64,000 nucleotides of DNA from Pseudomonas sp. (GCA_030699825.1 JAUYKV010000032.1:30231-94230), one strand, 5' to 3'; positions 1-64,000 are shown, counted from the first letter of the stretch. The notes: generated by a model from the letters alone, not told the origin. Program-made: numbers and translations.

Positions 1-2
1 TC

Positions 3-398
3 GACGCGGTGATGCGCGCCGCCCTGCACAGCGCCGGGCGCGACGCCAGCGAGATCGATCTGGTCAAGCTGCACGGCACCGCCACCAGCGCCAACGACAA
101 CGCCGAAAGCAACGGCACGCGCAGTCTGTTCGGCGCGGCCATGCCGGCGCTCTGCGTGCTCAAACCCTGGCTCGGCCATACCCTCGGCGCCTGCGGCCTG
201 AGCGAGACCCTGCTGCTGATCGAAGCACTGCGCCAGGGCCAGCTGCCGGCTGCGGACTACGCCGAGGACGCCATACTGCCCCTCGCCGCAGAGCCCTTCG
301 GCACGGTCGACGACCTGCTGCTGGCGAATTTTTTCGGCTTCGGCGGCAATAACGCCAGCCTGGTATTGCAAGCCTGCCGAGCGGGAGAACAGCCATGA
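3..398 (+). CDS. beta-ketoacyl-ACP synthase (FabF/KS type), C-terminal part, truncated by window start
   Basis: Translation has KLHGTATSANDNAES and KPWLGHTLGACGLSE (KS His motif regions) and NFFGFGGNNASLVL C-terminus. Confidence 0.85.
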   Translation, partial: DAVMRAALHSAGRDASEIDLVKLHGTATSANDNAESNGTRSLFGAAMPALCVLKPWLGHTLGACGLSETLLLIEALRQGQLPAADYAEDAILPLAAEPFGTVDDLLLANFFGFGGNNASLVLQACRAGEQP

Positions 399-952
399 GA
401 GTGGTCGCCGCCAGCGAAATCCGTGGCCAGGCCGCGAGCAGCGACAAACAGCTGAAAACCGCCCTGGGCCAGTGGCTGGACAGCCCGCCACGGCGCCTCG
501 ACCGCCTGATCCTGCAAGCCCTGCTCGGCGCCGCCGCCCTGAAGGATCAGGTGCGCAGCGATTGCGGCCTGTACCTGGCCGCGCGCTATCCGTCGCGGCC
601 GACCATGGGCGCGCTGCTGGATGCGGTGTGCGTGCAGCACAAGCAGCCGAAACCCTTCGAGTTCGTCAACAGTGTGAGCAACTCGGCCGGCTTCCATATC
701 GCCCAGCAATTGGGCCTGGAAGGGCCGAACCTGTTTATCGGCGCCGGCGAGCGGGTCTGGGCGCAGCTGCTCAGCCTGGCCACGCTGGACCTGGACGAAG
801 GCCTGGCCAGCCAGGCCTTGCTGTTGCTCTGCGATGAAGAGCACGACTTCTGCGTGCAAGCCGTGTTGCTGGAAGGCGGCGAAGGGCGCTTGCAGGTGAG
901 CGACTTCGCCGGCCTGAGCGCCGGCGTGGCAGTGCGGCGATTGGAGCTATAG
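395..952 (+). CDS. beta-ketoacyl synthase-like protein (KS N-terminal-like domain, chain-length-factor type)
   Basis: Overlaps the KS stop by 4 nt (ATGA); contains FEFVNSVSNSAGFHIAQQLGLEGPN resembling a KS fold without full active site. Confidence 0.6.
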   Translation: MRVVAASEIRGQAASSDKQLKTALGQWLDSPPRRLDRLILQALLGAAALKDQVRSDCGLYLAARYPSRPTMGALLDAVCVQHKQPKPFEFVNSVSNSAGFHIAQQLGLEGPNLFIGAGERVWAQLLSLATLDLDEGLASQALLLLCDEEHDFCVQAVLLEGGEGRLQVSDFAGLSAGVAVRRLEL

Positions 953-963
953 AGCGTCCAACT

Positions 964-1032
964 GTGTAGGCGCCAGGGGGACGCCTAGTTCCATGCCCGC
1001 GAAACGCATCGCGGGCATGGCCCGCTCCTACA
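964..1032. repeat. REP-like palindromic repeat (TGTAGG...CTCCTACA) with internal hairpin CCATGCCCGCGA/TCGCGGGCATGG
   Basis: Perfect 12-bp inverted repeat inside TGTAGG/CCTACA ends. Confidence 0.7.
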
Positions 1033-1065
1033 AGTACCTACAAGCCGATAGACGCAATTGCCCCC

Positions 1066-1091
1066 AGTTTGCTGCGCGACAGCGCGGCGTC
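1066..1091 (+). repeat. 26-nt exact repeat AGTTTGCTGCGCGACAGCGCGGCGTC (inverted copy at 22316-22341)
   Basis: Exact string match by eye to the reverse complement at 22316-22341. Confidence 0.8.
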
Positions 1092-1192
1092 TGGACGACG
1101 GGGGATCTCTTATCAAACAAGAAATAGCTCGTTGTTTTTACATGCGGAAATTAAACAAGTCGTACCGCAAATACCGGCGTAACTCGTCCTCC

Positions 1193-1331
1193 GTAGGATG
1201 GTGTTGAGCGCAGCGATACCCATCAAGCGGTTTATGCCTGTACCTGCAGGCATGGCGAATATCCATGATGGGTTACGGCGCGGTTATTCTGCTGACAGCA
1301 GGTCAATTTGTGGGCGCCTAACCCATCCTAC
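1193..1331. repeat. GTAGGATGG...CATCCTAC dispersed repeat
   Basis: Terminal GTAGGATG / CATCCTAC; shares GAGCGCAGCGATACCCATC and TAACCCATC blocks with copies at 9682 and 23752. Confidence 0.7.
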
Positions 1332-1429
1332 GATCTGCGCGACCGTGCGGCCGCGTTGTAGCCTGGATAAGCGCCAGCGCAATCCGGGAAAAACATCCGG
1401 GCTAACGCTGGCTTCAGTTCTGAACCACC

Positions 1430-2440
1430 TCAGCCCTTGCGCTTGGCCCAGGCGCCCAATTCCTTCATCAGTGCGCGTTCCTGCAGGGCGATGGCGCGCA
1501 GGCGTTCGGCGATAGGGGCGAAATCCGGAGTTTCGCCCTTGTTGCGGCTGGCGCGCACGCAGGCCGAGGCGAATTGTCGCCAGTCGTCGCCGATCGCGGT
1601 CAGTTGCGTCGAGGCTTCGCACAGGCTGGCGGCGCCGATCTTCTCCCCGGCTTCCTGCAGGAAGCTGGCGTACATAAAGCGGAAGCCGGCGCCGCCGGTG
1701 CCGATTTCTTCCTGCATGCGCACGATATGGGTGAGGTACAGGCGGTTGTATTTGCTCTGCGCCGGGTCGAGTTTGGCGATGCGTTGGGCCAGGTGCTGGA
1801 TACCGCGGATGCCGATCCAGGGCAGCGGCATGCCGTCGAGAATGCGCGTGGTCGACAGTACGCTGGTGCGGATCAGGCGCTCCCAGTCCTGCTCCAGCGG
1901 CACCTCGTCGAGCCAGTACATCAGGCCCTTGGCGGCCAGCGCGCCTTTGGCGAAGCGGGCTTTCTGCAAATCCTCCGAAGCGCAGCGCACCGGGGCTTCG
2001 AACACCGGGTCGCTGAGCAGGTAATCGTTGCCCTCGCGCCCGTAGGCCAGCAGGTTGTGGGCATTGAAGTGGAAGCGCATCTCCGCCGGGAAATACGGCA
2101 ACCAGAACACCGAGCTCTGCAAACCGGCCAGGCGTCCGTCATCCAGCGCCGCATTCAAGGCCAGGCGGCCCTGCTCGGGGTTGCCGAAGGTACGGCTATG
2201 CAGGCGCGCGCCCAGGCGTTTGCTCAGGGTCTTGATCAGATGCTTGGGCGGCATGCGATAGGCGATCAGCGGCATGCCGCTGAGTTTGACAATCGGCAGG
2301 TAGGCGAAGGCCAGACCGGACGCCAGGCCGAAGGCCATGGGCTCGCTCATGGGCAGGCCGGCGTGGGTCAGCAGGCTGGCCATCACGCCGCTTTCGCAGT
2401 GGGCGCTCTGCCGGTGCTGGAAATCAGGGAATGTGCTCAA
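1430..2440 (-). CDS. BtrH N-terminal domain-containing protein (cysteine peptidase-like fold, DUF4872-like C-terminus)
   Basis: 336 aa; N-terminal HCESGVMASLLTHAGLPMSEPMAFGLASGL pattern typical of BtrH_N; genomic neighbourhood. Confidence 0.75.
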   Translation of the reverse strand: MSTFPDFQHRQSAHCESGVMASLLTHAGLPMSEPMAFGLASGLAFAYLPIVKLSGMPLIAYRMPPKHLIKTLSKRLGARLHSRTFGNPEQGRLALNAALDDGRLAGLQSSVFWLPYFPAEMRFHFNAHNLLAYGREGNDYLLSDPVFEAPVRCASEDLQKARFAKGALAAKGLMYWLDEVPLEQDWERLIRTSVLSTTRILDGMPLPWIGIRGIQHLAQRIAKLDPAQSKYNRLYLTHIVRMQEEIGTGGAGFRFMYASFLQEAGEKIGAASLCEASTQLTAIGDDWRQFASACVRASRNKGETPDFAPIAERLRAIALQERALMKELGAWAKRKG

Positions 2441-2507
2441 GTTGGTGCCCCGTTGCGCCGTGCGCAGGGCACGGTTCGCGGAAGAAAATTGGTAGGTGAC
2501 GACAGGC

Positions 2508-2915
2508 TCACGCCCTATCCCGCTGATAGCCGATCAATTGCTCGACGGGCAGGCCAAAGGCTTCTGCGTAGCGCGCCAGGACGGCGACCGACAAACGCCG
2601 GTAGATCGCCGGGCGGAAGTGTCGGCGGATGCGCCATTGCCACAACCCGCTGATCTGCGACAGCGCCAGCTCGTCGAGGCGGTAGCGGTACATCAGGCAT
2701 TTCAGCGGTGACTGCTCGCCGCGCTGCCAGGCCTGCTGGGCCTCGGCTTCCTGCTCGCGCAACTCGGCCACGGCCAACTGGGTGGCGTAGGCTTCCGGCT
2801 CCCAGCCGTCGCTCTGCGCACCCTGGTAATGGCCGCTGGCGTCCACCGCATAGACCAGCTTGCTGTGGCCGCCATAGGTGGAGCTGTGATCCTGGGGCAC
2901 TTCATCGAGCTTCAT
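2508..2915 (-). CDS. conserved hypothetical protein of the DAR-type cluster, HTH-like C-terminal half
   Basis: 135 aa, overlaps the next gene (2902); MKLDEVPQDHSSTYGGHSKLVYAVD N-terminus. Confidence 0.65.
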   Translation of the reverse strand: MKLDEVPQDHSSTYGGHSKLVYAVDASGHYQGAQSDGWEPEAYATQLAVAELREQEAEAQQAWQRGEQSPLKCLMYRYRLDELALSQISGLWQWRIRRHFRPAIYRRLSVAVLARYAEAFGLPVEQLIGYQRDRA

Positions 2916-4134
2916 GGTCGTCTCCCTGATTGCCGACCACGGTCAGCTGCATGAAGGCGCTGGAGAATCGCCCGCTTTCCGGGACGTAACACAGCAGCCG
3001 CTGACCGCTGCGCAGACGGCCGCTGGCGAACAGTTCTTCGAGCATGATGAAGATCGAGGCCGCGCCGGTATTGCCCTTGCTGGTCAGGTTGGTGAACCAG
3101 CGCTCCTGGGGAATCGGCAGGTCGATATTGGCCAGGCCCTCGGCCAGGCGCTCGCGGAAGTATTCCGAGGAATAGTGCGGCAGGAAGTAGTCGATATCGG
3201 CGACGCGCAATTCACGCCGCGCCATGATCCGCTTGAGCGTCTCTTCGACGGTGAACTTGACGATGTTTTCGTTGAGCAGCTTGACGTCCTGCTTGATCGC
3301 CATCACCGACAGGTTGTTGCGCGCCTCGCCGTCGAAGCGGCTCCAGCCCTGCAACTGGCCGTCCTGCATCTCGGCGCCGGCATACATGCACGGCGGCATG
3401 CTGTCGGCGAAGGACAGCACGTCGATCCAGTCGATACGCAGGCTCAGACCGCGGGCATTGGGCTGGCCCTGCAACCACACCGCGCCGGCGCCGTCGGAAA
3501 GCATCCAGCGCAGGAAATCCTTCTCGAAGGCGATCTCCGGCTGACTGTGCAGCTGTTCGACGCGGCTTTCGTATTCCGCGTCGAAATTACGCGCGAGCAT
3601 CAGGCTGGAGGCCAGCTCCGAGCCGCAGGCCACGGCATTCTTGCTCTCGCCGCTGGCGACGCTGAGCCAGGCGTACTTCAAGGCGGTCATGCCGCACAGG
3701 CAGATGCCCGCGGTGGTCACCACCTCGCACGGCGGGTTGCCCAACTCACCTTGCAGCATCACCGCATGACCCGGCATCAGCTGGTCCGGCGACGCGGTGC
3801 CGGCCACCAAACAATCCACATCGGCCAGGGCGAAACCGGGGCCGAGCAAGCCGCGCACCGCGGCGGCGCTGATCTGCGCATTATTCATGCTCGGCGCGCC
3901 GGTTTGCGGGTCTATGGCGTAATGCCGCTGCTGGATGCCGTTGCGCTTGAGCACCAGCTTGCGCGCCCGTGAGGGTTTGCCGCCGACCAGGCCGAGGCGT
4001 TCTTCCATCTGCTCGTTGCCGACCGGATCGTGCGGCAGGAACGCGCTGATGCGATTAATGAATACCGGTTGTACCACGCTAGATCCTCGGGTCACTTCAC
4101 TCGCCGGACGGGCCGGCGTAGTAGGCCTTTTCAC
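2902..4134 (-). CDS. beta-ketoacyl-ACP synthase III family protein (DarB-like)
   Basis: 410 aa; TAGICLCGMTALKYAW (active-site Cys region), HYSSEYFRERL, NLTSKGNTGAASIFIML (KASIII Asn motif). Confidence 0.8.
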   Translation of the reverse strand: MKRPTTPARPASEVTRGSSVVQPVFINRISAFLPHDPVGNEQMEERLGLVGGKPSRARKLVLKRNGIQQRHYAIDPQTGAPSMNNAQISAAAVRGLLGPGFALADVDCLVAGTASPDQLMPGHAVMLQGELGNPPCEVVTTAGICLCGMTALKYAWLSVASGESKNAVACGSELASSLMLARNFDAEYESRVEQLHSQPEIAFEKDFLRWMLSDGAGAVWLQGQPNARGLSLRIDWIDVLSFADSMPPCMYAGAEMQDGQLQGWSRFDGEARNNLSVMAIKQDVKLLNENIVKFTVEETLKRIMARRELRVADIDYFLPHYSSEYFRERLAEGLANIDLPIPQERWFTNLTSKGNTGAASIFIMLEELFASGRLRSGQRLLCYVPESGRFSSAFMQLTVVGNQGDDHEAR

Positions 4135-5023
4135 GCTGTATGCGCGCCTTGAACAACGGCGCCATGAGCTTTTTCAGCAATGCGCTGAGCGGCACCACGG
4201 TCACGATCAGACACAACAGAAATACGATATACAGCAGCAGACCCGCCCCGCGTCGACGGCTCTGCGGCGGGCCGAGGGCGGCGAGCAGACGGCTCCATAC
4301 CTGAAAACTGCGATTGCCGACCTTCTCGCTGGCGATCAGCTTCTCGTCGACGTGCACTGCGCCCAGTCCAGTGAGCATCGGTTGCTCGACCGGCAACCCG
4401 TCGGCCGTCAGGCGCTGCGCCATGGCCTCGCCGAAACGGCGGGCGGCGACTATCTCGGCCTCGTCGATACCGGCGCGCGGCACCCAGCCATAGGGTTTCT
4501 GCCGCCCGGTGAACATCCACAAGGGCGTCGCCAGAAAGCTCGCCGCAGTGCCGCAGGCATCGGTCAGGGCGATATTGTCCACCAGCCGCGCGCCCAGTTT
4601 GTTCAGGCGCTGCTTGAGCTTTTCCTGGGCCATCAGCCACATGTTGCGGCAGCCGATCAGGGTCACCACCGGGGTGCCTGCGAGCAACTGCGCGGCCTCG
4701 GTCGAAGCGAGAAAGCTGGTCATCGGCTGCGACGGCGAGAGGAACCACACCTGATAGGCGAGTATCACCAGGTCGTAGCGCTGCGCCGGATCGACGGCCA
4801 GGGGCAACAGGGGTTGCGGGCGCATCAACACGGTTTCCGGGAAGATCCGGAAGAAACCGAGAAACGGCCAGGGAAAGGGGTAAGACTGGGCGGGTTGCAG
4901 GGCGAGAAAGTCCACATGGATGTCGGCGCGCTGCAATAATGGCGCGCAAACCGACTGCATCAACCGATCGAGCTGGCCCGTTTGGGAATAATGAACCACC
5001 AGAACCTGTCGCATTCCTAGCAA
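4097..5023 (-). CDS. dialkylresorcinol condensing enzyme-like protein (DarA-like)
   Basis: 308 aa; QVLVVHYSQTGQLDRL start and LQPAQSYPFPWPFLGFFRIFPETVL; overlaps the KASIII gene. Confidence 0.75.
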   Translation of the reverse strand: MLGMRQVLVVHYSQTGQLDRLMQSVCAPLLQRADIHVDFLALQPAQSYPFPWPFLGFFRIFPETVLMRPQPLLPLAVDPAQRYDLVILAYQVWFLSPSQPMTSFLASTEAAQLLAGTPVVTLIGCRNMWLMAQEKLKQRLNKLGARLVDNIALTDACGTAASFLATPLWMFTGRQKPYGWVPRAGIDEAEIVAARRFGEAMAQRLTADGLPVEQPMLTGLGAVHVDEKLIASEKVGNRSFQVWSRLLAALGPPQSRRRGAGLLLYIVFLLCLIVTVVPLSALLKKLMAPLFKARIQREKAYYAGPSGE

Positions 5024-5045
5024 CCACCCGCAAAATGAACGAATT

Positions 5046-5492
5046 ATGCCACAGCGAATTCTTCAAACCGTAACCCGCCTGCGCTACGGCCTTCTGCTTA
5101 CCCTGCTAGCGCTCTGCTCGCCGGGTTATGCGGGGGACATTCTGGTCAATATCGGCGCCAAACCGGTCAATGGCCCGGTATACCTGGCGCTGGTGCCGGC
5201 CGACCAGGCGCAATGGCCGGCAACGCCGCTGAGGCAAGTCCAGGCGCAGGATGGCGTCGCCCGGTTCACCGAGGTGCCAGCGGGACGCTATGCGCTGCAG
5301 CTGTATCAGGACGCCAACGGCAACGGCCAGCTCGACCTCAGCCCGCGTGGCGTGCCGCTCGAGCCGGTGGGCTTTTCCGCCAATCCACCGCTGGCCAGGG
5401 GCAAGCCGGAGCCGCTGGCCTGCCTGTTCGAACACGGCAGTGGCGATACTCGGCTGCAGATCGACCTGCACAGCGCCCGGGCCAAGCGCTGA
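5046..5492 (+). CDS. DUF2141 domain-containing exported protein
   Basis: Signal peptide then RYALQLYQDANGNGQLDLSPRGVPLEPVGFSANP. Confidence 0.8.
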   Translation: MPQRILQTVTRLRYGLLLTLLALCSPGYAGDILVNIGAKPVNGPVYLALVPADQAQWPATPLRQVQAQDGVARFTEVPAGRYALQLYQDANGNGQLDLSPRGVPLEPVGFSANPPLARGKPEPLACLFEHGSGDTRLQIDLHSARAKR

Positions 5493-5502
5493 GGGTTTCA
5501 GA

Positions 5503-5614
5503 GGGTGTGAAAATATCGAAGGCCGTCGCGAGGGCGTCTCTGGGCGAGCGCAACGCAGTTGCAGCCGTCCGGAGGCGGCCGCAGCAGGCAAGAGGTTTTT
5601 TCACACCCTCTCAG
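5503..5614. repeat. long palindromic intergenic element between convergent stop codons
   Basis: AGAGGGTGTGAAAA ... TTTTCACACCCTCT terminal inverted repeat. Confidence 0.75.
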
Positions 5615-5616
5615 CC

Positions 5617-7755
5617 CTACCTGGCTTGTTCCGGCTGCCAGTCGCTGACGATGATCCTGTCCCGACCTTGCTGCTTGCCGGCCTTTTCTGCCTTCTTCCG
5701 CGCGCTGATGCTGGCCACGCACTGGTCGTCGTCGTTGAGGATCACGATGCATTCCAGGCACTGGATGCACTCGTCGTAGTCGATGCGGCCGTCGCGCTCG
5801 ATGGCGCCGATCTCGCAGTGGTTCTTGCAGTGCTGGCAGGGGTTGCCGCAGGCGTCGATGCGTTTGAGCCAGGCGAACAGATGGTACTTGCCGAGCACGG
5901 CCAGGCCGGCGCCGAGCGGGCAGAGGTAGCGGCAGTAGAACTTGTGCACGAACAGGCCCAGGCCGAGCAGTATCACGGCGTAGAGCACGAACGGCCAGTT
6001 GCGCACGAAGAACAGGGTGATGGCGGTCTTGAAGGGTTCCACTTCGGCCAGGCGTTCGGCCAGGCTCGGGGAATAGAAGGCGCTCAGCAGCAGGCCGAGC
6101 AAGATGACATATTTGAGCTTTTGCAGGCGCCGGTGGTGGCGCTCGGCGATTTTCCACTGCCTGATCCGCAGGCCCTTGGCGACCCAGCCGAGCATTTCCT
6201 GCAGGGCGCCGAAGGGGCAGAGCCAGCCGCAGAACAGGCCGCGGCCCCAGAGGAACAGGCTGACGAAGGTGAAGCTCCAGAGGATGAAGATCAGCGGGTC
6301 CATCAGGAACACGCGGATATCGAAGTCGTGCCCCAGGGTCAGCAGCAGGGTGAAGATATTCACCACCGACAGCTGGCCCTGGGCGTAGAGCCCGATGAAT
6401 ACCAGGGTGAACAGCAGAAAACCGCCACGCAGCAGGTGAAAGCCGCGGCTGTGTGCGCTGATGCGGTGCTGGAAGACGAACACCCCGCTCAGCAGAATCA
6501 GCGAGCCGACCAGCAGGGCGATCTGCCACCAGCGCTCCTGCCACATGCGCAGCCAGATGGGCACCGGCTCGGCTGGGGCGACGGCCTGCTGGATATCGAA
6601 CAGCTGCTGGTCGAGCTGAAACGCCCGGGTGAAGTGGCTGTTGCTCTCCACCAGATGATTGCGCCGCAGGCTGACGTTCAGTTGCAGGGCGGCGGGTTGC
6701 GCCGGGTTGAAGGCGGCATGGGGCTTGATGCGGAAGATATGCGCGTCCACATTCCGCAGCGGTGTGGCGAGCAGCGCCAGCACCTCGCCGCTATTGAAGT
6801 GCATGTCGTACAGCTCGATGGCCTGGTCGTTTTGCATCAGCAGCAGGCGGCTGGTCGCGGTGGCGGGCGTGAAATCGGCCGGGACATGCCGATACAGGCC
6901 GCTGGACAGCACCAACAGCGCCTGCTCGCCGGGCTGCAATTGCTCGCCGAGCTGCTGAAAACCAGCCGCGCCGAGCAGGTTGCGGCCAATGCTCGGGGCA
7001 TCGAGGTAGGCGAAATGCAGTTCGCTGAAGGGAGTGCTGGCGTCCTCCTGCTCGAACTCGGGGTAATCGCTCAGCGCATGCCCCAGCGCCGCCTCGACTT
7101 CCTCGCGGCCCAGCACCCAGTGCTGGACATAGCCGCTGTCGAGCAGGCGTTGCCAGTCCATCGGCTGGTACAGGTCGCTTTTCGGTGTGGCCAGCGGGCC
7201 GCTGGCGAAGCCGTCGAGCAGTTGCCGGGCGACGCTCAGCGACGCCTGCAGCACGGTTTCATTGAGGATGACCACCGATACCGTGGCCTTGCTGACGCCG
7301 TCGAACTGAGTGGTCGACTCGCCATCGGCGCTGTCCGCGCGGCGACCGCCGACGATGATCGGCCGGCTGATGGAGTGCTGTCGGTACTGCTCGACGAAGT
7401 CCAGCAGCGGCTGCACCCCCAGACCATAGAGAAACACCGGCTCGTGGTGTTCGAGCACCCGCACCCCGGCCAGCACGCCCTGCGGGTCCATGCCGATGAG
7501 CAGGCGGATGGGCTTGCCGGAAAAACCCTGGAGGCTGGAGTAGTCGCTGGACTCGAAGGCGTAGCCGAGCAGTTCGTCGAGCTGGTAGACGCTGTAGACC
7601 GGCGGCGTCTGTTGCTTGGGCTCGATCCGCGTGGCCTTCGGAAACAGCTGGAGGATCTCGCCCTGCAACGCCTCGGCGGCCAGCGGCTGGCTGAACAGCG
7701 CGCACACCAGCACCAGCACCCGCAGGCAAGGAAAGCGGCTGAAGCAGGATGGCAT
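5617..7755 (-). CDS. NosR/NirI-type membrane flavo/Fe-S protein
   Basis: 712 aa; FMN-binding-like N-terminal domain, multiple TM segments, CGWLCPFGAL and CRYLCPLGAG motifs, CGNPCQHCKNHC and CIQCLEC Fe-S motifs. Confidence 0.85.
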   Translation of the reverse strand: MPSCFSRFPCLRVLVLVCALFSQPLAAEALQGEILQLFPKATRIEPKQQTPPVYSVYQLDELLGYAFESSDYSSLQGFSGKPIRLLIGMDPQGVLAGVRVLEHHEPVFLYGLGVQPLLDFVEQYRQHSISRPIIVGGRRADSADGESTTQFDGVSKATVSVVILNETVLQASLSVARQLLDGFASGPLATPKSDLYQPMDWQRLLDSGYVQHWVLGREEVEAALGHALSDYPEFEQEDASTPFSELHFAYLDAPSIGRNLLGAAGFQQLGEQLQPGEQALLVLSSGLYRHVPADFTPATATSRLLLMQNDQAIELYDMHFNSGEVLALLATPLRNVDAHIFRIKPHAAFNPAQPAALQLNVSLRRNHLVESNSHFTRAFQLDQQLFDIQQAVAPAEPVPIWLRMWQERWWQIALLVGSLILLSGVFVFQHRISAHSRGFHLLRGGFLLFTLVFIGLYAQGQLSVVNIFTLLLTLGHDFDIRVFLMDPLIFILWSFTFVSLFLWGRGLFCGWLCPFGALQEMLGWVAKGLRIRQWKIAERHHRRLQKLKYVILLGLLLSAFYSPSLAERLAEVEPFKTAITLFFVRNWPFVLYAVILLGLGLFVHKFYCRYLCPLGAGLAVLGKYHLFAWLKRIDACGNPCQHCKNHCEIGAIERDGRIDYDECIQCLECIVILNDDDQCVASISARKKAEKAGKQQGRDRIIVSDWQPEQAR

Positions 7756-7964
7756 GGCGCGCCTCGTTGGTTTTGTCCTTATCTAGCCATGCTATCGAGC
7801 GTGCTGTCGGGCGCCATGCGACTTATCGGCAGTTCGGCCGGTACTTCCGTCGTAGACAGGCGGGCATGCAGCAGCGCCTGGGCTTCTTGCGCGGGATCAA
7901 ACACTTTCCCCAAGGACAGGAGTAGCCTTGCGGCAACCGCCGCACTAATCTCCAGGAGGCGAGC

Positions 7965-8177
7965 ATGGCCAAAAAATTCCCCTTACAGCCGCCCCATCCC
8001 GAGCGTATTTGCTGGGGCTGCGACAAGTATTGCCCGGCAGGCTCGCTGGCCTGTGGCAATGGCGCCGACCGCACCATGCACCCGGCCGAAATGCTCGGAG
8101 AGGACTGGTACCTGTTCGGCGACTGGGGCATGGAGACGCCAGGCGAGCCGAAGAAGCCGGAGGACGAGCCGCTCTGA
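7965..8177 (+). CDS. DUF3079 domain-containing protein
   Basis: MAKKFPLQPPHPERICWGCDKYCPAGSLACGNG; good RBS (aggaggcgagc). Confidence 0.8.
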   Translation: MAKKFPLQPPHPERICWGCDKYCPAGSLACGNGADRTMHPAEMLGEDWYLFGDWGMETPGEPKKPEDEPL

Positions 8178-8202
8178 GTGTTCAGCACAGCGACAGCCCG
8201 CC

Positions 8203-8330
8203 AGCTTTGTGCCGCGCCGCCGAACCATGGTGCACTGCCCGCCAGCTTTTGTACCGCGCCGGTGAACCATGGTGCACTGCCTTCGGCGAGTGACACCCTA
8301 CAGACCGTGGATTGCTGAAGTAGCCCAATG
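8203..8330. repeat. dispersed repeat with an internal tandem duplication (CCGCCAGCTTTGT.CCGCGCC..GAACCATGGTGCACTGCC x2)
   Basis: Two adjacent ~43-bp units; inverted relative at 15648-15740. Confidence 0.7.
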
Positions 8331-8446
8331 ATCAGCCATCGGCAGCGCATCTTGTCGCTCGACGAGTTCCGTCAGCCTGCAGCAAGCCGCAAACGCCAGC
8401 CCTCGGGTAGAATGCGCCCTCTCCCGCCATTATCAGCGCCTCGCCC

Positions 8447-9685
8447 ATGACCGATTCGGCCCAGCACATCGTCCCTCGCGTCGCCATCATCGGCGGCGGC
8501 CCGGCCGGGCTGATGGCGGCCGAGGTGCTGGCGCTGGCCGGGGTCCGGGTCGAGCTGTATGACGCCATGCCCTCGGTTGGGCGCAAGTTCCTGCTGGCCG
8601 GGGTGGGCGGGATGAACATCACCCATTCCGAGGCCAAGCCGGCGTTCCTCGCGCGCTACGGCGAACGCCGCGAGGAGATCGCCCGACTGCTCGCCGAGTT
8701 CGATGCCGATGCCTTGCGCGCCTGGATTCACGGTTTGGGCATCGACACCTTCGTCGGCACCTCCGGGCGGGTCTTCCCCGCCGACATGAAGGCCGCGCCG
8801 CTGCTGCGCGCCTGGCTCAAGCGCCTGCGCGAGCTGGGCGTCACTATCCACACCCGCCAGCGCTGGCTGGGCTGGACGGCCGACGGCGCCCTGCGCCTCG
8901 CCACGCCCGCCGGCGAAACCGTAGTGCAGGCCGATGCGACCCTGCTGGCGCTGGGCGGCGGCAGTTGGCCGCGGCTCGGTTCCGACGGCGCCTGGGTGGC
9001 GCTGCTGCAGGCTCGCGGGGTCGAGATCGCGCCGCTGCAGGCGAGCAACTGCGGCTTCGAAGTAACGGGCTGGAGTGGGTTGCTGCGCGACAAGTTCGCC
9101 GGCGCGCCGCTGAAGAACGTCAGCCTGCGCCTGGACGACGAAACGCCGCGCCAGGGCGAGTTCGTCCTCACCGCGGGCGGCGTCGAAGGCAGCCTGATCT
9201 ACGCGCTGTCGGCGCCCATCCGCGAGCGGATCAACCGCCAGGGCACGGCCACTGTCCATCTCGACCTGTTGCCGCAAAGCCCGCTGGCCAAGCTGCAAAG
9301 CGCACTGGCCAAGCCGCGCGGCTCGCACTCGCTGGCCAAGCACCTGCACCGCCAGGTAGGCATCGACGGGGTCAAGGCCGCGCTGCTGCGCGAACTGGCA
9401 ACCACCGATTGCTTCGCCGACCCCGCCCGCCTGGCCGCCGCGCTCAAGGCGTTGCCGCTGACCCTGACCAAACCGCGGCCGCTGGACGAGGCGATCAGTA
9501 CGGCCGGCGGCGTGCCCTTCGAAGCTCTGGATACACGGCTGATGTTCAGGCAACTGCCCGGGCTGTTCTGCGCCGGCGAGATGCTCGATTGGGAAGCGCC
9601 GACCGGCGGCTACCTGCTCACCGCCTGCTTCGCCAGCGGCCGGACGGCCGGGCTGGGCATGCTGGAGTGGTTATACACACCGTAG
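8447..9685 (+). CDS. TIGR03862/BaiN-type NAD(P)/FAD-dependent oxidoreductase (flavoprotein)
   Basis: VAIIGGGPAGLMAAEVLA Rossmann start; GLFCAGEMLDWEAPTGGYLLTACFASGRTAG C-terminus. Confidence 0.85.
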   Translation: MTDSAQHIVPRVAIIGGGPAGLMAAEVLALAGVRVELYDAMPSVGRKFLLAGVGGMNITHSEAKPAFLARYGERREEIARLLAEFDADALRAWIHGLGIDTFVGTSGRVFPADMKAAPLLRAWLKRLRELGVTIHTRQRWLGWTADGALRLATPAGETVVQADATLLALGGGSWPRLGSDGAWVALLQARGVEIAPLQASNCGFEVTGWSGLLRDKFAGAPLKNVSLRLDDETPRQGEFVLTAGGVEGSLIYALSAPIRERINRQGTATVHLDLLPQSPLAKLQSALAKPRGSHSLAKHLHRQVGIDGVKAALLRELATTDCFADPARLAAALKALPLTLTKPRPLDEAISTAGGVPFEALDTRLMFRQLPGLFCAGEMLDWEAPTGGYLLTACFASGRTAGLGMLEWLYTP

Positions 9686-9849
9686 GATGCGGTTGAGCGC
9701 AGCGATACCCATCGCTGCGCCGCCTGGCCCAATAACTAATCATCGCGCGCGGCCGGCCACAACGCGGAATGGCTGGGGGCGCAATGGTGGGTTACGCGGT
9801 GCAGACAACCGGCTCGGCTCGAGTGCAACGTGCCGCTAACCCACCCTAC
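9682..9849. repeat. GTAGGATG...CACCCTAC dispersed repeat; left end contains the stop codon of the preceding CDS
   Basis: Starts GTAGGATGCGGTTGAGCGCAGCGATACCCATC, ends GCTAACCCACCCTAC. Confidence 0.7.
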
Positions 9850-9862
9850 GGGGCGGGGCGAT

Positions 9863-11224
9863 CTACGCTTTTCTGCCGCCCTTGGCCGGTTTGCCGCCGA
9901 AGCTCGGCACCTTGCGCACGGCCTTGACCGCGGGGGCGGCGGGTTCGTCGCTTTCCAGCCAGCGGCCGAGGCTGCCACTTTTGCCGCCGCCGACCACTTT
10001 CGGCTTCTTGGCTTTCTTCGGCTTCTTCACCACCTGGCCGCCGGCCAGGGTTTGCGGCACGCGGTGGTCGGGGATGAAGTCCGGCTCGTCGATGCGTTGC
10101 AGCACCTGCTGGGTCAGGGTTTCGATGGCCGACAGCAGTTGCACCTCGTCGGCACACACCAGCGACACCGCCTGCCCCGTGGCGCCAGCACGGCCGGTGC
10201 GGCCGATGCGGTGCACGTAGTCTTCGGCGACGATCGGCAGGTCGAAGTTGACCACCAGCGGCATGTCGTCGATGTCCAGGCCGCGGGCCGCCACGTCGGT
10301 GGCCACCAGTACCTTGATCTCGCCATCCTTGAACCGTTGCAAAGCGCGCAGGCGGGTGGCCTGGGGCTTGTCGCCGTGGATCGCATCGGCGCTGATGCCG
10401 TGGCGCTGCAGCTCGCCTTCCAGCTCGTCGACGCCTTTGCGGGTCTTGACGAACACCAGGGCCTGGCTCCAGCGCTTGGTTTTGTACAGATGCAGGAACA
10501 GTTCGCTCTTGCGCTTCTTGTCCACCGGGATCAGCCACTGCTTGACCGACTTGGCCGCGGCGTTGCGCGGGCTGACCGAGATGCTCAGCGGGTCGTGCAG
10601 CATCTCGCCCGCCATGGTGCGGATGGCTTCGGAGAAGGTCGCGGAAAACAGCAGGGTCTGGCGCTTTTTCGGCAGCGCGGCGAACACATCCTGCAGCTCG
10701 CGGGCGAAGCCCAGGTCGAGCATGCGGTCGGCTTCATCGAGCACCAGCACCTGCAGCTGGTTGAACTTGACCGCGTTCTGCCGGTACAGGTCGAGCAAGC
10801 GCCCAGGGGTGGCGACCAGCACGTCGAGGCCCTTGCGCAGCTTCATCATCTGCGGGTTGATGCTGACCCCGCCATACACCGCGTAACTGCTCAGCGGCAG
10901 GTTCTGGCCATAGGTGAGAAAGCTCTGCTGCACCTGCTCGGCCAGCTCGCGGGTCGGCACCAGCACCAGGGCGCGCACCGAGTTGCTGGCCACCACCGGG
11001 CCTTCCATCATCAAGCGCTGCAACAGCGGCAAGGCAAAGCCGGCGGTCTTGCCGGTGCCGGTCTGCGCCGCGGCCATCAGGTCGAGGCCCTTGAGGATCG
11101 GCGGGATGGCCTGGGCCTGCACAGGAGTCGGGGTGGCATAGCCGAGGCCATCGAGAGTGCGTAGCAGGGGATCGATCAGGCCGAGGGAAGCGAAGGTCAT
11201 GAGGGTAACCGGAACGTGGGACAC
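9863..11224 (-). CDS. rhlE: DEAD-box ATP-dependent RNA helicase (RhlE-like)
   Basis: AAQTGTGKTAGFALPLLQ, VLDEADRMLDLGF, SATFSEAI, HRIGRTGRAG motifs; Lys-rich tail. Confidence 0.85.
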   Translation of the reverse strand: MSHVPVTLMTFASLGLIDPLLRTLDGLGYATPTPVQAQAIPPILKGLDLMAAAQTGTGKTAGFALPLLQRLMMEGPVVASNSVRALVLVPTRELAEQVQQSFLTYGQNLPLSSYAVYGGVSINPQMMKLRKGLDVLVATPGRLLDLYRQNAVKFNQLQVLVLDEADRMLDLGFARELQDVFAALPKKRQTLLFSATFSEAIRTMAGEMLHDPLSISVSPRNAAAKSVKQWLIPVDKKRKSELFLHLYKTKRWSQALVFVKTRKGVDELEGELQRHGISADAIHGDKPQATRLRALQRFKDGEIKVLVATDVAARGLDIDDMPLVVNFDLPIVAEDYVHRIGRTGRAGATGQAVSLVCADEVQLLSAIETLTQQVLQRIDEPDFIPDHRVPQTLAGGQVVKKPKKAKKPKVVGGGKSGSLGRWLESDEPAAPAVKAVRKVPSFGGKPAKGGRKA

Positions 11225-11364
11225 GAAAGTGCGAATGCGCGCAGTTTACCCTGCCCGGGGCCGGTGATCGCGTTTCTGTTGTGCGGGGACGCGATTGGCT
11301 TATCGCCCGGGGGACAGGTAGGGTGATCGTCTATTATTCATGACTGAACGGACATCGACGGACC

Positions 11365-11973
11365 ATGCAGATGACATCGAGATACGGATTCGGCGGGCGC
11401 GTGGCGACCTTGCTGGTCATGGCGGCGCTGCTCAGCGGCTGCGGCGTCAACAACATTCCCACCTACGACGAACAGGTCAAGGCCGCCTGGTCCCAGGTGG
11501 AGAACCAGTACCAGCGGCGCGCCGACCTGGTCCCCAATCTGGTGGAAACCGTCAAGGGCTTCGCCAAGCAGGAGCAAGAGACCCTGGTGGCGGTGATCGA
11601 GGCGCGGGCCAAGGCGACCTCCATCCAGGTCGATGCCAGCACCCTGGACAATCCGGAAAAAATGCGCCAGTTCCAGCAGGCCCAGACACAGCTGACTGGA
11701 GCATTGAGCCGCTTGATGGCGGTTTCCGAGCGTTACCCTGACCTGAAATCCAATCAGAACTTCCTCGCGTTGCAGTCCCAGCTGGAAGGCACGGAAAACC
11801 GCATCGCCGTGGCCCGGCGCGACTTCATCACCTCGGTCGAGCGCTACAACACCGAGATCCGCACCTTTCCCGGGCGCATCTGGCATAGCCTGATGTACAG
11901 CGACATGCCGCTGCGCGAGAACTTCGAGGCAACCACACCGGACGCGGAAAAAGCGCCGGAAGTGAAATTCTGA
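11365..11973 (+). CDS. LemA family protein
   Basis: Lipoprotein signal (LLSGCG) then NNIPTYDEQVKAAWSQVENQYQRRADLVPNLVETVKG. Confidence 0.93.
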   Translation: MQMTSRYGFGGRVATLLVMAALLSGCGVNNIPTYDEQVKAAWSQVENQYQRRADLVPNLVETVKGFAKQEQETLVAVIEARAKATSIQVDASTLDNPEKMRQFQQAQTQLTGALSRLMAVSERYPDLKSNQNFLALQSQLEGTENRIAVARRDFITSVERYNTEIRTFPGRIWHSLMYSDMPLRENFEATTPDAEKAPEVKF

Positions 11974-12698
11974 TGGCAGTCACGCTGCGTCTGCCACTGC
12001 TCCTGCTGCTGTGCGCCTGGGCCTGGGTGGCCCAGGCACAACCCGAGTTCCCGCCGCTCAGCGGGCGGGTGGTCGATCAGGCCGAGCTGCTCGATGCGCC
12101 AACCGAAGCCCGCCTGAGCCAACTGCTGGCCGCGCACAAGCAGGCCAGCAGCGAGCAACTGGTGGTGGTCACCGTGGCGAACCTGCAAGGCGTTGCCATC
12201 GAGGACTTCGGCTACCAGTTGGGCCGCCACTGGGGCATCGGCCAGAAGGGCGAGGACAACGGCGCCCTGCTGCTGGTCGCCCGCGACGAACGCAAGCTGC
12301 GCATCGAGGTCGGTTACGGCCTCGAGGGTCGCCTGACCGATGCGCAATCCTCGGTAATCATCAACCAGATCATCACCCCGGCCTTCAAGGCCGGCGATTA
12401 CGCCAAAGGCATTAGCGACGGCGTGGCGGCGATCCTCCAGGTGCTCGGCGGCGAGCCACTGGCCGCCAGCAGCGCGCCTGAGGAAAAAAAGGCCAAGGCG
12501 ATCCCCTTCTTCGTCTTGCTGCTGCTCGTCATCGGCATGCTCGGCGGCGGACGCGGTGGCCGTCGTGGCCTGCTGCTCGGCGGGCTGTTGGCTGCCGGCA
12601 TGGGCCGTGGCGGCTCGGGCGGCGGCTTCGGCGGCGGGGGCGGATTTGGCGGGGGCGGCGGTGGTTTCGGTGGCGGTGGTGCTTCCGGCGGCTGGTAA
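11973..12698 (+). CDS. TPM domain-containing membrane protein with Gly-rich tail
   Basis: PPLSGRVVDQAELLDAPTEARLSQLL... GGGFGGGGGFGGGG C-terminus. Confidence 0.92.
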   Translation: MAVTLRLPLLLLLCAWAWVAQAQPEFPPLSGRVVDQAELLDAPTEARLSQLLAAHKQASSEQLVVVTVANLQGVAIEDFGYQLGRHWGIGQKGEDNGALLLVARDERKLRIEVGYGLEGRLTDAQSSVIINQIITPAFKAGDYAKGISDGVAAILQVLGGEPLAASSAPEEKKAKAIPFFVLLLLVIGMLGGGRGGRRGLLLGGLLAAGMGRGGSGGGFGGGGGFGGGGGGFGGGGASGGW

Positions 12699-12724
12699 TT
12701 CAATTCAACGAGTAGACAGACCCC

Positions 12725-13342
12725 ATGGCTTTACTGAATGAAAGCGAACAGCGCCAGGTCGCCGAGGCGATCAACGCGGTCGAGCGCGAGACCGATGCCG
12801 AACTGGTCACAGTGCTGGCGGCCCAGGCGGACGACTACACCTATATCCCGCTGCTGTGGGCCAGCCTGGTGGCGCTGCTGCTGCCTGGCACACTGAATTA
12901 CTTTTTCGCCTGGCTGAGCGCCCAGGAACTGCTGCTGGTGCAGTGGCTGACCTTCGCCGGCGTGAGCCTGCTGTTGCGCATTCCCGCGCTGACCACCCGC
13001 CTGATCCCCCGCGCAGTGCGCCACTGGCGTGCCTCCAACCTGGCGCGGCGGCAGTTTCTCGAGCACAACCTGCATCACACCACAGGCGCGACCGGCATGC
13101 TGATCTTCGTCTCGGAGGCCGAACACTATGTGGAAATCCTGGTCGATCGCGGCATTTCCAACCGGCTGCCCGACGCGACCTGGCAGGCCATAGTCGCGGA
13201 CTTCACCCAGCGGGTGAAACAGGGCCAGACCCTGGAGGGCTTTCTCGGTTGCATTCAGGCCTGCGGCGAGCAGCTCAAGCAGCATGTGCCGGCCACCGAC
13301 GAACGCAATGAATTGCCCAACCGCCTGGTAATCCTGCCATGA
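12725..13342 (+). CDS. TPM domain-containing protein
   Basis: VAEAINAVERETDAELVTVLA and VEILVDRGISNRLPDATWQAIV; follows LemA-TPM. Confidence 0.85.
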   Translation: MALLNESEQRQVAEAINAVERETDAELVTVLAAQADDYTYIPLLWASLVALLLPGTLNYFFAWLSAQELLLVQWLTFAGVSLLLRIPALTTRLIPRAVRHWRASNLARRQFLEHNLHHTTGATGMLIFVSEAEHYVEILVDRGISNRLPDATWQAIVADFTQRVKQGQTLEGFLGCIQACGEQLKQHVPATDERNELPNRLVILP

Positions 13343-13369
13343 GGGGTTGATCGCAGCAGCCTGGAAGTC

Positions 13370-13440
13370 GTAGCCCGGATAAGCGCAGCGCCATCCGGGG
13401 AGTCGCAATCCCGGATGGCGCCAAGGCTTATCCGGGCTAC
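13370..13440. repeat. REP-like repeat GTAGCCCGGATAAGC...GCTTATCCGGGCTAC
   Basis: Inverted terminal repeat read directly. Confidence 0.8.
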
Positions 13441-13460
13441 AGGAATATGCAGTCAGCCGG

Positions 13461-14093
13461 CTAGATGCCGCGCAGCCGCTGCAGCGTCTGGGCCATCTTG
13501 GCCGCCGGCACCTTCTGCAGGCTGCACAGCAATTGGTGGGAAACCTCGGCAATGCCATGGCGCTCGCGCAACAGCGCGGCCATGAAGCAGGTCAGGTTGG
13601 CCGCCATTTCCGCATCGGCCAGTGCACGGTGCGCCTGGCCGGTGTCCGGCAGTTGTGCCCAGCGGTTGAGGGTGCCGAGCTTGTGGTTCGGCGCCATCGG
13701 CAACAGGCGTCGCGCCAGCAGCAACGAGCAGGCGAACGGCTGCACCCGCTTGCGCCGAATCAGCGCCAGTTCGGCATCCCAGAACTTCTGGTCGAAGGAG
13801 GCGTTGTGCGCCAGCAAGGGGATGTCGCCGACGAAATCCGCCACCTCGTTCATCACCTGCGCCGCCGGCGGGGCGTTGCGCAGCATGCTGTTGCTGATGC
13901 CCGTGAGCTGCTCGATAAAGGGCGGCACCCAGGCGCCGCTGTTCATCAGGCTCTGGTAACGCGCCACTATCTGCCCGCTTTCGACGATGACCACGCCGAT
14001 CTCGGTGGCGCGCGCCTGCTGCGCCGGCGACATGCCAGTGGTTTCAAAATCGAGGACGGCTATCGGAGCTTCGAGCATTGATCGGTTTCTCAA
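13461..14093 (-). CDS. DnaQ-like 3'-5' exonuclease
   Basis: IAVLDFETTGMSPAQQARATEIGVV, LLAHNASFDQKF, HRALADAEM exonuclease motifs. Confidence 0.85.
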   Translation of the reverse strand: MRNRSMLEAPIAVLDFETTGMSPAQQARATEIGVVIVESGQIVARYQSLMNSGAWVPPFIEQLTGISNSMLRNAPPAAQVMNEVADFVGDIPLLAHNASFDQKFWDAELALIRRKRVQPFACSLLLARRLLPMAPNHKLGTLNRWAQLPDTGQAHRALADAEMAANLTCFMAALLRERHGIAEVSHQLLCSLQKVPAAKMAQTLQRLRGI

Positions 14094-14126
14094 CGACTGA
14101 TTTCTTAACGGCTAACGTCTCAACGA

Positions 14127-14606
14127 CTAGCTGCGCAACAACAGCGCGCCTTCGATCGGCACATAGCGACTGGCCGCCCGCACCAGCGATTGCGCGGTCA
14201 GCCCCGGCACGCCGTAGGCCACGGCCTCGACCCCGTAGCTGCTGCGGATCTTCTCCAGCAACAGATCGAAATCGCCATCGCCGGAGGCCAGCACCACCTC
14301 GTCAACCCGCGGCGCGGTGTCCATGATGTCGATGGTGATACCCACGTCCCAGTCGCCCTTGGCCGAGCCGTCGCTGCGCTGGATATAGGGCTTGAGCTTC
14401 ACGGTAAAACCGAGGTTGCGCAGGATCTGCTGGAACTGCTGCTGCTTGGCGTCGCCACGGTCGATGGCGTAGGCATAGGCCTCGACGATCTGCCCATGCT
14501 GGCTGACGTCGGCCCAGAGCGCGGCGTAATTGAAATGGCAACCATAGGCCTGGCGCACGGTGTAATAGAGGTTCTGTACATCGGCGAATACGGCGATTTT
14601 CTTCAC
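14127..14606 (-). CDS. NYN domain-containing protein (PIN-like)
   Basis: VKKIAVFADVQNLYYTVRQAYG...VLASGDGDFDLLLEKI; start set at GTG 14606 with upstream AAGAGGA, not at 14876. Confidence 0.8.
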   Translation of the reverse strand: MKKIAVFADVQNLYYTVRQAYGCHFNYAALWADVSQHGQIVEAYAYAIDRGDAKQQQFQQILRNLGFTVKLKPYIQRSDGSAKGDWDVGITIDIMDTAPRVDEVVLASGDGDFDLLLEKIRSSYGVEAVAYGVPGLTAQSLVRAASRYVPIEGALLLRS

Positions 14607-14719
14607 CGGAAATCCTCTTGGGGTAACAAACGCCGGCCAGTATGCCAGATACGCTGGGCACGCTCGCCCGCCGGCGCAACCCCTGCGCGCTGAATTTGGA
14701 GCGCATGGCCGCGATCGGC

Positions 14720-14923
14720 TAGCAGGCCGTTGAAAACGTAGGCGAGGCAGGCGAAACAAGGCAAAAATGGCCGACACGTAGCGTAGCGCAGTAACAGCCG
14801 CAGGCTGGCCCCGAAGGGGTGAGCGTAGCGAATCAAAAGCGGAGTTTACTGGTGTAAATGAGCATTTTGAGGCCATTTTTAACGCCGTATCGACAACGTA
14901 GGTAGTTTTTCAACAGCCTGCTA
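14720..14923. repeat. palindromic element, covarying family, copy 1
   Basis: TAGCAGGCCGTTGAAAAC ... GTTTTTCAACAGCCTGCTA; inner GGCAAAAATGGCC/GGCCATTTTTAACGCC; core GGAG-TTTAC-TGGT-GTAAA-TGAGC. Confidence 0.85.
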
Positions 14924-14960
14924 GAGTGGCGACCTGCTTACTCAACCGCGACCCCTGCCC

Positions 14961-15623
14961 ATGAATGCCTTTCACGTCCTGCGCGATGCCTGGTTTTTCT
15001 TCAGCCACAACCTGGCGGCGATCGCCCGCCTGTGCTTGCCGCTGGTGGTACTCGAAGCGGTGATGCAGCAGGTCGTCAGCGCTCAGGTCGGGGGCGAAGC
15101 GGCGGCCGCTTACGGCATTCTGGTGGGCCTGCTGTTCTATCCGCTGTACACCGCGGCGCTGATCCTGTTCCTCGATGCGCGCAGCCGGGGCGAGGCGCCG
15201 GCCAACCGCGAGCTGCTCGCCGCCAGCCTGCGCCTGTGGCCGGGCTTTGCCCTGCTGGCGGGCCTGAGTACCCTGGCGATCATGCTCGGCGCCTCGCTGT
15301 TCGTGCTGCCGGGCCTGTGGCTCATGATCAAGCTGGCATTCGCCGAGTACCTGCTGGTGCTGCGTGGACTGAGCCCGATAAAGGCGCTGCATGAGAGTTT
15401 CGAGCTGACCAGCGGCTATTTCTGGCAGATTCTGACCTGTGTGCTGTGCGTCATGCTGCCCCTGTGGCTGCTGTCCTGGGCCAGCCAACCGGCCGAGGGC
15501 GCGCAAGCGGACGTGCTGCTCAGCCTGCTGCTCGACAGCGCCAACGGCTTTCTCCAGCTGTTCGCCACTGTGGTGCTGTTTCGCCTGTTCATGCTGCGCG
15601 CTACGCTGCCGACAGAGGAATAG
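14961..15623 (+). CDS. YciC family (UPF0259-like) membrane protein
   Basis: MNAFHVLRDAWFFFSHNLAAIARLCLPLVVLEAV; multi-TM. Confidence 0.75.
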   Translation: MNAFHVLRDAWFFFSHNLAAIARLCLPLVVLEAVMQQVVSAQVGGEAAAAYGILVGLLFYPLYTAALILFLDARSRGEAPANRELLAASLRLWPGFALLAGLSTLAIMLGASLFVLPGLWLMIKLAFAEYLLVLRGLSPIKALHESFELTSGYFWQILTCVLCVMLPLWLLSWASQPAEGAQADVLLSLLLDSANGFLQLFATVVLFRLFMLRATLPTEE

Positions 15624-15647
15624 CCGCCCTACGGACACGCCACAGAG

Positions 15648-15740
15648 TCTGGAACAATCCACGATCTGTAGGATGTCACTCGCCGAAGGCAGTGCACCAT
15701 TGGCCACTCGGCGCGGCACAAAGCTGGCGGGTTGTCGCTG
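15648..15740. repeat. dispersed repeat, inverted relative of 8203-8330
   Basis: Reverse complement shares CCGCCAGCTTTGTGCCGCGCC and TGGTGCACTGCCTTCGGCGAGTGACA.CCTACAGA.CGTGGATTG. Confidence 0.7.
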
Positions 15741-15798
15741 CGCTCCGAGCGGACGGCGCCCCGACTGCCCTACGCAACGTCGCCGCCTGAACCGCCTT

Positions 15799-16644
15799 TC
15801 AAGCGCGGCGTGTGCGTTGCGGCTTCATACCGGACAGGCGCGGCAGCAGCACCCGCTCGAACAGACGGGGGAAGAAGCGTGCCAGAATGCGCGCGCGCCA
15901 GTCGACGTTGGACAGGATCAACAAACGCTTGCGCTTGAGCGCCGCCAGGTAGATGGCTTCGGCAACATCCTGCGGCGAGGCGACCTTGCCCATCGCCAGC
16001 GGCGGCTGCGGGGCCACCGAGCCGTCGCCGACCAGGGCGTTCTTGCGCAGGTCGGTGGCGGTAAAGCCGGGGCAGACCAGCATCACGCCGACCCCGCTGT
16101 CCTTCAGTTCGTAGCGCAGGGTCTCGAACAGGCCGTGCAGGGCATGCTTGCTGGCGTTGTAGGCGCTGCGGTAAAGCAACGGGGAGAAACCGGACAACGA
16201 GCTGAGCACGATAATCTGTCCACCGCGGGCCAGCAGGCTGGGTAGCGCCGCCTTGGTGCAATGCAAGGCGCCGAAGTAGTTGACCGCCATGACCCGCTGG
16301 AACACCGCCAGCTCGGTTTCGGCGAAGCTGCTGCGGTGGGTGATACCGGCATTGTTGACCAGCACGTCGATCCCGCCGAAACGCTCGACGGCCAGGGCGA
16401 CGGCGCGCTCTACCGCCTCGGCGTCGGCGACGTCGCAGACCAGCCCCAACGCCTCGGCGTTGTGATGATCGGCCAGGTGTTGCACCAGGCTGTCCAGCGC
16501 CTGCTGCTGCAAATCCAGAATCACCAGGCGCGCGCCAGCCTGAGCCAGGCGCACGGCCAGGGCGCGGCCGATACCGGCGCAGCCACCGGTGATCAACACC
16601 ACCTTGCGATCGAATACTTTACTGGCGAAGACCTTGCGATACAT
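15799..16644 (-). CDS. short-chain dehydrogenase/reductase
   Basis: VVLITGGCAGIGRALAVRLAQ, NNAG, YNASKHALHG; start set at ATG 16644. Confidence 0.88.
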   Translation of the reverse strand: MYRKVFASKVFDRKVVLITGGCAGIGRALAVRLAQAGARLVILDLQQQALDSLVQHLADHHNAEALGLVCDVADAEAVERAVALAVERFGGIDVLVNNAGITHRSSFAETELAVFQRVMAVNYFGALHCTKAALPSLLARGGQIIVLSSLSGFSPLLYRSAYNASKHALHGLFETLRYELKDSGVGVMLVCPGFTATDLRKNALVGDGSVAPQPPLAMGKVASPQDVAEAIYLAALKRKRLLILSNVDWRARILARFFPRLFERVLLPRLSGMKPQRTRRA

Positions 16645-16672
16645 GGTTTGCCCCCCGGCTGTGCTGTTGGTA

Positions 16673-16912
16673 CTACAGCTTGTTATGGCTGCCGTCGCAA
16701 CAGGGCGGCGCCTGGGTATGCTTGCAACCGCAAAAATACAGGGTATCGCTCTGTTCGGCATGAAATTTCAGCGGCGTGATACCAGTCCCCTTATGGCTGC
16801 CATCGCAAAACGGCTGGCTGGTGCTGCGCCCGCAACGGCACCAGAAATAGTCTTTTCCAGCCTGCACCTCGATCGCAAAAGGGCCTCGTTGGGCAATCAG
16901 CGGTTCGCTCAT
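16673..16912 (-). CDS. CDGSH iron-sulfur domain-containing protein
   Basis: WCRCGRSTSQPFCDGSHKG and FCGCKHTQAPPCCDGSH motifs. Confidence 0.92.
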   Translation of the reverse strand: MSEPLIAQRGPFAIEVQAGKDYFWCRCGRSTSQPFCDGSHKGTGITPLKFHAEQSDTLYFCGCKHTQAPPCCDGSHNKL

Positions 16913-17035
16913 GCTAGCTCCTCACTTCACTCGATGAATCGACCTCGACGGCGTCGGCAGTGCCATACCCGTGGAAACTTTTACCCTCGGGAGACTTGTT
17001 CAGCATAGACCAGGCCCCTGCGGCAAATCCCGACG

Positions 17036-17265
17036 CACCACCAGCCACAGCGCCGCAGCGCCGACTTCCTGCTGGACGACCAGCGCGCGGTGGCGCGATG
17101 CCGACGGCGCCTGGGCATGAGCGAGCGACCCTGTGTACAGTTGCAACGCGTGCCCTTGAAGCTGATCGTCTCGCGCCACGCCCCCACGCCGAAGCCCTGC
17201 GCGATGCGCTGGACCGCACCTACCCGGCACTGCAGGCCACCGACGAAGACCTGCGCCTGCCCTGA
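17036..17265 (+). pseudogene. degraded gene 3' fragment, possibly substrate-binding protein-like
   Basis: DFLLDDQRAVARCRRRLGMSERPCVQLQRVPLKLIVSR then -1/+1 shift to PHAEALRDALDRTYPALQATDEDLRLP*; coherent only across two frames. Confidence 0.4.
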
Positions 17266-17367
17266 GACCCTAGTGTCGCGACGCGAATCATCTGTCGCTT
17301 TCCGTGGAAGGGGCTTCAGCCGCGAAGCTCTTGCTGTGCCCGCGCCGCCGCCGAGGCGACGCCAGAC

Positions 17368-19902
17368 TTATTTGCGCGGTTTGGCCCGCGCGGTGGGCTC
17401 GGCGATCAGCGGGTCGTCCGGCCAATAATGTTTGGGATAGCGACCCTTGAGGTCCTTCTTAACCTCGGCGTAGGTGCTGCGCCAGAAGTTGCCCAGGTCC
17501 TGGGTCACCTGCACCGGCCGCCGCGCTGGCGACAGCAGGTGCAGCTTGACCACTTGCCGGCCGCCGGCGATGCGCGGCGTCTCGGCCAGGCCGAACAGTT
17601 CCTGCAGACGCACCGCCAGTACCGGCGGCTGCTCGCTGTAATCCAGGCCGATGCGCGAACCGGACGGCACCTGCAGGCTGCGCGGCGCCAGTTCCTCGAG
17701 GCGCTGCGGCAGCGGCCAGGGCAACAGGTTCTTCAGCAAACCGGACAAATCCAGATTGGCGAAATGGCTGAGGCGCTTGACCTTGCCCAGGTAGGGTTGC
17801 AGCCAATCCTCCAGGCTGGCGAGCAGCGCCGCATCGCTGACATCCGGCCACTCGCTGACGCCCTTGGCGGCCAGATCCAGTTCACGCAGCAGGGCCACGC
17901 GCGCCTGCCACTGGCGCAGTTCCGGGGTCCAGGGCAGCAGCGCCAGGCCCTTGCGCCGCACCAGGCCGAGCAAGGCGCGACTGCGTGCGGCTTCATCCAG
18001 GCCGGTCAACGGCTCGCGCTCGAGCACCAATTCGCCGACCTTGCGCTGGCGTTCGGCGCGCAGCACGCCTTCGCGGTCGTCCCAGTCCAGCTCCTCGTGC
18101 ACGCTGACCTGCTCGGCCAGCACCGTCTCGAACAACTGCGGATCGAGGTCGGCGGCCAGGTAGATGCGTTCCTCGCGCTGGCCCTGGCGACTGCCGAGAT
18201 CGGCCAGCACCAGCCATTCATGCTTCATCAGCGCATCGGCCTCGGCGAACAGCGCCGCGCGGCCGTTGGCCAGGCGGTATTCGGCGCCAGCCGCGCGGCG
18301 CTGCCGGGCCACCCGGTCGGGGTAGGCGAATGCCAGCAAGGCGCCGAGCCAGCGCGGGTGTTCGAGATCGCTCACCGGGGAAGTCACGGCCGTGCGCTTG
18401 AGATAACCCTGGAACTGCCGGGCCAGTTGCCGCGCTCGTTGAATACCGCCTTGGCCGCCACGGGCACCCTTGCTCGCGCCGCTGAGCAAGGCAATGCGAC
18501 TGTGCAAATCGGCGCCCGCGCCTCTCAGGATGTCCCGTTCGCCGAGCAGCGCGGCCAGGTCGCAGGCCAGCGCCCCCAGGCCCAACGCCTGGCCGCGCAG
18601 CAGCAGGTGGGCGATGCGCGGGTGCGCCGGCAATTCGGCCATGGCCTGACCGTGGGCCGTCAGCCCCCCGCGCTGATCCAGCGCGCCGAGCCGGGTCAGC
18701 AGATCCGTGGCCTGGGCATAGGCCGCGGCCGGTGGCGGGTCGAGCCAGGCCAGCTCGGCCGGGGTCACGCCCCAGCGCGCCAGTTGCAGGGCCAGACCGG
18801 CCAGATCGGCCTGGAGGATTTCCGCCGAGGCATAGGCCGCGAGCTGCTCGTGCTGGTGCTGCGACCACAGGCGATAACAACTGCCCGGCTGCAGGCGCCC
18901 GGCACGCCCGGCGCGCTGGGTGGCGCTGGCGCGGGAAATGCGCTGGGTGTCCAGGCGCGTCATGCCGCTGCCCGGATCGAAGCGCGGCACCCGCGCAAGG
19001 CCGGCGTCCACCACCACGCGCACGCCATCGATGGTCAGGCTGGTCTCGGCGATATTGGTCGCCAGCACCACCTTGCGTTTGCCCGCCGGCGCCGGTTCGA
19101 TGGCTGCACGCTGGGCGCTCAGGTCCAGCTCGCCATGCAGCGGACACAGGAGGATCTCGCTGCGCCCGGCCAGGGCCTCGGCCAACTGCTCGTTGACCCG
19201 GCGGATCTCCGCCTGCCCGGGGAGGAAGACCAGCAGGCTGCCCGGCTCGTCGGCCAGCGCCTGCAACACCGTCTGCACCACCCTGGGTTCGAGCCACTCG
19301 CCGGGTTGATAGGGCGCGCCCCAGCGCAGCTCCACCGGGAACATGCGCCCTTCGCTGCGCAGCACCGGCGCATCGTCGAGCAATGCGGCCAGCTTCTCGC
19401 CTTCCAGAGTGGCCGACATCAGCAGTACCTTGAGCGCCGGCTCGCCCGAGTCCTCGCCGCGCAACATGCTGCGGCCATTGAGGCACAGGGCCAGGGCCAG
19501 GTCGGCATCCAGGCTGCGCTCGTGGAATTCGTCGAAGATCACCAGGCCGATCCCTTCCAGCGCCGGGTCGTCCTGCAGGCGGCGGGCGAGAATGCCCTCG
19601 GTGACCACCTCGATGCGGGTACGCGGGCCGACCCTGCTGTCCAGGCGGATGCGGTAACCGACGGTCTCACCGACCGCCTCGCCCAGCTCGCTGGCCAGGC
19701 GTTCGGCGGCGGCCCGCGCGGCCAGGCGGCGCGGTTCGAGCATGATGATGCGTTGCCCGGCCAGCCAGGGCTCGTCCAGCAGCGCCAGCGGCACGCGGGT
19801 GGTCTTGCCGGCCCCGGGCGGGGCCTCCAGCACCGCCTCGTGGCGACTCGCCAGAGCTTGGCGCAGCGCGGGTAACAGGACGTCGATAGGCAGGGAATTC
19901 AT
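17368..19902 (-). CDS. hrpB: ATP-dependent helicase HrpB
   Basis: 844 aa; LEAPPGAGKTTRVPLALL, DEFHERSLDADLALALCL, TNIAETSLTIDGV, QRAGRAGRLQPG. Confidence 0.93.
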   Translation of the reverse strand: MNSLPIDVLLPALRQALASRHEAVLEAPPGAGKTTRVPLALLDEPWLAGQRIIMLEPRRLAARAAAERLASELGEAVGETVGYRIRLDSRVGPRTRIEVVTEGILARRLQDDPALEGIGLVIFDEFHERSLDADLALALCLNGRSMLRGEDSGEPALKVLLMSATLEGEKLAALLDDAPVLRSEGRMFPVELRWGAPYQPGEWLEPRVVQTVLQALADEPGSLLVFLPGQAEIRRVNEQLAEALAGRSEILLCPLHGELDLSAQRAAIEPAPAGKRKVVLATNIAETSLTIDGVRVVVDAGLARVPRFDPGSGMTRLDTQRISRASATQRAGRAGRLQPGSCYRLWSQHQHEQLAAYASAEILQADLAGLALQLARWGVTPAELAWLDPPPAAAYAQATDLLTRLGALDQRGGLTAHGQAMAELPAHPRIAHLLLRGQALGLGALACDLAALLGERDILRGAGADLHSRIALLSGASKGARGGQGGIQRARQLARQFQGYLKRTAVTSPVSDLEHPRWLGALLAFAYPDRVARQRRAAGAEYRLANGRAALFAEADALMKHEWLVLADLGSRQGQREERIYLAADLDPQLFETVLAEQVSVHEELDWDDREGVLRAERQRKVGELVLEREPLTGLDEAARSRALLGLVRRKGLALLPWTPELRQWQARVALLRELDLAAKGVSEWPDVSDAALLASLEDWLQPYLGKVKRLSHFANLDLSGLLKNLLPWPLPQRLEELAPRSLQVPSGSRIGLDYSEQPPVLAVRLQELFGLAETPRIAGGRQVVKLHLLSPARRPVQVTQDLGNFWRSTYAEVKKDLKGRYPKHYWPDDPLIAEPTARAKPRK

Positions 19903-20041
19903 GAAGGCTCCAATCTGGCCGACGATTATAGCGGCGAACCGTACGCCCGCTGCGCCGGTCTTACCTTAGCCATATCAATGCGCAGCAGTTTTGCCACAGC
20001 CGGCTTGCTATAGTTGCGCCACTTTTGTCTGGAGGTATGCC

Positions 20042-20461
20042 ATGCGCACCCAATCCCGCGTTATCGGCGGCGCTCTTGCCGTCGCCCTGCTCACCCAATT
20101 GAGCGCCTGCGGCACCCTGTTCTTCCCCGATCGACGCGGCCAGATCGAAGGCCGGATCGACCCGGTGGTGGCGGCGCTGAATGCCGTCGGCATCCTGTTC
20201 TACGTGATCCCAGGCCTGATCGCCTTCGGCATCGACTTCGCCACCGGCGCCATCTACCTGCCGAACGGGCACAGCGCCCAGGTCGATCCGCAGGAACTGC
20301 GCAAGGTCGTGGACGCCGAGGGCAAGATCGACAACGCCCGGCTCAAAGCCCTGATCGAGCAGCACACCGGCCACAGCCTGCCGCTCGACGACCCGCGGCT
20401 GATCCACAGCAGCGCCAGCGCCGAGCAACTGGCGGCCCATGGTCTGCGTCCGTCCGCCTGA
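20042..20461 (+). CDS. small conserved lipoprotein/membrane protein
   Basis: LTQLSACGTLFFPDRRGQIEGRIDPVVAALNAVGILFYVIPGLIAFGIDFATGAIYLP. Confidence 0.75.
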   Translation: MRTQSRVIGGALAVALLTQLSACGTLFFPDRRGQIEGRIDPVVAALNAVGILFYVIPGLIAFGIDFATGAIYLPNGHSAQVDPQELRKVVDAEGKIDNARLKALIEQHTGHSLPLDDPRLIHSSASAEQLAAHGLRPSA

Positions 20462-20526
20462 GCCTGAGCCGCCACAAACCCTGGCCTGGCCCGCTCGGCC
20501 AGGCTTGATAGAGAGAGCAAGGCCCT

Positions 20527-21411
20527 GTGACCATACTGCCGCAGCATGCCCGTCTGATGCGCCAGGCCACCTTGGCGGCGCTGGCCGTGGCCCTGACCCT
20601 GGCCCTGGCCAAAGCCATCGCCTGGTGGTTGAGCGGCTCGGTCAGCCTGCTGGCCGGCCTCACCGACTCGCTGCTGGATGGTGCCGCCTCGCTGCTCAAT
20701 CTGATCGCCGTGCACTATGCCTTGCGCCCGGCGGACGAAGACCATCGCTATGGGCACGGCAAGGCCGAGGCCCTGGCCGGGCTTGGCCAGGCGCTGTTCA
20801 TCGGCATCAGTGCGCTGGTGGTCGGCGCGCATGGCGTGGAGCGCCTGCTCAACCCACAGCCGCTCGGTGCGGCGACCTTGGGCGTGGCGGTGATGCTGCT
20901 GTCGCTGGTGCTGACCGCCGCCCTGCTGCTGTTCCAGCGCCATGTGGTGCGCGAAACCGGCTCCACCGCGATCCGCGCCGACTCGCTGCACTACCGCTCC
21001 GACCTGTTGCTCAACACCAGCATCCTGCTCGCGCTGGTGCTGGCCAGCTTCGGCTGGCCACAACTGGATGCGCTGTTCGGTATCGGCATTGCCTTCTATA
21101 TCCTCTGGAGTGCCCTGAGCATCGCCCGCGAGGCCTCGGCCGTGCTGATGGACAAGGAGCTGGCGCCGGAGCTCAGCGAGCGCATGCACCTGCTGGCCTG
21201 CGGCATACCCGGCGTGCTCGGCGTGCATGACCTGCGCACGCGCATGTCCGGCACCCACTGGTTCGTCCAGCTGCATGTGGAATTGCCCGGCGAACTGAGC
21301 CTGCTGCAGGCCCATGCACTGTGCGAGCAGGTGGAATACGCGATTCGCGCCGAATTCTCCCGCGCCGAAGTGCTGGTGCATGCCGATCCGCTCGACCCGG
21401 TCAGCTCTTGA
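20527..21411 (+). CDS. cation diffusion facilitator (FieF-like)
   Basis: SLLAGLTDSLLDGAASLLNLIAVHYALRPADEDHRYGHGKAEALAGL; ADSLHYRSDLLLN. Confidence 0.92.
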   Translation: MTILPQHARLMRQATLAALAVALTLALAKAIAWWLSGSVSLLAGLTDSLLDGAASLLNLIAVHYALRPADEDHRYGHGKAEALAGLGQALFIGISALVVGAHGVERLLNPQPLGAATLGVAVMLLSLVLTAALLLFQRHVVRETGSTAIRADSLHYRSDLLLNTSILLALVLASFGWPQLDALFGIGIAFYILWSALSIAREASAVLMDKELAPELSERMHLLACGIPGVLGVHDLRTRMSGTHWFVQLHVELPGELSLLQAHALCEQVEYAIRAEFSRAEVLVHADPLDPVSS

Positions 21412-21525
21412 TGCTCGTCGCGGTTGCGGCCAAAACCTGCCTGCGTTAGGAGGCCGCCAGACGCACCGCAAAGCGCATTTCGAGCATATGCTGAAAGGGC
21501 GTATCAGCTCTGTGGAGCCGGCCCC

Positions 21526-22281
21526 ATGAAGAAGACCAGCCTCGAGACGCTTTACCGCGAGCACCAGCCCGACGCCATCGAAAAGCGCCTGAACCGCAAG
21601 AACAAGCCGCAAATCATCTCCGATGCCGTACTCGGCGCAATAGACGGTTGCGTCACCACCTTTGCCATAGTCGCCGCCGCTGTCGGTGCCGGATTTTCCG
21701 CCTCGGTCGCGCTGATCATGGGCTTCGCCAACCTGTTTGCCGATGGTTTCAGCATGGCCGTCAGCAACTACGAAGCGATCAAGGCCCAACGCGAGTTCCG
21801 CGAACAGGCCCGGCGCATGGAAGAGGAACACATCGACCGGGTGCCCGCCGGTGAACTCGAGGAAATCCGCCAGGTGTTCTACCGCAAGGGCTTCAGTGGC
21901 GCCATTCTCGAGGAGATCGTCAGCACCATCAGCCAGGATCGCCAGCTCTGGGTTGAAACCATGCTCATCGAAGAACACGGCTTGCAGACCGTCGAACTGG
22001 ACCCCAGGCGCTCGGCCGCGGTGACCTTCACGACCTTCCTGATCGCCGGCGCCATCCCGCTGTTGCCGTTGTTTTTCACCAGCCTGGGCATTCAGCGCCA
22101 ATTCTTCCTGAGCACGGCCCTGGCCGCGGCGGTGTTCTTTTCCATCGGCATGTTGAAGAGCCTGGTGTTTGCCAAACCCGTTCTGCGCGCCGGTTTTAGC
22201 ACCCTGCTCACCGGCGGTGCGGCGGCCGCCCTGGCCTACCTGACCGGCTATCTGCTGCGTTACGTGTTCGGCATCGAATGA
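21526..22281 (+). CDS. VIT1/CCC1-family transporter
   Basis: IISDAVLGAIDGCVTTFAIVAAAVGAGFSASVALIMGFANLFADGFSMAVSNY. Confidence 0.88.
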   Translation: MKKTSLETLYREHQPDAIEKRLNRKNKPQIISDAVLGAIDGCVTTFAIVAAAVGAGFSASVALIMGFANLFADGFSMAVSNYEAIKAQREFREQARRMEEEHIDRVPAGELEEIRQVFYRKGFSGAILEEIVSTISQDRQLWVETMLIEEHGLQTVELDPRRSAAVTFTTFLIAGAIPLLPLFFTSLGIQRQFFLSTALAAAVFFSIGMLKSLVFAKPVLRAGFSTLLTGGAAAALAYLTGYLLRYVFGIE

Positions 22282-22315
22282 TGCGATGCCCCATGGGTGG
22301 GGCCGCCCCGTCTAC

Positions 22316-22341
22316 GACGCCGCGCTGTCGCGCAGCAAACT
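22316..22341 (-). repeat. 26-nt exact repeat, inverted copy of 1066-1091
   Basis: GACGCCGCGCTGTCGCGCAGCAAACT is the exact reverse complement. Confidence 0.8.
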
Positions 22342-22360
22342 TGGTGCGCGGGGCCCCTCT

Positions 22361-22445
22361 TGTAGGAGTGGCTTTAGCCGCGAAGCTTTTGTTGTGCGTC
22401 GAAGAATTCGCGGCTAAAGCGGAACGCCGCCCGGCCGCTCCTACA
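22361..22445. repeat. REP-like palindrome TGTAGGAGTGGCTTTAGCCGCGAA...TTCGCGGCTAAAGC...GCTCCTACA
   Basis: Inverted terminal and internal arms; partial relatives near 17314 and 23985. Confidence 0.8.
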
Positions 22446-22506
22446 GAAAACGTAATAACCCATAAAATCAATTACATACAGGTTGTTTGATAAAAGGAGC
22501 TGATGC

Positions 22507-22568
22507 CTTGCCCCAGGCAAGAAAAAAGGGAGACCTGGCGGTCTCCCTTTTTTCTTGCCTGGGGCAAG
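22507..22568. terminator. 29-bp perfect stem, 4-nt loop, bidirectional intrinsic terminator-like hairpin
   Basis: CTTGCCCCAGGCAAGAAAAAAGGGAGACC-TGGC-GGTCTCCCTTTTTTCTTGCCTGGGGCAAG. Confidence 0.9.
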
Positions 22569-22843
22569 TGTCCGCTACTGGCAATTCTGTTGCCGCTTTC
22601 GTCGCCCGCCTGGTTGGGCAGTGCGGACCCGGGTGCCGTGACGGCCTGGTAAGGCCGGCGGCGCCGGTTCGCCTGGTTGAGCGAGCCGAGTGGACGTGTC
22701 GTCCGGGCCGTGAAACTGAGGTAAAGATTACAGATACGGGCGCAGCTAAAGATTGCGAATATTGCTGATCAACCTGCCACTTGCGCAATTTTTGACTAAC
22801 AGCGCATGATTATCAGCATTCAAATAATGAAAGCGCGCCAAAC

Positions 22844-23323
22844 ATGACCAGACTCGACCGCTACGACCTGAATATCCTCGCCGAACTGCAGCGCGACGCC
22901 ACCCTGTCCAATCAGGACCTGGCCGAGCGCATCGGCCTGTCGCCCTCGCCCTGCTCGCGGCGGGTCAAGCAACTGCAGGACGACGGCTACATCCTCGGCC
23001 AGGTCGCCCTGCTGGATCGCAAGAAGCTCGGCCTGACCCTTACCGCCTATGTCCTGATCGGCATGGACAAACACACCCCCGAGCGTTTCGAGCACTTCCA
23101 GGAGATGATCCGCCAATGCCCGCAGGTGCTGGAATGCAGCCTGGTAACCGGTATGGATGCCGACTACCAGCTCAAGGTGGTGGTGCCGGACATGGACCAT
23201 TACCAACAGTTTCTGCTCGGCACCTTGACCCGCATCGAGGGGGTGTCCAGCGTGCGCTCGAGCTTCGTCCTGCAACAGATCCTCTCCAGCACCCAGCTGC
23301 CGCTGCAACACCTGCGCAATTGA
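22844..23323 (+). CDS. Lrp/AsnC family transcriptional regulator
   Basis: LDRYDLNILAELQRDATLSNQDLAERIGLSPSPCSRRVKQL. Confidence 0.93.
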   Translation: MTRLDRYDLNILAELQRDATLSNQDLAERIGLSPSPCSRRVKQLQDDGYILGQVALLDRKKLGLTLTAYVLIGMDKHTPERFEHFQEMIRQCPQVLECSLVTGMDADYQLKVVVPDMDHYQQFLLGTLTRIEGVSSVRSSFVLQQILSSTQLPLQHLRN

Positions 23324-23496
23324 CCGGCACTTACCGACGGTCGCTGACAAACCAGGCCGCACGGGTATAATCGCCGGCGTTTAGCTGTGCCTTGTGCGGC
23401 CCGCCATAAAGAGCCTTGCGCTCAGACAATAACAATCGCCCTGCCCACCTCTTGCCCGTTCTGGCGGCACAGCCTCGTTTTGCCAAAGAGGTCACG

Positions 23497-23700
23497 ATGG
23501 ATCCGCAAGTATTCGAAGAGTTGATGATGACCGTGCTGGTCGGCGGCCTGGTGCTGTTCATGGCGTTTATCGTCTGGGACCTGGCGAAGAAGTCCAAGGC
23601 CGGACGCTTCGGCAGCATGATCCTGTTCCTCGCCCTGGGCCTGGGCGTGCTCGGTTTTGTCATCAAGACCGTGGTGATCGCCGGGATGGAAGGCGTCTGA
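23497..23700 (+). CDS. DUF2788 domain-containing small membrane protein
   Basis: MDPQVFEELMMTVLVGGLVLFMAFIVWDLAKKSKAGRFGSMILFLALGLGVLGFVIK. Confidence 0.85.
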   Translation: MDPQVFEELMMTVLVGGLVLFMAFIVWDLAKKSKAGRFGSMILFLALGLGVLGFVIKTVVIAGMEGV

Positions 23701-23751
23701 GCCGTCGCTGAAAACGGCCACACGCCGAGTTAGGTGGTGCGCACGGCTTTT

Positions 23752-23884
23752 GTAGGATGGGTTAGGCGCCCGCGAGTCGACCTGCTGCCAGAAAAACAAG
23801 CGCGCCGTAACCCATCATCGATATTCGCCCCGCCAACGGGTACAGGCATAAACCGCCCGATGGGTATCGCTGCGCTCATCCTAC
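23752..23884. repeat. GTAGGATGGGTTAGGCGC...CATCCTAC dispersed repeat
   Basis: Inverted relative of 1193-1331. Confidence 0.75.
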
Positions 23885-24058
23885 GCGGCCCGCACCATCC
23901 TACAGTTACTGGCCCCTACACAATTTCGTTAAAATTTAAACTTATACTTATAAAACAATAGGTTATTTTTAATTTGATGAGGGCGGCCGGACGGCGTTCC
24001 GTTTTATCCGCGAAGCTCTTGCCTTGCCCGCACCACCGATCACGCAAAAAACCACGCC

Positions 24059-24688
24059 CTACAAGCGCGCCTCGACCTCTTTCCACTCGCCGGGCTGCAG
24101 GCCGTCCAGGCTCCAGGGGCCGATGCGCACGCGCACCAGACGCAGGGTCGGCAGGCCCACCGCCGCGGTCATGCGCCTGACCTGACGGTTGCGCCCCTCG
24201 CGAATCACCAGTTCCAGCCAGGCGGTCGGCACGCTCTTGCGAAAGCGCACCGGCGGATCGCGCGGCCATAACGGCGGCTCATCCAGCACGCGCGCCTCGG
24301 CCGGCAGGGTCGGCCCGTCGTTCAGCTCGACGCCCGCGCGCAGGCGCTGCAGCTGCTCGGCCGTCGGCGCGCCTTCCACCTGCACCCAATAGGTTTTCGC
24401 CAGCTTGTGTTTGGGGTCGGCGATGCGCGCCTGCAGGCCACCGTCATTGGTCAGCAGCAGCAAGCCCTCGCTGTCACGATCCAGCCGCCCGGCCGGATAG
24501 ACCCCGGGCACCGCGACGAAGTCCTTGAGGGTGGCGCGGCCCTGCTCGTCGTTGAACTGGGTCAGCACATCGAAGGGCTTGTTCAGCAGCAGCAAACGCG
24601 GCTCGGCCGGCGGCGCCTTGGCCACCCGGCGGATGGCGGGTTTGCCAGCGGAGCGCGAGGGCGTGGCGGAACGGGGCGGGCGCGGCAT
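24059..24688 (-). CDS. rluE: 23S rRNA pseudouridine synthase, RluE type
   Basis: [15 protein letters not shown]...[22 protein letters not shown]...[25 protein letters not shown]. Confidence 0.85.
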
Positions 24689-24830
24689 GCAGGCTCCGGG
24701 AGCAGAAAACGGGGTGGCCAGTGTAACCGAGGCCACCCTTCGATCATCAACCGGACTTATGGTCGACGCCTGCGCGGGCACAGACGACTATGCTGGCAAG
24801 ACTCTGCTTTCCATGACCGAGGGAATCCGC

Positions 24831-25865
24831 ATGAACGCCTCCGACCCCATACTCGACACCTTCACCGGCTGGGCCGCCAAGGCGCCCGGTGCGCACCTCG
24901 AACCGTACAGCTATGCCCCCGGCCCACTGGGCAGCGAGGAGGTCGAGGTGGCGGTCGAGTACTGCGGCATCTGCCACTCCGACCAGTCGATGATCGACAA
25001 CGAATGGGGCAACGCCCGCTATCCGTTCATCCCCGGCCACGAGGTGGTTGGCCGCATCGTTCGCCTCGGCGAGCAGGTGCGCGGCCTCGAACTCGGCCAG
25101 CGGGTCGGTATCGGTTGGTACAAGGGCAGCTGCATGCACTGCCACTCCTGCATGGAGGGCGCGCACCAGCTCTGCGGCTCGGTAAAACCGACCATCATCG
25201 GCAGCAACGGCGGTTTCGCCGACCGCCTGCGCAGCCACTGGGCCTGGGCCGTGCCGCTGCCGGAGGGGCTCGACCCGAGCCTGGTCGGCCCGCTGTTCTG
25301 TGCCGGCTCGACGGTGTTCAGCCCGCTGCTGGAGTTCAACGTCAAACCCACCGACAAAGTCGGCGTGGTCGGCATCGGCGGCCTGGGTCATTTGGCCCTG
25401 GGCTTTCTCAACGCCTGGGGCTGCGAGGTCACCGCCTTCACCTCGTCGCTGAACAAGCAGGAAGAAGCCAAGCGCCTGGGCGCACACAAGGTCGTCGCCT
25501 CGACCGACAGCGCGGCGCTCAAGGCGATCGCCGGCAGCCTGGATTTCCTCCTGGTCACCGCCAGCGCCGACCTCGACTGGAACGCGCTGATCGGCACCCT
25601 CGGCGGCAAGGGCCGCCTGCACTTCGTCGGCATAGTGCCGAGCGCCATCCCGGTGCATGTGTTCAACCTGATCCCACGCCAGCGCAGCCTGTCCGGCTCA
25701 CCCGTAGGCTCGCCGGCGAATATGGCGACCATGCTGGAATTCTGCGCCCGCCACCAGATCGTGCCGCAGGTCGAGATGTTCCCCATGAGCCGGGTCAACG
25801 ACGCCATCGACCACCTGCGCGCCGGCAAGGCGCGCTACCGGGTGGTGCTGGACGCCAGCCGTTAG
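24831..25865 (+). CDS. zinc-dependent alcohol dehydrogenase (MDR; YahK/Ahr-like aldehyde reductase)
   Basis: EYCGICHSDQSMIDNEWG, FIPGHEVVGRI, GIGGLGHLALGFLNAWGCEV. Confidence 0.9.
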   Translation: MNASDPILDTFTGWAAKAPGAHLEPYSYAPGPLGSEEVEVAVEYCGICHSDQSMIDNEWGNARYPFIPGHEVVGRIVRLGEQVRGLELGQRVGIGWYKGSCMHCHSCMEGAHQLCGSVKPTIIGSNGGFADRLRSHWAWAVPLPEGLDPSLVGPLFCAGSTVFSPLLEFNVKPTDKVGVVGIGGLGHLALGFLNAWGCEVTAFTSSLNKQEEAKRLGAHKVVASTDSAALKAIAGSLDFLLVTASADLDWNALIGTLGGKGRLHFVGIVPSAIPVHVFNLIPRQRSLSGSPVGSPANMATMLEFCARHQIVPQVEMFPMSRVNDAIDHLRAGKARYRVVLDASR

Positions 25866-26019
25866 ACGCTCGCGGCCAAGGCCCCTCCTACGGTTCTGCG
25901 GTGCTCTTGTGGGAGGGGACTTGTCCGCGAATGGACAGTTGCCCCGGCCATGGCTTGCGCGGCAAGCGGAGCGCTGCGCGCTCCCTGTTGGGCTTCGCCG
26001 CTACGTGCCTCAACCCAAC

Positions 26020-27492
26020 CTACCGAAACGGCGGCTCGTCGAAGCTGCGCAGCTTGCGCGAGTGCAGCGAGTTGAGCTGGCTGCGCAGCAGGTCGAGGGC
26101 GGTGATGCCGATGTGCAAGTGCTGGGTCACCGCCCGCTCGTAGAAGGCGCCAGCGGCGCCGGGTAGCTTGATTTCGCTGTGCAGCGGCTTGTCCGACACG
26201 CACAACAGGGTGCCGTAGGGCACCCGCAGGCGATAACCCTGGGCGGCGATGGTGCCGCTTTCCATGTCCACCGCCACCGCCCGCGCCAGGTTGATCAGCG
26301 GCCGCTCCTGAGCCCAGCGCAACTCCCAGTTGCGATCGTCGTAGGTCAATACGGTGCCGGTGCGCAAACGCCGCTTGAGGGCGTCGCCACGCTCGCCGGT
26401 AACGTGCGCGGCGGCCTCCTGCAAGGCCATCTGCACTTCGGCCAGGGCCGGCAAGGGAATATTGGGCGGCAGCACCCGGTCGAGAATCCCGTCGCGGCGC
26501 ATATAGGCGTGAGCCAGCACGTAGTCGCCGATGGTCTGCGACTGACGTAGGCCGCCGCAGTGGCCGATCATCAGCCAGCAGTGCGGACGCAGCACGGCCA
26601 AGTGATCGGTGATGTTCTTCGCGTTGGATGGGCCGACACCGATATTGACCAGGGTAATGCCGTGGCCGTCGTCAGCCTGTAGGTGATAGGCCGGCATCTG
26701 GTACCGGTGCCAGATGACGTTCTCGATAATCGCCTGCATCTCGCCTTCGGCCATGCCGCGCTCGATCACCACGTTGCCCGGCAGCACCATGCGGTTGAAG
26801 CGCGACTCACCGACCAGCATGTCCAGACCATGGCGGATAAATTGGTCGACGTAGCGGTGGTAGTTGGTCAGCAGAATCCACGGCTGCACATGCCGCCAGT
26901 CGCTGCCGGTGTAATGCACCAGACGGCGCAGGGAGAAATCCACCCTTGCGGCATCGAACAGCGCCAACGGCAGCGGATCGGTGTTTTCCCAGTCATACAG
27001 ACCATCGGCGGTGCCGTCGGTGGCGGCAGACAGATCGGTACTGGGGAATACCCGCGCCAGTTCGGCGGCGGTGACCCCGGAGCCGGCCAGTTCATCGCCC
27101 TGCTCGACCACATAGGGATAAGGGATGTTCTGCTGGCTGATGCCCACTTCCACCCGCACGGTAAAGTCGCTCATCAGCGGGCGCAGCTGCTCCAGCAGGT
27201 ATTTACGGAACGCCGCCGGATGGGTGACGGTGATGCTGTAGGTGCCCGGCACCTGCACCTTGGCGTAGGCGCGCACGGTGGTCGGCACTTCGCCCTGACA
27301 CAGGTAAATCAAACGCAATTCGGGGTAGCGAAACTGGCACTGCTGGGCGGCGTCCGGCTTGACGCGCTCTTTCAGGTAGCGCTTGAGCGCCTGACTGAGG
27401 GCGGTGGTCGCCTGCAGGTGCAAGGCGGCCAGACGATCCACCGCTTCTTCAGCGGTGTTGGCGACAATAAAGTCATCGGAGCACGGGTTCAC
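26020..27492 (-). CDS. amn: AMP nucleosidase
   Basis: 490 aa; NIGVGPSNAKNITDHLAVLRPHCWLMIGHCGGLR, AVAVDMESGTIAAQGYR. Confidence 0.93.
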   Translation of the reverse strand: MNPCSDDFIVANTAEEAVDRLAALHLQATTALSQALKRYLKERVKPDAAQQCQFRYPELRLIYLCQGEVPTTVRAYAKVQVPGTYSITVTHPAAFRKYLLEQLRPLMSDFTVRVEVGISQQNIPYPYVVEQGDELAGSGVTAAELARVFPSTDLSAATDGTADGLYDWENTDPLPLALFDAARVDFSLRRLVHYTGSDWRHVQPWILLTNYHRYVDQFIRHGLDMLVGESRFNRMVLPGNVVIERGMAEGEMQAIIENVIWHRYQMPAYHLQADDGHGITLVNIGVGPSNAKNITDHLAVLRPHCWLMIGHCGGLRQSQTIGDYVLAHAYMRRDGILDRVLPPNIPLPALAEVQMALQEAAAHVTGERGDALKRRLRTGTVLTYDDRNWELRWAQERPLINLARAVAVDMESGTIAAQGYRLRVPYGTLLCVSDKPLHSEIKLPGAAGAFYERAVTQHLHIGITALDLLRSQLNSLHSRKLRSFDEPPFR

Positions 27493-27575
27493 AAGGCACC
27501 TTCCTGGCTGATCTCAATGGCTCTATCTTGCCCTGATCCGCCGCGCTTGCGATAGCGCGGCGTTGCTCGCGCAGG

Positions 27576-27902
27576 CTACTTGAGCAACGCTTGCAGATCC
27601 TCGGGCAGCGTCTGCGGGATTAGCGGACCGACCCGGCGTGTACCCGGATTACCCAAGGGAAACAGCCCCAGCAATGAGCCAAGACTGCCGGGGATGCGCA
27701 GCAGTTGCGCCAGGCCCTCGGCCCAATCACGCTGACGCCAAGCCCAGGCCAGCATCCATAGGTGGCTGCGCAGGTGTTCGCTGAAATAGCGCTGGCCGAG
27801 AATATGCACGCGCTCCAGATGGCGAAGCTCGGCGGCGGGGTCAAGGCCGCGCTGGGCGCGGGCCAATTGGTATTCCTGCCAGAAGGCTTGTTCGCGGGTC
27901 AT
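27576..27902 (-). CDS. DUF3703 domain-containing protein
   Basis: AAELRHLERVHILGQRYFSEHLRSHLWMLAWAWRQRDWAE ... PLGNPGTRRV. Confidence 0.7.
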   Translation of the reverse strand: MTREQAFWQEYQLARAQRGLDPAAELRHLERVHILGQRYFSEHLRSHLWMLAWAWRQRDWAEGLAQLLRIPGSLGSLLGLFPLGNPGTRRVGPLIPQTLPEDLQALLK

Positions 27903-28013
27903 GGCAACGCTCCTCTCTATTAAGCTGCGTTGCCAGTCTGCAAGTGCGGGGCGGCCCCCAGGTCAAGCAACAACAGCTAATCTTCAGCAACCCAATTATC
28001 TAGAGGAAAACGC

Positions 28014-28757
28014 ATGCCGCGCGCCCTGCTCACTCTTGTGCTGTGCCTGTTACCCAGTGTTCTGCTGGCCGATAGCCTGGACGGCCATTACCTGACCACG
28101 CTGGACGGCCAGCCAGCCGAAATGCACCTGCGCAGCCAGGGCCAGCAGGTCACGGGGGAATATGTGGAGGGCGGCAGGTTGCGCCTGCAGATCAGCGGTA
28201 GCTTTGACGGTCAGCTGCTCAGCGCGCAGATCAGCGAAGCGCAATCCGGGCAGTTGATCGCCAATATGAATGCCACCTACGCCAACGGCGTGCTCAACAC
28301 CCATATCGCCGCGCGCAATCCAACGACCGGGGCAACCCTGGAACGCAAGGCGCTGTTCCACCGGCAAAACCTTAGTGCTGCAGCGACCACGCCAAGTAGC
28401 AACCCGAGCAGCAACGCAACACGCGACCCAGCACTGATTGGCACCTGGGTGCATGAGAAGATCATCAACAGCGGCGGCGGCAGCTTCGCCTCGATGACCA
28501 CTCAGATGATTCTGCAACTGAGTGATGACGGAAGCGTTGCGCAATGGACGCGCAGCGTCGCAGGTGGTGCCGACTGGAACTACGACAGCCCTGGCGAGCT
28601 GCAATACAGCGGTCGCTGGCAGAGCAACAACGGCTTGCTGGAAGTGCAGATGCAGGGCCGCAGTGACTATCAGCCTGCCGCCTACTATCGCTTCAGTGAC
28701 CAGTATCTGGTCACTGAGAGCAATACCGGCAAGCTGATCTGGCAGCGTCGCCAGTGA
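28014..28757 (+). CDS. hypothetical exported protein
   Basis: Signal peptide MPRALLTLVLCLLPSVLLADS; RBS agaggaaaacgc. Confidence 0.7.
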   Translation: MPRALLTLVLCLLPSVLLADSLDGHYLTTLDGQPAEMHLRSQGQQVTGEYVEGGRLRLQISGSFDGQLLSAQISEAQSGQLIANMNATYANGVLNTHIAARNPTTGATLERKALFHRQNLSAAATTPSSNPSSNATRDPALIGTWVHEKIINSGGGSFASMTTQMILQLSDDGSVAQWTRSVAGGADWNYDSPGELQYSGRWQSNNGLLEVQMQGRSDYQPAAYYRFSDQYLVTESNTGKLIWQRRQ

Positions 28758-28761
28758 TCAA

Positions 28762-29442
28762 TCAGGCCGGCTGGTGCAGACGAGAGTTGAACAGCGGCCC
28801 ACGGCTATAAGCCGACAGCGCCTTGGCGGCGGCCAGCACACCGAGATCAACCAGCGGCTCGATCAGGATCACGCTCATATACGCCAGGCCAAAACTGCCC
28901 ACGGCCGCCAGGTTCTCGCCGGAGAAGCCGTTGCCGTAGAACGCCCAGAAGCCGACCCAGGCAACGATGCCGCCCTGATAGGCAGTCGACAGCGCCAGCG
29001 CCTGCTTGTAGGAGAGATCAACATAGGCAGTGCCCGGCGCAATGATGCGCTTGGCCAGCAGGCTGATAGCCCACAGCGGCACCAGCAGCGTGGTGACGTT
29101 CATGCCGTACTGCGGCAGGTCGAACTGAGCGAACAGCAGCCCTTGCAGCAGTAGACCGAGCGCCAGACCAACAGCCGTGGCGCCCGCGCCGAACAGTAGC
29201 AACAGGGTCGAGCCGAGGATCAGGTGAACCTCGGAAACCCCGACCGCATGATGCGGAAAGACCTCGAAGAAGCAGAACACCAAGGCAGTGGTCAGCAGAC
29301 TGCGTAATGCCAGGGCAGCGGCGCCACCGTTGCTGCGTACGCTGTCGAGGGCAAGCTTGGCCGTGAGGCCAAAGGCACCTGCGGCGGTTGCATAACTGAG
29401 GAAGAGCTTGGCGCCAGTAACGACTTCTGGTTCGATGTGCAT
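28762..29442 (-). CDS. CbiM-like energy-coupling factor permease (Co/Ni or cobamide-related uptake)
   Basis: FFEVFPHHAVGVSEVHLILGSTLLLLFGAGATAVGLALGLLLQGLLF; preceded by a B12 riboswitch. Confidence 0.8.
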   Translation of the reverse strand: MHIEPEVVTGAKLFLSYATAAGAFGLTAKLALDSVRSNGGAAALALRSLLTTALVFCFFEVFPHHAVGVSEVHLILGSTLLLLFGAGATAVGLALGLLLQGLLFAQFDLPQYGMNVTTLLVPLWAISLLAKRIIAPGTAYVDLSYKQALALSTAYQGGIVAWVGFWAFYGNGFSGENLAAVGSFGLAYMSVILIEPLVDLGVLAAAKALSAYSRGPLFNSRLHQPA

Positions 29443-29509
29443 AGAGATTCCTGTACCGCGCCCACCGCGCGATGATCTGGATTGAGGGGTTGGGCATAAG
29501 CGCCCGGCT

Positions 29510-29700
29510 TCGATGGCAGGTCTCCTGGCTCACGGTTTGACACTTCGCCCGCCTTCCCGACCTTGTGGCCAGTGGCATGTGGGCGTCATTCACCGTTTAC
29601 AGTTGCGGGGGCAGCCATGGCTTCGGCACCGGCTGTGGTGCTTTCCATGTTCCCTTTTCATCCAGTCGCATCACACGAGCTGGAACCATCGGCGGCCACC
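29510..29700 (-). promoter_or_regulatory. cobalamin riboswitch upstream of the CbiM-like gene
   Basis: On minus strand: GCCGGTGCCGAAGCCATGGCTGCCCCCGCAACTG ... GTGAGCCAGGAGACCTGCC (B12 box at 29515-29530). Confidence 0.92.
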
Positions 29701-29726
29701 TTACCCGGCGGCAGAGAGAAATGACA

Positions 29727-29750
29727 GAGCCCGGCGCTGTGGCCGGGCTC
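29727..29750 (-). terminator. GC-rich hairpin downstream of the AidB-like CDS (weak U-tract)
   Basis: GAGCCCGGC-GCTGTG-GCCGGGCTC. Confidence 0.4.
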
Positions 29751-29772
29751 AAGGGGAAAGCGCTGCTGAACG

Positions 29773-31425
29773 TTAGATCAGATGCGGCGTACTGCGTGCC
29801 AACAGCGCTTCGACGTCCAGCCCGCGCGGCAAAGTGCCGTAAACCCGACCACCCTGCCCGCCCAGGCGACTGGCGATAAAGGCATCCGACACCGGCGCAT
29901 TGCCGGCTTCCAGCAGCAGTTTGGCTTGCAGCGCCAGGGCTACGTCTTCGGTGAGTTGGCGAGCGCGGTACTGGATATCGGCGGTGTCGCAGAAATCGGC
30001 CTGCAGCTTGGCGATATGCGCCTTGAGCCGTGCATCACCATGACCATCGCCCAGCTCGCTGAACAACGCATCGAGTACGCCGGGCTCCTTGGACAGCGCG
30101 CGCAGCACGTCCAGGCACTGCACGTTGCCCGAGCCTTCCCAGGTCGAATTGACCGGCGCTTCGCGGTACAGCCGCGGCAGGATGGTGTCCTCAACATACC
30201 CGGCGCCGCCCATGCATTCGGCGGCCTCGTTGATCATCGCCGGCGCCCGTTTGCAGATCCAGTATTTGCCCACGGCGGTGACCAGACGGGCGAACTTGTC
30301 TTCCTGCTCGTCATGCGGATTATCCAGCGCCTTGCCCATGCGCATGGTCAGCGCCAGGGCCGCTTCGCTTTCCAGAGCCAGATCGGCCAGTACGTTCTGC
30401 ATCAGCGGCTGCTCGCTCAGTACACGGCCGCCAACCTGGCGATGGGCGCAGTGGTGCGCGGCCTGGGTCAGGGCCTGACGCATCAGCGCGCTGGAGCCGA
30501 TCATGCAGTCGAAGCGGGTCAGCGCGACCATCTCGATAATGGTCGGCACGCCACGGCCTTCTTCACCGACCATCCAGGCCAGGGCGCCGCGAAACTCCAC
30601 TTCACTGGAGGCGTTCGACCAGTTACCCAGCTTGTTTTTCAGGCGCTGGATATACAACTCGTTGCGCGTGCCGTCCGGGCGGTGGCGCGGCAGCAGAAAG
30701 CAGGTCAGGCCCTTGGCGGTATACGCCAGGGTCAGGAAGGCATCGCACATCGGCGCCGAGCAGAACCACTTGTGGCCGACCAGCTCGTAAGCCTGGCCCG
30801 GGCCGCCAAGGCCGACTGGATAAGCGCGGGTGGTGTTGACGCGCACATCGGTGCCGCCCTGCTTCTCGGTCATGGCCATGCCGATGGTCGCGCCGGTTTT
30901 CTGCTCGATCGGCAGATTGCGCGGGTCGTATTGGGTGGAAAGAATTTTCGGCAGCCACTTCTCGGCCACATCGGCCTGCAGCTTTAACGCGGGCACGCTG
31001 GCGAAGGTCATGGTCAACGGGCAACCGCTGCCAGCCTCGGCCTGGCTGTGCAGGTAACTCATGGCGGCGCGCGCCACCTGAGCGCCGGCACGCGGGTCGG
31101 TCCAGGGCATGGACGGCAGACCATGCTCGATGGCCGCGCTCATCAACTGGTGATAGGCCGGGTGAAACTCCACCAGATCGGCGCGATGGCCATAGCGGTC
31201 ATGGCTTTTGAACACCGGCTTGTTTTCGTTGGCGAGAAAACCGGCGGCCATCAACTCGCCGCCGGCCAGCGCGCCATACACATCCAGGCGCGGCTCGGCC
31301 CAGCCACCGCCGAAGCGTTTGCTCCACTCCTGCAACGGCAGGTCAACGCGGTACAGGTTGGCGCCATCCAGCGGCGGCACCTGATTGAACACTTCATGGG
31401 TTTCGGCGTGTTGGCTGGCATTCAT
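29773..31425 (-). CDS. acyl-CoA dehydrogenase family, AidB-like
   Basis: 550 aa; MAMTEKQGGTDVRVNTTRA, YELVGHKWFCSAPMCDAFLTLA, AECMGGAGYVEDTILPRLYREAPVNSTWEGSGNV. Confidence 0.88.
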   Translation of the reverse strand: MNASQHAETHEVFNQVPPLDGANLYRVDLPLQEWSKRFGGGWAEPRLDVYGALAGGELMAAGFLANENKPVFKSHDRYGHRADLVEFHPAYHQLMSAAIEHGLPSMPWTDPRAGAQVARAAMSYLHSQAEAGSGCPLTMTFASVPALKLQADVAEKWLPKILSTQYDPRNLPIEQKTGATIGMAMTEKQGGTDVRVNTTRAYPVGLGGPGQAYELVGHKWFCSAPMCDAFLTLAYTAKGLTCFLLPRHRPDGTRNELYIQRLKNKLGNWSNASSEVEFRGALAWMVGEEGRGVPTIIEMVALTRFDCMIGSSALMRQALTQAAHHCAHRQVGGRVLSEQPLMQNVLADLALESEAALALTMRMGKALDNPHDEQEDKFARLVTAVGKYWICKRAPAMINEAAECMGGAGYVEDTILPRLYREAPVNSTWEGSGNVQCLDVLRALSKEPGVLDALFSELGDGHGDARLKAHIAKLQADFCDTADIQYRARQLTEDVALALQAKLLLEAGNAPVSDAFIASRLGGQGGRVYGTLPRGLDVEALLARSTPHLI

Positions 31426-32075
31426 GGCTGAGGCTCCTCTTCAGGCAATGGGGCGCCCACGGCGCGTAGACAAAAGGTGACCAGGGCCTGGCTGACTTCA
31501 GCCAAGCTGGGGGCGGGATAACCGGCTTCGCGGGCCGCACGGGCGGGCGGCGACAGTGGGCCGACCAGGGCTTCGGCGATGGCGCCGACCAGGCAGGCGG
31601 CGACCAAGTTGATCTGCTGCACGCGGAACACGCCTTGGGCGACGCCCTCCTGCAGTAATTCGACGAACAGGTCGGCATAGGCTTCGCGGTAAAACAGGCG
31701 CTGCTCGTCGACTTCCGGATCAACCGGCTCGGCGATCAGGGCGAAGGCCAAACGGCGGCTGTCCCAGGCCCGCGCGGCAAAGCGCTCAAGCCCTGCGGCC
31801 AGACGCTGCACCGGGCTGCCAGGGCCACGCACGCTGACCGCCAACGCATCGACTTCACGCTGGCTGGCCACGGCAAACACCTCGGCTGCCAGGCTGCCCT
31901 TGCTGCTGAAGTGACGGTACAGACTGCCGGTGGCGATACCGACATCCTCGGCCAGGGCCTGCATGGTCAAGGCGGCAAAGCCACCCTCGGCAACCCGCAC
32001 CAGAGCAGCGCTAATGATGCGCTCACGCAACGCCTGGTCGCGGTCGATACGCAGGGCAGTGGTGCGATAGGCCAT
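31422..32075 (-). CDS. TetR family transcriptional regulator
   Basis: RERIISAALVRVAEGGFAALTMQALAEDVGIATGSLYRHFSSKGSL; overlaps the aidB-like start. Confidence 0.92.
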   Translation of the reverse strand: MAYRTTALRIDRDQALRERIISAALVRVAEGGFAALTMQALAEDVGIATGSLYRHFSSKGSLAAEVFAVASQREVDALAVSVRGPGSPVQRLAAGLERFAARAWDSRRLAFALIAEPVDPEVDEQRLFYREAYADLFVELLQEGVAQGVFRVQQINLVAACLVGAIAEALVGPLSPPARAAREAGYPAPSLAEVSQALVTFCLRAVGAPLPEEEPQP

Positions 32076-32078
32076 GGT

Positions 32079-32120
32079 CTGAATCCTGATTCACTATTGC
32101 TCAAGTGAATCAGGATTCAG
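32079..32120. promoter_or_regulatory. perfect 17-bp inverted repeat, probable TetR operator
   Basis: CTGAATCCTGATTCACT-ATTGCTCA-AGTGAATCAGGATTCAG directly upstream of the tetR ATG. Confidence 0.85.
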
Positions 32121-32193
32121 AGTTTGGCAAAAGGGTGATTCCGGGCACAACAGCGGGCATATTGGCCAGCCGTTGGCGTATACCACTCAGGGA

Positions 32194-34575
32194 TTAAGAC
32201 TCGCGGCAGAGCACCCAGTCGTGCAATAGATTGCGCAGCTGCTCGAACTTCACCGGCTTGGCCAGGTAATCGCTCATACCGGCAGCCAGGCAGCGCTCGC
32301 GGTCGCCGCTGTGGCTGTGGGCGGTGATCGCCAGCACCGGCAGCAACTGACAGCCCGGCAGGTTGCGCAGCGCCCGGCAGGTGGCGAAACCGTCCATCAC
32401 CGGCATCTGGCAATCCAGCAGCACCGCGTCGATGGTCTCGTTGCGCAGCACCTCCAGCGCTTCGGCACCGTTATCGGCGGTGCGCACCTGATACCCGAGC
32501 TTGAGCAGCATGCCGCGGGTCACCAACTGGTTGATCGCGTTGTCCTCGACGATCAACACCGTGCACTGCTCAGGCGCGCGCAGCGCCGGGCCGGTGGCGC
32601 GCAGCACGACTGCGGCTGGGGAGGTCATCTGCACCGGCAGGGCCAGTGGCAGCTCCAGGCGAAAGCAGCTGCCTTGGCCCGGATGGGATTCATGGCTGAG
32701 ATCACCGCCGAGCAAATCGACCAGCTGCCGGCAGATCGCCAGGCCAATGCCCAGGCCGCCGTACTCGCGGGTCATCGAACCATCCAGCTGCTGGAAGCGC
32801 TGATACAGCTTACCGTCGGCCGGCACGGCGAAGCCCACGCCAGTGTCGATCACCTCGATACGCAGCGGCAGGATATCGCTGGCCGTACCGCCGCGAGTAA
32901 CCCGCACTCGCACTTCGCCATGCTGGGTGAACTTGATGGCGTTATCCAACAGGCAGCTAAGGCTTTGCATCAGCTTGCTGGCATCGCCTTCAAGGGTGTC
33001 GGGCAGGCTGTCGTCCAGTTCCAGTACAAAGCGCAGGCCCTTGTCTGCGGCGCGCGGCGCGTACTGCGCACGCAAGCCATCGAACAACCCGCGCAGGCTG
33101 AACGGCTCGCGCCGTGGGTACAGCCGCCCGGCCTGCAGTTCAGTCAGAGCGAGGATGTCATTGACCATGCGCATCATGTCGCGGGCGGAACTGGCGGCCG
33201 TACGCTGGTAGTGCGCCAGCTCGCCATCGAGTTCGAGCATCTGCATCAGTTCCAGCGAACCAATCACCCCGTTCATCGGCGTGCGCAGTTCGTGGGTGAC
33301 GGTGGCGAGGAATTCATCCTTCAAGCGGTTGCTGTTGGCCAGTTCCTGGTTGAAGGCTTCGAGCTTGAGCCCGGCCTCCTGGAGGATGCGCGTGCGCTCT
33401 TCCTTCATCGCGTTGATGCGGTCGGCCAGCGCCAGCGAGAGCAGGCCGACTTCCAGCGCCGAGCCGATCTGGCTGGCGTACATGGTGAGGAACATATTCG
33501 GCAGGTAGCCCAGCACCATCAGGGTGTTGATCATTCCGCCGGCGAGAAAGGCCGTCCAGGCGATGATGAAATAACGCGCCACACGCATGCCGCGCATCCA
33601 GGCGAGGATGCCGGCACTGAAGATCACCACGGTAAAGCCCAGCGCCAGGTAGGTCGCCAGGCGCAGCGACAGCGCGTAGCTGGCCGTCAGCGCCAGGGTC
33701 ATCACCAATACGCCGCAGGCCATCATCAACAGCAGGGCGCGGTCGACCCAGGGGCTGTGCTCGGCGGTATGCAGGAAGCTGCGCGCGAACTGACAACCAA
33801 ATAACGCAGACGCGCCAATCAGAAACGGCGTGGCGGCGTTCGCCCACCAGGGGCTGTTGGGCCAGAAATACTCGATGGCCGCACCGTTGACCGATAGCTG
33901 ATAAAAACCAAACGAGGCGATATACAGGATGTAATACAGGTAGCTGGTATCGCGTACGCTGAGGAAGATAAACAGGTTGTAGATCAGCATCACCAGCAGC
34001 ACGCCGTAGATGATGCCCAGCACATAGATACGCGCCGGCTGCTCTTCCAGGTAGGCGTTGGGCGCCCACAGGGTCAGCGGCGCCTGGATCGAGCCCTGGC
34101 TTTCCAGGCGCAGATAAACACTCTGCCGTTGCCCCGGCGGCAACTTCAGCTCGAACACATAGTTGTGCTGTTTGATCTCACGGCTGGAGAACGGCAAGGC
34201 ATCGCCGGTGTGCTGGCTCAGCTGATAACGTCCCTGCGCATCGGGCAGGTACAGCTGCACATGATCAAGCGGCGGATAGGCCAGCTCCAGCAACCAGGGC
34301 TGCACGCCTGTCACCTGCTGCGGGCGGTATTCCAGATCCAGACGCAGCCAGAACACCGAGCGCGAATAGCCGGCGTTCAGCACACCCTTGTCGTGCTGAC
34401 GGAAACTGGCCTGCAGGGCCGGCGAGGTGATGTCCTCGATGCTGGCATCGCCGCGTACATCCTCAAATACCGACATGGCCTTGCCGAGCGGCAGGCTGCG
34501 GGTGTTTTCGTCAAAAACTAATGCCCCGGCCAACCCTGGCACCAGCATGAAGAAACAGAGAAGAATGTAGTGCAT
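32194..34575 (-). CDS. 7TMR-DISM hybrid sensor histidine kinase/response regulator
   Basis: DISM extracellular and 7TM regions, FLATVTHELRTPMNGVIGSLELMQ (HisKA), GLGIGLAICRQLVDLLGG (HATPase), VLIVEDNAINQLV...DAVLLDCQMPVMDG (REC); start set at ATG 34575. Confidence 0.92.
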   Translation of the reverse strand: MHYILLCFFMLVPGLAGALVFDENTRSLPLGKAMSVFEDVRGDASIEDITSPALQASFRQHDKGVLNAGYSRSVFWLRLDLEYRPQQVTGVQPWLLELAYPPLDHVQLYLPDAQGRYQLSQHTGDALPFSSREIKQHNYVFELKLPPGQRQSVYLRLESQGSIQAPLTLWAPNAYLEEQPARIYVLGIIYGVLLVMLIYNLFIFLSVRDTSYLYYILYIASFGFYQLSVNGAAIEYFWPNSPWWANAATPFLIGASALFGCQFARSFLHTAEHSPWVDRALLLMMACGVLVMTLALTASYALSLRLATYLALGFTVVIFSAGILAWMRGMRVARYFIIAWTAFLAGGMINTLMVLGYLPNMFLTMYASQIGSALEVGLLSLALADRINAMKEERTRILQEAGLKLEAFNQELANSNRLKDEFLATVTHELRTPMNGVIGSLELMQMLELDGELAHYQRTAASSARDMMRMVNDILALTELQAGRLYPRREPFSLRGLFDGLRAQYAPRAADKGLRFVLELDDSLPDTLEGDASKLMQSLSCLLDNAIKFTQHGEVRVRVTRGGTASDILPLRIEVIDTGVGFAVPADGKLYQRFQQLDGSMTREYGGLGIGLAICRQLVDLLGGDLSHESHPGQGSCFRLELPLALPVQMTSPAAVVLRATGPALRAPEQCTVLIVEDNAINQLVTRGMLLKLGYQVRTADNGAEALEVLRNETIDAVLLDCQMPVMDGFATCRALRNLPGCQLLPVLAITAHSHSGDRERCLAAGMSDYLAKPVKFEQLRNLLHDWVLCRES

Positions 34576-34821
34576 GCAACTCAGCCAGAGTAAGCCAGCA
34601 GCGCCACGGTGCGCCGCTGGAAGCGGTGTAATTGGATGCTGGCACTCTAGCATAGGCCCTTGCGCCAGAGCCCCAGGAAAAACCTGAACTGTCTGGAGTT
34701 TTTTGCCCTTCGCCGGCTGAGGCAGCTGCTCTATGCCGGCATGCGACAGATCGTCCGCTTGGCTGGCTTTCCTGCCGCGGCGGGGTCTGCAAGCCGTGGT
34801 TTGGTGGTAAGCTCGCGCACC

Positions 34822-35616
34822 ATGAAAACGCCTACCTCTCGCCCCGTAGTGCTGTGCCTGTCCGGTCATGACCCCAGTGGTGGTGCCGGCCTGCAAGCCG
34901 ATATCGAAGCCCTGCTCGCCCAAGGCTGTCACGCAGCTCCAACCGTGACCGCGTTGACCGTGCAGGACACCGTCAATGTGTCCGACTTCCGCGTGCTCGA
35001 CCGCGAGTGGGTGCTGGCCCAGGCCAATGCGGTGATCAACGACCTGCCAGTCGAAGCGGTAAAGCTCGGCATGCTCGGCTCGGTCGAAATGGTCGAAACC
35101 GTGCTGAAAATCATGCAACGCCTGCCGGGCATCCCGCTGGTCTGCGACCCGGTGCTGCGTGCCGGCGGCGGTGGCGCGCTGGGCAAGGACGAAGTCGGCT
35201 ACGCCATGCGTGAGCGCCTGCTGCCCGTCGCCACCATCGCCACGCCGAACCTGCCGGAAGCGCGCATCCTCGCCGAACTGCCGGACGGCAGCGCCGACGA
35301 ATGCGCCGAGAAGCTGCTGCCGTATATCCAGCACCTGCTGATCACTGGCGGCCATGGCGATGAGCACGAAGTGCACAACCGCCTCTATAGCCGCGACGGC
35401 AGCCGCCACACCTTTACCTGCCAGCGCCTGCCCGGCAGCTACCACGGCTCCGGCTGCACCCTGGCCAGCACCCTGGCCGGGCGCCTGGCACTGGGCCAGG
35501 AACTGGTCAGCGCCGTGCAATTTGCCCTCGACTACACCTGGCGCACCCTGCGCGACGCCGAACAACCGGGCCACGGCCAGTACATCCCGCGTCGCCTGCC
35601 GCTGGATGCTTATTAA
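34822..35616 (+). CDS. thiD: hydroxymethylpyrimidine/phosphomethylpyrimidine kinase
   Basis: VVLCLSGHDPSGGAGLQADIEALLAQGCH; GSYHGSGCTLASTLAG. Confidence 0.94.
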   Translation: MKTPTSRPVVLCLSGHDPSGGAGLQADIEALLAQGCHAAPTVTALTVQDTVNVSDFRVLDREWVLAQANAVINDLPVEAVKLGMLGSVEMVETVLKIMQRLPGIPLVCDPVLRAGGGGALGKDEVGYAMRERLLPVATIATPNLPEARILAELPDGSADECAEKLLPYIQHLLITGGHGDEHEVHNRLYSRDGSRHTFTCQRLPGSYHGSGCTLASTLAGRLALGQELVSAVQFALDYTWRTLRDAEQPGHGQYIPRRLPLDAY

Positions 35617-35643
35617 TAGAAAGCAGCTGATGGAGCGCTCCCA

Positions 35644-36261
35644 ATGAAACTGCGTGGCCTGTATGCCATCACCGACAGCGAATTGCTCAAGGGCAAGCTG
35701 CTGCCTTACGTCGAAGCCGCGCTCAAAGGCGGCGCGACGCTGCTGCAATACCGCGACAAATCCAGCGATGACGCCCGCCGCCTGCGCGAGGCCGAAGCCC
35801 TGCGCGAGCTGTGCAACCGCTACGGCGCCACGCTGATCATCAATGACGACGCCGAATTGGCCGCACGCCTCGGTGTAGGCCTACATCTGGGCCAAGGTGA
35901 CGGCTCGCTGTCTGCCGCCCGCGCACTGTTAGGCCGCCAGGCAATCATCGGCGGCACCTGCCACGCCCAACTGGAGCTGGCCGAAGCCGCCGCCAAGGAA
36001 GGCGCCAGCTATGTCGCCTTCGGCCGCTTCTTCAATTCCACCACCAAGCCCGGCGCACCGGCGGCTGATGTCGCGTTGCTGACGGCGGCGAAAGCCAAGG
36101 TCAATCTGCCGATTGTCGCCATCGGCGGCGTAACCCTGGACAACGCCCCCGAACTGATCGCCCACGGCGCCAGCATGGTCGCAGTGGTGCACGGCCTGTT
36201 CGGCGCCGACTCGGCTGCTGAAGTCGAACGCCGCGCCCGCGCCTTTAGTGCCCTTTTTTAA
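35644..36261 (+). CDS. thiE: thiamine phosphate synthase
   Basis: [37 protein letters not shown]; follows thiD. Confidence 0.95.
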
Positions 36262-36277
36262 GACAGCAAGGACGCAC

Positions 36278-36916
36278 ATGGCCAATCATTACGCTTTGAT
36301 TGACTTGGAAAATATCCAGCCAGCATCTCTACAAAAGCTGAAAAAAGAAGGCTACCGAATAAAGGTTTTTGTTGGTGCAACTCAAAGCAAAATTGCCATT
36401 GATCTGGCAGCAGAGTTGCAGTCCTTTGGAAACGATGCGGAATACATACGAATAGAGGGCAGCGGTAACAACGCACTCGACTTCCATATTACTTTCTATA
36501 TGGGCCGTATCTCAGCCAGCGATCCCGAAAGTCGTTTCGTCGTGCTGTCCAAAGACACTGGCTACGACCCCCTGCTTAAGCACATGCGTGGCTGTGGCAT
36601 TCCGGCTAATCGCAGTGGTGTGGCAGTAGCGACAAAAGCGGCACCCGCCACTAAAGCTCCGACGACAGTGAGCTCGAAAAAATCGCCACAACAGATGTCC
36701 TTGGCAGAACGTGTAGATCATGCGCACCAGCACCTAAATCGGGCAGGGAAAGCAAAGCCGGCAAAAATCAAAACACTGGGTTCTGCAATGCAGTCTCTTT
36801 TTCAGAAGAAGCTGGATGACGCCGCAATTACCAACCTGATTAAAGAGCTGATCAGGCAAGGTGTTGTGATCGAGAATCAAGGATCGGTTTCTTACAAGCT
36901 AACCAAATCAAAGTAA
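36278..36916 (+). CDS. NYN/PIN-like domain protein with C-terminal wHTH-like region
   Basis: [39 protein letters not shown]...[17 protein letters not shown]; visibly lower GC than flanks. Confidence 0.8.
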
Positions 36917-36920
36917 GGTC

Positions 36921-38216
36921 ATGACAATGTCCCGTTCCGAAACCCTCTTCGCCAACGCGCAAAAGCACATCCCCGGCGGCGTCAACTCGCCAGTGCGCGC
37001 CTTCAAAAGCGTCGGTGGCACGCCGCTGTTCTTCAAACACGCCGAAGGCGCCTACGTCACCGATGAAGACGACAAGCGCTATGTCGATTACGTCGGTTCC
37101 TGGGGCCCGATGATCCTCGGCCACAGCCACCCGGAAGTCCTCGACGCGGTGCGTAATCAGCTGCAGCACGGCCTGTCCTACGGCGCGCCGACCGCCATGG
37201 AAACCGAGATGGCGGACCTTGTGTGCAGCCTGGTGCCGTCGATGGAGATGGTGCGCATGGTCAGCTCCGGCACCGAAGCGACCATGAGCGCCATCCGCCT
37301 GGCCCGTGGCTACACCGGCCGCGACAACATCATCAAATTCGAAGGCTGCTACCACGGCCATTCCGACAGCCTGCTGGTAAAAGCCGGCTCGGGGCTGCTG
37401 ACTCAGGGCGTGCCGAGTTCGGCCGGCGTGCCGGCGGACTTCGCCAAACACACCCTGACCCTGCCGTTCAACGACCTGGCCGCAGTTGAGCAGATGCTCA
37501 GCGAAGTCGGCTCGACTGTGGCCTGCATCATCGTCGAGCCGGTGGCCGGCAATATGAACTGCGTGCCGCCGGCACCGGGCTACCTGCAGGGCCTGCGCGA
37601 GCAGTGCGACAAACATGGCGTGGTGCTGATTTTCGATGAAGTGATGACCGGCTTCCGCGTCGCCCTCGGTGGCGCCCAGGCGTATTACGGCGTCACCCCG
37701 GACCTGACCACTTTCGGCAAGATCATCGGCGGCGGTATGCCAGTCGGCTGCTTCGGCGGCAAGCGCGAAATCATGCATTGCATCGCCCCACTCGGCCCGG
37801 TGTACCAGGCCGGCACCCTGTCGGGTAACCCGCTGGCCATGGCCGCCGGCCTGACCACTTTGCGCCTGATCAAACGCCCGGGCTTCCACGCAGAGCTGAG
37901 CGACTACACCTGCCGCATGCTGCAAGGCCTGCAAGACCGCGCCGATGCGGCCGGTATCCCGTTCGTCACCACTCAAGCGGGCGGCATGTTCGGCCTGTAT
38001 TTCAGCGGCGCCGACGATATCGTCACCTTTGATGATGTGATGGCCAGCGATGCCGAACGCTTCAAACGTTTCTTCCACCTGATGCTCGATGGCGGCGTGT
38101 ACCTGGCACCGAGCGCCTTCGAGGCGGGTTTCACCTCCATCGCCCATGGCGATGCAGAGTTGAAGATCACCCTGGACGCCGCCGAGCGCGCTTTTGCCGA
38201 GCTGAAGAAAGCCTGA
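36921..38216 (+). CDS. hemL: glutamate-1-semialdehyde 2,1-aminomutase
   Basis: [56 protein letters not shown]. Confidence 0.96.
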
Positions 38217-38872
38217 TGCAGTACAGCACCGCCTTTAGCGACGCTGTTCTGGCCCTGGCCTGTCTGGCCTGCGCAATTGCCATCGGCAAAGCCCGCAAGC
38301 ACTACGGCGAAGCCGATCAGCCCGGGCTGTTCTGCGCCCTACTGGGGTTTCTTCTGCCTGCGGCTGCAGCAGCCGTCGGGGTGATTCGCTTTGGCATCGA
38401 CCCCAGCGCGCAGGCCGCGCATCTGTGGCTAAGCCAAGCCAGCAGCTTTCTCGGCCTGCCGTTGCTCGGCGCCGCCGCACTCGCCCTGGGTCGCGGCTGG
38501 AAGTGGAGCCGTGCCAACTGGGGACGCATCCTGCTCGGGTTGTGCGCGTTCTTCGAACTGTTCCGGCAAATGCACCTGCTGGAGGATTACCGCCTGCTAC
38601 TCAACCTGGCGACCCTGCTGCTGATTCTCTACGCCGGTGCCGTGCAGTGGCCCAAACGCACGCCCCTGGCAGCTGCAATTGCCGTGGTCGGGTTGTTTCT
38701 GCTGGCCGGCTTGGCCGTAGGCACCGAAGGCTTTATCGGTTCTTTACGCCGAGTCGACTTGTTCCACGCCCTGCTGACACCCGCCTACCCACTGCTGGCC
38801 TGGCTGCTACTGAGCCTGCCTGGCAGCGCAAAACATGGCCGCACGGAAGAAAACCCGGTAAAGACTTTGTAA
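38216..38872 (+). CDS. conserved hypothetical multi-TM protein
   Basis: TGATG overlap with the hemL stop; hydrophobic. Confidence 0.75.
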   Translation: MQYSTAFSDAVLALACLACAIAIGKARKHYGEADQPGLFCALLGFLLPAAAAAVGVIRFGIDPSAQAAHLWLSQASSFLGLPLLGAAALALGRGWKWSRANWGRILLGLCAFFELFRQMHLLEDYRLLLNLATLLLILYAGAVQWPKRTPLAAAIAVVGLFLLAGLAVGTEGFIGSLRRVDLFHALLTPAYPLLAWLLLSLPGSAKHGRTEENPVKTL

Positions 38873-38964
38873 GAACGCAGCTGCTTATTTCATAATGTGA
38901 TGGCTGCCGCGTTCCGGCGGCCAGGCACATCGCCTGTTGTGCATCCCGAGGTAAACGGATTTTC

Positions 38965-39516
38965 ATGAAACGCACCGGCCGCACCCTGTCCCTGGGCTGC
39001 CTGTTGCTCCTGCTGCCACTGCTTGCCTCGGCGAGCGGCAACTCCTTGCTGATCCCAGCGCTTGGCAGCTGCTCACTCAACACCGCCCCCGAAGAACTGC
39101 CCGCCGCCCTTGAGGCCTGTGAGCAGGCTGCGCTCAATGGCGACCTGCAGGCGGAGTTCGAGCTGGGCGAGTTCTATTACGACGGCAAGCGCGTCGAACG
39201 CGATCTCAGCCAGGCGCTGAAATGGTTCGAGCAGGCCTCGCTGCAAGGCCATGCGCAATCGCAGTACCGCCTGGGCATGATGTTCTTCCGTGGCGAAGGC
39301 GTACCGGCGAACGCGGTGCAGGCCTATATCGTGCTGAAAATGGCGGCGGTGAACGGTTCGGACGAAGCCATGGACAGCGCCGACCTGATCGCCGCACAGA
39401 TGCCGCGCAACGAACTGGAAATCGCCAGCCAGGTGCTCGGGCAGATATTCCGCAACTACCTGCTGGAACTGCAGAACGCCGACACCTTCACCTCGCCGTT
39501 CGCCCCGCTGCCGTAG
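38965..39516 (+). CDS. Sel1-like repeat / TPR exported protein
   Basis: AEFELGEFYYDGKRVERDLSQALKWFEQASLQGHAQSQYRLGMMFFRGEGV. Confidence 0.88.
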   Translation: MKRTGRTLSLGCLLLLLPLLASASGNSLLIPALGSCSLNTAPEELPAALEACEQAALNGDLQAEFELGEFYYDGKRVERDLSQALKWFEQASLQGHAQSQYRLGMMFFRGEGVPANAVQAYIVLKMAAVNGSDEAMDSADLIAAQMPRNELEIASQVLGQIFRNYLLELQNADTFTSPFAPLP

Positions 39517-39648
39517 TCAAACCGTTTTGGCGTGAAGCGTAGCGAGCGAAGAGCAGGCAAGGCAAAAACTGGCGAGGCAGCGGAGTTTACTGGTGTAAAT
39601 GAGCATGCCGAGCCAGTTTTTAACGCCGCATGGTCGAGCGCAGTAGCT
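39517..39648. repeat. palindromic element, covarying family, copy 2 (between convergent stop codons)
   Basis: Inner GGCAAAAACTGGC/GCCAGTTTTTAACGCC; core GGAG-TTTAC-TGGT-GTAAA-TGAGC. Confidence 0.8.
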
Positions 39649-39972
39649 TCACTTGTCAGGCATCGGCATGGGGAACGGCATAACATTGCCGCCACCCTTG
39701 GCTTCGCTGATCTTCGGCGTGCCCAGGCGCTCGACTTCGTCGATGCGGATGATCGCGTGCATGGGGATAAAGCTGCGCACCACACCGTCAAACTGCGCTT
39801 TGAGCTTTTCTTCGCTGGGGTCGACGACCACCTGGGTGCGCTCGCCGAAGACGAACTCCTCCACTTCCAGAAAGCCCCACAGATCGCTTTGAAAGATCTG
39901 CTTGGCGTACATCTCGTACACCTGACCCTGGTTGAGGAAAATCACCTTGTAGATGGGTTCGCGCTTGCTCAT
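39649..39972 (-). CDS. DUF1820 family protein
   Basis: YKVIFLNQGQVYEMYAKQIFQSDLWGFLEVEEFVFGERTQVVVDPSEEKLKAQF. Confidence 0.88.
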   Translation of the reverse strand: MSKREPIYKVIFLNQGQVYEMYAKQIFQSDLWGFLEVEEFVFGERTQVVVDPSEEKLKAQFDGVVRSFIPMHAIIRIDEVERLGTPKISEAKGGGNVMPFPMPMPDK

Positions 39973-40045
39973 GGCTATGCAGTTCGTACCGAGGGGTTAA
40001 TTGAAAGGGCGCGGATCATAGCATAGCCGCCTAGCAGCCAACGCC

Positions 40046-40312
40046 AGGGTCTGTTGCCGCTTCGTTCGCGGCCGCGCCGGAGCCTGTTTTAGCGCGAGGC
40101 AAGGCACGAGACACGAAGTTTGGTTGTTCCAAATGAGTGTCGAGAAACGCAGCATCGCGCTAAAACAGGCCCGGCCCTTCGGGTTGCGCGCAAAATCTCG
40201 CCACGCGGTGTTGGAGGACTTGGCAAGGGAACAACCATTACCTGCGTCCTCCGCCTAGCCTGGCGAGATTTTTCGCGGCAACGCGGCTCGCGACGAAGCG
40301 ACAGCAGACCCT
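40046..40312. repeat. palindromic element, covarying family, large two-module copy 3
   Basis: Termini AGGGTCTGTTGCCGCTTCGTTCGCG / CGCGACGAAGCGACAGCAGACCCT; module 1 CCTGTTTTAGCGCGA..TCGCGCTAAAACAGG with core GAAG-TTTGG-TTGTT-CCAAA-TGAGT; module 2 AAAATCTCGCCA..TGGCGAGATTTT. Confidence 0.85.
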
Positions 40313-40374
40313 AGGAACCCTGGCACTAGCTCCCTATAATGCGCGGTTCTTCGAATCACCCTTTTTGAGCGCGC

Positions 40375-41700
40375 ATGACCAAGAAGCTTTATATCGAAAC
40401 CCACGGTTGCCAGATGAACGAGTACGACAGCTCGCGCATGATCGACCTGCTGGGCGAACATCAAGCCCTGGAAGTCACCGAGACAGCAGCAGACGCTGAC
40501 ATCATCCTGCTCAACACCTGCTCGATCCGTGAAAAAGCCCAGGACAAGGTGTTCTCGCAACTCGGCCGCTGGCAAAAACTGAAGATTGCCAACCCCGATC
40601 TGGTGATCGGCGTCGGCGGCTGTGTGGCCAGCCAGGAAGGCGCGGCGATTCGTGATCGCGCGCCCTACGTCGACGTGGTCTTCGGCCCGCAGACCCTGCA
40701 CCGCCTGCCGGAAATGATCGACGCCGCGCGTACCACCAAGATCGCCCAGGTCGACATCAGCTTCCCCGAGATCGAAAAATTCGACCGCCTGCCCGAACCC
40801 CGCGTCGATGGCCCCAGCGCCTACGTGTCGGTGATGGAAGGCTGCAGCAAGTACTGCACCTTCTGCGTGGTGCCTTACACCCGTGGCGAAGAAGTCAGCC
40901 GCCCCATGGCCGATGTCCTGGGTGAAATCATCCACCTGGCCGAACACGGCGTGCGTGAAATCACCCTGCTCGGGCAGAACGTCAACGGCTACCGTGGCGC
41001 CACCCAGAATGGGCAGATTGCCGACTTCGCCGAGCTGCTCTACGCCGTAGCGGCCATCGATGGCATCGACCGCATTCGCTACACCACCAGCCATCCGCTG
41101 GAATTCTCCGACGCGCTGATCCAGGCCCACGCCGAGATCCCCGAGTTGGTGAAATACCTGCACCTGCCGGTGCAATCGGGCTCCGACCGGATTCTCGCGG
41201 CGATGAAGCGCAACCACACCGCACTGGAATACAAGTCGCGCATCCGCAAGCTGCGCGCCGCCGTGCCGGACATTCTGATCAGCTCGGATTTTATCGTCGG
41301 TTTCCCCGGTGAAACCGAGAAGGACTTCGAGCAGACCATGAAGCTGGTCGAGGATGTCGGTTTCGACTTCTGCTACTCCTTCGTCTACAGCGCGCGCCCT
41401 GGCACCCCGGCGGCTGACCTGCCCGACGACACCCCGCTGGAGCTGAAAAAACAGCGCCTGGCACTGCTGCAACACCGCATCACCCAGCAGGGCTTCGAAA
41501 ATAGCCGACGCATGGCCGGCACTGTGCAGCGCATCCTGGTCAACGATTACTCGAAGAAGGACCCCGGCATGCTCCAGGGCCGTACCGAGAGCAATCGGGT
41601 GGTCAACTTCCGCAGCGATAACCCACGCCTGATCGGCCAGTTTGTCGATGTGCATATCGACGAAGCCATGCCCAACTCGCTGCGCGGCACGCTGCTGTAG
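40375..41700 (+). CDS. miaB: tRNA-2-methylthio-N6-dimethylallyladenosine synthase
   Basis: [39 protein letters not shown] (radical SAM CxxxCxxC). Confidence 0.96.
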
Positions 41701-41770
41701 GGTGGATGTCGTTTTTTACATCCACCATGGCTGCGTGATTGGTGGATGGGTGAGGCGTCATCCACCCTAC
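41697..41770. repeat. GTAGGGTGGATG...CATCCACCCTAC palindromic repeat; its left end contains the miaB stop codon
   Basis: GTAG at 41697-41700; terminal inverted repeat. Confidence 0.8.
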
Positions 41771-41877
41771 GCGAACGGCTCTGCAACAGGTTGCTGGCGG
41801 CCCGAGCTTCCCCCTCGCGGCCGCTAGCGCTATTCTTCGCTTCACTACACCAGCCGACTGGCGGCCATCACACGACC

Positions 41878-42882
41878 TTGAACGCACCCATAGAACCACT
41901 CCGCTTTATCCTTGAACCCTTTGAGGCTCGCCGCTTCGCTAACCTGTGCGGCCAATTTGATGAGCACCTGCGCCTGATCGAACAGCGCCTGAGCATCGAA
42001 TTGCGCAACCGCGGCAACCAGTTCGAACTGGTCGGCACCGCCGGTCAGACACGCGCTGCCGAGCAGCTGCTGCGCCGCCTCTACCGCGAAGCCGAAAATA
42101 CCGAACTGTCGCCCGATCTGGTGCACCTGTTTCTGCAGGAGTCCGGGATTGAGGAAATGAGCAACCCGACCGTCGAAGCCAGCGTCGCCCTGCGCACCCG
42201 CAAGGGCATGATTCGTCCGCGCGGGGCCAATCAGCAGCGCTACGTCAAAGCCATTCTCGACCACGACATCAACTTCGGTGTCGGCCCAGCCGGTACCGGC
42301 AAGACGTATCTCGCCGTGGCCTGCGCCGTGGATGCCCTGGAGCGCGAGCAGATTCGCCGCATCCTGCTCGTACGCCCGGCAGTAGAAGCTGGCGAGAAGC
42401 TCGGCTTCCTCCCCGGTGACCTGTCGCAGAAGATCGACCCCTACCTGCGCCCGCTCTACGACGCACTCTACGAGATGCTCGGCTTCGAGCAGGTGGCCAA
42501 GCTGATCGAGAAACAGGTGATTGAAGTCGCGCCGCTGGCCTATATGCGCGGCCGCACGCTGAACAACAGCTTTATCATCCTCGACGAAAGCCAGAACACC
42601 ACTCTGGAACAGATGAAGATGTTCCTCACCCGCATCGGCTTCGGCTCCACTGCGGTGATTACCGGCGATATAACTCAGGTCGACCTGCCGCGCGGCACCA
42701 AAAGCGGCCTGACCCACGTGATCGACGTGCTGCGTGACGTCCCGGGCATCAGCTTTACCCATTTCAAGCCCAAGGACGTGGTGCGCCACCCACTGGTGCA
42801 GCGCATCGTCGAAGCCTACGAACGCTACGACAACCGCATGCACGGCAAGCTGGATGACGAGCAGGATGAGCGCAATGCTTGA
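41878..42882 (+). CDS. PhoH family protein (PhoH-like ATPase)
   Basis: [54 protein letters not shown]; probable TTG start at 41878. Confidence 0.92.
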
Positions 42883-43333
42883 GCTTGACCTGCAGATCGC
42901 CAGCGACGCCGCCGCCCTGCCGAGCGAGGCGCAATTCCGTGCCTGGTGCGAGATTGCCCTGCGCCAGCGCAGCGCCGACTCCGAGCTGACCATTCGCCTG
43001 GTCGATGAAGCCGAAGGCCGCGAGCTCAATCACACCTGGCGTCATAAGGATTACGCCACCAACGTACTATCCTTCCCTGCCGATGTGCCGGACGAGATGC
43101 TGGATATACCGCTGCTCGGTGATCTGGTGATCTGCGTGCCGGTGGTTGAGCGCGAAGCCCAGGAACAAGCCAAAACCAGCGAAGCGCATTGGGCGCACCT
43201 GGTGATCCACGGCTGCCTGCACCTGCTCGGCTACGACCACATCGACGATGAGGAAGCCGAAGAGATGGAAGCGCTGGAACGAGAATTGCTGGCTGAGTTG
43301 GGTCACGCCGACCCTTACGCCGACCACGAATAA
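42875..43333 (+). CDS. ybeY: endoribonuclease YbeY (rRNA maturation)
   Basis: [28 protein letters not shown]. Confidence 0.95.
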
Positions 43334-43473
43334 GAGGGCACCTACAAACTACTGCGCTCGGCCATACTGCGTTGCACTCAGTCTCAAATGCTCATGTACA
43401 ACTCGTACACTGCGCTTTTCGACTGAGCGCGCCTTGCCTGACCATCGCTCGCTACGTTTGTAAGCACCCTCTA
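43331..43473. repeat. palindromic element, covarying family, copy 4 (minus orientation)
   Basis: Termini GAGGGCACCTACAAAC / GTTTGTAAGCACCCTC; core on minus GCAG-TGTAC-GAGTT-GTACA-TGAGC. Confidence 0.8.
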
Positions 43474-43513
43474 CAACCCAACTGAAATTACAAAAGGTTC
43501 CTGAGTAACCACC

Positions 43514-44353
43514 ATGAGCGAAGACCGATCGAGCAACGAGCAGAAGTCCTGGTTTAACAGACTGACCCAGGCTTTTGCTCATGAGCCGAAGAACCGCAAG
43601 GAATTGCTGGAAGTGCTGCGCGAAGCGCATCAGAACAAGCTGCTCGACAGCGAAGCACTGGCCATCGTCGAAGGTGCAATTCAGGTCGCCGACCTGCAAG
43701 TTCGCGACATTATGGTGCCGCGCTCACAGATGATGAGCATCAAGGCCAACCAGACGCCCAAGGAATTTCTGCCCTCGATCATCGAGGCCGCGCACTCGCG
43801 TTATCCCGTGGTGGGCGAGAGCCTCGACGATGTGGTCGGCATCCTCCTGGCCAAGGATCTGCTGCCACTGATCCTCTCGGGCGAACAGCCCAACTTCAAT
43901 ATCAAGGACCTGCTGCGCCCGGCCACCTTCGTGCCCGAGTCCAAGCGCCTCAACGTGCTGCTGCGTGAGTTCCGCGCCAACCACAACCACATGGCCGTGG
44001 TGATTGATGAGTACGGCGGCGTTGCCGGCCTGGTGACCATCGAGGACGTGCTGGAGCAGATCGTCGGCGATATCGAAGACGAGCACGACGTGGAAGAAGA
44101 CAGCTACGTCAAACCGCTGCCCTCCGGCGACTTCCTGGTCAAGGCGCTGACGCCGATTGAAAGCTTTAACGAAGCCTTCGATACCGAATTCTCCGATGAC
44201 GAATTCGACACCGTCGGCGGCCTGGTGATGAGCGCCTTCGGCCATTTGCCCAAGCGCAACGAAGTCACTCAGATCGGCGAGTTCCGCTTCCGCGTACTTA
44301 ACGCCGACAGCCGCCGCATCCATCTGCTGCGCCTGAGCCCGGTTAGTAATTGA
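43514..44353 (+). CDS. CBS-domain HlyC/CorC family transporter-associated protein
   Basis: VRDIMVPRSQMMSIKANQTPKEFLPSIIEAAHSRYPVVGES; HMAVVIDEYGGVAGLVTIEDVLEQIVGDIEDEHD. Confidence 0.93.
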   Translation: MSEDRSSNEQKSWFNRLTQAFAHEPKNRKELLEVLREAHQNKLLDSEALAIVEGAIQVADLQVRDIMVPRSQMMSIKANQTPKEFLPSIIEAAHSRYPVVGESLDDVVGILLAKDLLPLILSGEQPNFNIKDLLRPATFVPESKRLNVLLREFRANHNHMAVVIDEYGGVAGLVTIEDVLEQIVGDIEDEHDVEEDSYVKPLPSGDFLVKALTPIESFNEAFDTEFSDDEFDTVGGLVMSAFGHLPKRNEVTQIGEFRFRVLNADSRRIHLLRLSPVSN

Positions 44354-44453
44354 CATCCGCTGGCCACCTGAAACGGTGGTCAGCTCGCAACACTTCCCCC
44401 GCCTGCTCCGCCGCTTTACCCTTGCGCCACCTCAATCCAAGGACCTGCATGCA

Positions 44454-45974
44454 ATGCACTGGATAACCCGACCTGGCTGGCCCGGCAACCTGATCGCCCT
44501 GCTCGCAGGCGCGATCACGCCCCTGGCGCTTGCGCCTTATGACCTGTGGCCGCTGGCCATCCTCTCCATCGCCCTGTTCTACCTCGGCCTGCGTGACCTC
44601 ACGCCGCGCCAGGCGGTGCTGCGTGGCTGGAGTTATGGCTTTGGCATGTTCGCCGCTGGCACCAGCTGGGTGTACGTAAGCATCCACGATTACGGCGCGG
44701 CCTCGCCGCCCCTGGCGGTCTTTCTGACCCTGCTGTTTGTCGGCGGCCTCGGCCTGTTGTTCGCCCTTAGCGCCTGGGCCTGGACGCGCTGGCTGCGCCG
44801 GGTCGAAGCGCCGCTGGCCGATGCCTTGGCCTTCGCCGCTCTGTGGCTGGCGCAGGAAGCCTTCCGCAGTTGGTTTCTAACCGGCTTCCCCTGGCTGTAT
44901 GCCGGTTACAGCCAGTTGGATGGCCCGCTGGCCGGGCTGGCCCCGCTGGGCGGCGTGTGGCTGCTGTCGTTTGCCCTGGCGCTAAGCGCCGCGCTGCTGG
45001 TGAATCTGGCGCAACTGCGCTCGCGCAAGGCATTTCTCGCCATCGGCGTGGTGCTGTTAGTCGCCCCGTGGATTGCCGGCCTCGCCCTCAAGGGCCACGC
45101 CTGGACTCAACCTCTGGGCGAGCCGCTGAGCGTGTCGGCCATGCAGGGCAATATCGAACAGAACATGAAATGGGACCCTGAGCAGCTCAACGCGCAGCTC
45201 GCGCTGTACCGCGACATGACCTTCAGCGCCAAGCCGACCGACCTGATCGTCTGGCCGGAAACCGCCATCCCGGTGCTCAAGGACCGCGCCCAGGGCTACC
45301 TGGGCATGATCAATCGCTTCGCCAACGAGCGAAATGCTGCGCTGATTACCGGCGTACCGATTCGCCAAAGCAACGAGCGTGGCGAGCAGCGCTACTACAA
45401 CGGCATCAGCGTAGTTGGCCAGGGCAGCGGTGATTACCTCAAGCAGAAGCTGGTGCCATTTGGTGAATACGTGCCGCTGCAGGAAGTACTGCGCGGGCTG
45501 ATCGCCTTCTTCGACCTGCCGATGTCCGACTTCGCCCGTGGCTCCGCCGAGCAGAGCCTGCTGCAGGCCAAGGGCCATTCGATTGCCGCGTTTATCTGCT
45601 ACGAAGTGGTCTACCCGGAGTTTTCCGCCGGCCTGGCGGCGCAGAGCGACCTGCTGCTGACCATCAGCAACGACACCTGGTTTGGCCGCTCCATCGGCCC
45701 GCTGCAGCATCTGCAGATGGCGCAGATGCGCGCCCTGGAAGCCGGCCGCTGGATGATCCGCGCAACCAACAACGGCGTCACCGCACTGATCGACCCGCAA
45801 GGCCAGATCACCACGCAACTGCCGCAGTTCGAACAGGCGGTGCTGTATGGCCAGGTGCAACCGATGCAGGGGCTGACGCCTTACCTGTACTGGCGCGGCT
45901 GGCCCATGCTGATCATCTGCCTGCTGCTATTCGCCTGGGCGTTGCTGGCCAGTCGTATGGCCAAAACGCTGTAG
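44454..45974 (+). CDS. lnt: apolipoprotein N-acyltransferase
   Basis: LIVWPETAIPV; KQKLVPFGEYVPLQEVLR; ICYEVVYPEF; start set at ATG 44454. Confidence 0.94.
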   Translation: MHWITRPGWPGNLIALLAGAITPLALAPYDLWPLAILSIALFYLGLRDLTPRQAVLRGWSYGFGMFAAGTSWVYVSIHDYGAASPPLAVFLTLLFVGGLGLLFALSAWAWTRWLRRVEAPLADALAFAALWLAQEAFRSWFLTGFPWLYAGYSQLDGPLAGLAPLGGVWLLSFALALSAALLVNLAQLRSRKAFLAIGVVLLVAPWIAGLALKGHAWTQPLGEPLSVSAMQGNIEQNMKWDPEQLNAQLALYRDMTFSAKPTDLIVWPETAIPVLKDRAQGYLGMINRFANERNAALITGVPIRQSNERGEQRYYNGISVVGQGSGDYLKQKLVPFGEYVPLQEVLRGLIAFFDLPMSDFARGSAEQSLLQAKGHSIAAFICYEVVYPEFSAGLAAQSDLLLTISNDTWFGRSIGPLQHLQMAQMRALEAGRWMIRATNNGVTALIDPQGQITTQLPQFEQAVLYGQVQPMQGLTPYLYWRGWPMLIICLLLFAWALLASRMAKTL

Positions 45975-46006
45975 AACCTGACCGAACTCGCTTAAGGCGG
46001 TAACAC

Positions 46007-46079
46007 GTAGGGTGGATGACGCTTCACCCATCCACCATTGCGGCCTGATGGTGGATGAAAAAAGCGTCATCCACCCTAC
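46007..46079. repeat. GTAGGGTGGATGACGCTT...AAGCGTCATCCACCCTAC palindromic repeat
   Basis: Perfect 18-bp terminal inverted repeat. Confidence 0.9.
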
Positions 46080-46106
46080 CTCCTACACCCGCATGGCGAA
46101 GACGCT

Positions 46107-47009
46107 TTAACGGCGAAAGAACCGGTAGAACTCGCGCAGCTCAGCCTGCGCGTCGCCGATGCTGACTGGCGTGAAGCGCAGCGGATGGTGCGCGGGGCAT
46201 TGCGCCAGACGGCCTTGATCGAGCGGGTGCAGCCAACCGAGCAGCGGGTAACCGCCCATGCTCTGGTGGTCGGCCTGCAGGATGATCGGTTGCCCATCCG
46301 GCGGCACCTGAATCGCCCCGCGTCCAACCCCCGATGACCATTGCCGCACGGGCGCCTGCATGGCCTCGCCGAGCAACCGTGCACCCATGCGGTCGGAGTG
46401 CGGGCTGAGCTGCCAGGTCTGAGCGAAAAAGCCCTGCACCTGGTCTTCCTCGAAACTCGCCGCATCGCCGCCGGTAATCACCCGCAGCAAAGGTTTGCAG
46501 GCGTAATCCGGCAGATAGGGCCAGGGCACGCTGACGGCGCGGGTGAAATGCGCCGGCCGGCAAGCCAGCAAATCCCCCGCCTGCAATGCCTGCCCCAGCC
46601 CTTCGCGCAGCTGCACGCTGACGCTGCCCAGCACCGGAGCAGCAATAAAGCCGCCCGCCACCGCCAGATAGGCGCGCTGGCCGCTGCGGGCAAAGCCCAT
46701 GCGCAGCTGCTGCCCCTTGCGCAGCGGCACACGCGTCCACAGAGGTTGCGGCTGATCATCCACGCTCAGCGGCACCTGCGCGCCGCAAACCGCCACCCAT
46801 GTGTCGACCTCGGCCTGCAACTCGACGCCGCCCAGGGCGATTTCCAGCAGCGGCGTGCCCCAGGGATTGTTCAGCAGATGATTGGCCCAGGCCGCGCCAT
46901 GCCAATCCAGCGGCCCGGCTGGCGATACGCCAAGGTGTTGCCAGCCCTGCCGCCCCGCATCCTGAAGCAGGCTCTGCGGCCCAGGTTTGAGCACCCGCAG
47001 GCCGCTCAT
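46107..47009 (-). CDS. pxpC: 5-oxoprolinase subunit C / biotin-dependent carboxyltransferase family
   Basis: LKPGPQSLLQDAGRQGWQHLGVSPAGPLDWHGAAWANHLLNNP. Confidence 0.92.
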   Translation of the reverse strand: MSGLRVLKPGPQSLLQDAGRQGWQHLGVSPAGPLDWHGAAWANHLLNNPWGTPLLEIALGGVELQAEVDTWVAVCGAQVPLSVDDQPQPLWTRVPLRKGQQLRMGFARSGQRAYLAVAGGFIAAPVLGSVSVQLREGLGQALQAGDLLACRPAHFTRAVSVPWPYLPDYACKPLLRVITGGDAASFEEDQVQGFFAQTWQLSPHSDRMGARLLGEAMQAPVRQWSSGVGRGAIQVPPDGQPIILQADHQSMGGYPLLGWLHPLDQGRLAQCPAHHPLRFTPVSIGDAQAELREFYRFFRR

Positions 47010-47683
47010 AACTGACCTCCTTCGCGGATAAAGTCGCGCTCTTCAATGCTGCGAAAACGCACCCGATCACCCAGCATCAGTGGGCAGGGCGGCGTTCGCG
47101 CAGCATCGAACAGCGACCAGGGGCAACGGCCGATCAGGTGCCAACCGCCGGGTGAGCTGTGTGGGTAGATCGCCGTCTGCCGCTCGGCAATCGCCAGGCT
47201 ACCGGCCGGTACGGCAATGCGCGGGGTGGCTCGGCGCGGCAATGCCAGGCGCGCGTCCAGCTCGCCGAGGTAGGCAAAGCCCGGAGCAAACCCAATCGCG
47301 CCGACGCGGTACTCGGTGGCCGCATGCAGTTCGATCACCTGAGCGCTGCTCAGCTGACACAGACGCGCGACCTCGGCGAGGTCTTCACCGTTATACAAAA
47401 TGGGGATTTCGTGCAGCCGCCCGACCTGCGCAACAAAGGGCTCGGCCAGCCAGCGCTCCAGCAGCGGTTTGAGCCGCTCGGCCAGCTCCAGATGATCGGT
47501 ACGCAGCAGGTCGTAGTGCAACAACAGGCTGGTCCAGCCCGGCACCAGATCGGTCAGCACCTCGCCCAGCTCGCCACGGATGCGCTCGGCCAGCAAGGCA
47601 ATCCGTTGCGGTAGCTGCGCCTCCGGTTGCTCGGCCAGCACCAGCAACAGCGCTTCGGCACCGGCCGGTTCGAGGCGGATCAT
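47006..47683 (-). CDS. pxpB: 5-oxoprolinase subunit B
   Basis: GAIGFAPGFAYLGELDARLALPRRATPRIAVPAGSLAIAERQTAIYPHSSPGGWHLIG. Confidence 0.93.
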   Translation of the reverse strand: MIRLEPAGAEALLLVLAEQPEAQLPQRIALLAERIRGELGEVLTDLVPGWTSLLLHYDLLRTDHLELAERLKPLLERWLAEPFVAQVGRLHEIPILYNGEDLAEVARLCQLSSAQVIELHAATEYRVGAIGFAPGFAYLGELDARLALPRRATPRIAVPAGSLAIAERQTAIYPHSSPGGWHLIGRCPWSLFDAARTPPCPLMLGDRVRFRSIEERDFIREGGQL

Positions 47684-48429
47684 AGGGCGTCCAGGCTGGC
47701 CCGCAAACGCCGCAATACGGCCAGGGAGTCGGCGTTATCGCCATGCACGCACAGGCTGTCGGCGCGCAATTGCAGCGGCTTGCCATCGATATCGGCAAAC
47801 GGCTCACCCTGAGCAATCGCCAGGGCCTGTTGAAAGATCCGCTGCGGATCATGGTGCACCGCGCCGCTCAAACGCCTCGCCGCCAATTGCCCATCGGCCA
47901 GGTAGGCGCGATCGGCAAAGGCCTCGAACATCAACGGCACATCGGCGGCATCGGCCAGGCGCAGCTCGCGGCTGTTGTCAGCCAGCGCCAGCACCATCAG
48001 CGGCAGCCCCTTGCGGTAACTGGCGCAAGCCTCAAGCACCGCGTTGAACAGCGCATCGTCACGCACCAGATCGTTGTACAGCGCGCCATGCGGTTTGACG
48101 TAGGCCAACTGAGTGCCGGCCGCGCGGCAGAAGGCATCCAGCGCGCCAAGCTGATACAGCACCAGCGCAGTGACCTCCTCTGGCGAGCAGGCGATATGCC
48201 GGCGGCCGAAACCGAGCAGATCCGGATAGGCCGGGTGCGCACCAATGCTCACCCCATGCTGCACCGCCAGGGCGACGGTGCGTTGCATGGTCAGCGGGTC
48301 GGAGGCATGAAAGCCGCACGCCAGATTGGCCTGATCAATCAGCGGCATGGCATGCACGTCATCGCCCATGCGCCATACGCCGAAGCTTTCACCCATGTCG
48401 CAGTTCAGCAGGATTGTTTTCATGCCCAT
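47680..48429 (-). CDS. pxpA: 5-oxoprolinase subunit A (LamB/YcsF)
   Basis: LLNCDMGESFGVWRMGDD, QANLACGFHASDPLTM, VKPHGALYN. Confidence 0.94.
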   Translation of the reverse strand: MGMKTILLNCDMGESFGVWRMGDDVHAMPLIDQANLACGFHASDPLTMQRTVALAVQHGVSIGAHPAYPDLLGFGRRHIACSPEEVTALVLYQLGALDAFCRAAGTQLAYVKPHGALYNDLVRDDALFNAVLEACASYRKGLPLMVLALADNSRELRLADAADVPLMFEAFADRAYLADGQLAARRLSGAVHHDPQRIFQQALAIAQGEPFADIDGKPLQLRADSLCVHGDNADSLAVLRRLRASLDAL

Positions 48430-48565
48430 CAGCTTAGTGGTGCATTGCTGTGACGGGAAGCCCGCAACCCAGGCCTTTTAACGGGGCTTTCGCGACAGGT
48501 CACCAGGCTGACTTTTAGCGGACAACCCAGACCATGAAAGTTGACGGTCACGATGTAGCCAATAA

Positions 48566-49654
48566 TCAAAGCCGGACTAGTTGCAGTGGCTCCTTGGGAA
48601 TGCAGCAGCAGGCCAGAATCTGCCCGGCCGGCAGCGCGAGGGCCGGCTGCTGGCGCCACTCCACTTCGCCCTTGCAGCCCAGCCGGCAGCTGCCGCAATG
48701 CCCGCCCCAGCAGTCCGCCGCCAGCTCCACGCCCTGTTCGTGCAGGGCATGCAGCAGGCTCGGCTGACCGTTGTAGTCCAGCGCCTCACCTTGCCAATCC
48801 AGAGCGAACTGCCCGGCACCCGCACCCAGGGCGCCCGCGCCGAAAGCCTCCCAATGCACCCGTGAATCAGGCAGGCCGAGATCGCTCAAATGCGCTAAAC
48901 AAGCCTTGAGCAAAGCGTCACCGGCGCAGATAAACACTTCGCTGTCAGCCGTGACGATCTCGCTCAAACGCTGGCGATCCAGCCGCCCCTGCCAAGCCGA
49001 GGGAACCTGACTGTCCCGGCTAAGCGCAGGGCGATAATCGAACTCAGGATGCGCAGCGGCCAGCGCCAGCAGCTCCTGGTGATAGGCCAGAGCCGCCTGG
49101 TCACGCCCGCCATAGAGCAAGGTCAGACGCCGACCGCCTGGCCGTTTGAGCCAGGCATGCAGCATGGCGCGCATCGGCGTGATGCCAACGCCGCCGGCAA
49201 TCAGTACCAGGTGCGGGCCATGTTGCGGCGCCAGGGTGAAATGTCCGGCCGGCGGCAGAATGCGCAGCGACCGCCCCGGCAGCGCCTGCTCGGCCAGCCA
49301 TTGGCTCATCCGTCCCAGCGCTTCGCGCTTGATACACAGCTGATACTGCCAGGGCCGTGAGTGCCAAGCCGCCAGGGAATAGCAGCGGCGCATGGGCCGC
49401 GAGCCGGGCGGCTGGGCGAGAATGGTAAGGAACTGCCCCGGCGCGAAACGCGGCAGCGGCAAACGCCAGGGATGTACCAGCTCCAGGTGCAGCAAATCCT
49501 CGCTCAGCCATTGACTGCGGCGAATGCGCAGACGTCGGCCCAAGCGCTGCTGACGCCCTTTCCACCAGAGCCACAGGCCGTGCAGGCTGATCGCCAGAGT
49601 CGCCAGCGCGCCGAGCAGACTCAGGCCGATCAGCAGCGCGGCGAGGTAGATCAT
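48566..49654 (-). CDS. membrane-anchored FAD/NAD(P)-binding oxidoreductase with C-terminal 2Fe-2S ferredoxin domain
   Basis: N-terminal TM, RCYSLAAW, LVLIAGGVGITPMRAML, DCWGGHCGSCRLGCK. Confidence 0.88.
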   Translation of the reverse strand: MIYLAALLIGLSLLGALATLAISLHGLWLWWKGRQQRLGRRLRIRRSQWLSEDLLHLELVHPWRLPLPRFAPGQFLTILAQPPGSRPMRRCYSLAAWHSRPWQYQLCIKREALGRMSQWLAEQALPGRSLRILPPAGHFTLAPQHGPHLVLIAGGVGITPMRAMLHAWLKRPGGRRLTLLYGGRDQAALAYHQELLALAAAHPEFDYRPALSRDSQVPSAWQGRLDRQRLSEIVTADSEVFICAGDALLKACLAHLSDLGLPDSRVHWEAFGAGALGAGAGQFALDWQGEALDYNGQPSLLHALHEQGVELAADCWGGHCGSCRLGCKGEVEWRQQPALALPAGQILACCCIPKEPLQLVRL

Positions 49655-49655
49655 T

Positions 49656-49801
49656 TAGCAGGCCGTTGAAAAACGTAGGCGAGGCAGCCGAGACAAGGCA
49701 AAAACAGGCGAAAAAGCGGAGTGTACGAGCTGTACATGAGCATTTTGAGCCTGTTTTTAACGCCGTATCGGCAACGCAGGTAGTTTTTCAACGGTCTGTT
49801 A
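49656..49801. repeat. palindromic element, covarying family, copy 5
   Basis: TAGCAGGCCGTTGAAAAACGTAGGCG ... GCAGGTAGTTTTTCAACGGTCTGTTA; inner AAAAACAGGC/GCCTGTTTTT; core GGAG-TGTAC-GAGCT-GTACA-TGAGC. Confidence 0.88.
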
Positions 49802-50476
49802 GATGGCGGCGCGACGGCGCGACTGCCACCAGACCCACACACCGGTCAGGCCGAGCAGGGCCAGGGTGAAACCGAGCACATCAATCCACACCCACTCGCC
49901 GCTCTTGCCGAAAAACGCCTTGCCGGTGTGCATATCCATCACCAGCTTGCCGACGGTGTAGGGCTTGACCACTTCACCCTGGGCAGCCAATAGCGCGTCA
50001 TTGCCGCCCCAGGCGTTCCAGCTCAAGCCGTCGCGGCTTTGCAGCGCGCCGATGTCCTTGACGCTGGCCATCAGCTGGCCGTCGGCCAGGCGAGTAATGC
50101 CGTGCACATCGCCTTCAAGACGCAGGGTAAGGTCATCGCCCTGCAGCTGATACAGACCCATCTTGCTGGCAACCCACAGGTTGTCGCCTTCACTCATCAA
50201 CTGACGCACTTCGACATCGGCCTGGCGTTGCGGCTGTTCATCGGCCCGCTGGACGAACAAGCCCTGCTGGCTGCCCAGCCACAAACGCCCATCGGCGGCC
50301 TGAGCCACGCTGCGCAGTTCAAGCTCCTTTTCCATGGGCATGGACAGCCAGCTGATCGGCATATCCTTGATGCCCAGGCTCTTCTCATGCGCCAGGAAGA
50401 TGGCCGTGACGCCGACAATAAACATCGGCAGGGCCAGTAGCACCCCGCTCCACAGGTGAATTTGACGGCTCGACAT
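49799..50476 (-). CDS. PepSY-TM-like membrane protein with propeller-like periplasmic region
   Basis: QIHLWSGVLLALPMFIVGVTAIFLAHEKSLG; repeated AADGRLWLGSQQGLF / GDNLWVASKMGLY; C-terminal TM. Confidence 0.75.
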   Translation of the reverse strand: MSSRQIHLWSGVLLALPMFIVGVTAIFLAHEKSLGIKDMPISWLSMPMEKELELRSVAQAADGRLWLGSQQGLFVQRADEQPQRQADVEVRQLMSEGDNLWVASKMGLYQLQGDDLTLRLEGDVHGITRLADGQLMASVKDIGALQSRDGLSWNAWGGNDALLAAQGEVVKPYTVGKLVMDMHTGKAFFGKSGEWVWIDVLGFTLALLGLTGVWVWWQSRRRAAI

Positions 50477-50494
50477 AGCGGTGACTCCTCAGGG

Positions 50495-52669
50495 TTACCA
50501 GCGGATTTCCAGGCTCATGCTGTACAGCGGCTCGGAATATTCTTGGGTGACTTCACGGTTTTTCAGCGACCCGTCAGCGTTGTATGCACGCTTTTCCTGG
50601 TCTTTTTGTGCCTGTCCGATGTTTTCGGCGGCCAGGCGCAAGGTCATGTCGTCCGTCAAATTGGCGTTGACGAACAGGTCGAAGAACTCGACCTCGGTGG
50701 TACTGGTGCTCTCGTTGCTGTTGCCGATTTCGTCTTCGAAGTCGCCGGCCTTGTTCCAGCTGCCGCCCACCGTCAAAACAGTGGCCGGAATGCGGTACTC
50801 CAGGCCGATGTTGGCCAGGTAGCCAGGCTGCTGCTTGAAGCGGCGCTTCTCGCCCGTGGCCTGGTCCTTCACTTCGGAATCCAGCCAGCTGTAACCGGCC
50901 GCGCTGCTCAGGCCGTCGATGCCCAACCAGGCGAGATCGCTGGAAAACTCCAGCTCGGCGCCCCACAGCTTGCCGTCACCGGTGTTGCGGGTCTGCTTGT
51001 AGTACTCGCCATCACCACTGTCGAGGTAGGTCACTTCCTCCATCAGGTGCTTGATGTCGCGGCGGAACAGGTTGAGGCCGATCAGCCCGGCATTGTCACC
51101 CAGGTAGTGTTCCAGCCCCAGGTCGTAGCCCAGGGACTCCTCAGGTTCGAGCGTCGGATTACCGATCTTGTTCGGGTCCGAGATGGTGCCACTCTTGCTG
51201 TCGACCATCGGCGTGATGTCATCGAACTTCGGCCGGCGCACGGTGCGTGCCACGCTGCTGCGCAATGCCCAGGCCTCGGCCAGGTCCCAGCGGTAATGCA
51301 AGGACGGGGCAAAGTGCTCTTCACGGCCATCGGCTTCGCTGCCAGGGATCGAGCTTGCCAGCTCGGAGCTTTCCCAGCGCAAGCCAGGCTGCAGGTGGTG
51401 CTTATCGTTGATGCGCCAGGTGTCGGTGACATACAGGTCGAAGCGCTTCTCTTCCAGCTCGTACTGGCCGTTGGCCTCAGCCTGAGTCACGCCATTGCTG
51501 ACCCGGGTCTTGTCGCGCTCGCGGTTCTTTTCGCTGTAGTCGTAACCGGCCAGCAGCTCATGGTCGCCACGCCAGTGGGTCAGGCTCTGGCCGAACTGCC
51601 ACTCGCGGTCATTCTTGTCTTCGTCTTCGGTCTCACGCTTGTCCAGCGCGCCATTGGCCTTGTAGATCAGCTTGGATTTGCGCTTCTGGTCGTCCAGGTC
51701 GCGTACGCTGAAATGGCTGTCGAGCTGCAGATCCTCAGCCAGCGGCCGCTCCCAACCCAGGCTGATGCCGAGGTTACGGCTGTTCATCAGCTCTTTCTCG
51801 TACTCCGAGCCGTTGCCGGTGCCGTCAGCCTTGAACTTGAGCTTGTCCTTGTCGCGATGCATTTCGCTGTCGAGCAGCAGCAGGTCGACATTGAGCATGT
51901 CGCCGCCCTCGCTCTGCCAGCCCCAATGCGGGGTCAGGAAGTTCTCGAAGAAGCGCTTGTTCTCACGCTCCTGCTCACGCGCGCCGGCAACGCCTGCGGC
52001 GTTGTAGGTCACTTTGTCCTTGAGCTTGGGCAGGCTGCGGGTCTGCCGGCCGCCGCTGATCAGCCATTGCTGACGCAAGTCGGCCTCACCCCAGCTGAAC
52101 TGCGCACTGCCATCCATCGGCCGCTGATCGCCACTGGCTGCACCGAGAATCACCTTGCGCTGCGCCGTGCTGCGCTTCTTCAGGATGATATTGAGAGTGC
52201 CACCGATGCCCTGGGCGTCCATCTGTGCGGTGGGCGAACGGAGGATCTCGATACGGTCGATCATTGCCATGGGGATCTGGTCGAGCTGCACTTCGCGCTT
52301 CTCGCCGCTGTCCGGCATGCGCCGACCATCCAGCAGGACCTGGGTGTACTCCTTGTCCAGGCCGCGCAGACGCAGGTCCTTGTTATCGCCAGGAGCACCG
52401 CCAAAATACATGCCGGTCTTGCGACGCAGTGCGTCACCCAGGCTGCCGTTGCCCGAACGGCGCAGCTCTTCACCGTCGATTACCACCTTGGGCGCGACCG
52501 ACTGGCGGCGTTCTTCAGTGGCGATGCGCACACCATCCACACGCATGGTCGGTAATGCCGTAACGCCGCTATCGGCCGCCTGGGCTGCCAATGGGGACAG
52601 CGTCGCCAGCGCCAGCAATGACAACAGACGCGGCTGCGCCTTAAGACTGAACGGCCATTGCTGCTGCAT
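50495..52669 (-). CDS. TonB-dependent receptor
   Basis: 724 aa; plug domain VTALPTMRVDG...LGDALRRKTGMYFGGAPGDNKDLRLRGL; C-terminal SLEIRW. Confidence 0.92.
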   Translation of the reverse strand: MQQQWPFSLKAQPRLLSLLALATLSPLAAQAADSGVTALPTMRVDGVRIATEERRQSVAPKVVIDGEELRRSGNGSLGDALRRKTGMYFGGAPGDNKDLRLRGLDKEYTQVLLDGRRMPDSGEKREVQLDQIPMAMIDRIEILRSPTAQMDAQGIGGTLNIILKKRSTAQRKVILGAASGDQRPMDGSAQFSWGEADLRQQWLISGGRQTRSLPKLKDKVTYNAAGVAGAREQERENKRFFENFLTPHWGWQSEGGDMLNVDLLLLDSEMHRDKDKLKFKADGTGNGSEYEKELMNSRNLGISLGWERPLAEDLQLDSHFSVRDLDDQKRKSKLIYKANGALDKRETEDEDKNDREWQFGQSLTHWRGDHELLAGYDYSEKNRERDKTRVSNGVTQAEANGQYELEEKRFDLYVTDTWRINDKHHLQPGLRWESSELASSIPGSEADGREEHFAPSLHYRWDLAEAWALRSSVARTVRRPKFDDITPMVDSKSGTISDPNKIGNPTLEPEESLGYDLGLEHYLGDNAGLIGLNLFRRDIKHLMEEVTYLDSGDGEYYKQTRNTGDGKLWGAELEFSSDLAWLGIDGLSSAAGYSWLDSEVKDQATGEKRRFKQQPGYLANIGLEYRIPATVLTVGGSWNKAGDFEDEIGNSNESTSTTEVEFFDLFVNANLTDDMTLRLAAENIGQAQKDQEKRAYNADGSLKNREVTQEYSEPLYSMSLEIRW

Positions 52670-52776
52670 ACGAACCTCCCCAGAAAATGAGGCGCGATTC
52701 TAATTGCTAATCAACCGCATTACCAAGTGAATTTGAAAGACATTTGATAATGCGTAAAAACCCTCAAGCTCCCGGC

Positions 52777-52836
52777 TCAGTAAACGTCGCGGCGATAACG
52801 ACCCTCTTCGCGCAGCGTGTTGATTGCGGCTCTGCC
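52777..52836 (-). pseudogene. 3' remnant of a CysJ/flavodoxin-reductase-type gene
   Basis: Minus strand reads RLGRAAINTLREEGRYRRDVY* immediately after an in-frame TGA. Confidence 0.5.
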
Positions 52837-53036
52837 GAGCCGTGCTCAGCAACACGCCGCCGGACGCCAACGCCCATGACAAAAGCGTCAGAAAACTCGC
52901 CCGAGTCAGTTGGGACGAATGCCGAACACCACAGGCGCGGTCACTTTTCGAGAATGTATAGCCTTTGTAAATGTTTAGCATTTGTATAAAGGCCTTATAT
53001 AGAATCGCCCTCCTGTTTTCTTATCACGCGAATTCC

Positions 53037-53636
53037 ATGAACGGCTTCCCTTGGCTCGGCACCCTGCGGCAATGGCACTGGATCAGCTCGGCGCTGTGTT
53101 TGGCCGGCATGCTGTTGTTTGCCGTGACCGGCATCACCCTCAACCATGCCGCGCAGATCGAAGCTAAACCGCAGGTTGTTAGCCATCAGGCGCAACTACC
53201 TGAAGCGCTGCAGACTGCACTGCAAAACAAACAGCCAAGCCAGGGCTTACCGCTGGAGCTGCGCCAGTGGCTGGAAACCGAGCTGGCGATTCGCCTGGAT
53301 GGCCGCGACGCCGAATGGTCGGATGGCGAGTTGTATATCGGCCTGCCGCGCCCTGGCGGCGATGCCTGGCTAAGCCTGGATATCGAATCCGGCGCGCTGG
53401 AGTTCGAGTCCACCGACCGCGGCTGGATCGCCTACCTGAATGACCTGCACAAGGGCCGCAATACCGGTACGGCCTGGTCCTGGTTTATCGATGCATTCGC
53501 CGTACTGAGCGTGGTGTTCTGCCTCAGCGGCCTGTTGCTACTGCAACGCTACGCCGGCAACCGTCCCAGCACCTGGCCGATGCTAGGCCTGGGCCTGGTG
53601 CTCCCTGTTCTGCTGGCTCTGCTGCTTATTCACTAA
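53037..53636 (+). CDS. PepSY-associated TM helix domain-containing protein
   Basis: LRQWHWISSALCLAGMLLFAVTGITLNHAAQIEAKP; DLHKGRNTGTAWSWFIDAFAVLSVVFCLSGLLLL. Confidence 0.88.
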   Translation: MNGFPWLGTLRQWHWISSALCLAGMLLFAVTGITLNHAAQIEAKPQVVSHQAQLPEALQTALQNKQPSQGLPLELRQWLETELAIRLDGRDAEWSDGELYIGLPRPGGDAWLSLDIESGALEFESTDRGWIAYLNDLHKGRNTGTAWSWFIDAFAVLSVVFCLSGLLLLQRYAGNRPSTWPMLGLGLVLPVLLALLLIH

Positions 53637-53646
53637 GGACATCCTT

Positions 53647-54159
53647 ATGCCGAAACGCTTGCTGTTGCCCCTGTGCGCCCTGTTGAGCACGCCCGTTCTG
53701 GCTGCTGAGTTGCAGCTTGAGGTGGAAATCCCGCGTATGCAGGTGGCCGAATATCACCGCCCCTACGTCGCAATCTGGCTGGAGCAACCGGACCAGAAGC
53801 ACGTCGCCAACCTGGCCGTGTGGTACGACCAGAAGCTCAAGGACAAGGAAGGCGAGAAATGGCTCAAGGACATGCGCCAATGGTGGCGCCGCAGCGGCCG
53901 TAGCCTGGAGATGCCGGTCGATGGCGTCAGCGGGGCAACCCGCGCCGTGGGCAAGCATAGCCTGAGCTTCAACAGTGCCGATGCCCCGCTCAAGCAGCTG
54001 GCACCTGGCGAGTATCGCCTGGTAGTGGAAGCCGCCCGTGAAGTCGGCGGCCGCGAACTGCTGCGCCTGCCATTCACCTGGCCACCACAGCAAGCCGCCA
54101 GTCACAGCGCCCAGGGCAGCAGCGAGCTGGGCCAGATCAACCTGCAACTCAAGCCTTGA
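53647..54159 (+). CDS. DUF2271 domain-containing exported protein
   Basis: YHRPYVAIWLEQPDQKHVANLAVWYDQKLKDKEGEKWLKDMRQWWRRSGR. Confidence 0.85.
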   Translation: MPKRLLLPLCALLSTPVLAAELQLEVEIPRMQVAEYHRPYVAIWLEQPDQKHVANLAVWYDQKLKDKEGEKWLKDMRQWWRRSGRSLEMPVDGVSGATRAVGKHSLSFNSADAPLKQLAPGEYRLVVEAAREVGGRELLRLPFTWPPQQAASHSAQGSSELGQINLQLKP

Positions 54160-54191
54160 ACTTCAGCCCCCACTTATTAAGGAAGCTTGCC

Positions 54192-55055
54192 ATGCACCCA
54201 CTCGTAAAATGGACCGCCCTGACCCTGGCCATCTGCCTGCCGCTGTCCGCCCAGGCCCACCGCGCCTGGATGCTGCCATCGGCCACCGTGCTGTCCGGTG
54301 AAGACCCGTGGGTGACCGTGGACGCGGCCGTATCCAACGACCTGTTCTACTTCGAGCATTTCTCCATGCGTATCGAGGGCATCGGTGACATAAGCACGCA
54401 GCCCGCCGGCCAGCGCGCCCGCCCGGCCCCGAAGCTGCACGTGTTCGCCCCGGACGGCAGCGAAGTGAAGCCGCAGAACGGCGCCATCGGTCGCTACCGC
54501 AGCACCTTCGACCTGCACCTGACTCAGAAAGGCACCTACAAACTGGCCATCGCCAACAGCGGCCTGTTCGCCAGCTGGAAAGAAGGCCAGGAAAACAAGC
54601 GCTGGATGGGCAAGGCCGAAGATTTCGCCAAGCAGGTGCCGGCCAACGCCGCCGAGCTGAAAGTGGCGCAGAACAGCAGCCGCATGGAAGTCTTCGTCAC
54701 CTCCGGCAACCCGACCACCAGCGTGCTGAAAACCACCGGTGTGGGCCTGGAGCTGGCGCCGATCACCCACCCCAACGACCTGTTCGGCGGTGAAGCAGCC
54801 GAGTTCAGCCTGCTGCTCGATGGCAAGCCGGCCACCGGTGTTGAAGTCAGCGTGATCCCCGGTGGCAACCGTTACCGCGACGAGCTGGGCGAGATCAAAA
54901 CCACCAGCGACGCCAACGGCAAGATCAGCATCACCTGGCCGAACGCCGGCATGTACTGGCTGGAAGCCAAGCTGAGCAGCAAAGAAGGCGTCAGCGCCCC
55001 AGCCACCGAACGCCGCGCCTCCTACAGCGCGACCCTGGAAGTTCTGGCGCCCTGA
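54192..55055 (+). CDS. DUF4198 domain-containing exported protein
   Basis: AHRAWMLPSATVLSGEDPWVTVDAAVSNDLFYFEH; HPNDLFGGEAAEFSLLLDGKPATGVEVSVIPGGNRYRDE. Confidence 0.85.
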   Translation: MHPLVKWTALTLAICLPLSAQAHRAWMLPSATVLSGEDPWVTVDAAVSNDLFYFEHFSMRIEGIGDISTQPAGQRARPAPKLHVFAPDGSEVKPQNGAIGRYRSTFDLHLTQKGTYKLAIANSGLFASWKEGQENKRWMGKAEDFAKQVPANAAELKVAQNSSRMEVFVTSGNPTTSVLKTTGVGLELAPITHPNDLFGGEAAEFSLLLDGKPATGVEVSVIPGGNRYRDELGEIKTTSDANGKISITWPNAGMYWLEAKLSSKEGVSAPATERRASYSATLEVLAP

Positions 55056-55120
55056 TGCCAGCTCGAACGCTGTCGCCGCCTGGCGACAGCGCTTCCTACC
55101 TCATTAGCTGAATATTTGAC

Positions 55121-56674
55121 TTGATCACCACCCCGCGACTTCCCGCCCTGCGCCACTGGCCCTTGCCGACCTGCCTGTTACTGGCCGGCCTGCTGCTATG
55201 GCTACAACCGGCGCGCGAACTCAGCGCTGGGCTGATCAGCGTCACCTATCTCGCGTTGTGCCTGCACTATTGCTGGCCACAACGCCGCAACCAACACGCA
55301 GCCCAAACTGGCGAACTGCTGATTGCCTACGCCAGCCAGGGCGGTCAGGCACAGTTGCTGGCCGAACGCAGCTGTGCGCAACTGCTCGCCAGCGGCATGC
55401 CGGCACGCTGCATCGCCCTTAACCAACTCGGCAGCGTCCAGCTGGCAAGCCTCGAACGCTTGCTGCTGGTGGTCAGCACCTATGGCGACGGCGAAGCACC
55501 GGACAACGCCGCACGCTTCGAGCACGTGCTGCTCAGGCAACAAGCGCTACCGCAACTGCACTTCGCCATCCTCGCCCTGGGCGACAGCAGCTACCCGCAG
55601 TTCTGCGCCTTCGGCCAGCGCCTGCAACAAGGTTTGCAAGCGCTCAAGGCGCAGCCGCTGTTCGACCTGCTCAGCGTCGATTGCCTGGATGCCGGCACCC
55701 TGCGCCACTGGCAGCAACAGCTCGGCCACCTCAGCGGCAACAGCGATTTTGTCGACTGGCAGCCCGCGCACTACCACCCCTGGCGGCTGGAGCGGCGCAG
55801 CTGCCTTAACCCCGGCAGCGTTGGTGCGCCAATCTTTCAGCTGAGCCTGAGCAGCACGGCCGCAGTCGACTGGCGCGCCGGCGACATTGCCGAAATCGGC
55901 CCACGGCATCCCCCGCAGCGAGTTAGCGATTGCCTGCAGCAGCTGGGGCTTGAGCCGCACACTCCCCTGGCTAACGGCCAGTTGCTAAGCGATGCCTTGA
56001 GCACGCTGCATCTGCCCACATCCCGGCCTGATAAGAACGCCCTAGCACAGTGGCTAGCCGAACTGACGCCCCTGCCGCACCGCGAATACTCGATTGCTTC
56101 CAGCCACGGCAGCGGCCAGCTCGATCTGCTGGTACGCCTGCAATACCAGGCCGATGGCAGCCCTGGCCTGGGCTCGGGCTGGCTGTGCCAGCATGCCGAA
56201 GTGGGCGCTACGCTCGACCTGCGTATTCGCCGCAACCCCGGCTTCCATGGCCCGGACGCCGCCACGCCACTGATCCTGATCGGCAGCGGCAGCGGCCTCG
56301 CCGGCCTGCGCGCGCACCTGCAGGAGCGCGCCGCCGATCCACACTCACGCAACTGGCTGCTATTCGGCGAACGCCACGCCGCCCACGACGCCCTGCTGAG
56401 CGACGAACTACACGCCTGGCAACACAGCGGCCACCTCGAACGCCTCGACCTCACCTATTCGCGCGACGGCCACCCGCAGCGCTATGTGCAGGACGCCCTA
56501 CGCCACGCCGCAAGCACCCTGCACGCCTGGCTGGCCGACGGCGCCGCCATCTACCTGTGCGGCAGCCTCGAAGGCATGGGCCGCGATGTCGACGCTTGCC
56601 TGCGTCAGTTGCTGGGTGATGAGCAGTTGGAGCAGCTAAGCCAGAGCGGCCGCTATCGGCGGGATTTGTACTGA
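55121..56674 (+). CDS. membrane-anchored flavodoxin/CysJ-like NADPH reductase flavoprotein
   Basis: GELLIAYASQGGQAQLLAERSC (flavodoxin), REYSIASSHGSGQLDLLVRLQ, ILIGSGSGLAGLRAHLQER, SGRYRRDLY*; start uncertain. Confidence 0.85.
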   Translation: MITTPRLPALRHWPLPTCLLLAGLLLWLQPARELSAGLISVTYLALCLHYCWPQRRNQHAAQTGELLIAYASQGGQAQLLAERSCAQLLASGMPARCIALNQLGSVQLASLERLLLVVSTYGDGEAPDNAARFEHVLLRQQALPQLHFAILALGDSSYPQFCAFGQRLQQGLQALKAQPLFDLLSVDCLDAGTLRHWQQQLGHLSGNSDFVDWQPAHYHPWRLERRSCLNPGSVGAPIFQLSLSSTAAVDWRAGDIAEIGPRHPPQRVSDCLQQLGLEPHTPLANGQLLSDALSTLHLPTSRPDKNALAQWLAELTPLPHREYSIASSHGSGQLDLLVRLQYQADGSPGLGSGWLCQHAEVGATLDLRIRRNPGFHGPDAATPLILIGSGSGLAGLRAHLQERAADPHSRNWLLFGERHAAHDALLSDELHAWQHSGHLERLDLTYSRDGHPQRYVQDALRHAASTLHAWLADGAAIYLCGSLEGMGRDVDACLRQLLGDEQLEQLSQSGRYRRDLY

Positions 56675-56828
56675 AGGCAAGCTGGTCGACTGGTTTAGTC
56701 GCACACCCACACCTTGCAATACCGCGGCCTTAGGCGCACTTCCTCGATTGCGGGTCAAAGCCTCGCCAACAAGAGCCAAGTATCCCGGCAAAATCCCGCT
56801 TAGCCTCGTTATATAGCCTGCACAAAAC

Positions 56829-56862
56829 AAAACCCCGGCACTGCTGGCAGTGCCGGGGTTTT
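56829..56862 (-). terminator. intrinsic terminator downstream of the TonB receptor
   Basis: AAAACCCCGGCACTG-CTGG-CAGTGCCGGGGTTTT. Confidence 0.9.
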
Positions 56863-56911
56863 GAGTAAAGCGTTTCTGTCGGTGCAACCCAAAGGCTGCA
56901 CCAGCACACAC

Positions 56912-59191
56912 TTAGAAGCGATAAGTCGCCGACAGTACAGCCGAGCGCGCAGCGCCATATTCAACAGCCGAAGAGCGTGCAGCCGTGGTGCCTGCACCGG
57001 CGGTGGTACCCACTTGAGTACGCACGCTCTCAACATATTCCTTGTCGAATAGGTTGTTGAGGTTCAACTGCAAATCCAGCTCTTTGTTGACCTGGTAACC
57101 GAGCATGGCGTTGTGCAGCCAGTAGGCATCCAGCTTGACTCCGTCGTTGGAGGCGGTGAGGTTGCGCTCACTGACATAGCGAGCACCGTAACCAACGCGC
57201 CAGCCAGCGGGCAGCTCATAGGTAGTCCACAGATTGAACGAACGCGGCGGAGTATTGGCCAGAGCCTGACCTTCACGCGCGATCCCTGCAGCAGTGTTAG
57301 CCGCTTCCAAGGTTTCGCTATCAAGGAATGTGTAATTGGCAAAAATATTCCACTGATCAGTAATGCGTCCAGTCGCGCCTAACTCAACCCCCTGCACGCG
57401 CTGCTTACCCGCCAGCTGGGTCGAACCATCCACCATCGTTTCACGGGCATTGCTCTTCTCTACACGAAACACTGCCGCATCAAGCCCCAGGCGATTATCG
57501 AGGAACTCCCACTTGGTCCCCAGCTCCCAGGTTTTGTTCTTTTCCGGGGCCAGGTCTTCAGTCGCCGCAGAAAGGCCGGCGCCGCTGGTGGCCAGGTTCT
57601 CGGCCGACGGGTTGAACGAGTCGCCATAGGCAAGGTAGATACGTCCATTGTCTGCCGGCTTATAGGTCAGCCCTGCACGCTTGCTCAAATGCTCATCGCT
57701 TGAGTTGAAGGAAGTCCGGGCATTGGTTGCCAGGGAGTGATCATCGGCATCACCATCCACCCAGTCGTAACGCAGACCGAGACTCAGGTCCCAGTAGTCA
57801 TTCAATGCGATGGTATCGAACGCGTACAGCGCGCGGTCGAGCAGGCGCGTCTTAATCGTCGCGCTATCAGCCTTATTGGTAGGACCATTCCAGCGGCCTG
57901 GCGGATTGCTTAGGTCATAGCCGGTATCGGGGAACACCAGGCCATAGGCATAGGTCGTGCGGTCATAAGTCTCACGCGACAACTCAACACCACTAACCAA
58001 GGTATGCGCCAAGCCCAAGGTTTCGAAATTGGCGGTCAGGTTGGTCTGGTTGATCAACATTTTACTGGTGACATCGCGGCCATAAGCCTGCGGACCTGCC
58101 GGTAGATACTTACCCGGCGCAAGGATTGGTCCGAGACCACCGGTACGACGGCGATCCAGATTGACGTGCGACGCAGAGATGACGGTGTCTCGATGGATCT
58201 CTGAGTAACGGGTCAGGCTCTGCAAACTCAGACTGTCATTGAAGTCGTGCTCCAGCTTGACCGTGAAAGCATCACTATCGATTTCTTCCTTATCCAGATT
58301 GCGCCAGCCAAAAAAGCTTTCACGGTCAACACCCGCCAGGCGCTTGCCATTGATTGCCGGCACGCCGTAATCAGGCAGGTTGTCGTCCGTTTGGTGGAAG
58401 TAACTCAGGGTCAAACGCGTCGATTCGCTCAGGCCCAACAGCAGCGACGGTGCAATACCCCAGCGCTGACGGTCGACATAGTCACGACCCGGTACATCGT
58501 TCTCATGGGCCATCAGGTTGAGGCGCACTGCACTGCCGGTGCCGACGCCTTCCAGGGTCTGGTTGGTGTCCAGAGTCAGGCGGTGGTAGTTGTCAGTACC
58601 CAGGCTCGCACCGATCTCGGTGAAATCGCGCTGGAGTGGCTGCTTGCTGACCTGGTTGATGCTGCCGCCGGTGGTACCGGAGCCGCCAAATACCGAGTTG
58701 GGGCCTTTGATGACTTCAACGGCTTCGATATTGAAAGTGTCAGTACGGTTGTTCTGCGAGCTGTCGCGCAGGCCGTCGATCTGCATGTTGGCGTTGGCGC
58801 TGAAGCCACGGATGTTGATGCTGTCGCCCGAGCCGCCACCGCCTTCACCGGCGTTGAAGGTGATACCGGATACGTTGGCCAACACTTCTTTCATGCTCAG
58901 GGCTTTCTGCTCTTTGAGCAGGGCCTGTGGCACCACGGTGATGGTTTGCGGGGTATCGAGCAGCCGCACAGCGTATTTAGCCGAGGACGATGCCTCGGTC
59001 TTGTAGTCTTCGGCCTGCTGGCCTTTGACCGTTACGCTACCCAACTCAACCGGCGTCCTTGCCTTTTGCGGCGCTTGTTCAGCAGCCACACCAGCGCCCG
59101 CCCAGGACGCGATTACCAGACCAATGGCCGAAGCCAGAAGGCGACGCTGCGGCAGGTTGCCGGCTTTTGTACCCATACCCATAAGAACCAC
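56912..59191 (-). CDS. TonB-dependent siderophore receptor (Fiu-like catecholate type)
   Basis: 759 aa; TPQTITVVPQALLKEQ, VSGITFNAGEGGGGSGDSINIRGFSANANMQIDGLRDSSQNNRD-type plug; C-terminal YRF. Confidence 0.92.
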   Translation of the reverse strand: MVLMGMGTKAGNLPQRRLLASAIGLVIASWAGAGVAAEQAPQKARTPVELGSVTVKGQQAEDYKTEASSSAKYAVRLLDTPQTITVVPQALLKEQKALSMKEVLANVSGITFNAGEGGGGSGDSINIRGFSANANMQIDGLRDSSQNNRTDTFNIEAVEVIKGPNSVFGGSGTTGGSINQVSKQPLQRDFTEIGASLGTDNYHRLTLDTNQTLEGVGTGSAVRLNLMAHENDVPGRDYVDRQRWGIAPSLLLGLSESTRLTLSYFHQTDDNLPDYGVPAINGKRLAGVDRESFFGWRNLDKEEIDSDAFTVKLEHDFNDSLSLQSLTRYSEIHRDTVISASHVNLDRRRTGGLGPILAPGKYLPAGPQAYGRDVTSKMLINQTNLTANFETLGLAHTLVSGVELSRETYDRTTYAYGLVFPDTGYDLSNPPGRWNGPTNKADSATIKTRLLDRALYAFDTIALNDYWDLSLGLRYDWVDGDADDHSLATNARTSFNSSDEHLSKRAGLTYKPADNGRIYLAYGDSFNPSAENLATSGAGLSAATEDLAPEKNKTWELGTKWEFLDNRLGLDAAVFRVEKSNARETMVDGSTQLAGKQRVQGVELGATGRITDQWNIFANYTFLDSETLEAANTAAGIAREGQALANTPPRSFNLWTTYELPAGWRVGYGARYVSERNLTASNDGVKLDAYWLHNAMLGYQVNKELDLQLNLNNLFDKEYVESVRTQVGTTAGAGTTAARSSAVEYGAARSAVLSATYRF

Positions 59192-59220
59192 CCCCGATCA
59201 AAACGAGGCGTGATTCTAAT

Positions 59221-59235
59221 TGATAACTATTATCA
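59221..59235. promoter_or_regulatory. putative Fur box upstream of the Fiu-like receptor
   Basis: TGATAACTATTATCA, near-palindromic, adjacent to TTAGAATCA -10-like motif on minus. Confidence 0.7.
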
Positions 59236-59261
59236 AGCAATAGTCGTTTACACCTTTATTC

Positions 59262-60404
59262 TTATTTAGTTCCATTGCCGCGATTTTTATCTTGTAGGCT
59301 CTGGCTGCCAATACTGGCCAGGTCACGGCAGCCGGTCAGCGCCATAGCCACTTCCAGCTCAGCACGCAGCAGTTGCACCACATGCGCCACTCCGCTCGCA
59401 CCGGCGGCGGCCAAACCGTACACATAAGGTCGCCCCACCATTACGGCGTCGGCGCCCAGGGCCAGGGCCTTGAACACATCCGTACCGCGGCGAATACCGC
59501 CATCGAGCAACAGTGGCACGCGCCCCTGCACTGCGGCGGCGATATCCGCCAGCACCTCGATGGTCGCCGGTTGGCCGTCAAGAGTACGCCCGCCATGGTT
59601 GGAGACGACGATACCGTCGACACCCTCGGCCACCGCTCGCTGCGCATCCTCGGCAGTCATCACGCCCTTGAGCAGAATCGGCAGGCGCGTCAATGAGCGC
59701 AGCCATTGCACATCGGCCCAACCAGGCGCTGCTGCCAATAACGCACCGCCAAGTAGCAGACCACCACTGGGCGGCGCACCCTCATGCAACGGCTGCATGC
59801 CACGCAGATTGACCGCCTCGACGCCCTCGGGCAGAAAGAAACCGGCGCGCTGTTCACGGTTGCGCACGCCATTGACCGGCGCATCTACCGTCAGCACTAG
59901 CGCCTTATAACCCGCAGCCTCGGCGCGCTTGACCAACACCTCGGTAAAGGCCCGATCCGGCTGGATATACAGCTGAAACCACAACGGATTGTGTGCCTGC
60001 TCGGCCACGGCTTCGAGGGACACACTGGCCTGGGTGCTAAGCACCATGCCAGCTTGTACCGCCGAGGCGGCCAGCACCGTGGCCAGCTCGCCATCGGCAT
60101 GAGCCAAGCGTTGATAGGCCACAGGCGCGAGGAAAATCGGGTGGGCAAAAGTCTGACAGAACAGCTGCAGATGGGTATTGCCGCAGCTCAGATCGGCCAG
60201 CACCCGCGTGCGCAAACGAATGCGTTGAAACGCCGCCTGATTCTCCGCCAGGGTCAGCTCATCAGCCGCACCGCCAGCGATATAAGCCCAGGCCTGAGCG
60301 CTCATGCGCTCGCGGGCCAGGGGCTCATAGTCCGCCACGGCTGCGATGCTCGGCGGAATCTGCGTCAATTTCGGCAACGGCATGTCGGTCATGTATTGGC
60401 CCAT
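59262..60404 (-). CDS. FMN-dependent alpha-hydroxy-acid oxidizing protein
   Basis: [78 protein letters not shown]. Confidence 0.93.
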
Positions 60405-61069
60405 TGGCGCAGCAGGTTGTGATAAACCCCGGTCAAACGCGCCAACTCGGCACTCTCCGGCACCTCAAGGGTTAGCGCCTGCAACGCCCGATCCAGCTCC
60501 AGCAACAGGCTGCGCTGAGTGTCATCGCGCACCAGGCTCTGAATCCAGAAGAATGCCGCATAGCGCGTGCCACGGGTCACCGGATTGACCCGGTGCAGGC
60601 TGCTGCCGGGATACAGCACCAGATGCCCAGCCGGCAACTTGACGCTGTGGCTGCCGTAGCTGTCCTCGACCACCAGCTCACCGCCGTCGTACTCATCCGG
60701 ATCACTGAAAAACAGCGTGGCCGACAGATCGCTGCGCACCCGATGCGGCGTGCCCGGCACGCTGAAAATCGCATTGTCGATATGGTTGCCATAGGTGCCA
60801 CCACCGCTGTAACGGTTGAAGCGCGGTGGCAACACCTTCAGCGGCAAAGCCGCCGAGACAAACTGCGGATGATTACCCAGGCGCTGAACAATAAAATCGC
60901 CAATCTGCACCACCAGCGGGTCATCCTGAGCCAATTGCTGATTAGCCTTGGCCTTGACCGCCTGGTGACCCGCCGTCAGCCGACCATCCTGCCAACTGGC
61001 CTGCTCAAAGGCCTGACGGCACTCACGCACCTGCTCAGGCGTCAGCACATCGGCAATGCTCAACATCAT
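60389..61069 (-). CDS. piuC: Fe2+-dependent dioxygenase (PiuC/PKHD hydroxylase)
   Basis: [58 protein letters not shown]. Confidence 0.92.
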
Positions 61070-61230
61070 GATTCGCTCTCCTCAACGGCCGCCTCAAGCG
61101 CCCGCCACCAAACAGTTGCAAATGATTCTAAATAGCTGGAGCGCACTATGACAGCGCCGCACGCCGGGACCGTTGATCCAGCCCAAGAAGTTGAGCCGAT
61201 GCATTGGCCCACCGGCTAGCGGCACAGCAT

Positions 61231-61270
61231 AAAAAACGCCCCGGATACCAAAGCATCCGGGGCGCGTTTT
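61231..61270 (-). terminator. intrinsic terminator downstream of the TonB receptor
   Basis: AAAAAACGCCCCGGAT-ACCAAAGC-ATCCGGGGCGCGTTTT. Confidence 0.88.
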
Positions 61271-61284
61271 GCTGCCTGAGCGAC

Positions 61285-63582
61285 TTAGAAGCGGAAGTCG
61301 GTGCTCAGGGTCAGGGTGCGTGGATCGCCGAGCATGGCGCGGCGACCATTCCAGTTGGTGGAAACGGCGTACTCCTCATCAGTCAGGTTATCCAGGTTGA
61401 CCCGTACATCCAGGTTCGGATTGACCTCGTAGGACGCCATCGCATTGAAGGTGGTGTAGCTCGGCAGCTTACCCACTGCGCCGTTGGGAATGATGCGCTC
61501 GGCATCGTCCGGACGGCCCAGGTAGGACGAACCCACATGCTTGGCACCCGCACCGATGGTCACGCCAACCGGCAGACGGTAGGTGGTCCACAGGCTACCC
61601 GACACGCGCGGGGTAAAGGCCAACTCATCACCACTGGTGCGATCCACTGTGCCGTAGTCAGCGGCGTTGGCACGCTTGCGTACGTCATCCAGGTAGGAAC
61701 TGTGCTTACGCTCGCTGTCCATAAAGACGATGCCGGCAAACACATTCCAGTCGTCAGTAATTTTGCCTGTGGCACTTAGCTCCAGACCTTTGACGATCTG
61801 CTTGCCGTAACCCTTGAGGGTAGCTGGCGCTGCCTGCCCCGCATCAAGCCCGGTAATCGGCACGTCCTTTTTCACGGTGTAGAACAGCGCTGCGGCCGTC
61901 GAAAGACGCTTGTCGAAGAAGTCCCACTTGGTACCCAGCTCGTAGCTGTCGGCCTTAACCGGACCGGCGCCATCCACCAGCCCTGGCATAGCCTGACCAG
62001 CGACGCGGGAAATGTCAGCGTTCGACAGGAAAGAACCTGCTGGCTGCACCGAGCGGCCATAAGCGGCGTAGATGCTGCCGTATTCCACCGGTTTGTAAAC
62101 CAGGCCCAGCTTGCCGGCCACGGTGAACTCGGTGTCATCGTAGCCATCCGGCCCTACAGGTGCGCCGGCAACGGTCTTGCTGCTGATATCGACCTGGTAG
62201 TTCTCCAGACGCAGGCCGCCGGTGACTTGCCACTGCTTGTTCAGCTCGATGGTGTCGTACACGTACAGGGCAACCGTATCGACCGTCACCTCATTGCGCT
62301 CGGCAGCACGCTCGGCGGCAGGCCCGGCACGGTTGTAATCCGGATCAAAGATATTTGCATTACCCGGATTGATCGCAGCGTAGGTCGCGCCTTCGGACTT
62401 TTCGCGAGCCAGCTCCAGACCGGTCGCCAGATTGTGCTGCAAGCTACCGGTAGCAAACTGCGCAGACAGGTTGGTCTGGTTGGACAGGCTGGTGTTAACC
62501 CGATCATAAAACTGTGTATCGGTACGCAGCTGGTCACCGCCCAGGAACTGAAATGGCACGGTGTAACGCGCATCACGGTCAACCCGCGCCCAGCGAGTCT
62601 GGTTGCTCAGGGTCAGGCCAGTGGACAAATCGTGCTCGACACGCGCCAGGAAGGCATCGCTGGTGGTGTCGTCATAATCGGACTTGAGGCCATAGAACTT
62701 GTCGCGATCTACCGACGATAGCGACGGATCATAAACAGCCTTGAGCCCCTTGACCGACGAGCCGGACACGCCCCAGTCCGGGCGATCACTCATCTGCACA
62801 TGCTCATAGGCAAAGATCGCGCGGGTATCGGTGCCCAGACCAAAAGCCACCGACGGCGCGATGCCCCAGCTGTTGTTCTCCGCGTGCTCGCGGCCGGCCA
62901 CGCCGCTGTCTTCCAGCAGCAGGTTGAGGCGCGCGGCAGTAGTCTCGTTGATCACCTGGTTGGTATCCAGGGTCATGCGCTTGCGTGCCTCGGAATCGTA
63001 CTGGTCGAAGGCATAGCTGATGCCGCCACCAATAAACTCTTCCAAGGTCGGCGTCTTGGTCACCAGATTGATATAACCACCAGCACCGCCACGGCCGTTA
63101 TCGGCGGCCGGGCCCTTGGCCACTTCAACCGACTCGACGTTGAACACGTCGCGGGTGTAGCTGCCGTTGTCGCGCGCACCGTCGATAAAGATGCTGCCGC
63201 TGGTGTCGAAACCACGCAGGCTGAAATTGTTGGTGCCGCTGGCAAAGCCGTTTTCCCCGGCATTGAAGCTGATACCCGGAGTGTTGCTCAGCACGTCCGT
63301 CAGGTTGCGCGCGCCTTGCTCCTTGAACAGCGCTTCAGGGATCACGCTGAAGGTTTGCGGCGTATCCAACAGTGGCGCGGTCTGCTTCGGCGAGGAGGCC
63401 TTATCGACCTTGTAGCCTGTGTCCTGCTGACCTTTGACCGTAACGCTGCCCAGCTCTACCGGAGCTTTCTCGGCTTCGGCGGCAAAACTGTGGCTGGCGC
63501 ACGAAGCAATGGCAAAGCCGATTGCACTGGCCAACAGGCGGCGTTGTGGGAGATTTCTGCGCTTTTTATCGTAGTTGTTCAT
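61285..63582 (-). CDS. TonB-dependent siderophore receptor (PiuA-like)
   Basis: 765 aa; LLDTPQTFSVIPEALFKEQGARNLTDVLSNTPGISFNAGENGFASGTNNFSLRGFDTSGSIFIDGARDNGSYTRD. Confidence 0.92.
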   Translation of the reverse strand: MNNYDKKRRNLPQRRLLASAIGFAIASCASHSFAAEAEKAPVELGSVTVKGQQDTGYKVDKASSPKQTAPLLDTPQTFSVIPEALFKEQGARNLTDVLSNTPGISFNAGENGFASGTNNFSLRGFDTSGSIFIDGARDNGSYTRDVFNVESVEVAKGPAADNGRGGAGGYINLVTKTPTLEEFIGGGISYAFDQYDSEARKRMTLDTNQVINETTAARLNLLLEDSGVAGREHAENNSWGIAPSVAFGLGTDTRAIFAYEHVQMSDRPDWGVSGSSVKGLKAVYDPSLSSVDRDKFYGLKSDYDDTTSDAFLARVEHDLSTGLTLSNQTRWARVDRDARYTVPFQFLGGDQLRTDTQFYDRVNTSLSNQTNLSAQFATGSLQHNLATGLELAREKSEGATYAAINPGNANIFDPDYNRAGPAAERAAERNEVTVDTVALYVYDTIELNKQWQVTGGLRLENYQVDISSKTVAGAPVGPDGYDDTEFTVAGKLGLVYKPVEYGSIYAAYGRSVQPAGSFLSNADISRVAGQAMPGLVDGAGPVKADSYELGTKWDFFDKRLSTAAALFYTVKKDVPITGLDAGQAAPATLKGYGKQIVKGLELSATGKITDDWNVFAGIVFMDSERKHSSYLDDVRKRANAADYGTVDRTSGDELAFTPRVSGSLWTTYRLPVGVTIGAGAKHVGSSYLGRPDDAERIIPNGAVGKLPSYTTFNAMASYEVNPNLDVRVNLDNLTDEEYAVSTNWNGRRAMLGDPRTLTLSTDFRF

Positions 63583-63812
63583 GAGAATCGCTCAGGCTTT
63601 AAAAACTGACGCGATTCTAATTAGTAAGCACTCTCAATCAATCTTTACATCTCGTTTACAGAAACTCCTTTGTAACAAAATTGTCAGCCTTCACCGCCGA
63701 GCACATGCGGGCCACCACTAGCGGAATGACGCAAAGGCTCTAGCGCAAGTAATAGCGACTGGAGACGGCGCATTGGCTGGCATGTAACGCGCGGGCAAAA
63801 TGTTGCGCGCAC

Positions 63813-63847
63813 AAAAAAAGGCACGGGATCAGCCCGTGCCTTTTTGC
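63813..63847 (-). terminator. intrinsic terminator
   Basis: AAAAAAAGGCACGGG-ATCAG-CCCGTGCCTTTTT downstream of the right-edge CDS. Confidence 0.9.
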
Positions 63848-63865
63848 CCAGCGCTAGGCCAGGCG

Positions 63866-64000
63866 TTACAGATAGAACGACTTCAGCGGCGGGAAGCCGT
63901 TGAATTCCACCGCGCTGTAGCTGGTGGTGTAGGCGCCGGTGGACAGCCAGTACAGGCGGTCACCAATGGCCAGGTTGAGCGGCAGGCCGTACTTGTAGTT
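63866..64000 (-). CDS. C-terminus of an ornithine/lysine/diaminopimelate-type PLP decarboxylase (partial)
   Basis: Minus strand: NYKYGLPLNLAIGDRLYWLSTGAYTTSYSAVEFNGFPPLKSFYL*; not in the ORF track because truncated. Confidence 0.85.
   Translation of the reverse strand, partial: NYKYGLPLNLAIGDRLYWLSTGAYTTSYSAVEFNGFPPLKSFYL

Follow-up and report, generated by a model that had tools for sequence, protein, structure and literature searches.

The window, a 64,000-nucleotide stretch of DNA from a Pseudomonas sp. assembly (G000, 3.8 Mb, 79% complete), carries a divergent locus of seven genes. ORF and Pfam calls over the 64-kb window placed all seven genes where the original prediction had them and gave them the same types, apart from two start codons and from one protein, PepProp, that fell below the cut-off of PF03929. 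The features of the locus and its flank were as follows.

48566-49654, minus strand: membrane-anchored FAD/NAD/2Fe-2S reductase (PF00970, PF00175, PF00111)
49799-50476, minus strand: PepProp, a two-helix PepSY-TM-like protein with a partial beta-propeller (alignment, profile, AlphaFold, Foldseek)
50495-52669, minus strand: TonB-dependent receptor of an orphan type
52697-52726, minus strand: promoter-like site of the receptor operon, overlapping a Fur-like site at 52700-52718
52967-52985, plus strand: Fur-like site upstream of the plus operon, in a stretch nearly identical in a sister MAG; resembles the site at L056:8579
53037-53636, plus strand: PepSY_TM_like_2 membrane protein (PF16357), corrected start
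53647-54159, plus strand: DUF2271 periplasmic protein, predicted to be flavinylated by ApbE
53920-53940, plus strand: flavinylation motif DGVSGAT in DUF2271, acceptor Thr98
54192-55055, plus strand: DUF4198 periplasmic protein, corrected start
55121-56674, plus strand: membrane-linked flavodoxin and NAD(P)H-binding (CysJ-like) reductase
56828-56863: strong 16-bp hairpin in the interval that separates the plus operon from the Fiu gene, with a T-tract on its minus side
56912-59191, minus strand: Fiu-type catecholate siderophore receptor, Fur-like site at 59216
60389-61069, minus strand: PiuC-type 2OG-Fe(II) dioxygenase, Fur-like site at 61118

The PepSY-TM gene most likely starts at 53037 rather than 52971, as judged from the start position in orthologues, and the DUF4198 gene at ATG 54192 rather than TTG 54156. 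Gene spacing was operon-like on both strands, except for a gap of 145 bp between PepProp and the 2Fe-2S reductase. The entire gene order was kept in the sister MAG HGW-Gammaproteobacteria-13 (L016), the one place outside the window where the full locus is known. The plus operon recurs in Pseudomonas, in other Pseudomonadaceae, in other Gammaproteobacteria and on a named Acidovorax plasmid. Because the order was kept in the sister MAG and the plus operon recurs elsewhere, the arrangement is not a matter of chance. PepProp was present in 1 of 300 genomes of the genus, the window's own, and was rare among genomes of the order and class; the sister MAG was the sole match when contigs were scanned with PepProp, and none was found among plasmids. 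It was paired with the reductase in genome G510 (39-46% identity) and with a receptor (31% identical) in genome G710, in neither case with an adjoining plus operon. The ends of the G510 contigs C34 and C49 were searched for an overlap and shared no bases. Since either half occurs without the other in other genomes, the earlier proposal of a single route around one receptor is doubtful. The plus half is a known kind of operon, and the new elements are confined to the minus half, namely a half-propeller PepSY protein and the reductase that goes with it, and to the outsourcing of apbE to nqr.

The Pfam scores of the plus operon were 278.6 bits for PF16357 (PepSY_TM_like_2), 181 bits for DUF2271 and 185 bits for DUF4198. 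The PepSY_TM_like_2 protein, in which His14, His37, His138 and His199 are invariant, is probably a transmembrane haem protein. Its gene adjoins that of DUF2271, whose DGVSGAT motif conforms to the pattern [ST]GA[ST]; the Asp, the Gly and the acceptor Thr98 were invariant in 8 orthologues, while the other positions varied (TGPT, TQPT, TSPT, SAAT). Searches of PDB sequences with the PepSY-TM and DUF2271 proteins gave no match. The same motif was flavinylated experimentally in the DUF2271 protein of Amantichitinum ursilacus, establishing DUF2271 as an ApbE substrate, and a flavinylation-associated PepSY-like system has been described with 2833 clusters containing DUF2271 and 1500 containing DUF4198 (PMC8238504). 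In Caulobacter, CC_3059-3063 encode a transporter/PepSY protein, DUF2271, DUF4198, ApbE and a sulfite-reductase-like flavoprotein and are repressed by Fur (PMC3751524); transposon mutants of this operon were less fit on EDTA (PMC12004947). These reports, together with a nickel-bound DUF4198 structure (PMC12537917), run counter to the original prediction, which held the DUF2271-DUF4198 step to be uncharacterised and mentioned neither the flavinylation motif nor the mature N-terminal His of DUF4198.

The plus operon of the window has no apbE. Two ApbE proteins are encoded elsewhere in G000, one adjoining nqrF and the other accompanying a second DUF2271 system (contig C64). The sole ApbE of each of two complete genomes, G012 and G321, also adjoins nqrF, so that the nqrF-linked gene is found in three Pseudomonadaceae lineages that carry the plus operon, and in three further genomes (G597, G749 and G808) the sole ApbE lies inside the DUF2271 operon. 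It follows from this distribution that every checked genome with the plus operon keeps an ApbE, either local or nqr-linked. ApbE is frequent in the gene cluster, though outside the published definition of the PepSY system. The nqr-linked ApbE may modify DUF2271. One apbE per genome, in the operon or by nqr, suggests that a single ApbE may serve both Nqr and iron uptake, which, if true, would tie respiration and iron acquisition to one modifying enzyme.

The signal peptide of DUF4198 ended in AxA at the predicted cleavage site, with His as the next residue, in 8 of 8 sequences, and the predicted mature N-terminus corresponds to the His codon at 54258. In the mature protein His1, His34 and His171 were invariant in 8 sequences. 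An AlphaFold model, made from an alignment without the plasmid-derived sequence, had a pLDDT of 80 and a pTM of 0.79, with values at the N-terminal strand and the His34 region too low to judge the geometry of the site. Foldseek matched the model to Zcp structures that contained Cu, Zn or Co (E 1e-12) and to the Ni-bound structure 9gcb (E 1e-8). Structure prediction had been suggested at the outset as a means to find metal ligands; it yielded the metal-bound relatives but left the site region at low confidence. The mature N-terminal His and the metal-bound fold matches make it likely that DUF4198 is a metal-binding periplasmic protein. The metals in its structural relatives were Ni, Cu, Zn or Co, and none had iron. 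Uptake of nickel, cobalt or zinc centred on DUF4198 would agree with these fold matches and with the Ideonella DUF4198 protein, for which a Kd of 18 nM for Ni was reported (PMC12537917). However, the His1/His18 spacing of IsDUF4198 is unlike the His1/His34 spacing in the window protein, no Zur-type motif was found in the window, and the operon type is Fur-regulated in Caulobacter; we consider this reading most improbable.

The minus half is less familiar. PepProp scored 23.1 bits with PF03929, below the curated cut-off of 28.8 bits, and 18.4 bits with Reg_prop, also below the cut-off. His7, His30 and His183 were invariant in 4 sequences, which places conserved His near both membrane faces, but PepProp has two helices, not four or more, and propeller blades where periplasmic PepSY domains would be expected. 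In a profile search FoxB (7abw) was matched at both helices, the N-terminal match being very weak, and propeller sensor proteins were matched between them. The AlphaFold model showed propeller blades from residues 54 to 147 with good local confidence and helices with poor confidence, and its Foldseek matches were propellers. PepProp was not classed as a FoxB-family member because it falls below the Pfam cut-off and has no PepSY domain, although it may work like one. A literature search pairing PepSY with propeller found nothing. The neighbouring 2Fe-2S reductase has one N-terminal hydrophobic helix and plant-type 2Fe-2S cysteines conserved with those of locus L039; it is proposed to be the cytosolic electron donor to PepProp. 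As a tentative suggestion, the minus operon could represent a new class of metal-chelate reductase, in which a half-propeller PepSY haem protein has a dedicated NAD(P)H/FAD/2Fe-2S donor and perhaps forms homodimers, so that a six-bladed propeller is completed above a haem bundle of four helices. The electron donor to the siderophore reductase FoxB has been described as unknown (PMC13038864). In the window each of two PepSY-type membrane proteins has a candidate NAD(P)H reductase in its operon, of the flavodoxin type in one case and of the 2Fe-2S type in the other, which makes the question of the donor testable.

A strict 19-bp Fur consensus with no more than 3 mismatches had no match in the window, so a trained matrix was used instead. 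This matrix was derived from a small set of 8 sites, taken from relatives and from the flanking promoters, with the divergent promoter of the locus left out. Its top five positions in 64 kb were 61118 and 59216 (both training sites), 52700, 52967 and 63617, all in promoters of iron-type genes; 52700 and 52967 ranked 1 and 2 among the untrained sites and 63617 is in the PiuA promoter. The Fur-like sites of the window were modest, with 12/19 positions at best and a P for the region of about 0.02 with the trained matrix and 0.19 with the plain consensus. Relatives agreed with the consensus at the plus operon in 16/19 (L059) and 13/19 (L058) positions, at receptor-PepProp in 15/19 (L054) and at PepProp-reductase in 13/19 (L039), but these stronger sites are not independent of the matrix because several of them are training sites. 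The flank at 56912-63582 holds the Fiu-type receptor, an FMN-dependent dehydrogenase, PiuC and a second PiuA-like receptor, so that the kinship with piu-type genes suggested earlier was well founded, genuine PiuA/Fiu and PiuC genes lying next to the locus. Genes for a Fiu-type receptor, PiuC or an FMN dehydrogenase are also close to the plus operon in G012, G749 and G808, and in G597 it has a Fiu-type receptor gene nearby. The 16-bp hairpin at 56828-56863 is possibly a two-way terminator.

The relatives of the window receptor, at 27-32% identity, included both PepProp-linked and phytase-linked receptors. In 8 loci, receptors at 27-29% identity adjoin phytase genes or, in one case, genes for inositol catabolism and a phosphoesterase; these neighbours were Pfam-confirmed or annotated in 5 loci and recognised by sequence similarity in the rest. 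The receptor might therefore import an inositol phosphate, possibly ferric phytate, the iron of which would be freed by the reductases. Yet the phytase clade, supported 100/100 in the tree, excludes the window receptor, and no phytase was noticed beside it, so that import of this kind is very unlikely.

In G012 and G321 the gene just upstream of the plus operon encodes a catecholate-type receptor. Loci L057 and L058, from another family of the class, have a receptor in this position as well, and that of L058 groups with the G012 and G321 receptors in the tree. No receptor of the G012/G321 type turned up in G000, and matches to it in the sister genome were at 34% only. As the receptor of the other lineages was not found here and that of the window falls in another group, this lineage seems to have swapped its receptor for the divergent cassette. 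The two halves might then be independent iron modules that share a promoter region: a general periplasmic ferric reductase, formerly with a CirA-type receptor of its own, and a separate receptor-reductase cassette that took over the position of that receptor. The receptors upstream of the plus operon in other lineages, the failure to find that receptor in G000, and the occurrence of PepProp-reductase alone in G510 and of receptor-PepProp in G710 all favour such independence, whereas Fur-like sites of one kind are present on both halves and the sister species, albeit a close relative, has preserved the divergent layout. We give independence a serious chance, somewhat short of even.

The explanation that we regard as probable is a divergent, Fur-controlled iron locus for the periplasmic reduction of ferric chelates, helped by the nqr-linked ApbE in trans. 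From gene content, motifs, conserved His, synteny, the distribution of ApbE and the Fur-like sites we infer haem binding, flavinylation, the order of electron transfer, the role of DUF4198 and the chelate. In the plus half, electrons would pass from NADPH to the flavodoxin/CysJ-like reductase, through the haem of PepSY-TM across the membrane, and to FMN on DUF2271, which would reduce Fe(III); the FMN would be attached by the ApbE encoded next to nqrF elsewhere in the genome, and DUF4198 would hold a metal ion through its N-terminal His. In the minus half, the TonB receptor would import the chelate, to which the NAD(P)H/FAD/2Fe-2S reductase would deliver electrons by way of the PepProp haem. 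An inner-membrane electron route to ferric chelates, as first suggested, is supported, and so is the choice of iron over another metal; the iron reading of the locus is likely.

FeoB was sought in G000 (79% complete), G012 and G321 and was not found; of the genomes tested, Nramp was above the cut-off in G012 only. The points counted against the iron-reduction reading were the modest Fur sites, the failure to find FeoB, the metals of the DUF4198 relatives, the position of PepProp below the cut-off, the phytase-linked kin of the receptor and the separable halves.

Among known systems, CrtA-CrpH of Bordetella, in which a TonB receptor is followed by a PepSY-type gene, as here, raises the possibility of copper acquisition, in which a receptor would act with a copper reductase of the PepSY type and DUF4198 would carry copper or zinc. 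PepSY_TM genes usually follow CrtA receptors (PMC12914433, PMC13038864), and the DUF4198 fold resembles copper-bound Zcp. Several observations make this unlikely, 1) PepProp has two helices, as against four or more in CrpH and its relatives, which also have large cavities in the periplasm, and the receptor and PepSY subtype are different ones, 2) the crtA promoter has no Fur site, whereas Fur-like sites are present here and in relatives, 3) the flank consists of piu/Fiu iron genes and 4) the promoter-like site is about 30 bp from the receptor start and leaves no space for a leader of the cruR type. PiuA/PiuC (CciT/CciO) are represented by the adjacent Fiu/PiuA-like receptors, PiuC and FMN-dependent dehydrogenase, outside the seven-gene locus. 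FoxB, HiuB and FpvG have in common with PepProp the membrane-helix His of haem-binding PepSY proteins and an adjoining TonB receptor, but PepProp differs in having two helices rather than four or more, a partial beta-propeller where those proteins have PepSY domains, and a neighbouring reductase gene that may supply its donor. The flavinylation-associated PepSY system shares with the plus operon a PepSY-like protein, the DUF2271 motif, DUF4198, an NAD(P)H flavoprotein and, probably, Fur-type control; the window differs in that apbE lies outside the operon and a divergent second operon is attached. Plasmid pACDW039_1 of Acidovorax sp. DW039 (L061) has the identical order of PepSY-TM, DUF2271, DUF4198 and reductase, with 54-60% identity in the first three proteins and 43% in the reductase, but unlike the window it carries apbE between DUF4198 and the reductase and has neither an adjoining receptor nor a propeller protein.

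The genome from which the window is taken also carries a second DUF2271 system:

L018:7500-11319, contig C64: second DUF2271 system

The reductase of this system is a 741-aa fusion of PepSY, flavodoxin and NAD reductase segments, the system has its own ApbE, the enzyme that attaches FMN to the flavinylation motif, and a divergent two-component system lies upstream. The gene order DUF2271, fused reductase, ApbE in three other genomes (G005, G006 and G014) is similar.

No FeoB was found in the three Pseudomonadaceae having the apbE-less operon (G000, G012 and G321; two of the three genomes are complete), and therefore another transporter must carry reduced iron into the cell.

A group of TonB receptors akin to that of the window (loci L074, L075 and L090-L095) adjoins phytase, metallophosphoesterase or inositol catabolism genes, and this group is likely an inositol-phosphate receptor family. 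At locus L039 of genome G510, an ORF divergent from PepProp (L039:9109-10107) resembles a TonB N-terminus at its start and is CheB at its end, and contig C34 of the same genome terminates within a TonB gene adjoining the related receptor. The ORF is possibly an assembly chimera; comparison of the G510 contig ends revealed no overlap.

Two neighbours of the locus were also noted:

window 59262-60404; L017:2059-3228; L059:3588-4814: FMN-dependent alpha-hydroxy-acid dehydrogenase gene, a recurrent companion of PiuC and Fiu
window 46107-48429: PxpABC-type 5-oxoprolinase operon, directly downstream of the minus operon, with no iron connection seen

Several DUF2271 proteins (loci L049, L050, L051, L052 and L061) deviate from the published [ST]GA[ST] motif, having TGPT, TQPT, TSPT or SAAT in its place. 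In three cases (L049, L050 and L052), the genome has a single ApbE, encoded in the operon of the deviating protein. The DG and the acceptor Thr after it are invariant.
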